Positions 1 through 64,000 of a DNA stretch of 64,000 nt are shown one piece after another. Each line of letters begins with the position of its first letter. Within the stretch, counting starts at the first letter, position 1. The position numbers and the translations under genes were made by a program. The notes under the pieces are model-generated. The model did no database searches and was not told the origin of the DNA. It saw only the letters and a program-made list of their open reading frames with translations. This stretch comes from Symbiodinium sp. CCMP2592 (Eukaryota > Sar > Dinophyceae > Suessiales > Symbiodiniaceae), in assembly GCA_905221615.1 (NCBI GenBank), contig CAJNDT010002868.1, positions 510,642 to 574,641 of the forward strand, in the 5' to 3' direction.

Positions 1-510
1 TCCGAGAAAACTTTCGGATGAAATTCGGGAAGTAGAGTTTTTATGTAGGCTTGCCGCGCACCCTCAATCTTTTCCCTCAGTCCGCCGCAGCCTTATAAAG
101 CTGAGCTCCCACCACCACCACCACCACCACCACCACCACCACCACCACCACCACCACCACCACCACCACCACCACCACCACCACCACCACCACCACCACC
201 ACCACCACCACCACCACCACCACCACAAAAAAGAAATGAGGCCGAATCCTGAACAAAAAGAAAAGGAGCAAGATCTAGCTCGTTCACCTGGCTTACCTGG
301 GTAGTTCTCTATTCCGAATCCTAGTCTGAGGTCCCAAGCAGGGGTACATCACTCCGCAACTGGAGAGCCCCCACACTGGTTGAACATATTAATTAAGCCT
401 CTATTTCTTTTGAGGTTTTCCAGCCCTTGCATACTTGTGGGGTTCAGTTAGACCAAACCTAAGCCTGAATTAATGCCTGCCACTGGCATCTGGAAGCTCC
501 CGCAGCGCAG
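1..510. other. Non-coding left edge with CAC microsatellite
   Basis: No gene is recognised here. A pure (CAC)n tract fills 109-226, about 39 units. It creates long Gly-only and Val-only open frames on the minus strand that should not be annotated. The segment 227-510 is unique sequence running into the acceptor of the first methyltransferase exon. Confidence 0.7.
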
Positions 511-2565
511 TTGATGGCACGGTTTCCCGACATTCGGACCCTCCTGGACGTCGGCTGCGGCGATATGTCGTGGATGCAGTGCGCTGTGGGACCGGTTGCG
601 AAGTGCCTTAGCTTTCGCGGCACCTGCTTGCACTGCAGCGCCCAGGTACTTCCTGCAAGAGCATCCTCTGGTTACCTATGTCGGCGTGGTCTTATGCTCA
701 GCTTTGGCACTCTAAGCCTTTCATCTAAGCTCTGGATAGCGTTGGGCGCCGCCTGCTCGCCGAGCCAAAAGACCTTGAAAGACACACTATCACACCGTAC
801 TCCAAGCCGAGAACCCTGCTTCCAACTCGCGGAATCGCAGAACCTTGGAAACTGCGGTATGAAAAATCATGCCCTCCTCGACCTATCTACCCGAAGTCAA
901 AGGGCGACAGGGGGTCCGAGACACCGTTGAACACTTCAAGCCAACCAAAGGACCAGAGTCAGGGTCGGCTTTCTCAGGTTCGGATCCAGGTTCCCAGTCC
1001 ATAAGCCTCTGTTCATCCAGACCTATTATTTCAGGATTGGCTTTTCTCGGGTCTAGCTGCGCTTAGGGACGAGCAGGGTTCAAAAGGATCCGTGGAGCAG
1101 TCTTGACTACGTCACTGGGGGACGGGATGTTATTAATTATAGTCGGGGGGGCCGCATCAAGCGAAGGCAATCGCCTGCTAGAAACAAAATTCCTCAAGGT
1201 AAATGTCCGAAATACAGCACCACACGAAGTGCAGATACGTTCTTCAGGAAGATCTCAAGGCTGAGCCGGATGCACACCACCCTAACAGTGCCGTGTTTGT
1301 GCACGTGTGAGTCTGAACCTTTTCTCTTTGAATTACCCCTGGAACCGTAGCGCGTTCTCACAGACTCCCGACACCTGAGGACATCACCCCCTTCTGCTTG
1401 GCCATCAACTTCCGGCGGTTTCCCAAGATGCAGTGCACTTCTCAGTCTCCGTGCCGCACGCTGTGTGCGGTGAGGAGTGTTGAGGTTCTCGTCCGAATTT
1501 TGGAGCCAGTTTCGCACGTTTGGAGCGGTCTCCGATGTTTTGGCTGTGGAGATACTGTTGGGCTTATATACATGTCAGATAGCCCCATGCAGGAACAAAA
1601 CCCCTGATTTCTGAAGCTGGATTTCTGGCGAGGTTCATCCAGACGGACCTGTCCAACTTGACGGGAATCGAGGCGAAGGGTTTAGGCACTCCAGTGTTCT
1701 TCGTAAGAAATTCTATTCGAACTATCAAAAAGCAGCCGCAAACTTTAAGCATCGGTGTATCGGGATCTCTTTCATAAAAAGCCTACATGCATGCAAGAGG
1801 CCTCTAAATCACGGAATCTGGGCGGGGGCGCGGGGGGTTTGCCTCAGCCTGTGAAAGGGTGCCCCAAACCTGCACATGTTCGGAGCACAGTTGGCACAGT
1901 CCTGCTGAAGGCAAGATTGGACGTCTTACACTGACCTACCTGAGGTTGTATGCAACGTAGAACACCAAGAAACCTGAACCACCACTCTGATCCTGTAAGG
2001 TCCTGTAAGCCCAGAGCCGGAAACGTGAACCCCTTAATTAAGCCGTAAATCCGATGCCCCAGACCGCAGACCCTAACAGCTTCATTAAGGCATCATTAAA
2101 TTAGCATAAACCAGTACATTAAGTACAAGCCTACTTGGTGATATTTTAACAGTTTATGCTGGATGCTTGTCGAGCTCTTACCTCAGACATCCTCAAACCC
2201 AGGCCCTACACAAAGAGCGGAAGAGATTTGCGGAGTCGAGTTATCCCCAAGTCATAGTCTTATCCAGCAGCGGCTTAGAGTGTGGCCACTGCTTCTACGC
2301 GACTAGATCGACGAGACTCTATACCATGGTATGCTTTCCATGAAGACTAGGCGGACAGCAACTATTGTTCACGCAGCTGGGCTTCTAGGGCAACATAGAA
2401 CAATTGGTTTGATCAACTACTTGGCACTGGGATACTGATGATATATCCACAAAAGGTGCTCTCAAGGCCGCATGTAGAACAGCCCTCATTTTTCTCCCCC
2501 TGCAGCATTGGCATCTTCTGATTCAGGTGATGCCTCAGGGCTGCGACGTCATCCTCGCTAAGGAT
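511..2565 (+). CDS. SAM-dependent methyltransferase-like gene, five exons, 3' end not found
   Basis: Five exons join in one frame: 511-578, 646-688, 1380-1432, 1633-1672 and 2539-2565. The first carries motif I of Rossmann-fold methyltransferases (LLDVGCGDMSWM). Later pieces read YFLQEHPLVTYVGV, then DITPFCLAINFRRFPKMQ, then FIQTDLSNLTGIE, then GCDVILAKD. This order (SAM-binding loop, acidic strand end, TDLSN, DVILAKD) fits a small class I methyltransferase; the substrate is unknown. Donors are GT (579, 689, 1433, 2566) and GC (1673); all acceptors end in AG. The last exon is only 27 nt. I see no start codon upstream of 511 except the ATG at 514, and no exon after 2565 that completes the domain, so the gene is either partial or continues with unrecognised exons before centrin. 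The exon chain is seen directly; the enzyme class is inferred from the motif. Confidence 0.7.
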
Positions 2566-5500
2566 GTCCCGCGCCGGCAAGCGTAAGAGATTTGTCTTTT
2601 TCGTCGCTGCATAGGATTCGGGGCTCTATAGCGCTCAGGGTTTTGGGACTCCTTGCTCAGGCTTTCGACCCTGGCCCCTGCAAACCTCGAAGCTCCAAAT
2701 CTTGAACTCAAAGGAACCCCACCCAGGGCTGTCTCGGAGCTTTCTCGTTGCTTGAATTCGGGTCGATGGTTTCGCGCCACAACACAAGTCGGCTTTAGAG
2801 TTCAGGGTCAAGAGCATCGGTCGATCCGCCCACACACCTCTGAAGCCGAGCTTGACATGTCGCCTCCCGGCTAGCGGCTTGATCAGGCATTAGCTTCCCT
2901 CTGCGCGAAGTCTGAAGCATGCATTCATCACTATTTCTCAGTAAGTTTGTAGCTACGAGTGGGATGCCCCGGTCGTGTGGAGGGATCATCATCTGGTTTC
3001 TCGTTCATGTTCTCACAAACACCGTCGATGGCATCTTCATCATCGTCTGATTGTCGCACCATCACCGCAATTATCGCAACCACAATACCGCACGTCATCC
3101 TCATCACCATCATCCTTCGAGAAGCTCTGAACTTACTGACCGTGTCTTGCCTTTGCCTTGGTATTGGTTGTCATTGCTGTCAGAACGGCTACGACGTTGT
3201 GTTTTTACATGGTGTGAGTTCAGGACGTGGCATGTTCACAGTAAGGCACGAAGGCCAGCTACGACCTTCTGACACTGACGTCGCTCACAAACCCAAGCCT
3301 TAAATCCTCAACCTCTAAGCTTCAGGGTCGCTCTGCAGGTTCGAGTTGCAAGTGGCTTTAGCTTCAGGTATTCAGCCCTAGCCTAATCTTGAAAAGCCCT
3401 CAGCTCTACCTCAGGTCTTCAACTATATGACCCTGCCAGATGCTGCCCGGGCCCTGTGTTTAGGGACATCAGACACAAAAGAGTGGTTTGGGGACTTCGC
3501 GGGTTGTGCTGAAGAGTCTGAACCGTGTATGTGATCGGCTTCACTGCCGAAGCATGAACTCAGCATCCTTCAGGACTTCGCGTGCCCCCGGAGCCTGAGG
3601 TAAACCACAGGCCTTCCTCAACACTGCATTTCACCGAACTTCCTGACAGGGTTTCTCATATACTCTGGTGCAGAGTTTAAGGTCATGGTTCCTCTTCTAG
3701 CCCTACCAATACACAGCATGCCAGGGCCGCCTTGAGTCTCAAGAGGACTGACCTGTGTAGCCCCAACTCCCGAAAACAGATCTGTACTTCATCACATTGA
3801 ACCGGTCTCCGAACCGCAAGACCGACACCAGAACCCAACACGATCAACTCCGGTCACGCAGCCAAACACTGTGCTGACACCTCGAGACCACCTCAGGTGA
3901 ACGCCCTGAAGCGTGTCGTCGGCTTGAAGCCGCGATTTCTGCTCACACATGCCGGGGCCATGTTTCGTTAATGTGGCTAAAGGTTAGGGTTTAGCTTTGG
4001 TCGAGTTGAACAGCTGGAGCTCAAACCTCAAACCCTAAGCCCGTAAATGGCCCACAGAATGTTCCAGGCTGGCAGAGTCTCCTTCCAATCTATCAGGGTT
4101 CTGCAACTTCGGCAGTTGCCGCTTTCAGGGATTCAGAGTTTGCCTCGAACTTGGGGGAAGCGCAGCGGCGTGACAGGATGCCTTCCAGGGCAACCTGGCA
4201 CGCTGTGATCCGCCTGAACTGGTGAGATCACCAAACTGAACCGAAAAATCTCTATGTTTTCCGGCTCGAACCTGTCTTTAGCGATCCTCCTGGTGCATTT
4301 CCGTGAGCAGCCCTTCCTCCACTCGCTGCTCGGATGCAATGAGCGCAGGGTTGTCGGGTTGAGCCCAAGCTTGAAGCGTAGACCAAACCTGCATAAGCCC
4401 TTAGGCAGTAACCCGCTGTTGTTGAGATCAGTTCCTACCCATGACATCCCTTAGGCCCTACATATAGGCGCTTTAAGTCTGGAAGGGCCCAGCCCCAGAG
4501 CTGAAGCCCTTAAGCTCTGGAACCCATCCGACACCCTGCTTGAATTTCGCACTTGAAGCCGGTGTACGGTTGGGCGGAGCGGAGGAGATTATCACATTAG
4601 ATGCCCACGGTCTCGCGTGTAAGACTATACATGACCATACAATTGCAACAGCAACGCATCGTATTCTTCCTTAGCCAGGTAAATCAGTATACTTATACCA
4701 CTATCTATTCCCAACCTTGTCCAGGTTGCTCAGGCCTTTCATTACGAACGAACACGGTTATATTAGGGATGCATGGCTGAAGGTATCTGACAGTGAGTCA
4801 GGATTGGATGGTTTTGAGACTCAGCTGGGCTCATTTTGCAGTTCAACATGACGGTAATCTTAGTCGTGAGCTTTCTTCCAGAATGTTCACACGAATGCCG
4901 CCCAGTGTCTTTTGGCGTTTTGTTGGCTTCAAGAGCAGGGTAGATGTTTAAACTGATTGTGCGCCTGCACTTGTTTCGTTAACCCGCTTGAACACAATTC
5001 CCCGCCCGGACTGTCAGGAGGTCGAGAGTCCCTTTAACCAACTTCTAGATTCAGGAGGCAAGGCAAGAGCCTTGACTCCCAAATGCCAAACTTAGGGGCC
5101 AAAAAAGCACATAAGCATAAGCATTTTACAGGGATATCCCTACCTTATTGGGCTTCATTATAAGGGGGGGTTTATATGGGATATCCCTATCCTAATTTGT
5201 GCTTATGTGCGTTTTGGGGCCCTACAAACGGCTCCCTTCGCAGCCTTAACCCTGAAATCACCACCCTATAGCCCTGACCGGAACAGTGAAATAGATGAAC
5301 CTGTCGCAAAAAGTCCTTGAGATCGCAGTCGCTTTCCACGAAACGCCCTTTTGCGCCGCTCTGAGTCCGCAAGCCTCACACCCTCAGACCCAAACCACAA
5401 TCCAAGCCCCGGGCCCCGACCTCGCCGTACCGATAAAGCAGAAAGCGCTGGTTGCAAGGCTTTCTCTCCAAAGCCATGGCTCTGCGCCGATTCAACGCGG

Positions 5501-5683
5501 GTTTGGAGCTCAAGTCATCGTAGCATGTGTTCCACAGGCATGGCCCCGTTCGACTGGAGGGCCCCACACGGATTCAGGGCGTGGGAGAGTGTGGGTTCAC
5601 ATTGAAGAAGCAAGTCACATTGAAGAAGCAAGTTCTTACCGCTGACACACTGAAAGATGGGGATGGACGAATGGACGGCTGAG
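2566..5683. other. Intergenic or intronic stretch, no recognised exon
   Basis: About 3.1 kb lies between the last methyltransferase exon and the first readable centrin exon. I see no exon here that I can name. The true first centrin exon (start codon) and any 3' exons of the methyltransferase must lie here or be lost. A piece around 5295-5345 gives a readable peptide after AG but has no family match. Contains the foldback element at 5095-5222 and a doubled 18-bp direct repeat at about 5600-5635. Confidence 0.5.
5095..5222. mobile_element. Small foldback (MITE-like) element
   Basis: The left arm 5095-5117 and the right arm 5200-5222 are inverted repeats matching at about 20 of 23 positions (GGGGCC...CACATAAGCA and its complement). 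The interior has two further copies of the palindrome GGGATATCCC (about 5131 and 5178). There is no coding capacity. Size and structure fit a short non-autonomous inverted-repeat element. No clear target duplication is visible. Confidence 0.55.
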
Positions 5684-8018
5684 GTGGCAAGAAGCAGAAG
5701 GAGCTCACTGAGGAGCAGAAGCAGGAGATCAAGGAGGCGGCTCGGGAGAAGCTCAGGGCCTTCTTTGTGTCGACTTGCGGTGTGTTGTTTTGGGGTTGGG
5801 GCGATTGATCAGATTGGGGTTCAAGATTTTTGTGTCATGTTTCAGCTTCCACGCGCAGGGTTATGGCGGCTATGGCTATGGTGTCTTCAGCCCCCATTCC
5901 CTGCACAAAGGAGCCCCAAACTGTAAAACTCCATATGAATTGACTTAGCCGCTCGGGAAGCCCGAGGCTTTCGACCTCTTCGACACCGACGGCTCCGGAG
6001 AAATCGACTCCAAGGAGCTCAAGGCGAGTCCGAGTTGTTCGCCCTGGCTTCCCACGTGCGGAACCTATGAACTGCTTAGCTGCGCTGCCGTGCATCTGAG
6101 ACCTCCCACATGAAGGATCAGAACTGCTGATGCGCAATGTTATCGCATTGACTGACAGTGATGAGAGGCCCATGAGCTGCATTTTTCTAGCGTAGCAGCA
6201 GCCTAACAGTTTTTGTTCAGGGTCCAGGGCTTTGGCTCGAGGGTTTGGAACAAGAGGGTTCCGGCCGAAATAGATTTTAAGTTTTTGACACCGCAAAGTC
6301 TCAGGCTAAACCCTACATCCTGCGCTTCCTGAACACTAAACTTCCAAGGGCTTAGTCGCCGAAACCCAGGATCCGGAATCTTGAACGAGCCGCCCTAGAA
6401 CCACCGAAGCATACCCCACAAGAATGCCACAGCGACCTTCCGGAGGCAATGATTGTGAAAGGAGACAAAAAGACCCCAAGAAGCCCCTAAAGCCGAATTC
6501 CTAAAATTCTAAATCCTAAGCTCTCTATCCTGACAGGTGGCCATGCGTGCCCTGGGGTTCGAACCGAAGAAAGAGGAAATCCAGAAGATGATCTCCGACG
6601 TGGATGCGCCTTGGCTTGCTTGCGGGTTCTTCAGGAGCCGAGCCGGGGTCTCGGGTATTGGAATGGCTCAGGACGTAAGTTTGTGGAAGGCTCAAAGCTG
6701 CATTCGTTGAAGAGGGGGCGGGGAAATCGTTAAGGATCTCACTGCAGCTCCTGTACGGCTTTGTTGGTTTATGGTTTATGGATTCGCAACTAGAATTGAT
6801 CTTTGTCGGAGTCCAGGTGTAGGGCGCAGGGTGTAGAGTCTAAGTGTAGAGTGTGGTTTGGATAAAAATTAAGGTTTTTGAGGACTTGTGGGTTTCAGCT
6901 TTGGAGTCTAGAAATTTTGGAGACGAGGGCTGAAGTTTCACAGTTTGAGTTTACAGTGTTAAGTATTCAGGTTTTGCAACCCTATCTCTCGATGCCTGTC
7001 ATCCGAGGATGACGGCTCAGGAACCATCGGCTATGAGGAGTTCCTGAAGATGAAATCCGGCAGCAGTCAAGATATCTTAATTTCAAGTTTTCAGTGGCAT
7101 CGTTCTAGACATTTTAGTATTTAGTTGCATGTCAGACGCGAAGCTTGAGCCCTAAACCTTGAACCTGTCTCTGAACTATGTCTGTGTCGTGGGCTGACAC
7201 ACGGTTCAGCATCTAGCGTCCAGGTGGGAGCTTGTCGAGTTGCTGGTAGCTGTTGAAGCTACCTCAGGCTTAGCAAGATCAATCCCTATCCAAGATTCAG
7301 GACCCGAGGCCATACACCCGGGATCCATCTAGATGCAGACCCTGACTCCTGAAATCCTGAAAGCTCAACCCTAAGCCCGGAGCCCTTTGTCTCAAACCGA
7401 AGAGTCCTCAGCATCAGCATTGACCTCGAATGACGCCCTTTGCAGGCATTTTTTGTGCAAAGACTTGGTGTTGTTGTTATTGTCCGTGTTTCGGTGGCTG
7501 TCGCTGCCACAGTCCCACAGCCTAAAGCCCGTGGTCCAAATCTACATATCCCTGGAGCACGACCTCCTGACAAAGCTCCTAGAGTCTGGGCCAGATTCCT
7601 TCTAGTGGAGACGGCTCAGGATGACCCACAAGATCTTGAATCGCGACCCGAAGGACGAGATTCTCAAGGCTGCCCTTGGGAGCATTTGACTTAGCGCTCT
7701 ACGGCTGGATTGCACAGGACAAGAATGAGAATGAGGGGTTAATATGCTAGTTTTATTTCCACAGCAAGCAGCGAAAAGCTGTCGCATGGCTCAGCACTTG
7801 GCCTTCGGAATTTCGAGTGTTTCGGGGTTTGGGACTTCGAGGAGTGTGCGTCCGGGGCACATGGGCCGCATGAGCTTCCTTGAAAATGCGTGACTCAACA
7901 ACCATCTTTGATATGGGCAGCAGCAGCAGCCAGCAGCAGCAGTAGCCGTAGCCGTAGCCGTAGCCGTAGCCGTAGCAGTAGGAGTAGGAGTAGGAGTAGG
8001 GAGTAGGAGTAGGAGTAG

Positions 8019-8092
<74 letters not shown>

Positions 8093-8108
8093 CTGTAGTA
8101 GTAGTACT

Positions 8109-8168
<60 letters not shown>

Positions 8169-8198
8169 CTAGTACTAGTAGTACTAGTAGTACTAGTA

Positions 8199-8275
<77 letters not shown>

Positions 8276-9133
8276 CGACGACAGTATAGCAGCAAGTTGA
8301 TACTACAAAACGAGTTGGAAAGTAGCGGACTATAACATTACGACTACATAGTTCGAGAGGACCAAATACTTCACGTTTAATTGCAACATGCGCCCTCAAT
8401 GCAGGCATTCCGCCTCTTCGACGATGACGAGACGGGCAAGATCTCTTTCAAGAATCTCAAGCGCGTGGCCAAGGCGGGCCATCTTTCGCACGTTCGCAGA
8501 CTGGTCTTGCCGGCGGATCTTTTTCTGGGGCTTATCTGCAGTTGGGACATGGTTGCAGGCCATCGTAGGCCACAATTTAGTCTCAGGGCATGCTCTGCAT
8601 TGACGACGTTGGTGGTTTCGTTTGGGTGCAGCTTGCTTTGTTGACTCGAAAGGTTATAACTTTAAATTTAGCTTTAACAGCAAACAGAGAGTTTTCTGGT
8701 TGGCTATCGTGGGCTATCGTGCTTGGTGGCAGTAGTAGTGGTCGTAGTAGGAGTAGGAGAAGGACGAGGAGAAGCAGTAGGAGTAGGAGTAGAGTCAGGG
8801 GGAGGGGGAGCAGCGGCAGCACAAGTATTCATGATAGACATGGCAGAAGTAGTGGGAGTAGTGGCATTGGATGTGCAAGTTTTGCTTTCGGTTCTGGCTA
8901 ATAGTCCTCCGCAGTACTTTTGGTGGCGATATGAGCGGTCACAAAGCCTTGCTGTTGAGGCCCCTCAGTTTGCAGTTTCGTCAGCGATGCCTGGATTTTG
9001 TGAAGCTCATCAGTCAATTGCAGAGTCCTGACAGGCCCAGAAATGGTAATCCTCGAGCTTCCAAACTGGGCTCCTGTAGACAGCGGCAAGATAGTCTTGG
9101 TCGAAGGAGCTGGGGGAGCGGATGACCGACGAG
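5684..9133 (+). CDS. Centrin 5' exon block (exons 1-7)
   Basis: This block encodes the N-terminal linker ([16 protein letters not shown]), EF-hands 1-3 and the start of the EF4 helix (ELGERMTDE). Introns are 230, 513, 402, 568, 736 and 633 nt. Intron 5 carries the large TAG/CCGTAG microsatellite. The seventh exon is only 27 nt and is fixed by the conserved helix peptide and by its GA donor at 9134. Exon 4 ends in phase 2 and exon 5 starts by completing ATG, which supports the GA donor at 7052 independently. Confidence 0.9.
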
Positions 9134-11894
9134 GACATGTGGGCCACGCACAAGTTACGGAGGGTTCCCCTATTCAATATTCAGGTCAGGTTTCAGACTT
9201 TCGGTGTGAAGCTACGCACCAGGGGAGGAGCCCGTAAGTCCTCACACTGCCAAGCCCTGAACGCTCAAACCTAGGACTTGTTAGGTTCGGGTTTTGCTTT
9301 GTAGTTGTTGCTTCCAGTCTGCTTGAGGTTGATGTTTCGGGGTCAGGGTTCATCCATTCTGATTTGTTTGTGGTGTTGTGATGATTGTCCGGGATAGCCC
9401 GATTACAACGAGAGCAATAATCCGATTGTTGTGTGTTCTCTCGAATCTGTCCGCTTTGTACCCCGGCCACAGCATCGCGCGCCTGACCGAAACTGTCAGG
9501 CCTCAGTTTGTGCTATGTGGTGTATCCCGGCAGGTGTTTTCATCTATTTCCTGCGGTCTGAGCTCGTACGCCGCACCACACCCCCTGAACCCGGACACTG
9601 CAGCTCTTAACCCTCAAGCTCAGGGCATGTTTGGGCGTGGAAGCCTTGGTTGTTCGAGTGGATGGTGAAATGTCAAGTTTCTGACAGCGACGGGTCGTCT
9701 CCAGGCACTCATACAACTCTAAAACCTGAAACGCAAGCCCCAAAACCCCTGTAACATAAGTACGTATATAATTAAAAGACAGAGATACATGTAGTGTGAA
9801 CAGTAAGTCATGTTTACAGGACAATATGAGGCAGTGTTGTCAAACTGCACACTGTTTACACTGCTCACAAAAATGCAGGCTATACTATGAATCCTACTAT
9901 ATTTTGCCATATTGTCTTGTGATTTTGATTGTCATGGCATGGAAGTCGTTATAAGGTGGTCGAATATGTCAAACTATGTTTCTGGTATTACTATATCCAG
10001 GGCCTTCCAAACAACCTCCCTGGGATGCACATATTCTAACCCTACGAAAACTCATCCAAGTGACCTGATTTTGGGCCCCTTATATAAGTAACATTCTATG
10101 CTACATAAACTGACATTATGTGTTCCTAAGTGGTATCAATGCTCATAAACTGACATTATGCAGGGCTCTGTTAAGATACATGGGCCGGGTTGTTCAGCAT
10201 ATATATACAGTAAGTAAGGGTGTAAACCAACTTCGCACGCAAGCCGCCGGCCTCAGCAGGCTCGTCATGTTAATCAACATGAGCCCTGATCCCTAAATCC
10301 CGAACCCTCTGCTATCAGATATAAAGCTCAATAGATGAATGTAACCCCAGCTTAAGCTCGTCTAGGTGTTATTTTTCTCCGCATGCTTGCACGCATGTCG
10401 GCCACCCGTTTTCTTCGCCTCGGGACAGGCCGAGGATCCAAGGGTTAGGGTTGGAGTTGAATTTCGTTAGGTTTATGTGGCATATATAGGGGCTCACTTT
10501 CCTGTAGGGGTCTCCCTTGCATCGGGTTTAGGTGGCATAGGGTTGGGGTTGACTGTCCTTAACTCGGGTTTTAGCTGGCATAGGGGTTAACTGTCGTTAA
10601 CTCGGGTCTTCCAATATATGGTTGGGGTTGAGTTTCGTTCTGGGTCTTCAGAACAGTTTTGGTTTTGGAGGATGATCTGGATTCTTGGGTATGCGGCGTT
10701 CCGTTTAGGATCGGGCTGGGATTGAGGATAAGCTAGGCAGCTAGGCCTAATTCCTATATTATTTATTGGGCACGCTGTCCCTTGCCAAGCCCCTGGGCCC
10801 TGAACCCTGAATCCTGAATCCCGACGGGTTTAAAGTCTTATAGGTTTCAGGTTGGGCGCCGAATGTAGGGATTCGAGATCTAGATAGGCAACCCCTGACC
10901 GGGGGCGAGACGTTAAGCCTATATAGGTCTTATTCGCTCTAGTTATAACTCCGGGATTTAGGGCTTCGGAACTCGAGGGTGTTATTTCAGACTTAAACAG
11001 GGTTTTTTTCCTACCCATCGGAGCACTTGGCCTGCACGTTCGCACCGTTGGTCGTGCGTGGGGCAGTGCTGACACCTTGAGGCACTCGGCCGCGACGCCA
11101 TGCCCCAGCTTCAGCGAGCACTGCGGGACTCGTCCGACGAAGACGATCCTCCTAACTTCCGGGATGAGGAAGCAAAAAGGCCCGGCTTTGTGGCAAATGC
11201 CCGGCAAAAGCAGATCCCGGCCCGGATCGACCACCCCTGTCCAAGGCCAAGGATCTCTTGCCCAAGGGGCATCGCCACGGAACTGCACTCATCACTCGTT
11301 CATGGGATGGATGGAGCGTCATCTGAGTGATGAGTTGGACCTGGAGCTGAATGCCAAGTTTCAGGGCATTCGAGAGTCGCTCCAGATGGCAGCCGAGCAC
11401 ATGCAGACCCACATCAGTCTGCGGGCCCACGGCCCATGCAAGGGTTTAGGGGATAGGTAGGATAGGTCTAGGTCCTATAGCTTTAGAAGGGCTGTATAGG
11501 ATAGGATCCCCCCATTTTCCTTAAGCCCTAATCCCGGAGTTTGGGGTCCGCTAGTCCAATCGGGGTTGGGTCTCGGGGATAGGTAGGATAGGTCTAGGTC
11601 CTAGGCTTTAGGTGCGAAGGGCTGTATGTAGGATAGGATCCCCCCCATTTTCCTTAAGCCCTAATCCCGAATCGAATTTGGCAAACCCCACTCCAATTGG
11701 GGTTGTCTTAAGCCCTAAGCCCTCACCCCGGCCCAAGGGTCTAGGGGATAGGTATAGGATAGGTCTAGGTCCTAGGCTATAGGTGCGAAGGGCTGTAATA
11801 TAGGATCCCCCCCCATTTTCCTTAAGCCCTAATCCCGAATCGAATTTGGGGTACCCTGGTCCCATTGGGGTTGTCTTAAGCCCTAAGCCCTAAC

Positions 11895-11946
<52 letters not shown>

Positions 11947-13588
11947 GCGGCGGACCCCAACCCGACTTGTTCAAAATCCCGGCCCTTGCCCGGCTCCAAA
12001 CTAAACCCTCAATCCCAAACCCGACCCCCCCACCCACTATGAAATCGCCAATATTCCTAGCTTAAGCCCAACGTACACAGTCCTAAATCCCAAACCCAAC
12101 CCTAGACCCTAGATCCTTAACAACCAGGCCTGAGGCCCAGCCCCAAGCCCTAATCCCGAACCCATTATATCGGCCTTCTTGCCAATCCTTAAATCCCAAA
12201 CCCAACCCTAAAGCCCACATCCTTAAAGCACGGGCCCGAGGCCCAACCCTAAACCCCATGTCCCGAATAACGCTATAGCCGCGGATCGATATAAAACTTA
12301 TAATAATATTATATAGTATAATTAGAGCCAAGATCCAGAAATCGCAGGTGCATCTCCGTGCGCGGCTGCCTCTTCTTGCGGCTGCGGCGGCCTTGGCCAC
12401 AAGGCCGCTTCAACCCATATAGGCTGTCGGGTTAAAGGTTTCAGAATTCGGATGTCGGGGTGTGCATAGGGATATGTTTCATTTTTTTTGGGATCAGGGG
12501 TGAGGGTCTTGTTTTGGAGTCATTTGGGTTTATAATAGGCCGGTCATTAGTGCAAAATCCCTAAACGCAAAACCCTAATGCATTCGGCGTTGGGGGGTTC
12601 GGCGCATCGCTGGGAGATGGTGGTGCACCGAACCCCCCAATCCCGAACACAAAACCCTTAATCCCCTATACTCCTTAATTAATCCTTTCTGCGATGCAGG
12701 TGCTGGCCGGCTTGCTGCATGATGATCGCCGGTATGCCTGGGCTCCCAGATCGGGGAATATAGTTAATTCAATAAATTATAGCTATATATATGGGTCGAG
12801 TTTTCGAGATTTAGGGTTTAGGGTTCGGGCTCGGGTTTCGATATGGCCCAGCCTCGTCTTATATAGTTTGTACTAAATATAGGGTTCAGGGCTTAGGGTT
12901 CTAGTGCAGGGTTAAGTGTTTTTCGCTCGGCTAGGGCTTCGGATTTAGGATTTGGGATGCCGTTATCCCGGGGTTAAACCTGAAACCCTTAACGTGAACC
13001 CTAAAACCTTGAACCCTAAACCCCAAACCCCGAACCTTTAGCGCCTACAGCTTTCGAGGTTTAGGGCATAGGGTCTAGAGTTTGGCTCGGGTTTCCATGG
13101 TCAAATAGCATTCGGCCAGAGCTTTGCATGTAGGGGTTTCGGATGCCCTTTTTTTCGGGGGTCTTAAAACCCAAAAGCCTTAACTCAAACCCTAAAACCT
13201 TGAACCCTAAACCCCAAACCCCGAACCTTTAGCGCCTACAGCTTTCGAGGTTTAGGGCTTAAGGTCTAGGGTTCGGGCTCGGGTTTCGATAGGGCCGAAT
13301 TCTTTGTATATGGATTACAGGTCAAATAGCATTCCGCCAGAGCTTTGCATTTAGGGGGTTTGGGATGCCTTTTTTTCCGGGGGTCCTAAAACCCAAAACC
13401 CTTAACCCAAACCCTAAAACTTGAACCCGAAAACCCCAAACCCTCAAAACCCTACACCCCACAAAAAACCCTGAAACCCTAAACCCGAAATCCTATGTGG
13501 AGCTCAGCCGGAGAAATACCCTAAACCCCGAACCCCAAAACCTAAACCCTGCCAGGAATAATTCTGGGTCTTCCCCCAGGCCAGGTCG

Positions 13589-13624
<36 letters not shown>

Positions 13625-16600
13625 ATATATATATATATATATATATAATATGGATCGAGACTATAGGAATACCAGCCCTCCGGCCTAGAACAAGATTCGA
13701 TATTCTAAGCCCACCCAACCCCTGCATGCAGCACGAGCCGGAGACTACTTCCATTGGCACAACTATAGGCACAGCTGCGCTGCCGCGGCATGCCCTTTCA
13801 CCGTGCACGATTGCACTGATTTTGGTGGGTTCTGCTGCAAGAAATGCCATTACTGTTGTAATGCGCGGCAGTCCTAGTCACCACGGCAAAAGGTGCCAGC
13901 AACGCCTACAGAGAGCAGCGTCCACAGAGATCCACACCGGTTTCGACAAAGATCTGAGCGACGCAAAGCTCTCCGAATAGGAAGTCGCCAGCGCCGTTGG
14001 AAAGGCACACTCTTTCACTTCATCGACCTCCTCGTGGCCGAGCTCTTCGTCAGGGTTGTATAGTTAATTTCACATTGCCCTGATTCGATACTCCCTAAGC
14101 CCCTGCCCCGACCCACATCGTCCATGGTTTCAGTGATTGGGTTACACGGATTAGCATTAGTTCCCGAATCCGTGATCGTTGTGATGATAGTATTACTTAT
14201 AAGGCTAGAACCCACGCATAACATAATTCGCGTCAACCCCATACAAACTTAGGATTGGCTTTCTCACCTTAAGTCGGGGTGAACCCCAGCATTAGCTAGG
14301 CTGCATTTCGATCATGCACATATATGTATATATATATATATATATACACACCCCAAAACCCTAATACTCTGAACCCTTAACCCCAAACCCTGAACCCTAC
14401 ACCCCAAACCCTAAACCCTAATTAAGCCCTAACCCCTATAACCCTAACATTGAACCCTTAACCCGAAACTATGAACCCTAAACCCCAAACCTACATGCCT
14501 CGCTGGTTTGTCCGAGTGTGTGCACCGAAACCCCAAACCCTAAACCCCAAACCCTAAACCCGAAGCCCTAACCCTAAACCCCAACCCTGAACCCTTAACC
14601 CCAAACCCTGAACCCTAAACCCTAAGCCCTTACCCTAAACTCCAACCTTAACCCCAAACCCTAAACTCCAAACCCCCTTTAATTAGCTTAATTGTAATTA
14701 CACTTAATCCACATGCAGCCCAGGTGTGCCAATCCATTGCGACGACCCACACGCGCCCTGGGCTTTAGTTATAGGGCTGTAGTTTTGGGCTTAGGGTTTC
14801 GGGTTTAGGGTTCCGGGTTTGGGGTTTAGGGTTTGGGGTTGGGGTTTAGGGTAAGGGCTTAGGGTTTAGGGTTTGGGGTTTAGTGTTCAAAGCTTGGGGT
14901 TAAGGGTTCAATGTTGGGGTTTGGGGTTTGAGGGTTTCGGGTCAATACTTATTGGAATCGAGTATACGCGGTTCGGGTACCCTAGTCCTCTCGCTTGTGC
15001 CCCGTATATAGGTAGCCCGAGCCCCCTATAATATATAGTCTTGTTGGATTCGAACTTCAGGTTCTTGGGTTATATAGTTGGTTCGGGTATCCCTAGTCCT
15101 CTCGCTTGTGCCCCGTATATAGGTAGCCCGAGCCCCCCATATATATATATATATATATATGAGGATTGCTTTGGATTCGAATTCTGGGTTAAATATTTGG
15201 TTCGGGTATCCCTAGTCCTCTCGCTTGTGCCCCGTATATAGGTAGCCCGAGCCCCCTATAGTATATATATATATATATAGTGTGGAGGATTGCTTTGGAT
15301 TCGAACTTCAGGTTCTGGGTTATATATAGTTGGTTCGGGTATCCCTAGTCCTCTCGCTTGTGCCCCGTATATAGGTAGCCCGAGCCCCCCATATATATAT
15401 ATTGAGGATTAATTTGGATTCGAATTGAATGTTCTGGGTTAAATATTTGGTTCGGGTATCCCTAGTCCTCTCGCTTGTGCCCCGTATATAGGTAGCCCGA
15501 GCCCCCTATATATACGTAGTGTTGAGGGTTGCTATTGGATTATTAAATTCAGGTTCTGGGTTATATATTTGGTTCGGGTATCCCTAGTCCTCTCGCTTGT
15601 GCCCCGTATATAGGTAGCCCGAGCCCCCTATATATATATATATACGTAGTGTTCAGGGTTGCTATTGGATTAATTAAATTCAGGTTCTGGGTTATATATT
15701 TGGTTCGGGTATCCCTAGTCCCCTCGCTTGTGCCCCGTATATAGGTAGCCCGAGCCCCCCATATATATATATATATATATATATATTTATCGTCGAGGAT
15801 TGCTTTTGGATTCGAATTTCAGGTTCTGGGTTATTAGTGCTCACAGTTTTGGATTAAGGGTTCAATTTTGGGGTTTAGGGTTTTAGGGTTAACAAATTCG
15901 GGTCAATATCAGGATTCGAGTTGACATATGCGGTTCGGGTATCCCTAGTCCTCTCGCTTGTGCCCCGTATATAGGTAGCCCGAGCCCCCCATATATATAC
16001 ATATGTAGTGTGGAGGATTGCTTTTTTTGGATTCGAATTGAAGGTTCTGGGTTAAATATTTGGTTCGGGTATCCCTAGTCCTCTCGCTTGTGCCCCGTAT
16101 ATAGGTAGCCCGAGCCCCCCATATATGAGGATTGCTTAATTAGATTCGATTTCAATTATAAATTTGGTTCGGGTATCCCTAGTCCTCTCGCTTGTGCCCC
16201 CATATAGGTAGCCCGAAACCCTTATAATTAATATAAGGGGTTCCGCGGGGTTATTATATGTGGTTCGGGTACCCTAGTCCCTCTTTTGCTTAAGCCCCAT
16301 AGGTAGCCCGAACCCCATATTTTATAAGGGTTCCGTGGGGTTACATGCATGCATAGGGTTGTGTGGGGTTATACATATCTGGTTGGGGTACCTTAGGCTA
16401 GTCCTCTTGCGCCTATACCCCATAGGTAGCCCGACCCCCCCTTGATTTAATATAATAGATATATTATATCGATCTGTGTTCCGCCTGGTTACATATATCT
16501 GGTTCGGGTACCCTAGTCCTCGCTTCTGCCCCATATATTATAATAGGTAGCCCGAACCCTATAAATATTGGTTGGGGATTCGGATTTCGATCGATAGGGT

Positions 16601-17740
16601 TCCACGGGGTTACATATCTGGTTCGGGTACCCTAGTCCTTTTTCGCTTAGGTAGCCCGAACCCCATATAATATATTCGGCTATTGGGATTCCAGGTCTGT
16701 TGTGATTTCAGCGATCTAGCAGGTTATGTTTTATCGGTTTGGTTCGGGTGCCCTCTTGATCCAGGGAGTATTGGAATCTGCTTGGGGTACCCTGGTCCTC
16801 GCGCGCTTACGGCCCTAAAGTTAGGCAGAACCCCATTAAATAAATGAATACGTTTCCGCGGATGGCAACTGCTCTGGATTTTCGGCAATCGACAGCTCGA
16901 GTTATAATCTGGTTCTGGGTCTCGTGCACGTAGGGCTTCATACATGGGTCTTGCAAGAAGTGGGGTTTATGGGACTTAGATCTGGTATGCATCGACACCG
17001 TCCTAGTTATATCATTTTCTGAATCGTGCACATTGCCACGGATAGGATGGCTTCAAGGATTAGGGTTTGGACTAATTGGGGTGTAGGTGATTAGCATATC
17101 TGCATGGTTATTCGGGTCTATATATATATATATATATAGTCTTTCTTTCGGATCTCAATTGGGGTTTCACATCGGGGTTCATAGATCGAATTGGGCTTGA
17201 AGGATTATAATATGAGGTTTGGAGTGATTAGGGGTTGTGTTATCAATCCGGAAACCCTAGCCCCAAAATCCCAACTTCTCTGTACTAGATTTAAACCCAG
17301 GGCCTTTTTTTTTGTTCTTGCGGCGTCGCCCGCGCAGTTGATCCTGAACGACGGCCTTATCCGGACCCAAGGCAAGCAGGGGTTCCAGACCCAAAACAAG
17401 CTGATCCGCTTGCGGGGACGCCTTTTCCGGACGGAAGGAGCTAGCAGATCCGCCTCAGCAGCTCATCTTGGGACAGATTCCCCTCGACGCTCAGTTCCTC
17501 CATATGGAGTGCGTGGAGACGTCTGCACTGGCACTCATCGGAAGCCGACTTCGAGAGCGTGGTTGAAGAGCTGGCCAGACAACCAACGGACTATTGGGGC
17601 CCCCCCCACCCAAACCCTGAACCCTAACCCTAATCAACCCTTCCAATATAATAGCTAGGGTTCAATAATCGTCTTCATAAACCCTTCCCCCACTCCCTAC
17701 TAAGAAGCAACAGGGACTATAAATGTATAATATATTTTTT

Positions 17741-17783
<43 letters not shown>

Positions 17784-20700
17784 AATATTATAGGGTTTCC
17801 CTAGGCCCCGGCCCCGCTACATATAGGATTTGGTGTAACTCATATAGGGTCTTTGTACGCCTACACATCACGAAACAAAGACAAGCACCCTCAATTGAAA
17901 ACAAATCCTCCCTACAGTACTGCAGATCCAACAATCTTACATTAGCGGATCCGGGATATCCAGCACATCGATCCTGATATATAGGACTAGGGTATCCGGT
18001 TCGTTATACCTTGCAACACCGAACGCTAAACTTTATTCCCCCTGAACTCTCAACCCCTAGCAAATAAGGCCGACGAGCTATACACCATTTGGAATGCGAT
18101 TGGCTCCAGATTCGATGTCGTCACTTGGTGGACTCGGCACCAGGCAGCTTACCATGAACCTCCAATAAGTATAGGGTTTAGGGTGTAGAGTTCAGGGTAG
18201 GGGTGCCAGGGTTCCGGCTTTGGATTTTGGGTTTAGGATGTAGGGTTGAGGTTCCAGGTAGGTCGTGACCTCCAGTCCAAACAATACCCTTCGACTTAGT
18301 ATAAGTATAGGGTTAGTAATTTATGGGGATAACAATGGGGTTTCTAGGGGGCTTATGGGGATAATAATGGGGTTTCTAGGGGATACTAATTTAGTAGACT
18401 TACTAAGTCAAAAGGGCCTCCAAGAAGTCCAGTCCGATTCCATGCATGCATGGTCGATTCTGTGCTCCTACTGAACAGCTTAGGATCACATGGGCTACAA
18501 ATACCCGTGGAATCACTCTGGATTCAGATCATGGAGATTCCATATATCGTGACTTGGTGGTATCCCGCCTCGTGGTCTGAAATGTATCCAAGTGCTGGAG
18601 TGGTTGTTGTCAAACTGCATGTCTAGACTCATGCGTGCAACGCAATCCAAGGTTGAATTCGAGATGCCATGGGTCGATGGATTATATCGTTCTGGATGGC
18701 ATGGATCGATGGATTAGATCGTACCGGATTCGGCATTGTGGTCATTGCTGTGGAAAGATCATGTATGCGTGGCTTCTCGGATGTTCCTCTCAGTTTCAAG
18801 CTAAACTCTACACCCTATGCAATCCCTGAACTGATTAATATATGTCCGAGGCGCTACGGATCTTGGAGAGTGGAGATGCCACACAAGCAGCTGGACCTGC
18901 ACAGATTAGTCGCGCTCGGTGCTTTTAATGGTCGTTTGAAACGCTTCTGTAGGGCCCGGGGTTCAGCTTAGGATTTGAGATTACTCGCGGGTTCCTGGAT
19001 CGAGCTCGATGCGGATATTAGCTGCTGCTGGGATGAGTGCTGGGTTGGCAAAAGCTTGGGAACCTGTCCGTTCGGTCGGGAGTGCCCCACGTGCTTCGCA
19101 TGCTTGGTTGCAATAGCTTGCATGCTTATCTACTGCAGGTATTTTCTGTTTTCATGGATCCATGCATGTCGTTCTAACCTGTCCCGAGGTATGTACATGT
19201 AATAATGCTACACGGAAATTCAGCAGACATTACATGACGTGTGAATTCCCAAAACCCATGCACAATACCCAGCACACATATATGCATGCTAGCTATGCAT
19301 ACCCTAAACCCTAAACCCAGATCGACCCCTAAACCCTAGCTAATTTATCCCCGGCCTTAATTTACATAAATTAGCGCTGCTAGTTTGTTGCGACATTTTG
19401 TCGCATCGTGTCTTGCAAGCCCACTGCAGATGCTCGGCTGCATTGTGACATTCAGCTATTATTGCTGTCTAGGAATCGGCAGTGTGACGTATATAGATGC
19501 CACGCTTAGGAATGCCACGCAAAAAGGATGGTGTTGACAGTGTGGTGGAGAGTCTCGGTGAGAATCTGTTGCGATTGCTACAGTCATGCCGTGTATGAGG
19601 GGGGATTTGGGCCGAGGAAGCTGAAAGGATGCATGAAAAAGCACCTGAAGGTGGAGGAAGTGAAGAAGAACGGCGAGCTCGTCGCCGGTGGGCCTCGTGC
19701 ACAGCGTTAGATGTTATTCTGTTTGCTGTAGTGCCAGGAGGTGACATCCGACGCAAAAGAAACAGCTGGTTTCGGGCAGCCTTTGAGGATGCGTGCCTCA
19801 TCCGTATTGGCAGTGTAGACACACTCTCTCTCTCTGTCTCTCCCCCCCTCTCTGGCTATGCATGCTCTCTCTCTTTCTCTCTCTATCTCTCTCTCTCTCT
19901 CTCTCGCTCTCTCTCTCTCTGTATCTCTCTCTCTCTCTCTAGCTATAGTTTCATCTCGATTCCAGCTTAGGTCCCTGAAGCGCAGACCTTCGCGAAAGAG
20001 CATCCTATCGGTGGTGCAGCAGATCAATCAGGATCTGAAGATATGTGCCACCGCTGCAGTGAAGACATGCATTATCCCACATGTGCTGCTTTCTGGTACA
20101 ATGCTTGCATGTACTATGTTTCTATGTGTACACATCGCATGCTCAGGCCCCTATGGGCTGGATACTGAAGCATGGGCTTCGGTGCAGGCCTACAGAATCG
20201 TGTGCATTAGACGGCTTTGACATATGGATCTAGCCAGGCGGACAAGCTGAATGCGATGATGGAAAGGTTGGTTAGAAGCTGCCAAAGTAAGAACCGCGCA
20301 AAGACTGGGTCAGCAGCGACGCCAGAAGCATCCGTGGCCGTGAATCCCGACAACCTGGAGACGCAGGTGATTGAGGAGCCGGACATAGAGGATTTGCTCA
20401 AAGAGCTTTGCAAGGAGAACGGTCTGGATTACAACGCGGAAGGAGTAGAGGCCGGCATGTATATATGGATTATGTAAAATGACTATGTAAAGGGCAGGAA
20501 TTCCGGGTGTCGGTATCATGTACACTTCCTATACAAACTGACACTAGTGGGCAATGTCCTATCATGTAGGGTTTATGTAGGATCTGACACTTTGGGTTTT
20601 CGGGGTTTGCCCTAGTATTCTGTAAGAATCTATTGCCCTAGCACACAATCCCCCCAGGATGATGAGAATCCGCGGCTTCTGCGTTCACAGCATCTGCCGG

Positions 20701-23700
20701 ACGGCACACAGGTGGATGACCGGCCCGAGGATTGTTCTCTCTCTCTCTCTCGCTCGCTCTCTATCTCTCTCTCTACAGCTCCAGTTCCGGATCATGTTTT
20801 GTTTGTACGTGTCAGGATGAAGCCTCCGAAGTGGGGGACCAAGCAGACAAAGAAGAAGAGCAGGATTCATGGTACCGTTGTATATATATATGTACGAATA
20901 CCATATATTTATATATATATATATATAGAAGAGTGTATATCATGTGCATGCACCTGCGAAGGACATGGATGAAGAAGCCGATGTGGCCGAAGAGTCACAG
21001 GAAGGGCAGGCCGGGCTACACAATATACATATATATATATATAGAAACCGTCAATTTAGCATGTGCATGACAAGGACATGGATGAAGAAGTCGATACGGC
21101 CGAAGAGTCTCAGGAACAGCAGGCCGGGCTATAGACAATAATTTAGAATCAGTCAACATCTGCATGCATGACAAGGACATTGGTGAAGAAAGTGATCCCT
21201 CGCAAGAGTCTCAGGAACACCAGGCCGGGACATAGAAGATAACTTCGAATCAATCAACATGTGCGGGCATTTCGGGGTATGTTAGAGGGTAGTTGGGGGG
21301 GGGGTAGGAAACCTCAAGCTCTATATAAGTCTATCATGCTGTTCAGCTTTCGGGGCTCTGTATCGGTATTCGGGTTTCTGGGCTTGGGATTCATGGCTAT
21401 TTAGGAGGGCTTATTCTGAAGTATGGTTATACCTATATATATACATATACATTAACTATAGCAATACTATAGGTTTTTTTTCTGGCTATTCCCAAAATAT
21501 CGAAGTATGGTTATACCTATATTAACTACCAATACTATATGGGCCCTTTCCTGGACTAGAACTACAGTATATGGGCCCCAAGCCGTATTCTACTTATTAA
21601 TGTGCATGCCACAAGGACATGGACGAAGAAGCCCATTCCACCGAAGAGACTGAGGAACAGCAGGCCGGGCTCTAGACAAGATTTTAGAATCAGTCAACAT
21701 GGCCTGTGCATGCATGACAAGGACATTGGTGAAGAAGGTGATGCCGCCGAAGAGTCTCAGGAACACCAGGCCGGGCTATAGAAGATAAGTTAGAACCAAA
21801 CTGCATGTGCATGCATGTGTGAAGGACATGGACTCAGAAGTCGAGGCAGGTGAAGAGTCTGAGGAACAGCAGGCCGGGCCATATATAGTTTTAAATTTCG
21901 AACCGATGATGCATGCGACAAGGACATGGGCGAAGAAGCCGAGGCCGTCGAAGAGTCTCAGGAACAGCAGGACGGGCCATAGTTCATCAATTCTTTTCCA
22001 TATCATGATGCTTGTGCGAAGGACATGGATGAAGAAGCCGACGAGCAGGATCAAGAATCTGAGGACTGATATCATGCATTACAGCAGACAGATGAAACGA
22101 GCTTATCGTCCGAGGCCGTCGAAGAGTCTCAGGAACAGCAGGACGGGCCATAGTTCATCATTTCTTTTCCATATCATGATGCTTGTGCGAAGGACATGGA
22201 TGAAGAAGCCGACGAGCGGGATCAAGAATCTGAGGACTGTTATCATGCATTACAGCAGACAGATGAAACGAGCTTATCGTGTGCAAATGGCCAGGACGAT
22301 TGCGAGCAGGACAACCATTCGGGGGAAGAGCAGAACCAGGATTATGATGCAATTTCAATGCATTACTGCAGAGTATCCTCCCACATATGTTATATATATA
22401 TATGCATTGTGCACTAGGAGATGCCCCATGAAGAATGTGATGAAGAGCAGCCCGAGGATCCGACATGTGTCGTGCTCACGATCGATGTTTATTTATGGGG
22501 GGTGGAGTGCTGACATGATCAGGACGATGCCGAGATCCAAGACGATCAGCAGAGTCAGGACTGTCGGCGCGTAGCTCGGCGATTGTGTCTAGATCATTCA
22601 AATTGTGCCAGGACATACCACAAGAAGAAGCCGGCGACCAGTCAGAGCAAGAATCCGATCAGGCTTCATGTGCAGAGCCGATGTATATTCGTGCTATGAA
22701 GGTGGTGTCTATGCAATGTGCAATGCGTGGCAGGACCAAGCTGATGTGGGCCAATCAAAGTCCGAGGAAGAGCAGCTCGAGGATACATGTGTCCTGCTTT
22801 GTTAAACAAACATGAATTTCACAGTTTCGGTCACGATCGGGATTTTTCTTCGGGTGTGGACTGCCCTGAGTTGATCAGGACGATGGTGAGATCGAAGACT
22901 CCGACGAGCAAGAGCAGAGTCAGGATTGAACTCATGTAAAGCTCGACAGCTGTGTCTAGAATGTGCAACTCGTGGCAGGAGATGCCCTGCGAAAATGCAG
23001 AGGAAGAGCAGCTTGAGGATATGTGCATCCCGCTTTAGAACACATGCATGCATGCAAGCAAACAAGAATTTAATGTATAATTCAGACACATTCGGTCAGG
23101 ACGATTCCGAGATCGATGCCGGTGTTCCCGGCGACCACTCAGAGGAAGAGGCGATTCAGGACGCTACTTGTGCAGTACTTAGATCCTTACATGCATGCAT
23201 GTGCGTTTTAACTGTACTATGCAATGTGCAATGTGAGACAGGACCGAGCTGACGTGACCCAGGAAAACTCCGAGGAAGAGCAGCTCCAGGATATGTGTTT
23301 CCTGATAAGTGTATGGCATTTACATCATGTATGAAATCAGGACGATTCTGAGATGGAGTCTGGTGCGCCCGACGACCACTCAGAGGAAGAGCGGAGTCAG
23401 GATTGTCTTTTGTGCAGTGCGGAGAGTATATATATATATATATATATATGTTAATGTGCAATGATCGAGTGGCAGGACCAAGCTGATGTGGACCATGACA
23501 AGTCAGAGGAAGAACAGCTGCAGGACACGTGTGTCTAGCTCTAAAAGACGATGTTCAATACTCCTTAATAGAATAGGCCATGCATGTGATATTATATATA
23601 TATATATATACGTGTTGTCAGGAAGATGATGATATCCCGGCCACACAGCCCGACAGCCAGCTGTGTCAGGATTGGGGTTTTGCTGTACCGGACATCTCCA

Positions 23701-24716
23701 GATATGCTATAATGCTCGTATTGAAAATCAGCCAGGCACCATCGGATGCCGAAGACAACGAGGAGAAGCCAGACGATCAGGACCGCGATGGTGTACCATG
23801 TATGCACATGTGCATGTCCTAGCCTATACCGCCATAGAATACTTAAGATTACTGTATCGTGATACTGAGCTAGGAGCGTGATGCTGGGGCACATCCGCTT
23901 CAAGGCGATATCGATGAGACTGGCAATGCCGCCGAGGAGTGTGCAGTGTAATGTGTATAGAGCCATGATCATGTAACCTTGTTCGGTCGCGATCTGTCAG
24001 GAACCAATACAAGGGGAGAAGCGGAAGCGCTCGCTGAAACGCAATGCGAGCACGGAAGTGCTCTTTGAACAAAACAAAGGGCGTGCACTCACAGCCCAGC
24101 TCAACCAGCTCGACCTTGCACCGATCCACCAAGCAGCACTAGACGCCGCCGGGGCAGTGCCGCCCATCAGCCCTGCCGAACAACTTGCACTCCTGAGGGC
24201 CGAAGTGGCCTCAAAAAAGAAAAGAATGCCACAGGAAGCAGCAGAAACGGTGGAACTCGGAGATGGCTGGTACAAGGAGAAGAGGCGCCATTCATTAGCA
24301 GCTAACATGCATGCCTGCGCCTTGATCGATTGCATGTGTTGCATTGTGTTGCAGGGTAAGAACGAAGGGCAAGCAGCAGGGCAAGGTTTATGTCTTTTAC
24401 ACCAACCGGGACGGACGAACGGCTGACTCACGAAAGAAGCTGGAGGCTCAAGGAGGCCACGATCCAGAACCAGATGGGCGAACCACCCGCCACCAAGCAG
24501 CAGCAGCAGCAGAGGAGGAGGCCGAAGGAGACGCTAAGAAAACGAAGGCCAAAGGAAAAGCGAAGGCGAAAGGAAAAGCGAAGGCCAAAGGAAAAGCAAA
24601 GGCGAAAGGAAAAGCGAAGGCCAAAGGAAAAGCAAGCAAAGTTGAAGCCGTCGTGAAGGCAGTGTCTGAGGCTCGTCATGACAATATATACATAGCATAT
24701 GCTGATCGAGTGCACA

Positions 24717-24759
<43 letters not shown>

Positions 24760-27700
24760 CATGTATACATGAAGTGTAACTGTGCCCATTGTCAGGACGA
24801 AGAATCTGAGGAGGGAGCTCTCCAGAAGATGGATGAAGGATACGAGAGCGAAGCGCTTGAGAGTGAAGAGTGCTAGACACGAAGGCCAGGGACAACATGT
24901 AGACTTGATGTGTGATGGCATGTACCATGCATATGTTAAGACTAGACGCTTGTACACGTATGGAGGATCAAGGCTGCGATGCTTGGAGATGCAAAGGATG
25001 CGAAGCGAAGCGCTTCAGAGTGAAGAGTGCAAGACACGAAGGCCTGGCATAACATCTAGATGTCATGTGTGCATGCATGCTTCTACCATGCATGTGTTAA
25101 GAATAGATCCTTCTACCTCGATCCATGGAGGAGCAAATTAAGCAAATTCGCTACTTGGACATGCAAAGGATGCGAGTTCTTCAGCTCGCTGTTGCCTGCT
25201 TCTCTCAAAAGGACGGCTCGCTGCACAGGATCTGTCTGCAATGGGTGTGCAATCACATGACAGCATGTGACGCCCCCGGTGCTTGCATGCTGGCAATTTC
25301 AAGTATAAGTATATAGGTTAAATATAATTAATGTATAAGCCCGCACGACCCTTATAATACTTCATCATATATTCGCCTGGAACAATATATGCCCTGAATG
25401 CTATGATGAACCCGGTCCCATCCTATCTTCCTCAAGAATACCTGTGGAGCTATGAAGCTCTCCATGGTCTTGCCGATCCTGCAGTTTATAGCGCAGCTGG
25501 AAAAGCCGGCCCCGATGGAGCAGAATGATTTTGTTTTCCAGCTGCACAGATGCATGGTCATCGATACTCTACTAAGCTATTGCTCTCAGCCCGAAACCCT
25601 AGAACGTAAACCTAGAGCCCTCCACCCTAAACCTTTTACCTTTGATCACTCAATCCTAAACTCTCGATCTGTTGGGCTGTGATCTGAGGTCGAGTTCTGT
25701 GCTGGTGCCGGCGAACTGACGGCTGCATTGGTTGATGCCTTCGACTTCCAGGGGAAGAGATTCGATCTGAATTATTCCAAGAACCACGACTTCTTGCGGA
25801 CTGTGGGATTTTTGGCTGTGTTGGCTGCGGTGTCTTGGCTTTGCTGATCCCCACTGCCGGGCTGTCCCTAGCTAGCGCTACAACCGACGAAGTGCATATG
25901 CTGTTCCCAGGTCAGAAACACTGTTTATGGTGGTCTTCTTATGTGCGCTCCACCATGTTCGAGCTGGATATCTATGTGACTGGTCCGAATTCATAAATGC
26001 ATGTCTGAGGTACTTAAGAAATGCCTCCGCGCACCACCTTCCATCCAGGAGTCGCTCGACGACGAAGAGGAGCGGTCGCAATCCTCAGGGTGAGACGAAG
26101 TACAAGAAAGTTCGGCGGGCCAATGCGTTTGTGGAGCGTTTGTGTTACGTTCTGAGGATAGCACATAAACTAGGAATATTTTGGGTGGTGGAACAGCCTT
26201 CGAGTTCCGTGTCTCGGACATCATATTCGATCGTTGCAGGAAGGAGCTAAGGAGGGAGGAAGGCGCTACGAAACTTGCGGGTTGCCCCCGCTATGCAACA
26301 GGGCTACCAGGAGCGAGGCGCAGGAGCCAGTGACTGTGCTAAACCTCTTCCCCAGATAGCCCTCGGCTTCGCTACCTTGTGGTAGCTAGCAATTTCTAGT
26401 GTTTCACCCTATCCGTGCCTTCGGCAGCTATGGGAGGAAAGGGCAAGGATGCCCAAGCTACACAGCCCAAGGGCAAAGGGCCGGCGGATGGCACCGGCCC
26501 CGCTACGGCCGAAGCGCCCGCTACCGGCGACTACCTGCCGGACACCCTCCGCAATTTGCGGAAGGCGCTACGATTTCGGCCGGCGGACTGTGCCGAAGGT
26601 CTGCCACGCTATCTGGAGAAACCCTTGCTACAGGAATTCATCGCTATGTCCCAGGAGGCGATTGAGACGCTAGACAAGGAGCCCCCACCCCGAAAGTGGC
26701 TGGGGGCCGGGCTACGCCAGCAAAGCCCCGCTAACATGATGGAAAGACGGGTCTTGTCCGCTACCAGCTGGGCTGACCTGTCCCAGGAGGACATCGATAA
26801 CCTCGATGCCGCTATGTCTGCGAGCTTGACGCAAAAGTTCGCCGCTACAGAGGCCGCCGCTGCCGCTGCGAAGTCCCAGCTAGACCAGCTAGCCGCTGCA
26901 AATGCGGCCGCTACGGCTGCCAAAGCCAAGGCCCGCAAGGAGGCCGAGGCAATGGCCGCTAAGATCGCAGCTAAGAAGAAGGCGGAGCACGACCAGAGGG
27001 TCGCTGCGGCCGCGCTAGCAGAGAAGAAGCGGGAGGCCGCAGAGCGGCTCGCTAAGGAAGAGGAGGCCGCCGAGCTCGAGTTCCAGCGCGCGGTGGCCGC
27101 TAGCAAGGCCTCCCTGCAGGCCGCAGAGGAGAGCGCTAGCCGAGACCCAACCGCTACAGGCAGCACCGACCCAGTGCCTGCAGCTACCGGGGCAGCTTCC
27201 ACGCTGGACCCCACGCCGGCCGAGGCTGCCGCTAGAAGGTTCATGGATGCGGGGCCGACAGCGGCTACAGCATCCTTTCCCCGCGCTACCAGTCCGAGCC
27301 GGGGCAGGGCTAGGAGCCCGGGCCGGGGCAAGGGCAAAGACGCTAAGGGCAAGGGCCAGCCCGACGGCAAAGGCCCGCCGCCCGCTAACATCAGCATCTT
27401 CGAGTAGTTTGCCGAGGGGCCAAAGCTATTGGTACCTCGAGCTATCGTGGTCCAGTATCGACCGCGATCTCTGGCCGCTAGGTTCGTGGGACCGCCGCTA
27501 CGAGCTGGGTAAGGGCAAGGGCCCGAACCCTCGCTATGGCAAAGGTGAGGATAACAACCTCACGCTAGAGGCGGTCCACTACGAGGACCACCTCTATGAC
27601 CTCGGCAGGGAGGATGCCGCGCTAATGTGTCGCTATGCCCCTCCGCCGCTTGGCACTCCTGCGGGCGACAGGGCTAGCGAACTGCTAGCCATGCTCTTGC

Positions 27701-30700
27701 CGAGCTGCTACACGCAGTTCCGAACAGGACGCTGCCGCTACTCCCTCGGCCACTGGGACGCTAACGCCGCTATTTTTCGGTGCGCCACTACCTGTGAAGT
27801 GTGCCAGCTAAAAGCCTGTAACAGGCGTATGTGGTTCAAGATAGATGACCACGCTACGCATTGTTGCGACGGCTGCAACCCCTAACACTATCTTAGACTA
27901 TTTTTTGTTTTAAGGCAAAAATTGCCTATATATCTTATTTATTTTTGTCTACGGAATATCTTATTTTTTGGGCCTATATCTTATTTTCGTAGACAAAAAA
28001 TAGCCGAAAAAAATAAGATATATATATCTTATATATACTATTTTTGTAGGCTATTTTTTCGGGGCGCAAAATAGCCTACAGGATATCTTATTTTGCGTCG
28101 ACGCAAAATAAGATATAGGCAAAAAATGGCCGACGGAAACTTCGAGTAAACTTCGGGTTGCGACTCGAAGTTTACTCGAAGTTTACTCGAAACTTCGAGT
28201 TAGGACAACCCGAAGTTTACTCGAAGTTTACCCGAAGTTTACTCGAAGTTTAAGAGACGAAACTCGAAGTTTCGAGTTAGCATGTGTCATTTACCTGGGT
28301 TTTGTAACATCTACATATACAAACTTCGACTTTTGCACTTTGAAACTTCGAGTTAAACTTCGAGTTGCTAAGTCGAAGTTTCGAGTAAACTTCGAGTAAA
28401 CTTCGGGTTCCCGGACAAATTAGCCGACACAAAACTTCGAGTAAACTTCGGGTTGCAGCCAAATCACAACCCGAAGTTTCGAAGAAACTTCGGGTAAAGT
28501 TCGGGTTGCAGGGGCGGCGCAAAATAAGATATATATCTTATTTTGCGCTGGTTTGTAGGCAAAATTTTGCCTATATATCTTATTATTTTGTCTACGGAAT
28601 ATCTTATTTTTTCTGCCTATATCTTATTTTCGTAGACAAAAAATAACCGAAAAAAATAAGATATATATCTTATATACTATTTTCGTAGGCAAATCATTTT
28701 GCCTAGAAACAAAAAATAGTCTAAGATAGTGTTAGGGGCAAGGCCTGGTCCCGGGGCGAGGACTGGGGCGGCCGCTAAATGACGGGCCCTGGGCCCCGCT
28801 AGGGCTTTGACCCCGCTATCGTACAGATGCATGCGGCTACCTTTGCAGCGCCCTCTGCTGCCGACCGCTAGCCGTTGCAAAACAAAGGGCAGCGCTAGTG
28901 TTTGCATGCGCCGGCAGCCCACGCTACACACATGTCGGCAGCCAGAAAGAAGGGAAGAGCTAGAGCGAGAGAGAGTGTTGCACTGCAAGGGGGGGGGCCG
29001 GGATCGGTGGGCTGCTAGGGCTGTCTGCGACTGCAGTGCCTTTTCAGCGAAGCTATCGACGCCACCTCACACACTCTCACGCTAGGCCGCTAGGAGCTTT
29101 TCTCCTTAAAGGCTAGCAATACTCTGTTCTGTGCTTTTCCCTATCAATTTTTGTAAGCCTCGCCCGTGCCTGCTACCATGGCAGAGGCCGAAGCACTAGC
29201 GAAGAAGCTAGCCCTCGGCAGCAGCGAACTTAAGGTTCCTGCTAGTGCAGCACAAAGTCTCGGATGCTATTCAATCCGAGCTCTTTTCCAACGGTATTGA
29301 TACCGTCGCTAAGTTCGCAGCCTCAGCTACGGACGAAGCCGACCTCAAGAAGATGCTAAAGGACAGCTTTGCTATCGAGCCAACCACCTCGCTCGCTAGC
29401 CGTGCTCAGGCAGCGGGGGTCACCATCGCATGGAGGACCGCTAACTCCCGTACCGAGCGGCAAGCGGAGGCGGAAGCTACTAGCGAGGTCAGGGATTGGG
29501 CGAGACAAGCGGAGCGGGCGCCGGGGATGGCGACACCGGCTTAAAAGCTCGAGGTCTATAGGACGCCGACAGGGTGCCTGAAGACCAGCGCGACGGAGGA
29601 CGGCCCAGGCAGGACCCAGCAGTCACGGGCCGGATTGGCGAGACAAAGGACCAAGACGTGCCACTGAGACTGGAGCCCGGCAGTGCCCGCTACCCGAGAC
29701 CTTCCCGACCTGTGAGCCGGAGGGTCCGCGGGTGCTAGGGGGTTCAGGACCACCAAGGACCTGCCAACAGCTAGGTGGCAACAAGAGCTACCATGATGGA
29801 GGAGGACTCTGCTCTCCAGGACGGTGGCCCCACGCTACCCGCACCCAATTGGGACTGGCTGCGGGGGAAGATGATGGAGGTGATCCTCGCTAAGGTGGGC
29901 TCGGAGGCGGAGCTAGAGAAGGAAGCCTTTCGCATGGCTGCAGGTGGGGCTAAGGGCTGCGCCCTAGCTAGCTCCGAAGAACTTCAGGAGCAGCTACGCT
30001 CGATCTGGAAAGAGTGGTTGGAGGCTATAATAACGACCTGGGAGACCCGGAGCTGCTAAAGGTGGCCTCAGGGCAGCCGCTATACCTCCGCCTCATCCGG
30101 GCGCTACTGACCGCGGCCGGCGACCTCGACCGGGACTTCCTCCTCCAGGCCGAGGAGGGGCTACCTGTGGGCGTGAGAGACCCGCTACCGCGCACTCCCC
30201 ACGTCTTTGAGGAGCAGCTAAAGTGGCCCCTGGAAAACGCTCCTTGGGAAGCGGCGCTAGCCTGGGTGCCGAACTACTCCTCGGTGGAGGAATACCGTGA
30301 GTTCGCTACCCAGACCACCGTTCGGATCTATAAAATAGAGCCGCTTGAAGATAAGCAATATAGAGCCGCTGTTGCCAAAATAGAGCCGCAGCTTAAAAAT
30401 GGAGCCGCCAGCCGGCTTCACGAAAATCAGCAAAACAGAGGTAATACGGGGTTTGAGCCAAAACAAGCGATGAGACACGACTGCTGCATATATGCACGAA
30501 TGCATATACTTTTGTGCCGAAAAACGGCAGCAGTTTGTGCTACACAAATCGCAGATGCTCATGATTCTCGCCATTTGTGCCAGGAAACTCGTATTGAGCC
30601 ACAAACTCGCTTGAGCCAACAAAACATTAGGGACATTAGGGTTTTGTATGGTATATGGATGAAACATTTTATGAAAATATAACGAATGGTAAGACAAAGC

Positions 30701-33700
30701 GCACACATCACTGTGTTTGAATGCTCCGGCTTCGGGTTCAGCAGGCTGGGGGCTTTATAGGGTTTGGAGCTGAGGGTTTAGAGCTTACATGTTCAGCCTA
30801 AGCCCTAAACCCCAGACTACGAAGCCCTAAGCGCTCGAGTTAGAGAGTTCAAGGCCTTGGGCTTTTGGGTTTTGGAGCTTCAGGCTTGAGGCTTTGGAGT
30901 CTTCGAGCTTTGGGGCTGGGTGCTTCAAGCCTTCAGAGTCTGGCGGTTTACTGGGTTTGTGCATTTTGTCCTTGAGGCCTAAACCCCAAGCCGACAGTAT
31001 GTTATGCACTGCAATAAAGTTGCAACGGCTTTCGGATTTGAGGAATTCTTCGGTTGGGATTCGGGGGAGTGAGATCTTCCAACATCTTCCGACAATATTT
31101 TCGGTCGTTGAAGCCGCCTTCAGATATTATGGCCCTAAACTCTGAACTTTCAGAGCCCTGTGCCTATGACGGTTTGAGATGTCGAGCTCTGGATCGAAGG
31201 GCTCGAGTCAACACAGACACAAAGACCTGCACACTTACTTCAAACTTGACTTTCGAAGCCAAGATGTAGCACAAGCCTGTCGCCGACCTTAAAACATCCT
31301 TAACCCCTAAACCCAAGAAAACCCAACCCCCAATCCTTGGATTGTTGCTGCTGGCTCTTCTCGATCGGCGGTGCTGGAGCATGCAACTTGGCAGCTGTGC
31401 TGTGGGGCTTTGGCTGACCCTAAACCTTACAACATCTCAATACACAGCTTGGCCCACAGAACACGTCGCATGCAGCGGTGAGATCTAGGTCGGCTTCGCC
31501 GAAAGAGCTTTGCAAGTCGTCCATCATCCTGCGGCAAGAAGTTTACACTCAATAATGTCATGCTTTTCCAGAAGCCCAACCCAAATGTACGAGGAAATCT
31601 TAGAACCTTAGATTCCTAAATTACCCTAAACCTGAAAAGGTCATTTCGGCTTTCGGATTTCGGGTTTAGGTCCCCAAGGGTTGGGTTGAAAATAGCTATA
31701 GCCGTGGGGCCCGTTTCGAAACTCTAAACCCAAGCACATATACATAGCTCACTCCCCCTGGGTAAACCTGATTCAAGATGAAAGGAAAAATGCCGACAGC
31801 CCTTATCTTCGGATTCATCTTATATAATAAGGTTTGAAAACCGTGCCTCCAGAGCAATCCATGCCATCGCCAGTTCGCGACTCCGCTTTCACGGTTTCCA
31901 AAATCTGAAGTTTGCGATAGACAGCATAAGCCCAGCCTCGTCTGTGCACCGACCGACAGACTCTGGCAATCGCCCCATTGTAAGACTCATCCACGTATGT
32001 TGTGTATGTTCGCGGGTTGCCCTGTTCGACAGACCTCTGGATGCAGTGGTACATCAAATGGGCTTTGGGCAATATCGGAAGGCCAGCACGATTGCACAGT
32101 ACGATGAAGCGGTTGTAATGCATCAGCATCTCTTCGGCAGCTCCTTCATCGATTTGTCGGCCATGTCTGGCCAGCACAGCATCAAAAGCCAGGGCACTTT
32201 GCCCGGCGTGTCGCAAAAGCTCAAAAAACAACTGGTCCTGTTCGCTGCCGCTGGTCGACAGCTGATGACTGTACTTTTGCAACATCTCACACACGAATGC
32301 GAGCAATCCGTGCGTCTCGGCCGCTTTGGCTTTCAAGTGCTTCTCCGCAAGCATCGAAAGCGTCAGATTCCAGACCTGGGCAGGGGTTGGCACCGAAAAG
32401 TTTTGTTATGATTCTAAAAAAAGTTTTAGAATTATAGGGTTCAGGGGTCAAGGTTTGGACATGTGCGGGGCCTCGGAGCCCTTCTTCGACCAGTTCGGGT
32501 CAGTTTGCCGTCGCAGCTTGTAGTGGCTTTGTAGTTCAGCTCTCATGCAGAGCAAAGAAAGTTTGTTGAGCTCTTCTTTGTCTAGCCCCACGATTGATGG
32601 CTTCCAAATGTCAGTGTCCAAAAACCTTCTCAAAGTCACTGTGATAAAGGTAGATAGCGGCCCAAAATGCCACGTGTGAAGAAGGTCAATATTCCATGTG
32701 GCAAGGCTGACACCAGGTATCCGAAGAAAAGGGCTGTCGTGCAAAACCCTTCCATGCTCACCACCAAGGTAAAACTGGCAGATAAAGGGAGTAGTCATGC
32801 TATCGAAAAGTGCAACATCAGGCATTGCAGCTGACGGCTCCAGGCGGCTGCCCTTCGGGAGGCCCAGAGCAGGGAAAGCCTTCGACAAAGTTCGGCCCCG
32901 GGTCTTTCGGCGATAAATCAAAATCCTATAGAGCTTCTGCCGCATGTCGTCGTTGGCGACGGTGACTTCCTTCTGGGACATTGAGGGTTTAGGGTTCATT
33001 TCAGGGTTTAGGGCTTAAGGCTCCAAAGAAGTTGCTAAAAAAACCCTAACAAACTCGACCCTAAAACCACCAGCCTTGAAGTTCTGTCTCATGTACTGGT
33101 TCATTGCAGCATCGTCAAACAGTGGATACGGGCACGTCCTCAGAGTCCAGTTGCCCAGCACTTCAGTGAGTTGAGATTTCTTGCAGAGGCAGCACGGGCA
33201 ACAGTGTTCATTGTGACTCCAGGTTCGCAGACCACAAATTTCGGCCAAGGCTGGCCAATCGGCCTTAAAATCAACCACTGCCAGCCGTAGATCTTCATGG
33301 CTAGCAGAAACATCCTCGCGGAAAGCCTCCAGGAGTGGCCAGACGGAGCACCAGCCCCTGCAGCCGCACTGGCATAGATCTGAGAGTCCTGCCAATAATC
33401 GTTCCCTTAAACCATAGACTCCCTAGAGCCCTAGACCCTATAGACCCTAAGCCCCAAGCCCTATAGAAAAGCTAGAAACAATTTCTTGGAAAGCAAGACA
33501 CTGAGCAGCCAGACGAGTCGCTGTTGTTTTGGTGTCCGGAGATTAGTAATATAAAATCCCAAGAAGTTCTCGTTCTTGCTGTACTGGACACCATCAAAGT
33601 AAACAGATATTGGCACGACACACTCGCGGGGAATCCCTTCGCTCAGGGCTTGCACTGTGACCGGGTGCTTTTCGTAGCGGTCGCCAAGATCTCTATCATT

Positions 33701-36700
33701 ACGAAGGAACATATCCACAGCGGTTTTGCAAGGCTTTGAGGTTCCTAGGAAGTTCAAGGATTTCAGCTCCTCACGAATCATATCCGAAGCAAGACGAACT
33801 GGGTGCTTCATGGATGTCCTGAGAACCTGGTGCTTCGGATTCATAGGAACTGTAATCCATTGTACACGAGGTTCCGGAAATTCCTTTCGTAGGTGGCACC
33901 TTACGGATTGATGGTGTTGTTCAGGGATTTAGCCGAAATTGGGTTTGTATGAAAATTGTTCATCACCCGGATAGTAACTGGGCTTCGGGCTTTAGGGTAC
34001 GGGTGCTTTTGGGGTTTGTTTCGGCGTGAGAATCAAAGGCAGCTTGAGGCACTTCAAGTGTTGGGAACCATGGATCGTAGCTTGGTCAGGCGGTAGTGCT
34101 AGATCTTCGGCGCCTGCACCTCCACTTTCGGTATGATAATAAGCCAGCAAGCAGCAGTCGGCGGCGGTGATTGAGCCTTCGGTGTATCTCTCCAGCAGAA
34201 AAGATCTAAACGTGGCACCAGATTTGTGCAGAGCAGCCCGGTCATCTTCACGATCCCATCTGTCATCAAGACCATAGGCAGAGGCCGAAAGTTCAGCCCT
34301 TTTTCGCTTGAGCGACATGCAGCCAAGGGCGTGCCATCAGCAGCTGCATCGGCGAGGAGTGCAGTGTTGCAAGCGGTGGGTTTAGGAGTTTAGTGCCTTT
34401 GAAAGTTTTGGTTGGGATTGCGAATTTCGCTTGAGGGTTTCTGTTCGAGGTCTCATTCGGATCTAAACTCATTTTGCTACAGTTGTGTAGTAGCACGTGA
34501 TGAAAGATCCTAGTTAAGATTTCGCGAAAGCAGCTGCTACTCGGATCTCGGCCCGATACTACAGCAGTTCCAAACCATGCCGTCATGATGCATCGCACTG
34601 CCTCAGCACAGAGTTCTGCAACAACTGGCATGCGTGGATTTGCACGACTCACGAAACATGTTGCCTGGGATATCTCGTACTCAGACCTACAGCACCACAG
34701 GCTCTTGCATCAGCTTTCTAATAGTGACGTCAATAAGGGTCATTGCACAACACGTGGACCTAAGGGTGCAACCTGCAACTGATCTTGAAAACATCTCGCT
34801 ATATGGATTGTCTGCAGAAACCTCAAGCGTGGACAGTAGCATCATCTGTTTGTTCCGACACAAGATGCATCAGCGTGCGATTGAGGATGTCGCCGGCCTG
34901 TTGCCAAGCTCCCCAAAAGTCCCCAGCTAACTCCGATTATCGTGAGATAATAGCACCCAGCAAGCAGCAGCAGCTAGGTTCGATCACAAGCCTTCTTCTC
35001 GTATTCCAACAGCTTGGGACCTTAAGAGCCCTAACCTTAAATCTGAGCCCCTAAGCTTAGACCCAAAGAAGAACAAAGACCATGCCGAAGCTCCTGACAC
35101 AAGCGGAATTGATTCTAATAAGGTCGGAACATGTATCAGTTGATACTGTAGGAATCTAAGCAGAATCTAGGGCAGCTGAAGATGAAAGCTTTCAGGACCG
35201 CGGTTTTATCGGAGGCGGCCATTATCGAAACCGCGGATCGGATGCGGAAAGGTCGGGGGATACTGGGCTCCGGGTTTAAGCTTATGGGGGACCCCGAACT
35301 ATATCAAACCCTATAAAGCATAAAACCTGAAGCCAAAACCTAGAGTCCTAGAGCCTAAACCCCACAACCGGCAAGCTCAAATCTTAACTCGTATTACGTA
35401 TAACAATGCAAGGCTTAAACTCTAAACCCTAAGCCCATAACCTAACTATAAGCTCTAGCCCCAAGACTCGACCAGACTGACTAAATAGCGAGGATCCAGA
35501 TTTCAGACTGCGACCGAACTGTGCAGCTAGCCTGCACCCCTTGCCACAAGCTGGAAAAGCCTACACTACAGACGGCAGGGATCTAGTGGAAGCGGTTCGT
35601 TTGATGCCCTTACCCTTGGCCTTAGCCTTTGGCTTGCTGGCACTCTTGAGAGCGTCTGCGGCCGAAAGTTTGGCACTCGCCATTTGCTCAATTTGGAAGG
35701 CTGCCTCGGCCATCTTGGTGATCGGCGGCCCCAGGACAGTGACAAACTCCACCAGCTTGCCCACGTAGCCGTCGCCGTGCTCCTTCTTGATCTTTGCACT
35801 CTCCTTGGGGCTGAGGGCTGCCACCTTGAGCGATTGGAAGTCAGGGTTGTCGCAGTAGAGCTTGAGAACCTCAGTGCGAAAGTTCTTGTAGGAGGCCAGC
35901 AGGTCAGAAGCCCAAGTCCAGCCATCGGGGTTTTTTGCTTTCTCATGCATCACACGGCCGATGGCCACATCTGAGCTTTGTTCCATTGCCAGGAACTCTT
36001 TCACTTCCTTCTCTTTCTTCGGGCCTGTCTGGTCCTTCTTGGTTTTGGATTTCGGGTTCGAAGTGTCAGAGCCGTCCGGGCCAGGACTTCCATTGCCATC
36101 GGCTTCCTCAGCCGCCTGCTTGGTTCTCTTATTGGCTCTGCCTGCTTCAACAGCATCCTTTCCAGTCTTGGTGAAGGCTGCGTTGTTGCTGCCATCCTTC
36201 CTCGGGAAGTTTGCTTGGGCTTCGGGGGACATGGTCTTGTAGAGCTCGGCGTAGCCCTTGATACCCAAAGTAGTCTCGGCAACATCCTTTTCAGAGACCT
36301 GGTTAAGAGGCTTCTGCATCGCATGAGCATAAGCACGTAGTGCTTGGCACACATTGACCTTCTCGGCGAGGCTGTTGGGCACAGTCTCCCTAGTTCCACT
36401 GTGACCGTGTTGGTCCACTGCTGCTCGTTGCTCGATGAAATCAACGTCTCCACCCAAAAATAGGTCATGGCATCCAACCAATCATTGTAGAGGGTGCAGA
36501 ACTCCTGCGTTCAAGACAGACACCAGGGCCCAAGTACATGGAAAACCCGAAGCCCTGAACCCACAACCCCTATCCCGAACCCTAGCTCTCTATAAAAGGC
36601 TTTAGGTTCAGGGCTTCCAGTTGATGGTTGTAGGATAGGTTAACAGAGGGGCAGCTTATATTATGTATACGTTAGGGTCTGGGGTCCACTACAAGTTTGA

Positions 36701-39700
36701 GGCAGGTTAGCTTTTGGGGTGTGGGGTCACGAAGTTGAGAAAGCTTTCGTCCTTCAAGCCCGGTCGTGAGCACATAACAATGTAGCGATCCGCCTGCCTC
36801 ACTGCTTCAGGTTGATCGGTGCCGCCGAGGATGTTGACCAACTGAAGCTTGGTAACAAACTTTCCGATTTCATCACGTCTTTTTCTGAAAGACGTAGAGG
36901 TGGTACGAGTCGTGACCATAAAGTCGAAAGACTTGGTAGCCGTCCAAGCACGTCGAAACTCGAGCTTCATCGCATCGGTGAGTACCATGTAAGCGGCACT
37001 CATGTCTGGTCGCCACTTCATGGCTCGCTTCATCTGCTGAGCATGCGAGCCACGGGCCGAAAGATCTTCCTTTTGCGTAGCCCAGAACATGATGCCTTCG
37101 GTAGAGTCGATCACCTGCTTCTTCGTCACTGCCGACACATCTAGCTTGTGGTACGAAGCAAAGTTGACGATGGCCTTTTGCACATCTCGCACACCTTGCT
37201 CGTCTCCATCACCACCAGTAGACGTAGATGCTGGATTTGTCTGCAAAGCCGAGGAAGCACCTGCCTGGGAAGCACCATCGGCCTGCGGCTCTGCGTGGGA
37301 AGCACCATCGGCCTGCGGCTCTTCTGTCTGGGAAGCACCATCGGCCTGTGGCTCTGCCTGGGAAGCACCATTGGCCTGCTGCTCCTGAGTCTCCACCACC
37401 AGAGTTTGGGTCTCTTGCGTGGAGGGGTCTTCAGCAAGCACTAAGGTAGGAGCATCCGAATAAGGGCAGCCATGCTACTTGAACGGGCTAGCAAGGATCT
37501 AGGGATTGCCAGGGCGACCCGGTTTCGGGTGCTACACTGCTAAGCTTCTCCAGCTCGAGTTCCAGCATTTGCGTGGGTTGAGTCTTTTATCGATTCACAC
37601 CACTGCAGATAGAGGAATAATTGGTGTTTGGCATCACGGAAACAGCTCAAGAGGGCTCATCGGGGGCTCATCGGGGGCTCATCGGGGGGGTCATCGGGGG
37701 GGGTTCTGCCGGAGCTCATTGCTATAGCGTGGCTTAACATCACCGGAGTTCATCACGTCTTGTCCCTAGGCTCATCGGGGGGCTCATCGGGTGGCTCATT
37801 GGCTTGACGGGTGCACCGGAGCTCATTTTTGACTGCTGCTTTAATAACACCGGAGATCATTGGGTTATGTTGGGTTTTGTAGATTTAGCTACTTTAGATC
37901 CATTTCAGTAAAATAGATCCAATCTAGCTGATTTAGATCCAATTTAATTGATTTAGATCCAGTTTAGCTGATTTAGATCCAATTTAGCTGTTTTAGATCC
38001 AATCTAGCTGGTTTAGATACACAGCAATAAATGGTTTGGATCCCGTATATCCTGTCTAGTTCATCTAGATCCCACGGCTCGTTGAGATCCTATTTCCTCG
38101 ACTCGGCGGCAGTGCGGCGTATTGCGGATAGCAGTGCCCACGAAGCACAAGACCCGGCCAAGGATCCAATCTAGCAGCCGTATGGTACATATTTTGCTAT
38201 ATAGAGCCGACATATATAGCAACTGTACTACATAAATATAAGAGTAAACCCGAAATCCTGAATCCCAGCGGCGGGTTAGCTCGAATCGATCGCTGATCGA
38301 TTGGATCCCGGTGATGCAGAGCGAGCAGCATATGCTGGATAGAGCAGATCCTATATATCTGGCCCATTCTATAATTATACATATATATATATATACACAT
38401 ATATAATAAATATGCGTATAAGTACAAACCACTGTCCTGAGAACCCAGACTGCTCTAGTATATAAAGGATCTGCATCGTCGGCGGGTGGGGGCTCCTATA
38501 TCTGCAATATACACCCTCTACAGCTAATTTAGATCCGATTTGAGGCTGGTTTAGATCCATCTAGCTAATTTAAATTCAATGTACCGGATAGATCCTGTAA
38601 CTCACCGGTATATAGATCTATAGTATTAACCCATGGATCCTGGGAAATCCTGTCTGTACACAATATAGATCCAAAATCCCCACAATTTAGATCCCCAAAC
38701 TAGCTCTTCAAATCCAATGTACCCGATGGATCCTGCAAATAGCCCCTCAAATACCATCGCTATCTAAACCATCAATATATAAAGTGTAGCGTATAAGGTA
38801 CAAGAATAACACGTTCCCAAGCCTAGCTCCTCAAACCAAATCGTCATCGATCTATAAATACAGTTGGAGCGTATGGGGTGGTTTGCTTGTCTGCGGGAGC
38901 TCTACGTGCTATATACTATATCGATATTAATAACTATATATCTATATATCTATCTATCGTCTATTATAAAGATGTATATAGATATATATGTAGCTGCTAG
39001 AACGTACCAACTCGATCGATCCTGCTTTCAACAGTTTCAGCGTATGAAAAAATAGACTACTAGATCAAAAACTCACACCAATAACATAGTTCCACGTACT
39101 AAAATGGATCCCATAATACTGCTCCTCAAACCCAACATAAGATGGATCCCATACCTATATAGCTCTAATCCGCAATGTAACCAATAGATCCTGATTGGAT
39201 CCCTCTTATACCTGCCTGAAACGTGGATCCACGTATCTATCACTCGATCGTCAAAACCAAGCTACCAAACAGATCCCAAACCTAGCTTCTCTATAGCTTC
39301 CATTAATTCTTGGGGATGGGTTATCATTACCTTTATTACATATCTAAGGTACGTGCCCTGGATCCCACCGCCTGCGTGCACAGCGTGCTGCGGGCTCCGG
39401 CTGCAAGAGCTCACGACTTAAAGCAAACCACAAAAGCCTGGCGTCCTCATCTGTACATACCAGTACCTAGCACCCGGTGAAGTGGTGTTGGGAACTTCGA
39501 TGGTCTAGGGACCGAAATTGAGACAAGAACTGGATCTACCTTTGGGGTAGGGTGCTATTTCGTATAGGGGTTTTGGGGTAGCTTGAAGGCCATGTGGCTG
39601 CAAGATTCAGATCCAGCTGGTTCTAAAGGGTTGGGGCTTAGGGGTTTAAAGCTTTAGTCTCCAGGGTCTCTGAGGGCACACCACACCGGCTCCTACACGG

Positions 39701-42146
39701 CAAGGATCAGCTGCCACTCATCAGCGGCCGGGATTCGAGCTGCCTTGGATTGGGGCATGGGTTCGAGGTTTGAGCTTCAGTACTTCTGGGGAAGCCAGAA
39801 TCGAACTTCAGAGCCTGGAGACACGGAGCTATGCATCGGTTGTTTATAACGATGGAGCCTCAAAGTTTAGTGCCACACATTGCTTATATGTGTCTATACG
39901 TATTTATACACATATATTTGTTTGTGTGCCTGTGTGTACACATGTATATGTACATATATTAGCAGAAAAGCTCTTCCCAGATCTCCTGCGGTTTCAGTGC
40001 CGGACAAGCCTAAAGCGTGAAACCTTCAACCATCTTTCAAACCACTATTTCCGAACACCTGGTGAGCTCAGGATATACAGTTCCGGGTTTAGGGGTTTAG
40101 GGTTTTAGGGGTTTAGGTAAAGTTTAAGGCAACGGGTTTCAGGTTAAGGGCTAAGATGGATTTCATGATGCCCCCCAAACCAGGTTCCAGCTGCTCGCCA
40201 GCCGGCCGTAAGCGGCATCTGCTTCGTGCAAAATGCACCTGGGCAGGACCCGTGCGTGGGAATGTTCCGGGCTTGACATCATATTGGAACTCGGGCACTG
40301 TAACAAGCTACAGATCGAATGCCCCTGCTTGTCCCGGCAATGTTGCAGTCATGTGGCTTCGATCATCAGTCCTCCTCGTCTTCGTTGTCAGGCTCCTGCG
40401 AAACCAGGACATAGATTGCTTGGTAAAGCTTAGGATTTTCGAGTTCGAGGTTTTGGGGTTAAGGCTCCAGAGTTTGGGGGTTTATCCGGGCTCCTCATCC
40501 TCATCCGCCTCTTCGGCGAGCGACTTCTCCTCGTGAGGAGCCAGGGCCCTTTGGGGCGACGGACACCTGAGCAAGGATCATGGTTTAGGATTTAGGGTTT
40601 GAGCTTTGGGGTTTAGGGGTCTAGGGTTTCAGGGTTTAAGACCTTAGCTTTTCTGTAGGGATCAGGTTTGAGGGCTTGCGGTGCAGCAGCAGTCTGTGTC
40701 CATCTAGCAGGGCCCAGTTGTTGAAGAGGCCTTATATAGGTGTACTAACGAAAACACGAAAAGTAAAAGCAGCGAAGCCCCGAGTAAAAAGGTTACAGTA
40801 ACTGAAGTAAAATAGAGCATCGTCGGTGCCGGAGGGAAAGCATCCTTCATCTGCTTGGAAAGAAGCTCCCATGACATCTTCGATGCGGCAAAGTCGTGTG
40901 TGCCATTTTGCCACATTTCGATCAAGTTGTTTCTGCACTGCTTGAAGTCCAACAGCCCTTGATTGAGGTTGAGGTGCTCATAGCAGTCACAAAATGTCGA
41001 GCAGATGTTCATTCCTACGGTGGCCGTCATGTCGCCTTTCACCACAACCTGTAGTCGCTGCTTCCATGCCGACGACAGATTGTACCGGTCGCACCGAGCT
41101 TCCACTTTTATTATGGGCGAGCATTTGCCCTGTTTGGAGAACTTCGCCCGGATCGTCGGCAGGCAGTAGTCTGGCACAGGCTTATCCGAAGCCGGTCGAG
41201 GTGCCTTATTGGGCTTCTTAGGTACGGACATCACAGACCCACCAGCGGAAGCGAACTTCGCGAGATCGGCAGGGATCAGTGGCGGCATCCATTCGGTCCC
41301 ATCGTCAAACACCACAACCACCGAGCCAGCCTCATTCAGGCTCGGTTGCCCGGAAACATCCCTGCCCTTCTTCATCTGGCGACAAGCCTTTCCTAAAGTT
41401 NNNNNNNNNNNNNNNNNNNNNNNNNNNNNNNNNNNNNNNNNNNNNNNNNNNNNNNNNNNNNNNNNNNNNNNNNNNNNNNNNNNNNNNNNNNNNNNNNNNN
41501 ATATACGACTAAGATCACTATATGTATCCATAAGCATGAAGTTAGAGCATCCCAGGAAACCCCTGCTTCAAATATCTGCAAGAAGGAATTCTGAAGGCCT
41601 GCAAACCCCCCAATAGATCCGCATCCCAGGCTGTGAAACCCTCGCGAACATCCTCGTCCTCCCGTCTCTCGGTGGCCAGCACAGCTGCAGCCTCCGAAGA
41701 AGCAGTGCAGCAGATGCTGGGGAAGAAGAGAGAGTGTGAGAAGGGAAAGGAAAGTGAGGTTGGGAAGAGGCCCCGCCAGGCCAGAGTTGTTGTGCTTTAG
41801 GGCTTTAGGGTTGATATCTAGGTTTGGAGATTAGGACTAGGATCGGGCACTTTGGTTCAGTCATGTATGACCCTTCGATCAATGTTCATGCCAGCAAGCT
41901 TTATATATATATATATATATTATATTATGTTAATCCTGTCTGCTATTATACTATGGTACCGTCTGTACATATATATATATATACATATCTATGTTCCCCA
42001 TGCAATCACACACAACCCGCCACACCAGGACCCCTACGAAGCTCAAGCTTTGAGGCTCTTGGGTAGTCTTCGAAATTCCCAGGACCGGGGCTATACATGT
42101 ATACATGTATCATAATATATATCTATATATTATAATTATACATGTC

Positions 42147-42190
<44 letters not shown>

Positions 42191-44561
42191 CATATTCCTG
42201 CGCCCGTCGATTCACGAGGCCAGTTGAGCTTCTTCGTGCCTTAATCTTCAACCAACTACCAGAAATCCTGAACCCAACAACCCGCAAACCCTCAACCCTG
42301 AAACCTTACACCTTCCTAGAAGATTTAAAACTCACCTCCCAGCTTTAAAATCTTAAGTTCTATAAACCCTTGTATCATTAAATTCGTTCGTGGGGAACGC
42401 CACTCAATCATGATTCTAGACGAGGAGTCTGGGATTTCACTCAGATGTGATTGCCAAAGAAGGTCGCTTGCATGTGTGTTCACTAGTGGTAATATAATGT
42501 ATCTACCTATAAATTGACCACCACCCATCTAACTCCCTTGATCCCTGAACCCAAAAACCCTTGGGCCCTAAAACCCTAAACTCGGAACCCCATAACCCTA
42601 AAAACCCTTAATATATTATTTAAATTAATATATATATATATATGTATACATGCATATATATATGGCAAAAGTAGTGCTCGACAGCCTCCTGCATGGAAGG
42701 AGGTTCGGCCGCAGAAGACTGAGGAGCCCAAGCCAAAGAAGGACGAACCCAAGCCGAAGGACACGGAGAAGCCAAAGCCAAAGGACTCGGAGAAGCCAAA
42801 GCCCAAGGAGACGGAGAAGCCAAAGCCCAAGGACACGGAGAAGCCAAAGCCCAAGGACTCGGAGAAGCCAGAGCCCAAGGACGAGAAGCCAAGGCCGAAG
42901 GACGAGAAGCCAAAGCCCAAGGACACGGAGAAGTCAAAGCCGAAGGACGAGAAGCCACAGCCCAAGGACTCGGAGAAGCCAAAGCCCAAGGACGAGAAGC
43001 CAAAGCCGAAGGACACGGAGAAGCCAAAGCCGAAGGACACGGAGAAGCCAAAGCCCAAGGAGACGGAGAAGCCAAAGCCCAAGGACTCGGAGAAGCCAAA
43101 GCCCAAGGACTCGGAGAAGCCAAAGCCCAAGGACACGGAGAAGCCAAAGCCCAAGGACTCGGAGAAGCCAGAGCCCAAGGACTCGGAGAAGCCTAAGCCC
43201 AAGGACACGGAGAAGTCTAAGCCGAAGGACACGGAGAAGCCAAAGCCACAGGACTCGGAGAAGCCAAAGCCCAAGGACGAGAAGCCGAAGCCGAAGGACA
43301 CGGAGAAGCCAAAGCCCAAGGAGACGGAGAAGCCAAAGCCCAAGGACGAGAAGCCAAAGCCGAAGGACGAGAAGCCAAAGCCCAAGGACACGGAGAAGTC
43401 AAAGTCGAAGGACGAGAAGCCACAGCCCAAGGACTCGGAGAAGCCAAAGCCCAAGGACGAGAAGCCAAAGCCGAACGACACGGAGAAGCCAAAGCCCAAG
43501 GAGACGGACAAGCCAAAGCCCAAGGACGACAAGCCAAAGCCGAAGGACACGGAGAAGCCAAAGCCCAAGGAGACGGAGGATCCAAAGCCGAAGATCGAGA
43601 AGCCAAAGCCGAAGGTTACGGAGAAGCTAAAGCCTAAGGACACGGAGGAGCCAAAGCCGAAGAACGAGAAGCCAAAGCCGAAGGACACGGAGAAGCCAAA
43701 GGCAAAGGACACGGAGGAGCCAAAGACGAAGCGCAAGGCTGATCCGGCGCCAATCGAGAGGCGTGTGCGCCAGAAGTCTTCGCCCCGCAAGGCCCGTGGG
43801 TGTATAAGGTTGAGGCTTTAATGGGTCCACATCATGTCCATCTTTAGCGATCGCATATATAATTTAAGTTTTGTTAATATTATATAATACCTGCATGGTA
43901 TATGCCTGCGAGGTTATGTTTATAGGTATATCCTTGTAACGTGGATCAATCTACGTTCGCTTTGCATATCCAATAGCTACCGCCCTGATCCAAGCCATCC
44001 CGAATAACGTGTGCATGTACGTCAATTTCCATATTTGTGGTCACTGTATAGTTCGAACCAGGGAACCCTAGCTAATCCATAATTAAAGTTACTCTCCCCA
44101 GTATATACCAGCCCGACCCATCCCGAAAAATGTGTGCATGTGCAAGAGCTATTCTGATCATCGATCGTCGATATGTCGGAGCCTTAAATATAACCCCGCT
44201 TAAGCATTCCCCTCAAAACACACTTCCTAAGCGAACATCCCGCTAGACGGACGAAACCCTAAACCCAGAGCCAAATCGAGACGAAGTGTACCAATACGCC
44301 CATAACAGTAATTTAATAATACAGTCGCGATGTGTATACAAATTTGTTTGGAAAGCACGAGATATCGAGATCCTTCTTGGGGCGGACTGTGGCATGCAGT
44401 AGAAACTAGCAACGCTGTCTGGGTATATATTGCCTGGTGAGACTCGGTATCCTACTGCGGTATATTGCATGCATGCATGTATAGATCCTCATTATTAATC
44501 TAAGCTGGCACGGTCCTTATATATACTTGTTCCCTAGTAGTGGAAACCGAAATGCCGCGGC

Positions 44562-44630
<69 letters not shown>

Positions 44631-47600
44631 CTTTCTAGGAAACTACCATGCATGTTCGATCCATGCCATCCCCAATAACGTGTGTACGGTGCTGTCTGGG
44701 TCCTATAAGATAGGTCTTGCCTAGTGAAAACCGATGTCCTGCTGCTGTATACTTTCTCAGGAAGTAACACTTGGAAGCCATCCCGAACATGTGTAGATCA
44801 CCACAAACTAGCACATTGACAATGCTGTCTGGGTCCTAGGAATTGCCTAGTGAAAACAGATGTCCTGCTGCTGTATACTTTCTCAGGAAGTAACACTTGG
44901 AAACCATCCCGAACATGTGTAGATCACCACGAAGTAGCACATTGACAATGCTGTCTGGGTCCTAGGAATTGCCCAGCGAAAACTGATATCCTGCTGTTGT
45001 ATACTTTCAGAGGAAATAACACTTAGAAGCCATCCCCAAGGTGTCTAGATCAACACAAACTACCACATGGACAATGCTGTCTTTTCCTAGGAGTGGCCTA
45101 GTGGAAACCGATATCCTGCTAGGTGTGTAGTTCCCGAGGAAGTAGCACTTGGAAGCCATTCCTAACATGTGTGAGATGAAGATCCACAAATCGAGAAGTG
45201 TACCCCAGAATCGACGTAGTCGTGAATGCCAACAGTGCTATCTCTGACTATACACTATGTCCATCATGGTTCCAGAAATTGGCCATTGGCATGCATGTGC
45301 TGCGGTGTGATCTGTTAATTGGAAACCACGAGACGTTCTTGCGGCATGTGGTATTAAATTCGCGAACAATATATGTATATATATATATATATAGATTTAT
45401 ATTTTGGGGTTCTGGCTCAGGCTTCCGAGTCCATGTGGGGATTTCCCAGAATAGGGGAGCATAGTACCCTAAATAGTGGGATCCTTCTTATAGACATCCG
45501 TAAATCAGGTGCCCCAAATTTTCCGAAATGTTAGACCATAAACCCTACACCCTTTATTATGGAACCCCACCCTAATTATCGATCCTTTGAAATATTTATA
45601 GTTCAGCGCCTCCAATCGGTGCATGTCCCACATCGTGCAGTGGCTCGGCCGGTCGACTTCATGCCTTGGATTTATATAGGCTGGGTTATTATGTATGACA
45701 TGGGCTTCTTGAGAGTTTGGCTGTACCAGGGCATAGGCACTCAAGGGTTTGGGATGCAGGGGCTCAATGGTTTTTGTGTATAGGCAACGATCGAGGGCAT
45801 TAGGGTGCAGGGATTCAATTAAGGTTTGGGTGATAAGATCAGAGGTGTAATGAATCAAAGCTTAAGGTCGAGAGAGATTTGGGGTGAGCGTTTAGACCCT
45901 GGAGGGTGCCGGGGCATTCATACAACCGGGGTGCAAGTCTATCGAAACCTTGCCAATTCAAGCTTGTCGGAGCTTGGGGGCTCTGGGCCCTGAAATATGC
46001 CAGAGGTACTTTGAGATGAGAGAGCGAGATATACAATAAAGGGTTGCAGGGTAACAATTATGATTAGTTCATCCCCTGCAGGGGCTTCAGGGTTTTAGAC
46101 TTTGAGGATTAGGATTTAGGGTTTTGGGTTTTAGGGTTTAGGGCTTTAGGGTTTGAGGGTTTCAGGGTACGGGCTTCGGGTTTAGGATTCTAGCGATTAA
46201 GCCTTTAGGGTTTAGGGTGCAGTGCCGATCTTATCAGACCGGTCATTATGCTTCAGGGGTTTTGGCTTTGAGGGTTAGGATTCAGGGCTTTGTGTTTAAG
46301 GCTTTAGGGCTTTAAAATTTGAGGGTTCCAGGGTACGGGTTTCGGGTTTAGGATTCTAGGCTTTAGGACATTAGGGTTTAGGGTGCAGTGTCGATCTTAT
46401 CAGACCGGTCATAAGCTCCCGGATAGCCTGCATGCTCGGTGCAGGATGATGAAGGATCGGCCAAGACCCCCCAGGAGGCGAGCGCGGCCGTCGTGGCAGG
46501 AGTCTGGGATTGCACTATATATATATATAATTATACTAGCATGCTGGCTGCAGCCGATGTTCCCGATTAACATGTCCTTTCGACAAAGCCCGGACATGTA
46601 TGCATAAGCCGTGGAACATGAACCCCCCCTATATATATATATATATATACATATATAGCCGCCTAAACCCTAGACTCAAACACCCCCTATATGAAAAGTC
46701 GCCCTAACCCCTATCCGAGACCAAACCCAAAGCCTATAATTCCTAGCAGCTATAAACTCGATCCTAGACCCTAAATTTTAAACCTGCGGCGCAGGGACAG
46801 CCGCCTAAACCAAGACACCAAACCTACATAAAAAGTCGCCCATAACCCCTATCCCAAATCAAACTCTAAACCTAAGATTCCTAGCGGTGCAAGGACAGCC
46901 GCCTAAACCTAGACCCCAAACAGCTATATGAACCCGGGCCTATATAACCTCGAAACCCAACAAACCCCAAATAGCCTTAAATAAATAGTCCGCCCAAAAA
47001 TGTATCCCGCAGCCACGAATCAAACCTGACCTCAAAAAAGTAGACCGCCCGAAAAAGTAGACCGCAGCCCCGAAACGGAGGACTTAAGGTATATACATGA
47101 GCCCGTAATTGCATGCATGTGCTCCCTCTCAGGAAATTCAGATCCGGGAGATGTGCAGTCAAGACCCAAAAACCAGCGGCTCCGAGTCATGACGCCAGAG
47201 CAGAAGCAGCAGCTTGAGGCGATGCAGAAGCCCTCGGAGCCTTGGGTCGTATGGTATATGCATGCATGCAGATCTTTTTTTTGATAGCATTGCACCATTA
47301 GCCAAGGATATGCCCCGGGATGAGCGAAAGAGGGGCTTCTCCTGGTTGAACCGCCAGTGCAAAGTTAACCCGGAGATGGCAGCTAAGTTCAAGCTCCTGA
47401 CCGATGAAACTGCCAAGTGACTTGTCTCATCGTGAACCCATGCGATATGCCCGTGAGACGGGACACATAAGATCTAGTGCATTGACACCCACTACAAAAC
47501 CATACAGGGCCCATAGCGACCCCATAGCTGCCTGGATGTTAAAACCAGAGCCGATCCAGAATACAGATGAAACTAGATCGTTATTAAATCATGCACCCGA

Positions 47601-50070
47601 TAGTATATCGTATCTATGTACCTTCGAGGCCTTCACTGGATCCTAAACACCTAAACCTACCCCCGGCCCGAAACCCTAACCCCCAACGCTTATTGATCTG
47701 TGAAGCCCTCACCGTCGAAGCCCCCCCCCCAACAAAAAAAAAGAAACCCTCGAATCCCGATCGATCGATATACAGTATGAAATTAGTCTTGGGAACTGCA
47801 TGCTGTGCTGAAAACAACAGATCTTAATGACCGAATAATACATCCTGCTATGCGAGCAGCTACCACAATGAAATACATATATATATATATATACATTAAA
47901 CCCATCCTTTAAATATGCGGATTTCCAATCCCGTATTAAATCAAACCCCAAGACTCCTGACTGCAGCTATGAGGTTCAACTTCTTGAAGGACGAGCTCCT
48001 TCGCGAGGGTGGGCTGGATGTGCAGACTTCGCAAAAGTACAAGGATGAGTCTCTGGATGAGAACAAAGACCGTTACAGAACGGATCCTGGAATGCAGCAA
48101 TTTAACCACATACCCTAAACCCCGAACCTTAAACCCTACACCCTAATCCCGAACCCTAATCCCGAACCCTAATCCCGAAACCCTAGTCCCGAACCCTAAA
48201 CCTTAAACCCTTAACCCCAAAACCCTAAACCCCTGACCCTAAACCCTATATAATTATATATTCCTAAACATATATATATATATATATGCATACCTCGTCA
48301 AACGATCGAGGTGACGATGATGCAGCTGCGCAAGGAGTTCCCGGGAGAGGATGGTGAGGAGTTCATCAAGATCATTACGGCAGGTGCTTTGCCTTTAAGA
48401 GTCGTGCAGTGGACTTTGTATTGTGATGTCGCAGAGCCCTAAACACCTAAGCCTAAATCCCTATGTGTGTTTGCCCTGGTTCTGCTGCAGGACAAGAAGG
48501 AATTCCACACCCCCAAGCTCCAAACTTCGAGCCTGCTAAGCGCTACAGAGTCTTGAAAGACACGATGAACGATCGTGGCAAGGTTCGAAGCAGTCAGACT
48601 GAGGCCGGATAGTTTTTTGCAGTACTTCTTATATCCAAAGCCTCTGCACACCCCGAGTCCTACGCTCAAAGATCCCAAAGCGAGTCCAAGCTTTAGCTAC
48701 TACAATATCCCATAGCTCAAACATCCCTTAAGCGCAGGCCCCATATTTCCTGTCCCAAGTCCCAGCATCCTGGCAGATCGAGATGAGTGGTGTGGTCGCC
48801 GACGGTGACCGCGCGTCCTTGGAGCCCGCTCTGACGGATTTTGCTGAGACGCTGGGCAAGTCGATGGGCTCTTTCGAGGAACTGCGAATCAAGCCCAAGA
48901 AACAGGCCAAGGTAACTTGATTTGCATTATATGGAAAGCTCAAGACCTATATCCTTTCAAGTCGTTTCCCAAGGCCACAAACACTAAACTGTGACTGTCG
49001 CAAGCCTGAACCCTCGAAGCCCCAGGTCTTGACCCCGGAAGAACAAGCAGACAAGAAACTGCAGAAGATCTTCAAAGGGTGCTCTGGCCACTATTCAATA
49101 CCAGGGATTTATTAAAATGTATATACACATATATATATATATATGCATAGGGTAGTTCAATTTTCTAGGGGTCCAGGATTTAAGTTGCAGGGTTTAGTGT
49201 TTTGGATGATGGGCCGGGTTTTGGAGTCGAGGCTCGTCACTGCAGAGAAGAAGCTGATGACTTTGGTCGAGGAGCTGAAATCTGTGCCCTACTCGGAGGA
49301 GCTCCGGCAGGTTTTGACGAAGTATGTGGATGATGTGAAAGTGATGCCGAGCGAGTGGGATAAGAAGATTCATCCTGCGAGCAGCTTGGAAGACAAGCTC
49401 TCTGCAATCAGCCTCCTCGAGGAGGATCTAAAGCCTATCAACGAAGGGATGCGAGAGGCCCGTCGGCGGATCGGCAAGGCACCAAAGCAAAGCTCAGACG
49501 CCGAAACAGATTAAAGGCAACTCAGGTGCAATGGTATAGATTTTCAAGGGCGATCTTTCTAAGCCCCATTCCACTAGACAGTACTCCCGATCGAGACAAT
49601 TCCTATAAACATCCGATCGAGACAATTCCTATGTAGAATCATCAGATGTACTAGCAAACCCTACACTAAACACGATAGTCCACCCACGTGTATCCCTTAA
49701 TTTCCCCAACGATCCTTGCAGGCACGTGTCTGCTGGGGCCTGGATGGGCCATACCGCGTGGGCTTCTGGTGCCTGGGTCCTTTGCGCGGACTTCTGGGTA
49801 AACTAATTTGGGATTGACCTGTGGGGTTAGGGGGTCTACAGATCATCTGGACTTACCGGGTTGTCAAATGAAGACTGAATATAAGAGAGCCGAGTGTTAT
49901 ATAGGGTTACAGGGGGCCAATGCAGGAGTGTACGCATGTAGAGAGTAAGCACCGTTGACCCGATATGAAGTTAGACCGCATTGCTCGATACAGCGGACTG
50001 ACACCCTCCGAAAACGATCTAACTAATTCCAAAGCCCCACACTCCCAAGTCCAACTCCTCAATTAATGTG

Positions 50071-50112
<42 letters not shown>

Positions 50113-52356
50113 CAACAATTAAGCCGGAATTGAGCGACAACCCCCACGGTACCACGCTGCTGCTAAGCATCCTAATCTGCAGAACAGCATAACTCGGATA
50201 CATATAACAATTAATTAAATAAATAAATATATATAATATATATATTTTTTTTATAATTATACTATATAAATATGTACTGCCTGTGTACACACACACAGAG
50301 TCATTGTCGCTCTCTCTCTCTCTCTCTATATATGTATATATGCGTATTCGATCTAAGGTATGGCCCACGGATGCTGCTCGATCACCTTTCGATCTGGATC
50401 GATGGCTGGCCGGTGTCACGTCTGCAGTACCTTAGGGGCATCACGTGTGCTCCAATGCAGTTTTGGTTTTCGCCCAAACCCCTTGAACCCTAATTTTAAA
50501 TTAAGCCTCATGCCCTAATGTTAACCCCTACCGCCGTATATTGTGCATTAAACCCTAGTGTTTTAGCGCAGGATCAGAACTTCGATATCTTGCGCCGCAA
50601 GTGCACTGTGCTTTTGGCACCACAAAAGTTAATTAGTTGAGAGGAAGTTGCACGACCTAATTGGATGTGTGCATGTGGACGCTTACCATATTCCTAGTGG
50701 AACAGACCGGCTATGAAGAGCTGCTAGCAATAAGGGAATCGGGCGGCTCGAGGTTTGATCCTCGGCCTCGTGTCTGCATGCATTCAATATGCACTCAATT
50801 AGCTCAAGTCTGATCGGATTGCTGAGGCGTGCAAGGTTTGGAGGGGTAGGATATGCCAATGATGTTATTCGGTCTTATATTTATGTATATATAGGTGACA
50901 TATAAATATATAAATATTATAGCTACAAGCCGATCAGATGTCTGGGCCGGTGTTTTGAGGACACTGCACGGACTCTGCAGTCATGGCTGTTGGGTTGCTA
51001 TCCAGGAGTTTGAAGCTCGATCGTATAGGGTGCATGATCTTCTATAGGCTATCGGCCTAACTCAAATACAAACTCCTGGTCGGCATATCCCCGGGGCCTG
51101 TGGAACCTATCCATAGGCTTCTGACTGAGCAGTCTGGGTGTTGTTATGCGAATAACTCTGCAATCGTGGCTGTTGGCATGCCATCCCAGGCTAGCTAGCT
51201 CGATCTGGTCTAGAGCATTACGTTTACTTTAACCTGAAACCTTAATTATAAGGTTGCCCTATAGGCTGGAATATTTACTTCAATCATGCCCCTGGCCGCC
51301 ATGTCTCCAGCACCGGTGAAGCGCTTCACCGAGGATCGCAGTCGTGGTGAAATGACCTTTGCGGATTAGGGCATGTTACAGACTGCTGGATGTCTGTTGG
51401 GATGAGTATGCCTGCATGTCTTAGCACAGAGCTCCCCGCATGCAGCTTTTCAGGAGCAGGGATCCAAATCAATTCCCGTGGACTAAATATACAAGCTTTC
51501 ATGGACAGCTGGCCATATGCATGTGCACCTTCTAGCTGACAATAGTTCGCAAGCTTAGAGTCCCCACCGCTACATATATATATATATATATATAGGAACA
51601 TTCATGAAACTAGGCTTATCAAACCTCGCACTACAGAAGTCGTTCCTGTACAGCTGAAGTGCCAGAGTCTGTTAGACAGGTAGAGCGAAAATCACAGCCA
51701 AATCCCTGCGCCCTGGTGAACATGGATCCGTATCACTCCCGTCTAACATGTGTAACTTTCCCCTATCTGATGACATGGGAATATCTCACAATAAAGCACC
51801 AGACCCAACACCCGGAAGCCCATGTGTACCCCTATAGACAAACCCTGATGAGAGCTTAAACCCTTAAATCCTCTATATATATATATATCCTAGCCCGAAC
51901 CCTCAAAGCAATAGCATGAAGAACTGCATGCATAGGAGGATAAGCCTTAGTTCTAAAATCCTATAGACCCCGAACCCCCTCGTCATCATGGACTTGGTGG
52001 AAGAATTGTTGGAGCTGTCCGAGCATTTGACGACGCGGAAGATAAAGCAAGTATGCGACAAAATAGCCGGTCGCATTCCTCATTTGATGCTCCCGTGACC
52101 GGAACGCAAAGATGTGTGTGTGTGTGCTGGTTTGCTCGGTGGGAAGTCCAGATTTTAGTTTGAGGCGAATCTTTAGTGCGTCCTGGCCGAGGCGCAATCT
52201 CGTCGATCTTGCTTCGTATGAAGATGATAGGAATGTATATCGCAATTTCCAGCGCTGGGTGCAGCGGCAACCCTGGCGGAAAGGCCTTCCGGAGCCCAGG
52301 GAGAATCCCGGTTTCATGGAAGAATATATATATATATATATATATATCTAGTATAA

Positions 52357-52387
<31 letters not shown>

Positions 52388-55300
52388 GTATATATATATA
52401 CAGTCGACATGTCGACCTGCATGTATATATATATATATATGATCCGGGGGCAGTTAGAATATTCAGCTTTTATAGCAGCGGTATTAGTCGCCGTGGCTGG
52501 GTCTGGAGGTTTAATTTGAGGGATTGCATGGTTTGGAGTTATATGCAAAATTTAACATGCTCATTAATTGATGTGCTTTGCAAGAGGCTTCAGATTCGGT
52601 CTTGTCGCGCTGTATGTTAACCGAAGCTATATATTCCTAAACCGGTATTCGACCTCGAAATTTCTACGGACCCTGCACCCAAAACTCTAAGCCACCAGTT
52701 TTCGTTAACTAAGATCATTAAACCCTATAGATCACCCTGGAGCTCGAGCCCTCAAAGTCTGAACCCCGGAACCAAAGGAATGCCCCGGCGAACCCTAATG
52801 AAATTACTGACCCCGATAATTTATGATCTGATCCGAACCAAGGGTGGAGGTCACACTCAAGAATCCGACCACGGCTGAATTCTATGTGGGCAAATGGCAT
52901 ATGCTCTATCCTCACGAGATGCCTCGCGGTCAAGCAATAATCCGCAATGTTCTTGCTAGTCGTTCCCTGCAACTGAAGCGGCACATGGCAGATCTCGTGT
53001 GCCCCACACCAGCTAAGGATACACACGATTTATCATTATTCTGAAAATCGATTCAAGAAATTTTTTCTTGGAGAAGATGGAGTGACTCGTCTGCACTATT
53101 GGTTTTGAAAGCATTCTGATCAAGACATTTCTAGGGGAACAGAGCACAAGCTAGAGCTAAACGTGGTATAGTGGTTCCCTGAATCTCGCCCTAAGCCACT
53201 GGCAAATTAACCCGTGACCCATGACCTTCCAATCCGGAGATAGCCCGGAGCAAGAGTGCCACGAGCTCCTCGATGTCGCACCTCATGCCGGTTGAGATTA
53301 ATTCTTTTATATAATAATACGAGTTCTGTGTTGGGGAATGTTCCCTATAGAGGCCTCTATATAGAAAGGATCCTAAACACTAAGTCCCTTTATCCTGCCC
53401 TATATATGTGAACAGAGAAAACATCTTAAACACTGATCGAGTCCATTACCCTGCCGTACATGCGAACATACGCTCCGAGCATGCTATAAGTGAAGCAACG
53501 AAATGGCCTTGGCATGGCATGAGCCTAATCGCCCAAACCCTAATTAAGATATAATTGCGAATCCTCGCTATGTTGGACACTGCTTCCATATGAGGGGGTC
53601 CCTCTACCGCACCATGGATAATGCAAATTATGGTTGCTTGCGGGTATGCTGTATAGGCACTCAAGGGTTTGGATGCAGGGGTTCCACAGTGAGCTTCGGG
53701 TGACCAGGTCGGAGGTACACAATTTCGGTTCGAGTGATATGTTAAGGCTTAGGGTCAGGCTTCAGACCTGGAAGAGTTTGGATGCAGGGGTTCAAAGATC
53801 GGGGGTGTAAAGCTTTATATCGGGCCCAAGACTTCGGATTCGATTACTATCGGAGCTTTGGAGCTGTCGGCCCTGACACAGAAGTAGAAATAGGGTTCGG
53901 GGTTGCGGTTTACTCGGGGAGCGATGGTGTCGGGGCTAAGAAGCTTCGGGGTGGAATGCTTGAATGATAGTTGGACTGATTCCATATAGCCATATAACAT
54001 CACATGCCCAGGAGCTGGAGCGATTCTGGCAACATGCCAGAGGGACGGAGCCACTCGACGCTGCACTTTATATGGCTACAACGTTGCATATATATATATA
54101 TATATATGGGATTAGAGGCCGGGGTTGGGTTAATCTTGAGGGTTCGGGACTATGGTGCTCTATAGATATATAGATTATATATAGATCGACGCTGGGAATC
54201 TACTATGTTCAGGGTTTGCGATCGAATAGCCGTCTGGGATTCAATTCCTGATATCGATCGTGCGTATGCTTGCTTATATGGCTTACAGACTCAAGGTCGG
54301 GGTGCTATTATTTCCGGGGCTCGGGTTTTAAAATTCTCAATTCCCGGAATTAAAGCAGCAAAGTTCTCGACTCAGCGCTTCCTCATATCGATCGATCGAA
54401 CTATCCGTGCTGACTTTGTTTGGCCTTAGGGTCTATATCGGGATACTGGGAACAGCATAACTGTCGAAGCTGCACTTCGAAGAGCTGATATCTATCCAAT
54501 AGCTACAGGGCCCAAGTTAATACAACATATAACCATTGCCTTGCAGATCGATACTCTGCCTGTTCGGTCGCAGAAACCTGAAACGCCTTTCCTAAAACTA
54601 TATGTGCATGATGTCTAGCTCTGGTACAATCCCATAATGATCATCTGCCTAAACAAAACTTCAGGGATACCATGGGCAATTAACACATTGAGGTGGTTCG
54701 AGAACCATCCGTGGCTCGCCTCGCTTTCTGATCCTGGGCGGCAAAAGGCAGCGTGGACCAGCAGCGGCTGTATCCTGGGTTATTTGCAGTATGGTTTCTT
54801 GATTTAGATCGGTTCGGGGATGTTTGATCTGAGGAAAACGAGCTGCTACGAACGGTGCCCATAGAAGTGCACGGCGATGACGCCGAAGCTCACAAGAGGC
54901 GAAGCTTTTTGTGCGTTTCTATAAGAAGCCCCATCACCCGGGGGAGCACCTACGACGTCCTGTTCCCCTGCTATGTCCTGGACAGTGACCAAACAGCCCC
55001 TGGAACCGTGACCCGGTGCTTGATTCATAATCGAAAAGCCTTCGAATAGGAAGGATGGTTGATGAGTGGATTCATGGATATAAATTGAGGTTGGGACCAC
55101 ATCTGTGGCCACGTAGGGCATCGTGCGGTAACATCTGTAGTTCTCAGCCAAGGCCAAGCAGCTCGATCATTACCTCGTATGGTCGTTGGCGCAGCTGGCT
55201 GCCGGCAAAACCAGCCACTACGACGCCTGGGGTCAAACGCTTCCCGGTGGAGACGATGCTTGCGTAACTTTATGCGGAGGCTACCGATTCGTCTGGGCAG

Positions 55301-58300
55301 GCATGAAAGGAGATCAGCAGTGGCTGAAGAAATGCTTGCAAATCGACCAATCCTGGGTTTCGGAGCAATGCTGCTGGTATTGCAAAGCCACTGGGTCTGA
55401 AAAAATGGTATCAGCTCCTAATAAGATGTTGGGGGCAGCATGTTGTGATAAGGTTCGAAGATCCTTAATCACCTATATATAACATAGCTGGGATCGGGAA
55501 TTACACTAATCACGCACATCGATCCGAAACAACTATCGAAAGGCCAACCGCCTTACCAATTCGCCACTGCTCTACACTGCGCATGGACCAGCAGCTCCGC
55601 ACCGCCAAACGAATGCTTGCTGCACTATTGCTTTTGGGTCGGATTCAGGGAGTGACCTGATCCCAAGACAGGGATGGGATGGCTATAGGCCGCCGTACAA
55701 AGAAACCGAATACTAAGGATGAGAACTTTCCCCGAGTTTATCGCTCTCATCGCTCGATCTCCTTGGGCATACGTGGGCGGCGTTTCCTTATCACGAATAT
55801 GGCCGGACTTGCTGCACATTTTAGACTTGGCACTGAGTCCGGAGGCAGCAGCCAGTGCCGCTGGGCCGGCATCCATAGCAATTCTAAGACTCCGGGCCTT
55901 TACATAATGATCGAACTGATTGGTTCTAGGGAAGGGGATTGCAATAAGCACCCTAAACCTTCCCATGCGTGAATTTCCATCTGCATGGTTGGAGTTGCAT
56001 CTCGAGATCACTAGACCCTTATAATAATTCCAACCCAGGCTCTACTGGAGCTCACAGCCACTGCCGAGCAGAGCCCGTGGCCGGGCCAGACGCAACAATT
56101 GCGGCTCTCTGCCGCTTACGCTGACTTCGTGAACATGTGCCGGGCGGACAAGGTTCGTCGCACAGCTGCACATATAACGATTGAAATCTATTGTTCGAAG
56201 GGTTTCCATCCCAAGCTTTTGCTTCGTTACCGACTAGGGCCTGCCTTCAGGTTCAACGATTTGGGCTTAACATATATAGACATATATTTGCCAGCCATGC
56301 CAGGCTGCAGGTATATAAATAAATTTAGGGTTTAGGGTAATTAGGGTTTAGGGTATAGGGGTTTAGGGTTTAGGGTATAAAAAATATATATACATGCATA
56401 TATATTTTATATGTGAAATATCCATCTCACATATAATTTCTCTCTCTCTAAAATACCTCGGATCCTATACCCCAAGCACCCCCGTCCGAGTTCTTAAACC
56501 CGACTGTCCTATAACCCAAGAACCCCTGTCCCTAAACCCGACTGTCCTGTAACCGAAGAAACCCCCGTCCCTAAACCCGCCTGTCCTATACCCCAAGAAC
56601 CCTCCTAAACCCTCCTGTCCTATACCCCAAGAACCCTATCCCTAATAGACCCTTTTTCATAGCCCAACTCAGAGCTCAGGCTCCAGAGCACCGCCGTTTC
56701 AGCTGGATGCGATCAAGGGGAACAAGAAGAATCTGAAGTTTCCCACGTTCGCTCAGAAACATCTGAGCGGGGCCGATTCTTGGATGGCATTCAGCAACTT
56801 TTTTTAATCGATCTCAAGGATCGATGTACCTTCGAACGATCTAAACCCCCTTTCAATGTTTTTATGATCTGGCCCCGATGCAAGGAGTCAGTGGTGCTTG
56901 TGCGATGGCTCGCGCTGGTATGTGCTCGAGAAGCTGAAAAAGATGGCAGCGAGCACAACAAGTTGCGTGCTGCACTGTTTCTGGGTTTGGGCACAATGAG
57001 GAAAATCCTCACGTCTGCTGGCTTTTACCTGAATGCCGAGGAGCTGAGAGAGCTGGAGTACTACAACTCAATGTATCACTCCGCTCTCAATGCTCTGGCT
57101 ACGGAAGCCATGCATCATGGTCAGCTGCTGTGGAAGGTCCGGCCGAAGGGCCATCAGCTGGATCATCTTTGTCTGGATGCTGCGGTTCTGATGAACCCCA
57201 TCCAGACTTCGGCTTATTCCGAGGAAGATCTTGTGGGGCGCATGAAGCGCCTGGCGTTGCAGTGCCATCCACGTCGGCTTGGACTGACGGTGCTGCAGAG
57301 GTACTGCTGGTACTGCTGCGTGAGGTGGCTGAAGACTGATGAGTGAATCACAGTTCTCAGCCACCTCATGTGCAGCAGATCCAAGCCTCTGGCAGCTTTT
57401 TGCAGCGCTTTTGCCAATACATCCTGGAGTGGTGTTTTTTTTTTGGGCCCTTACAACTGGCAACACAAGGCCTCGCCTGACAACTGCATCCTGGAGTGAT
57501 GCTTTATGGGCCCTTACAATTGGCAACACAAGGCCTCGGCTGACAACTGCATCCTGGAGTGATGTGGGCCGATATATATATATATTTTTTTTTGGACTGG
57601 TTTTTACAATGGTGCCCAAGGCCTGGGAAGCACACACATCCTGGAGTGGTGTGTAGACAAAACTTGTTTGGCTGGCTTGCCGAAGACTGGAACTTCGGCC
57701 TGGAAGCACACTGCTACAGCTGGCTCCAAAACGGAGGAAAGTGGATCGTCCGCTTGTAAGCGTGCTCAAGGTGCCTTGAGTGAAAAGATAGATCGGAGGG
57801 ACGAGTATGCCGAGTAATTCGAGGAGACCCAGAACCAAAACCTCCTGCTTCAGACCCAGAAACGAACCCTCCTTCAATCTCTCTTTAGGGTCTCGGTCTT
57901 TCCGAAGTTTAAGGGTTCAGGGGTGCTCTGCGTTCTTGTGTAGGAGGGATCCTGCTTCAGACCCAGAAACGAACCCTCCTTCAATCTCTCTTTAGGGTCT
58001 CGGTCTTTCCGAAGTTTAAGGGTTCAGGGGTGTTCTGCGTTCTTGTGTAGGAGGGAGGAGTATGCTGACTAATTCGAGGAGACCCAGATCCGAAACCTCC
58101 TTAAATGCTTAGACCCAGAAACGAACCCTCCTTCAATCTCTGTTTGTATGCACATCCCTGAGACAATGATCCGGAAGCCTAAACCCCAACGCCTGAGTCC
58201 TCACACCTTATAAGGTGTGTAAGCAGTTACAGTGTTTCCAACAACCCGAACACCCATCCCTCCTTTTCCGGGGTCTTCAGGTTGAGGGATTCAGGAGCTC

Positions 58301-61300
58301 GGGGTTTGTGAGGGACCTGGTTATCCTCGTCATGTCGATTCTAATAGGATCCTAGCCCAACGCCTGAGTCCTCACACCTTAATTAAGCAGTTACAGTGTT
58401 TCCAACAACCCGAACACCCATCCCTCCTTTTCCGGGGTCTTCAGGTTGAGGGATTCAGGAGCTCGGGGTTTGTGAGGGACCTGGTTATCCTCGTCATGTC
58501 GATTCTAATAGGATCCTAGCCCAACGCCTGAGTCCTCACACCTTAATTAAGCAGTCACAGTGTTTCCAACAACCCGAACACCCATCCCTCCTTTTCCGGG
58601 GTCTTCAGGTTGAGGGATTCAGGAGCTCGGGGTTTGTGAGGGACCTGGTTATCCTCATCATGTCGATTCTAATAGGATCCTAGCATGAGGGAACTAGCAC
58701 TTTCTAACGGTGGCATATAAGCATGGTTTATGCTATTCTTGAAATGACCTCTTTTAAGTCCCTGTGCTAAAAACACGTGTGTTGGAAGCTCCTGGATTGT
58801 ATCTTACTATGGTGTAGCATACAATGCTACATCCTTACTGTACAAACTGTTTTGTATTTAACTATACTTCAGTTCACAGTCTACTATACTGTCTTGTAAC
58901 ACATTGTTCGCCCACTTTTAGTTGTACTTTGCATAATACAAATACTCGCTACTGATATTCTAGTTGTAGACTTTATATTTCAAATATGCGCTTCTGATAT
59001 TGTATTATACTATGCCATATCATAGTGTATTGTGTCGTAATGTCGTAGACGACTGCACTGTGGTACAATGGAGTACAGTGCACTATACGAACATCTAGTA
59101 GTAGTATAGTATAGTGTGGTATAGCATACTTTAGTATAGTCGCGTACATTATCGTATATGCTATGACATCATTACGCGGGAGTACAGCATATCTGTATAT
59201 ATATATATATATATATGTAACGTATGTCATGGACCAGGATCTTATGACATAAAGTAACATCTTCTAGCCCAGTGGCATATACTATAATAGCCTACAGTAA
59301 GATGTCATCCATAGTATCCATAGGTTATCATGTAGTGTTGTATATTGTAAAGCAATGTCATACCACGTCGTGTCATATTCTGAATCTAGTACAATCTAAC
59401 ATGTTCTCCTATTACGTGGTTCGAGATGAAAGGTATTCATGGATATTCCATAGCATGTGACAACAATACTACGGAGCATAGTACAACTTGTAATGCAATA
59501 GAAAGGAGTATGGCGTATAAAGCGCATAACACAGAATAGCATTCCACTGTAGAACAACAGAAAAGGCACAACGAATATGAAGTCACCATGGTGGGTTTGC
59601 GGGGTGATCATGTGAATTATATATATATATATATGTGTCCATGCACATGAACATATATACATATAAGTATGTAAACATCTGTAAATACATATAATATGCG
59701 CACTCCCACACACATACGAACACAAGGTTCTACATGCATGCATGCACATATACAGACACAATATGCATGAACCTGCAAAATTGGCCGTATGACATTAAGT
59801 AAGAACATATGACAAGTATTGTCGGGCGTACCTTGGGAAGCCTTGGCTTCGTCAATTCATCTGTTGGGCCTGATCCTGCTGCCAACTAGAAGCTGAAGTC
59901 ATCCACACCCCACACATTTGCAACCTTCAACGCACAAACCACTCCCGAGACTCTTAGGCGAGATCCCATCACCTTCGAAGGAGCTGCAGGAGATGATCGA
60001 CGAGGCCGATCGCGACGGCGACGGCGAAGTCAACGAGGCACAGATGCGACCAACCGACCGCTGGAGTGAGGTTTTCGTCTTGAGGGCTGAGGGGTCTAAA
60101 TGCGTCAACAGGTAGATCAACGCTGGGGAAGTCACCCCCCGCCTGACAGTGATATGTATGTTTAGGTGCTGCTCGGATCTGCTCGTGTCGCTGGGGCTAC
60201 CAACAACAGGGAGAAGAACTAAAGGGAGCTGAGGGCTTTGCTTGAATCTGAACCGTCGGGCATTTCGGCCGTCAGAGAGTCAGGGTGTGTAAGCGGGTCT
60301 GGGGTCTTAGGCTTGAAGTTTGCTGCAGGACGTTGAGGGTCTGTACGAGCCGAGTTGGACTTCATTGGTTTGACAACGCTTCAGGATTGTTCTCTGGCCG
60401 TCAGTCCAAAAGTCTAGTCTCTGTCAATTTACCATGACCCATAAAGTAAGGCCTTATAAGTGGGCCACACTGCATGAGTCTTAGTGACGAGTTTCAGCAA
60501 GAAGACCCAGCGGCCCCAAAGCTTGTGCCGCAGGACGTAAAACAACAACCTAAGCCACAAGTCCGCATCCCAAGGCGCACACACACAAACCCCAATTCTC
60601 AACCTCTTCCCCTTACTACTCAAGATTGTTCAACCCTGCATTCCCACCCCCGGTGCACGCGAATGACGTTTGATGGGTCCTGCCGCCGACTTTCAAGTTC
60701 CTTGCAGGCTAGGTCTAGGTTATAGATGGATGCTCCGTGCGCGGTGCTGGCACTGCATAGCATGGGCGGACTGGTGCTCAGGGTCCTCGCAGCATCTGGA
60801 TGCAGCGACGGAGATTGGGGCTTTGGCCCTGGTAGTCTTTCCTACTTCTTGGTCTTCTGCTCGTCGGTGCAATCTGGCGAAAAGGGGATCTCGCGAGGTG
60901 TCTCCAAAACGTGCCGGGGAGAAGAGTCCCCGGGGGGCGGCTCACGGACTGCAGATTTTGGCCCGGTAACATGTATCCTGATGACGCGGTTTACGTGCTA
61001 TATCATGGCGACCGCTGCGCGCCTACTTGCCGCCTTTCTAGGAAGCAATGAATGAGTGGCAACGATGCCAGATCATCACATTCGTCCAGCAAAGTACTGT
61101 GCACGCAGCCCCGATATCAGTCGATACTTCCATGTGCGCGACTGTATTGTGGTTATGTTTTGCTTCTGTCTACGCACTCCAGGCAGGGGTGGACGTCTGA
61201 CAGTTCGGGGACATGCTTCGCTTGTTGGTGCGGCGGGCAGTTGTGAGACGGGTGCTGCAAACCGACTCGGAGCAGAACAGGACTGCTGAGCGACAAAAGC

Positions 61301-62210
61301 TGATGGTTTCAACCGATGCTCCACGGTTTCAGGGCCAGACGTTTCCCGAGCAGGTGGCAGTCTCCTCACAAGTGACGGTGGACTACATGCAGCCCTCGGT
61401 CCATGAAATACATGGGTTGTCAGAACCTCTCCAACATCTCGGATGCCCTGGACGAGTCCTTCAGCATTTGTCTCAACAGTGGTTTCGAGGACGAGCCGAC
61501 ATCTCCGAAACAAAACCTTCGCCGCCGTTCTGGACTCCAGGCCTGGCTCTTCGTGGATGGCACCCTGCCGTTTTGCATAAACCCATCAAGCGTGCCCCTC
61601 ACAAGCAAAAGAGAACAATGGCAAAACCAATGGCCACAGGAGCAACAAAAACAATGGTCACAGAACCTGTCCGCCGTATCCCAGTTATGGCGACTGCGTG
61701 CACGTAAATGACGCTGGATGAATCCGGCCGCCGACTTTCAAGTCTCTTGCATGGTGCTCCGTCCACCCCAGCCACCTGACACCTGGTTGTGACGACTTTG
61801 TTTCCTGTCATTGCTGCAATTGGCAACCCATGAAACATCAGCATGCATCGAGCACTAGACCATCCTGATCCTCAATCGCAAATCCAACAACCTCTCGGAC
61901 CTGGCACGCGCGGAGGAGTACGACCTGCAGTAGCTTGTTTGCCACCCTGATGAGAAGCATGCAGAGGTCCTTAACCTGAAAGAAAAAGCCCAGATGTTGC
62001 CAGTTAAGGTCGAGCGATGTCGAGGATAATTAAGGATTCTACCAGTGAGGTGAGATCTGGAGTCCTTCAACCAAACGCTAAGTCCGTTGAAACCTTGTTC
62101 TGCACGCCCGCAAAGACTTCCAGTGTGTTTTTCAGGAGGAGTTCCTGCGCATTATGAAGAAGACGACTCCCGGCTCCGGTTCGTGCACTTATTACAAAGC
62201 CAGACGTTGA
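5684..62210 (+). CDS. Centrin (caltractin), nine readable exons spread over 56.5 kb
   Basis: Centrin is a four-EF-hand calcium-binding protein of basal bodies and contractile fibres. Exons: 5684-5736, 5967-6023, 6537-6605, 7008-7051, 7620-7668, 8405-8473, 9107-9133, 59981-60037, 62136-62210. Translated in order they give EF1 ([18 protein letters not shown]), EF2 ([19 protein letters not shown]), EF3 ([17 protein letters not shown]) and EF4 ([20 protein letters not shown]), which matches the centrin family through its length. Donors are GC after exons 1, 2, 3, 5, 6 and 8 and GA after exons 4 and 7; acceptors are always AG|G. This is typical of dinoflagellates. The start codon is missing: the reading frame upstream of 5684 is closed by TGA, so a short 5' exon must exist. 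The C-terminus continues past the usual end for about 14 residues ([15 protein letters not shown], then TGA), so the family's usual last residues are replaced or a further exon exists. Confidence 0.9.
7917..8280. repeat. Compound trinucleotide/hexanucleotide microsatellite in centrin intron 5
   Basis: Successive blocks of CAG, CCGTAG, TAGGAG and then long TAG runs with ACT interruptions. It produces long poly-Thr and poly-Leu open frames on the minus strand, which are artefacts. A weaker GTAG/GGAG-rich patch follows at about 8725-8830 in intron 6. Confidence 0.9.
9134..11050. other. Intronic sequence without recognised exon
   Basis: I recognise no exon here. A short direct repeat (CATAAACTGACATTATG) occurs at about 10107 and 10144. 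Degenerate GGGTTAGGGTT-type words appear around 10440-10640. Confidence 0.5.
11077..11460 (+). CDS. Possible exon(s), unknown product
   Basis: Open in two forward frames. One frame starts at 11100 with an acidic piece ([18 protein letters not shown]); the other ends with a helical piece ([19 protein letters not shown]). Composition is GC-rich and unlike the surrounding repeat-filled DNA, which is why I list it. No family is recognised and splice sites are not fixed. It may be one or two exons of a gene that also uses the pieces at 12.7, 13.7 and 17.4 kb. Confidence 0.25.
   Translation: MRHSAATPCPSFSEHCGTRPTKTILLTSGMRKQKGPALWQMPGKSRSRPGSTTPVQGQGSLAQGASPRNCTHHSFMGWMERHLSDELDLELNAKFQGIRESLQMAAEHMQTHISLRAHGPCKGLGDR
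11446..11890. repeat. Three-copy tandem repeat
   Basis: The motif GGGGATAGGTAGGATAGG followed by CCTTAAGCCCTAATCCCG recurs with starts near 11450, 11576 and 11743. It is followed at 11898-11943 by an (AT)n run. Confidence 0.8.
12700..12760 (+). CDS. Possible short exon, unknown product
   Basis: After the acceptor GATGCAG the frame reads [17 protein letters not shown], and the base composition differs from the AT- and telomere-word-rich flanks. No family is recognised. It could be an exon of the same gene as the Cys-rich piece at 13.7 kb. Confidence 0.2.
12960..13550. repeat. Degenerate telomere-like block
   Basis: Dense CCCTAAA and CCCCAAACCC words, including a near-duplicate of about 190 bp (around 12990-13140 and 13185-13330, each ending near GGTCAAATAGCATTC). 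An AT-rich run follows at 13590-13650. Confidence 0.75.
13732..13900 (+). CDS. Cys/His-rich exon with frame break
   Basis: Following TGCATGCAG the frame reads a Cys-rich zinc-ribbon-like segment ([13 protein letters not shown] then [10 protein letters not shown]) and meets TAG near 13868. Immediately downstream the next frame reads [11 protein letters not shown], which is how such segments usually continue in dinoflagellate proteins that I recall with the pattern CPF-VH-FGGFCCK-CH followed by HG-C. I therefore read this as one domain broken by a small indel, or by an assembly error. No upstream or downstream exon is certain. The function is unknown; metal binding is inferred only from the Cys/His spacing. 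Confidence 0.4.
14345..14945. repeat. Inverted pair of interstitial telomere-like arrays
   Basis: 14348-14690 runs as CCCTAAA/CCCCAAACCC on the plus strand. 14760-14945 runs in the opposite sense (GGGTTTAGGGTT). About 100 bp of unrelated sequence separates the arms. TTTAGGG is the telomere repeat of plants and dinoflagellates. The arrays are degenerate, so they are unlikely to be working telomere ends. Confidence 0.8.
14970..16800. repeat. Satellite of about 15 units, roughly 120-bp period, hairpin core
   Basis: A roughly 58-bp core begins with GGTTCGGGTAYCCCTAGTCC and ends with GGTAGCCCGAGCCCC. Core starts: 14970, 15080, 15199, 15332, 15449, 15571, 15702, 15932, 16062, 16164, 16262, 16381, 16501, 16620, 16741. 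Spacing is mostly 100-133 bp with one double gap. The first ten cores are almost identical; the last five are diverged. Linkers contain variable (AT)n. The core ends are inverted repeats (GGTTCGGG against CCCGAGCC). Confidence 0.9.
17310..17580 (+). CDS. Possible exon, unknown product
   Basis: A GC-rich block inside AT-rich DNA. The forward frames read either [20 protein letters not shown] or, further on, [20 protein letters not shown]. Neither matches a family I know, and the boundaries are not fixed. Listed because composition and codon look suggest coding DNA. Confidence 0.25.
17660..19511. other. Spacer before the acidic-array gene
   Basis: AT microsatellite at about 17740-17780, then unique sequence rich in ATGCATGC-type words. 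I recognise no exon. Confidence 0.45.
19512..24876 (+). CDS. Acidic mini-exon array protein with MBD-like domain
   Basis: Candidate start ATG at 19512 ([14 protein letters not shown]); the end of that exon is unsure. Further exons: 19617-19687, 19971-20030, 20238-20450, then 25 acidic mini-exons (20658-23936), then 24001-24284, 24355-24658 and 24796-24876 (stop TAG). All phases agree: 71 nt plus 60 nt around the 2/1 split, then phase 0 throughout, and 284 + 304 = 588 nt for the penultimate pair. The protein would have a basic N-terminus, about 399 acidic Asp/Glu/Gln-rich residues, a segment resembling a methyl-CpG-binding domain across the junction 24284/24355 (DGWYKEKR then [13 protein letters not shown] then DSRKKLEAQ), a Lys-Ala-Gly tract ([13 protein letters not shown], 24541-24640) and an acidic tail ([15 protein letters not shown]). 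This suggests a chromatin protein with charge blocks; that role is inference. Donors are mostly GA or GC. Confidence 0.65.
19812..19940. repeat. CT microsatellite
   Basis: (CT)n with few interruptions, within an intron of the acidic-array gene just 5' of the acceptor at 19970. A second, shorter CT tract is at 20733-20773. Both may serve as pyrimidine tracts. Confidence 0.8.
20658..23936 (+). CDS. Array of 25 phase-0 acidic mini-exons
   Basis: Exons: 20658-20711, 20816-20863, 20962-21009, 21075-21122, 21176-21223, 21616-21663, 21722-21769, 21825-21872, 21923-21970, 22022-22063, 22193-22234, 22295-22339, 22418-22456, 22523-22558, 22612-22662, 22734-22781, 22879-22923, 22979-23017, 23100-23159, 23242-23289, 23341-23400, 23476-23523, 23622-23669, 23736-23780, 23874-23936. 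Each length is a multiple of three (36-63 nt, most often 48), each begins with G after AG and each ends in AG before GC, GA or GT. Sixteen-residue versions read like [16 protein letters not shown]. Any exon can be skipped or duplicated without a frameshift. A degenerate partial copy at 22108-22143 lacks its 5' half. The array is visible directly; transcription and splicing need RNA. Confidence 0.75.
24846..25120. repeat. Tandem duplication of the 3' end of the acidic-array gene
   Basis: 24846-24960 (GAAGCGCTTGAGAGTGAAGAG and following 3' flank) is repeated in diverged form at about 25007-25120. In the second copy the stop TGCTAG has become TGCAAG. A third short echo (ATGCAAAGGATGCGAG) is at about 25160. 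Confidence 0.7.
25437..26216 (+). CDS. Methyltransferase-like gene fragment (lineage-specific family), 3' part lost
   Basis: Readable exons are about 25452-25551 ([19 protein letters not shown]), 25689 to about 25829 ([18 protein letters not shown], then [18 protein letters not shown]) and 26049 to about 26216 ([20 protein letters not shown], then [13 protein letters not shown]). The glycine loop [10 protein letters not shown] resembles the SAM-binding loop of DNA/RNA methyltransferases. The later phrases, a GN/Q-G block and a W-VEQP-SS block, are the order I recall for a large dinoflagellate protein family. The PPCSSW motif normally found between them is not visible in this copy, and the downstream exons would have to follow exactly where the GCTA-rich element starts (about 26245). 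The gene therefore looks truncated by that insertion. Family membership is from memory and activity is unproven. Confidence 0.5.
26430..27407 (+). CDS. Ala/Lys-rich coiled-coil protein of the GCTA element
   Basis: ATG at 26430 ([17 protein letters not shown]), stop TAG at 27405-27407, 325 residues, no introns. The N-terminal third is a folded-looking region (residues about 35-120: [30 protein letters not shown]). Residues about 140-235 are a long Ala/Lys/Glu heptad-like helix ([30 protein letters not shown]). The C-terminus is basic and Gly/Pro-rich ([20 protein letters not shown]), as in nucleic-acid-binding Gag-like proteins. No enzyme motif. Almost every TpA in the ORF sits inside GCTA. 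A Gag-like role is inference. An in-frame GTG 15 nt upstream is a less likely start. Confidence 0.55.
   Translation: MGGKGKDAQATQPKGKGPADGTGPATAEAPATGDYLPDTLRNLRKALRFRPADCAEGLPRYLEKPLLQEFIAMSQEAIETLDKEPPPRKWLGAGLRQQSPANMMERRVLSATSWADLSQEDIDNLDAAMSASLTQKFAATEAAAAAAKSQLDQLAAANAAATAAKAKARKEAEAMAAKIAAKKKAEHDQRVAAAALAEKKREAAERLAKEEEAAELEFQRAVAASKASLQAAEESASRDPTATGSTDPVPAATGAASTLDPTPAEAAARRFMDAGPTAATASFPRATSPSRGRARSPGRGKGKDAKGKGQPDGKGPPPANISIFE
27408..27885 (+). CDS. Second ORF of the GCTA element, Cys-rich C-terminus, interrupted by a transposon
   Basis: This frame is +1 relative to the first ORF and is already open from 27247, so it overlaps the end of ORF1. A ribosomal frameshift is possible but not shown. 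Readable protein begins about 27411 ([19 protein letters not shown]) and ends with a zinc-finger-like cluster ([16 protein letters not shown], then [10 protein letters not shown]). The stop TAA at 27883-27885 lies inside the left terminal repeat of the inserted transposon. Removing the insert and one CAA duplicate continues the frame for 13 more codons ([12 protein letters not shown]) to TAA, so the present stop comes from the insertion. No named family. Confidence 0.5.
27879..28738. mobile_element. 860-bp non-autonomous inverted-repeat transposon
   Basis: Perfect 29-bp terminal inverted repeats lie at 27879-27907 (starting CCCCTAACACTATC) and 28710-28738. Flanking CAA on both sides fits a 3-bp target duplication. 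Just inside each end lies a roughly 135-bp AT-rich block, itself palindromic, present twice (about 27917-28050 and 28557-28690) with AATAAGATATATATCTTATT-like hairpins. The centre (28139-28510) is built from some 20 copies, in both orientations, of AACTTCGAGT/AAACTTCGGGT. No ORF. It lacks GCTA except once and clearly interrupts the GCTA element. Confidence 0.85.
29178..29544 (+). CDS. Domain of a dinoflagellate retroelement-associated family, frame-broken
   Basis: The ATG at 29178 reads [20 protein letters not shown], and the natural continuation [20 protein letters not shown] lies in another frame from about 29245, so a small indel near 29236-29245 breaks it. The second frame continues through [19 protein letters not shown] and [20 protein letters not shown] to a stop at 29542-29544. 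I recall similar N-terminal domains (LAKKL..EL...V ... AWNTA) at the start of many dinoflagellate retroelement-type proteins. Possibly an RNA- or DNA-binding module; the function is not known. Confidence 0.45.
29775..30326 (+). CDS. Retroelement-associated protein fragment ([10 protein letters not shown] family), truncated
   Basis: Two overlapping frames share this stretch. 29775-30059 reads [19 protein letters not shown], and the frame open from 30014 reads [38 protein letters not shown] and then [15 protein letters not shown]. The block GV-D-LPRTP-VFE-K-KW is one I associate with the region just before reverse transcriptase in abundant dinoflagellate elements. The similarity stops at about 30310-30326, where GCTA also stops, so this is the 3' edge of the truncated element. 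A frame change near 30020-30050 is needed to join both halves. Confidence 0.5.
30327..31814. other. Spacer with GGCTC-type words, no gene
   Basis: 30327-30625 has iterated GAGCC words (complement GGCTC), including TTGAGCCAAAA at 30453-30463 and CTTGAGCCAA at 30610-30619. The rest is degenerate GGGTTTAGG/CCCTAAACC text. I recognise no exon. Confidence 0.5.
31815..37441 (-). CDS. Transposase-like high-copy dinoflagellate gene, family A, multi-exon
   Basis: Exons in order of transcription: about 37441-36720 (Gln/Ala/Gly-rich [10 protein letters not shown] repeats, then [13 protein letters not shown]), 36481-35575 (with a frame break), about 34635-34460, about 34313-34045 ([31 protein letters not shown]), about 33830-33480 ([22 protein letters not shown]), about 33373-33075 ([29 protein letters not shown]), 32969-32472 ([35 protein letters not shown]) and 32375-31815 ([40 protein letters not shown]; stop TGA). 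Donors include GC at 32471 and 33074. The protein phrases match, from memory, a family present in very many copies in Symbiodiniaceae. The order DGVQY / DW.. / CPxC / D-LLH / PKxH..H suggests a DDE-type transposase, but catalytic residues are not proven. The 40.7-41.4 kb exon may be its 5' end. Confidence 0.6.
35561..36481 (-). CDS. Exon of family A gene with frameshift
   Basis: The upstream frame reads [17 protein letters not shown] and [11 protein letters not shown] (36485 to about 36390). The continuation [20 protein letters not shown], then [19 protein letters not shown] and [19 protein letters not shown] lies in the neighbouring frame from about 36395 down to 35575. There is no room for an intron, so a 1- or 2-nt indel has broken the exon, either through decay or a base-calling error. 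The C-terminal part is Lys-rich ([16 protein letters not shown]). Confidence 0.5.
   Translation of the reverse strand: MVGCHDLFLGGDVDFIEQRAAVDQHGHSGTRETVPNSLAEKVNVCQALRAYAHAMQKPLNQVSEKDVAETTLGIKGYAELYKTMSPEAQANFPRKDGSNNAAFTKTGKDAVEAGRANKRTKQAAEEADGNGSPGPDGSDTSNPKSKTKKDQTGPKKEKEVKEFLAMEQSSDVAIGRVMHEKAKNPDGWTWASDLLASYKNFRTEVLKLYCDNPDFQSLKVAALSPKESAKIKKEHGDGYVGKLVEFVTVLGPPITKMAEAAFQIEQMASAKLSAADALKSASKPKAKAKGKGIKRTASTRSLPSVV
37455..37880. repeat. GGGGGCTCATC short repeats
   Basis: About nine copies of an 11-12-bp unit containing GGCTCATCGGGG between 37660 and 37800, decaying outward. No exon seen. Confidence 0.7.
37884..39370. repeat. GATCC-rich island with 21-bp tandem core
   Basis: Starts with tandem copies of GATTTAGATCCAATTTAGCT (37884-38020) and continues as dispersed AGATCC/GGATCC words, about 27 GATCC in roughly 1.5 kb. 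Non-coding and AT-rich. The minus-strand frames at 38061-38560 are artefacts of AT repeats. Confidence 0.75.
39371..40703. other. Spacer, no secure gene
   Basis: A GC-richer patch at 40156-40410 is open in two forward frames ([19 protein letters not shown] in one), but no family or splice sites are clear. Telomere-like GGGTTTAGGGTTT words lie at 40084-40150 and 40580-40640. Confidence 0.4.
40704..41400 (-). CDS. Exon next to the assembly gap, unknown product
   Basis: The minus-strand frame runs out of the N gap: [76 protein letters not shown], then a hydrophobic end ([19 protein letters not shown]) that probably reads into an intron. I recall similar N-terminal parts (..DGT-W.., RLQVVV, a -K-L---R--L- helix) in the same protein type as family A. 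It may therefore be the first large exon of the minus-strand gene at 31.8-37.4 kb. The 5' end is lost in the gap. Confidence 0.4.
41401..41500. other. Assembly gap of 100 N
   Basis: Exactly 100 N, a conventional placeholder for a gap of unknown size. It lies within the giant centrin intron. Confidence 0.99.
41630..41800 (+). CDS. C-terminal exon of an otherwise unseen gene
   Basis: Acceptor CCCAG|GCTGTG. 57 codons to TAG (41798-41800): [20 protein letters not shown], then [19 protein letters not shown], ending [10 protein letters not shown]. Basic and Ser/Ala-rich. Upstream exons are probably in the gap or unrecognised. It may belong to the same type of gene as the KPKPKD repeat exon, but that exon has its own stop. 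Confidence 0.4.
   Translation, partial: AVKPSRTSSSSRLSVASTAAASEEAVQQMLGKKRECEKGKESEVGKRPRQARVVVL
42100..42699. other. AT-rich spacer
   Basis: Long (AT)n runs at 42110-42190 and 42620-42662, with CCCTAAACCC-type words at 42560-42605. No exon. Confidence 0.6.
42700..43821 (+). CDS. Lys/Pro/Glu repeat exon (KPKPKDTEK), 373 residues
   Basis: Acceptor AAG|GAGGTTCGG at 42699/42700 and stop TAA at 43819-43821, 1122 nt in one frame. After [18 protein letters not shown] come some 45 units of KPKPKD(T/S/E)EK, either 9 residues or a 7-8-residue short form (KPKPKDEK). The exon ends in a non-repeat basic tail ([20 protein letters not shown], then [11 protein letters not shown]). No in-frame ATG is inside or just before it, so it is a terminal exon. 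The repeat also leaves a second plus frame (Ser/Arg) and two minus frames open; those are shadows. The charge pattern suggests an extended linker or DNA-binding tail, as in histone-H1-like proteins, but this is only inference. Upstream exons were not found. Confidence 0.6.
43822..44413. other. AT-rich spacer, nothing recognised
   Basis: No exon or repeat of note beyond AT-rich sequence. Confidence 0.5.
44414..45240. repeat. Satellite, about 126-bp period
   Basis: GCTGTCTGGGTCC starts at 44414 (diverged), 44691, 44824, 44950 and 45076 (diverged), with a last echo near 45235. Units contain TGTATACTTTCTCAGGAAG and CATCCCGAACATGTGTAGATC. An AT run splits the first two copies. Confidence 0.85.
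45241..46444. other. Spacer with telomere-like words
   Basis: 46090-46385 has a duplicated block (GGGTTTAGGGTGCAGTG then CGATCTTATCAGACCGGTCAT at about 46205 and 46374) made of TTTAGGG-like text. No exon. Confidence 0.6.
46445..49514 (+). CDS. Nine-exon gene of a lineage-specific family, unknown function
   Basis: Exons with agreeing phases: 46445-46499, 47133 to about 47259, 47307-47416, 47974 to about 48065, 48311-48383, 48491-48582, 48777-48911, 49026-49078, 49232-49514 (stop TAA). Pieces: [169 protein letters not shown] and a helical C-terminus. Several donors are GT here. I recall similar proteins (DP-ERKR, W/A-KFQLC-D-ERF-LLK-F, helical LEPYS--L end) in many copies in dinoflagellates, but no function is known. 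The start lies upstream of 46445 and is not identified. The family resemblance is from memory. Confidence 0.55.
49515..51300. other. Spacer, no recognised gene
   Basis: AT and GT microsatellites at 50068-50112 and a CT run at 50311-50330. The only long frames are artefacts of these. Confidence 0.55.
51301..57346 (+). CDS. Transposase-like high-copy dinoflagellate gene, family B, multi-exon
   Basis: Candidate exons: 51301-51340 ([13 protein letters not shown]), 51988-52050 ([20 protein letters not shown], exactly 21 codons with GT donor), about 52180-52322, 52850-52920 ([20 protein letters not shown]), 54012 to about 54070 ([14 protein letters not shown]), about 54850-55012 ([19 protein letters not shown]), about 55276-55405 ([31 protein letters not shown]), about 55718-55853 ([19 protein letters not shown]), 56039-56152, about 56702-56770 and 56885-57346 (stop TGA). 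The last exon includes RPKGHQLDH and [20 protein letters not shown]. The motif order E/D-HGD / W-KGD / CxxC / W-D-LH-D / PKGHQ-DH resembles family A on the minus strand and suggests a DDE-type transposase-like fold. From memory this is another high-copy dinoflagellate family. The first exon and some junctions are uncertain. Confidence 0.6.
57421..57660. repeat. Tandem repeat just 3' of family B gene
   Basis: Four copies of a roughly 65-80-bp unit with CATCCTGGAGTG, GGGCCCTTACAA and GGCAACACAAGGCCTCG; copy starts near 57420, 57487, 57550 and 57638. Confidence 0.8.
57850..58140. repeat. About 105-bp tandem repeat, 2.5 copies
   Basis: CTTCAGACCCAGAAACGAAC through TTCTTGTGTAGGAGGGA occurs at about 57850 and 57953 and partly at 58108. 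Confidence 0.85.
58187..58684. repeat. Three-copy tandem repeat, 164-171 bp
   Basis: Units begin CAACGCCTGAGTCCTCACAC at 58187, 58358 and 58522 and end TTCTAATAGGATCCTAGC. Copies are nearly identical, so the duplication is recent. Confidence 0.9.
58685..59980. other. AT-rich end of the giant intron, no gene
   Basis: Low-complexity TAGTATAG-type sequence with (AT)n and ACACAC patches. No exon before the centrin acceptor at 59980. Confidence 0.6.
59981..60037 (+). CDS. Centrin exon 8 (EF-hand 4)
   Basis: 19 codons from [19 protein letters not shown], preceded by TTCGAAG and followed by donor GC. It holds the EF4 calcium loop [12 protein letters not shown], completed by the next exon. It follows directly in protein order on the exon at 9107-9133. 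Confidence 0.9.
60038..62135. other. Centrin intron 8 with decayed coding fragments
   Basis: Contains a diverged direct repeat of about 45 bp (CGCCGACTTTCAAG) at about 60665-60712 and 61706-61755. At 61858-62029 a readable peptide ([20 protein letters not shown]) meets one TAG, then continues in the same frame ([17 protein letters not shown]). That looks like an old coding remnant. The 109-residue frame 60726-61055 has no family match. Confidence 0.5.
62136..62210 (+). CDS. Centrin last exon
   Basis: Acceptor TTTTTCAG|GAGGAGTTCCTG. Encodes [17 protein letters not shown] and TYYKARR, then TGA at 62208-62210. [10 protein letters not shown] is the conserved centrin end; the following tail is unusual for the family. 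Confidence 0.85.
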   Translation, partial: EEFLRIMKKTTPGSGSCTYYKARR

Positions 62211-64000
62211 TAGCGTTCGGGTCTTTTTAAGACTCAGGGCTCTATATGATCCATTTCGGATGAAGTGGCTACGGTTTTAATTGGACGGGTTTCATGTCCA
62301 GCACTTGAGATGTATGGGGCTTTCTGCCTGTAAGGTGTAATTAATGCCGTTGTTCAAGGTTTCCCGCGTAATGGTTCAATGCTTTCTGCTTATAATCTGG
62401 TGTCAAAGGGACCGGAGTTTCGCTGGAAAAGTGCGAGAGTGCTCCTGACGATGATCGAAGCGTGGATGGAGGCGATGTTGATGATAATGGTGCTATGTGC
62501 GGATGGTTGTGTTTTCGTTGATGGTGACGATGAAGATAGTGGTAATGTTGCCATCAACCGAAATCGTTTCGTGAAGTCCACCGTCAAAACTCTCGAAAGT
62601 GCATCACCTTCTGGACATGCAAGAGCTCAGAGCTGCGGGCACCTAAGCGCTATACCGTTACTCTCAAGCAGCTCTTGTTGTCCAACAGAACTTTATTCTT
62701 GCGCAACAATACAGGTGTCTGTAGGTGGAGGTGAGCCCCAGGACGGTGAGCAGTGCCGTAAACGTCCTTTGGGCCACTGCCCCCAAATTCCGGGCCCTAC
62801 ACAGCCCTTTCAATGAAGCTTTCGGCTGAGGAACCTCTTCTGAGAATGCAATCTGTGCTGGCCCAATGGGGTTCGGCTGGGCATCCTGCCAGTTGGTGGC
62901 CTCTTTAGGGCTCCTACGGTTAAGGATGCTTAGGATTTAGAATGTTGGGATTCGGGCTCCTGATTTGTGAATTAGAGAGTAGAAGGGCGAGGACATTGAC
63001 ACAGTTTTGGTGAAGATCGGAAAAGGGTTTCGAAGACGAATCTGGGGTTTGGGATTCTAAAGAAGTTGTCGGACTGGTCCGGACTGGTCACAATGGTGTT
63101 GGAAGTTGTTTTGTTGGTTGGTTGTTGTTTGGGAGCTTGCGATCCGATTGCAGAGCACGTCGTCTTTTCTGGTTGAGGATACTCGGTAAGAACAGACTTG
63201 TTGGGTTTAGAGTATTTTGGTGCGTCGGGCTTCGGGTGCATCTATTCGGCTTTTGGGCTTAGTGTTCGAAGTTGGTGGCATTTGGGGTGTGGGGCATTTT
63301 GGCCCCTGTCCGTTCGAGCAGGCTTGGGACCTAGCGGTATAAGGTTTCGGATTGAAGCCGGTAATTTCCGTCTCCCTGAACCCTGAGACTCAACCCAGTC
63401 TAAGACCCACAGCAGGATCGGCTGGAGGATGAAAGTCTAAGGCGGCGCGAGACAACGCCTTGCGCCTGCTTCCTTTCCGTCAGGCTCCCTTCGTTCAGAC
63501 CACCTACTATCCAAACACGCTAAGCACCTAGAGACCTAGACCCGGAACTCCGAAAATGTTCGAATCCCCGACGCTAAAGCCTTCAAACGCTACATTAGCT
63601 GACCCCTAGTCGTAATTTATATTGAGTACTTAGATGCTAGAATCATGACCAGAAGTACACCCGACTCTTGAAAGTTCCGGTGTCAAACAAAATGCGGTCC
63701 TGTATTATAATATGCTGTTAGTTCTGAATAATATAAACTGACCTTGACCCAACCAATATTCGGATGGTCGTGGAGGGAGCCTGCGCATGCTACATTAAGA
63801 GGCTGGCGGTCAGCAGCCGTGGCAGAGGCCAACCAAGCCCTGACCCTTTCTAGTGGATGACCCTTAGGCCCTAAGGCTGTTCAAAAAAATCAGCTTCCGA
63901 GGTGTTCCAACCCCTGGCTAAGGAAAATTATGCCCAGCCTGTTGCACACCCAGGGTGTGGCGGAGAGTTACAATAGACGGTCCAGGTCCAGGTGGCCTCA
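62211..64000. other. Right flank, no recognised gene
   Basis: Frames such as 62379-62816 show no family features or clear splice structure. I recognise nothing else to the window end. Confidence 0.5.

Follow-up and report, generated by a model that had tools for sequence, protein, structure and literature searches.

An evenly spaced GCTA word on one strand of a DIRS-like retrotransposon of Symbiodinium sp. CCMP2592

The DNA analyzed here, referred to as the window, is a stretch of 64,000 nt from Symbiodinium sp. CCMP2592 (assembly GCA_905221615.1, contig CAJNDT010002868.1, positions 510,642-574,641, forward strand). It harbors a broken copy of a DIRS-like dinoflagellate retrotransposon, which is composed as follows (window coordinates).

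26236..27878, forward strand: 5' part of the broken copy, GCTA-dense; non-coding leader and Gag-like Ala-rich ORF, 54 GCTA
26430-27407, within this 5' part: Gag-like Ala-rich ORF, followed by a Cys-rich part to 27878
27879..28738, no strand assigned: later-inserted transposon with terminal inverted repeats (CCCCTAACAC...), read from the sequence
28739..29505, forward strand: element resumes with the end of the Gag-like ORF, a non-coding spacer and the start of the CCCH-finger ORF, 24 GCTA
29506..29673, no strand assigned: GCTA-free stretch, unaligned to the L012 copy
29674..30308, forward strand: end of the MTase-like/Pol ORF, reaching to where the reverse transcriptase (RT) begins, 19 GCTA

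The 5' part shows 75-80% nucleotide identity to the L012 copy, which was used as reference, and the inserted transposon is flanked by CAA on both sides (27876-27878 and 28739-28741). The start of the CCCH-finger ORF (approximately 29166-29505) lies in two frames. At 29506..29673 about 1.8 kb of the reference is absent, comprising the rest of this ORF and the front of the MTase-like ORF, while the final piece is 92.5% identical to L012 and the copy is truncated at 30308. Searches of the window with Rfam returned nothing at the gathering threshold, and Pfam searches of nine window ORFs returned nothing at E 0.01.

The first-pass annotation had described the segment as retroelement-like, which was upheld and can be refined to a DIRS-like element with split direct repeats. 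In the one copy examined these are arranged in the order A1-coding-B1-A2-B2, with a 229-nt A repeat (L012 1288-1516 and L029 1297-1524) and a 77-nt B repeat (L029 1221-1297 and 1658-1734). By eye, the motifs LLYADDLE, YTDAKAE, ALELLA, YTDNQSN and NQLADDLTN were recognized in the RT-RNase H region, which we take to be DIRS-like; Pfam RVT_3 matched only below its cut-off, and matches of the RT ORF to alpha-crystallin in the PDB (E 0.005) were taken as chance. By tblastn, the RT is related to the Pol ORFs of five further families (L032-L036). A 623-aa ORF contains LRWSDL, HSERS and GRWKPEGSDVYAR, read by eye as the R, HxxR and Y of a putative tyrosine recombinase; it had no Pfam match at E 1 and only a chance match in the PDB (E 1.1). 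The CCCH finger passes the Pfam cut-off in the related copy L046 (PF00642, E 2.1e-4) and stays below it in the main family, a point against the tag proposed below. When the RT, MTase-like and CCCH ORFs were searched against IMG/VR, no relative was confirmed, and two weak matches of the MTase-like ORF in a phage collection were taken as chance.

In 26427-27853 about 47 GCTA had been reported; the recount gave 46, with gaps of 9-57 nt, a mean of 30.7 nt and a coefficient of variation (CV) of 0.41. The claimed excess of roughly eight times the chance rate corresponds to 8.6-10.1 fold over base composition and to only 3.6-4.1 fold over dinucleotide-preserving shuffles, which is lower because GCTA itself raises GC, CT and TA. 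In 300 such shuffles of 26236-27878, 14.0 GCTA were obtained on average (sd 2.9, maximum 23) against the 54 present, and the CV of this part was matched by none of 20,000 random placements, so that the spacing is more even than random, as had been stated. The extension of this density into the 5' non-coding region and the later coding pieces was likewise found, with 24 GCTA against 6.7 shuffled in 28739-29505 and 19 against 4.6 in 29674-30308. The gap noted at about 29480-29685 was located at 29506-29673 (0 against 0.4), and the inserted transposon shows no excess (2 against 3.2). Elsewhere in the window, outside 26001-31000, 161 GCTA occur in 59,000 nt. The strand specificity also holds, as all 6 TAGC in 26427-27853 lie inside GCTAGC, and 46 of the 59 TpA in this region fall within GCTA.

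The same pattern was observed in other copies. A full-length copy of 10,347 nt contains 334 GCTA, which are confined to the element and stand at one per 31 nt both where it codes and where it does not, with a mean gap of 30.9 nt (CV 0.47; 7 of 332 gaps over 60 nt) and a variance-to-mean ratio of 0.26 for counts per 250 nt. TAGC is not raised in it (51, of which 35 inside GCTAGC). A test set beforehand asked whether other copies lack the word; all 20 copies read in long stretches carry it.

It was considered whether codon usage, amino-acid repeats or a tandem repeat could yield the word by chance, as the Ala-rich Gag ORF holds many GCN codons. The non-coding parts, however, are equally dense: L012 has 39 GCTA across its 1,330 non-coding nt, and the final 638 nt contain 26. 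Codon choice favours GCTA in each of the three frames, in line with the frame-independence noted earlier. Ala codons are GCT in 123 of 151 cases before A and in 23 of 195 before other bases; Leu codons are CTA in 95 of 153 cases after G and in 5 of 133 after others; and codons for C, G, R and S end in GC in 33 of 35 cases before Tyr and otherwise in 171 of 567. Shuffling of dinucleotides or codons, also set as a test beforehand, failed to reproduce density and spacing: in all five ORFs of other copies, synonymous shuffles gave less than half of the observed count and lost the evenness (CV 0.35-0.53 observed, 0.80-0.87 shuffled). Because of these shuffles, an origin by chance or codon usage is excluded for practical purposes.

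To a large extent the use of a possible site is set by the distance to the next word. An opportunity for GCTA was used in 5 of 33 cases when the gap without a site was below 30 nt, in 15 of 36 at 30-40 nt, in 37 of 60 at 40-50 nt, in 62 of 69 at 50-60 nt and in 132 of 141 above (194 of 210 over 50 nt), and synonymous choice thus holds most gaps below about 50-60 nt. Since use depends on distance, the spacing itself is selected, and both the word and its spacing are apparently kept by selection.

Conservation among copies was analyzed in a 17-copy alignment from which L010, L027 and L028 were left out as broken. GCTA was conserved at 0.963, compared with 0.796 for all tetramers (65 of 136 pairs, those 92-95% identical), and fixed differences between subfamilies are about four times rarer inside GCTA (8 of 1026 columns) than outside (190 of 6449). 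The window copy keeps GCTA in 150 of 186 cells, against 0.53 for all tetramers. Recent singletons show a weak deficit inside GCTA (19 observed against 27.2 expected, p 0.10); this agrees with neutral decay of inserted copies but is a small effect, and its weakness counts against the tag proposed below.

A mutational bias or base-modification context, for instance hydroxymethyluracil (hmU), that makes and keeps the word had been put forward as well. It would agree with the rarity of TpA outside GCTA in the element (110 of 445), with the one-step neighbours (GCCA, GCTG, GCGA, GCAA) that account for most differences at GCTA, with the slight shortage of singletons, and with early studies that placed the hmU of another dinoflagellate in TA and TC contexts, as given in the available part of PMC11071213. 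The same source, in that part, describes chemical mapping in Breviolum minutum in which hmU showed no sequence preference. An element-specific mutational process is not supported, in view of sites conserved far above other tetramers between lineages, of the rarity of fixed changes and of the dependence of use on distance. The hmU context is weakened because a mark on double-stranded DNA would have no need to keep to a single strand, and the word differs between sister families that share a nucleus. This reading is strongly disfavoured and appears very improbable.

The sister family, whose RT is 74% identical to that of the main family, uses GG[A/C]TA, so that both GCTA and GATA serve in it, and even spacing, at one per 31 nt, emerges only when the two are counted together. 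In L040, L043 and L044, 35-37 GCTA and 25-28 GATA were found per 2 kb (union one per 31-33 nt), and in L046 the word is preceded by G in 101 of 131 cases. Ile after G is ATA in 15 of 21 cases, compared with 0 of 7 in the main family. Over synonymous shuffles, L040 shows an excess of both words (GCTA z 6.0, GATA z 5.1) and the main family of GCTA only (z 8.8; GATA z -2.5). Opportunities in the sister family were used in 18 of 58 cases under 40 nt and in 63 of 72 over 60 nt; when only Leu and Ile are considered, words near one another are not avoided (7 of 12 used under 30 nt), which counts against the tag proposed below. So does the turnover of word places, which between the main family and L040 were kept in 15 of 53 cases, hardly above tetramers at large (0.23). 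A third family, L041, is looser, with one GCTA per 42.6 nt (CV 0.42) instead of 31 nt, also an observation against the proposal, and reaches 33.9 nt only when CCTA and TCTA are included post hoc.

No word of the strength of GCTA was found in the five related DIRS families L032-L036, for each of which one 3.3-kb Pol stretch was examined (GCTA z -1.7 to 1.5). They are not featureless, which again counts against the proposal: CTT is mildly in excess over synonymous shuffles in all five (z 2.6-5.0) and evenly spaced only in L032, where its evenness was reached by 1 of 300 shuffles (48, 287, 156 and 195 of 300 in the other four). The density comparison excluded L039, L042 and L045, in which just the RNase H end of the element is present, and L037 and L038 had no RT match and were taken as chance pattern hits. 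Putative further subfamilies were recognized by a motif only, at C19:59768, C4446:1501328, C62:108059 and C349:149953.

Of the causes suggested in the first-pass annotation, a bound protein or RNA motif is thus favoured, now as a strand-specific word with selected spacing that differs between sister families. We consider it probable that GCTA is a cis-acting, strand-specific self-tag that acts at the RNA level and has an element-encoded reader, the RNase H and MTase-like readings below included. The tag would be read in RNA, single-stranded cDNA or an RNA:cDNA hybrid by a protein of the element. An element-encoded reader is suggested because a change of word must have been accompanied by a change of reader, and the separate evolution of word and spacing argues for such a reader on RNA or single-stranded cDNA.

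Alternatively, a host factor involved in export, anti-silencing, anti-termination or licensing could recognize the word in DNA or in a transcript still being made, as the word spans the whole element independently of coding. Periodic An/Tn clusters (PATCs) of C. elegans are non-coding, have a helical period and lie in host genes, whereas the element's word is mostly coding and strand-specific, and a 10-bp period, looked for in GCTA pair distances, was not seen. In the available part of their description, these clusters are an earlier example of a short, scattered pattern that protects from silencing (PMC7725773). Nevertheless, two sister families in one nucleus have different words at equal spacing and five others with long Pol ORFs manage without one, which makes a host reader rather improbable.

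The words might instead be preferred RNase H cut sites, needed every ~50 nt to clear the RNA template off the first cDNA strand. Such a role would account for a word that is strand-specific and frame-independent, has a maximum gap and tolerates redundancy, and the longest GCTA-free gap in L012 (124 nt) contains a long run of G flanked by polypurine sequence. However, we know of no RNase H that depends so strictly on four bases, and related RT-RNase H proteins occur without the word in the five word-less families. For HIV-1 RNase H, the accessible part of PMC5766924 gives a preference for A/U at +1, G/C at -2 and C, G or U at -4; G[C/A]^UA was compared at +1 and -2 and satisfies both. On balance this role seems quite improbable as well.

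An MTase-like domain lies N-terminal to the RT in Pol, and might bind, or once have modified, the word in RNA or minus-strand cDNA, so that nucleic acid belonging to the element would be marked or tethered while it is reverse-transcribed. In minus-strand cDNA the two words have one cytosine in common, TA[G/T]C. The domain is present in both word-bearing families read there (main and L046, 51% identical), whereas L032-L036 have an oxygenase-like stretch in its place; this association comes from a single clade. According to the available part of PMC5890265, Pol of the SymbioDIRS-Dnmt3 elements includes a DNMT, and these elements were proposed to methylate their cDNA. Here, similarity to C5 methylases is weak, with PF00145 below cut-off (E 0.11), tRNA C38 methyltransferase chain 9hgm at E 1.6 and no Pfam match at E 1 for the L046 region. 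At the position of the catalytic Cys, 6 of 6 main-family copies tested have Cys (PPC), but the sister family has Val there (80 of 80 genomic matches of its motif), and the middle C of the sister word may be A. We regard this domain as an unlikely, though not negligible, reader and as the main rival to Gag.

Within the proposed element-encoded tag, Gag is our tentative candidate for the reader, somewhat doubtful in itself. This would be a Cys-rich Gag-like protein or else the second such protein, which has a CCCH finger and a zinc knuckle. Gag would cover the genomic RNA with about one subunit for each word, and at particle assembly the element's RNA could be told apart from cell RNA and sister-family RNA. 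A Gag reader leaves the association of the MTase-like domain with the word unexplained, which counts against it.

Retroviral nucleocapsid, a zinc-finger protein, reads about four bases of genomic RNA, with motifs concentrated in the packaging signal, whereas the element's word is everywhere. In the dispersed packaging signals of ssRNA viruses, stem-loops present a degenerate motif; here a linear tetramer, known from linear sequence alone, has near-constant density over 10 kb. Numerous copies of one short recognition motif across a coding genome are common to both, as far as the available part of PMC6281560 describes them, and dispersal on the sense strand over the whole element was found. With SymbioDIRS and SymbioDIRS-Dnmt3 of Symbiodinium (PMC5890265, available part), the element shares a dinoflagellate host, the order A-coding-B-A-B, a tyrosine recombinase ORF (here a putative one, from motifs read by eye) and a Pol with RT-RNase H and a methylase domain, which differs here in being only methylase-like, below the Pfam cut-off and without Cys in the sister family. 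That part of the description mentions no such word, and a limited literature search found no description of such a mark.

In one retroelement, synonymous codon choice over most of 10 kb follows a single-strand spacing rule, which is strong evidence for a genome-wide RNA-level code in a mobile element. Beyond this, the families in one nucleus may each have a private four- or five-letter RNA punctuation with a pitch near 31 nt, in which word and element-encoded reader would co-evolve, the particle would set a constant pitch, and cross-packaging or copying would be avoided; we rate this somewhat short of even. One word shift is documented (between GCTA and GG[A/C]TA), a single case, which counts against the proposed tag. 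With two natural families that have different words at the same pitch, self-recognition of retroelement RNA becomes testable. In such genomes codon statistics and dN/dS can carry a strong second constraint.

The word also offers a route to find and classify such elements that uses sequence only. Genome-wide, 192,500 triples of GCTA at 15-45 nt spacing were counted, compared with 77,215 for the reversed control, a figure not used as copy number, as many of the listed places are microsatellites. Another word island, of GTAC beside L009, is a 62-bp satellite.

The window corresponds to positions 510642-574641 of contig C2868 in a 1.1-Gb genome. In this genome the dinoflagellate spliced leader is present 429 times and its reversed control not once, and the host is accordingly regarded as a dinoflagellate. 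The genome was searched for copies of the element with window 26427-27407 as DNA query, and 40 of the 170 candidates were scored. All 40 matched, the other 39 at 77-83% identity. Twenty main-family copies were read, each over up to 10 kb, and every one contained a GCTA-dense stretch with 41 or more GCTA, at a usual density of 6-10 per 250 nt, the edge of which is sharp in copies with an intact 5' end. Judged by its sequence, the element belongs to the DIRS-like group, close to SymbioDIRS (PMC5890265, in excerpt), its recombinase being seen by motif only. The new part is the word code. In a limited search of the open-access literature no description of a word mark in a dinoflagellate retrotransposon was found, which is not proof of absence. 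The full-length copy and its ORFs, which are also those of the copy in stretch L015, are listed here; ORF names refer to motifs recognized by eye, with weak Pfam support.

Full-length copy and ORFs of the main family
Contig C906, 87287-97633 (10,347 nt): full-length copy with split direct repeats at its bounds, in the order A1-coding-B1-A2-B2
ORF: 228-aa protein
ORF: tyrosine-recombinase-like protein
ORF: Gag-like Ala-rich protein with a Cys-rich end
ORF: protein with a CCCH finger and a zinc knuckle
ORF: MTase-like
ORF: RT-RNase H

The C906 copy harbors 334 GCTA with a mean gap of 30.9 nt (CV 0.47), only 7 of 332 gaps exceeding 60 nt, and a variance/mean of 0.26 for counts per 250 nt. In its first 8.6 kb, none of 20,000 random placements was as even, and over nearly the same stretch 335 of 445 TpA lie within GCTA. 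TAGC occurs 51 times, 35 of these inside GCTAGC. The flanks of the word carry little information except for a preceding C (47%), a 10-bp period was looked for in this copy and not seen, and density is about equal in non-coding and coding parts. The longest word-free gap is a CT-rich tract plus G tract with a polypurine flank between the recombinase and Gag ORFs (about 3999-4123 in L012, a stretch with one copy), which recurs at this position in 9 of 10 copies examined and is possibly a central polypurine tract. The longest G run there measures 53-71 nt in 16 of 20 copies and is shorter in L009, L010, L017 and L028. A 62-bp GTAC-rich satellite adjoins the copy in L009 (1-2500).

Selection on the word was analyzed with 300 synonymous shuffles, using the same codons, of each of five main-family ORFs. 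GCTA was about twice as frequent as in the shuffles (recombinase: 57 vs 27.1, sd 3.5) and far more evenly spaced (CV 0.35-0.53 vs 0.80-0.87), with codon choice toward GCTA contributed by all three frames. Ala is encoded by GCT in 123/151 cases before A and in 23/195 before other bases, Leu by CTA in 95/153 after G and in 5/133 otherwise, and GC-ending codons of C, G, R and S were chosen in 33/35 cases before Tyr vs 171/567. The decisive result is that use of an opportunity for GCTA depends on need: of the opportunities that, if unused, would leave a gap below 30 nt, 5/33 were used, rising to 15/36 at 30-40 nt, 37/60 at 40-50 nt, 62/69 at 50-60 nt and 132/141 above 60 nt. Between copies, GCTA was kept in 0.963 of cells as compared to 0.796 for all tetramers (65 of 136 copy pairs, those 92-95% identical), and fixed differences between two subfamilies fell in 8 of 1026 columns inside GCTA and 190 of 6449 outside. 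Recent singletons inside GCTA numbered 19, with 27.2 expected (p 0.10), a direction that would be expected under near-free decay of inserted copies and also under weak mutational protection.

Two further families of the GCTA branch were read. L041, with an RT 72-78% identical to that of the main family, has 47 GCTA per 2 kb (CV 0.42) at a looser pitch of 42 nt, and its Pol ORF is broken in the copy read. In the sister family L040 (RT 74% identical), 36 GCTA and 27 GATA were counted per 2 kb, other NNTA words not exceeding 4. Taken singly, these words leave gaps of up to 174 nt (GCTA, CV 0.69) and 243 nt (GATA, CV 0.91), whereas their union occurs once per 31.7 nt (CV 0.52, maximum gap 84). The evenness of the union in the ORF was matched by 0 of 300 synonymous shuffles; in a separate set of 500, the minimum CV was 0.44 vs 0.54 observed. 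The same holds for the copies L043 and L044, with a union CV of 0.55 and 0.61, and L046, the upstream 4 kb of this family, has 131 G[A/C]TA (gap 30.5, CV 0.56, maximum gap 125), 101 of them preceded by G. Ile is encoded by ATA in 15/21 cases after G and 0/12 otherwise in this family, vs 0/7 after G in the main family, and the dependence of use on spacing is repeated less sharply. Of 53 main-family words, only 15 have a word at the corresponding position in L040, a share hardly higher than for tetramers at large (0.23). Hence positions are not fixed and the word itself changes, whereas density and evenness are maintained. At least 40 copies of the L040 family exist, as all 40 scored of 518 candidates matched at 98-100% identity, so the family has recently been active.

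More distant relatives were sought with the RNase H motif pattern NQxADxLTN, which occurs at 471 genomic places (control: 1). Seven other motif types were chosen among the first 100 places, one copy each, and five of them (L032-L036) encode a related Pol (31-50% identity); L037 and L038 do not and were discarded as relatives. These five families contain 3-11 GCTA per 3.3 kb vs 105 in the main family, their top tetramer z is at most 7.3 vs 27.7, and none of them has GCTA raised over synonymous shuffles (z -1.7 to 1.5). CTT was mildly above synonymous shuffles, in all three frames, in the Pol ORFs of all five (z 2.6-5.0), evenly spaced in L032 only, and showed no excess in the three GCTA-branch families (z 0.4-1.3). 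It may reflect a second, weak word or an effect of codon context.

The action on one strand points to RNA, single-stranded cDNA or a hybrid as the substrate, and since the word differs between sister families sharing one nucleus, the reader is probably encoded by the element. In capsids, each subunit is bound to roughly 20-60 nt of RNA. Gag is favoured as putative reader, because a coat would explain both the constant pitch and the tolerance of redundancy: element-encoded Gag would coat the element RNA, reading the word. Between main and sister family, identity in the Gag-like Cys-rich protein is 27% (177 aligned residues), lower than in the other proteins compared, with 54% for the CCCH-knuckle protein, also a candidate (PF00642 passes in L046), and 51% for the MTase-like domain. 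The latter is a candidate by distribution, being present in both word-bearing families with this region read and replaced in L032-L036 by another stretch with HKD/HRD motifs, 2OG-oxygenase-like by eye (no Pfam match in the two tested, L032 and L034). However, in the sister family (L046, 3121 onward) Val replaces the catalytic Cys of C5-methylases in 80 of 80 genomic pattern matches, and this methylase-like domain is conserved but probably non-methylating. By analogy RNase H may also be considered, as the HIV-1 enzyme has mild sequence preferences with which the word would agree (PMC5766924, in excerpt). Besides Gag as the favoured reader, these three remain candidates.

All that remains of the element in the window copy is the Gag-like part, the first portion of the CCCH ORF and the junction of the MTase-like and RT regions. 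This more distant copy keeps 150 of 186 GCTA cells vs 0.53 for tetramers generally. Two stretches interrupt it.

Window 27879-28738: later transposon insertion
Window 29506-29673: GCTA-free, unaligned stretch

The insertion, within the Gag-like ORF, is AT-rich and transposon-like, with terminal inverted repeats (CCCCTAACACTATCTTAGACTA...), CAA on either side and numerous internal repeats of the CGAAGTTT type. Elsewhere, window 42500-44000 is repeat-like, with AGCC, AAGC and CCAA in excess and long ORFs on both strands. At three loci (L039, L042, L045) the element is represented by its RNase H end, downstream of the RNase H-like ORF of another element, as though a chimeric element had arisen and then spread; the junction before this end is similar, reading ENSTSKKEALVKK in L042 and L045 and EHSTSKKEALVKK in L039.
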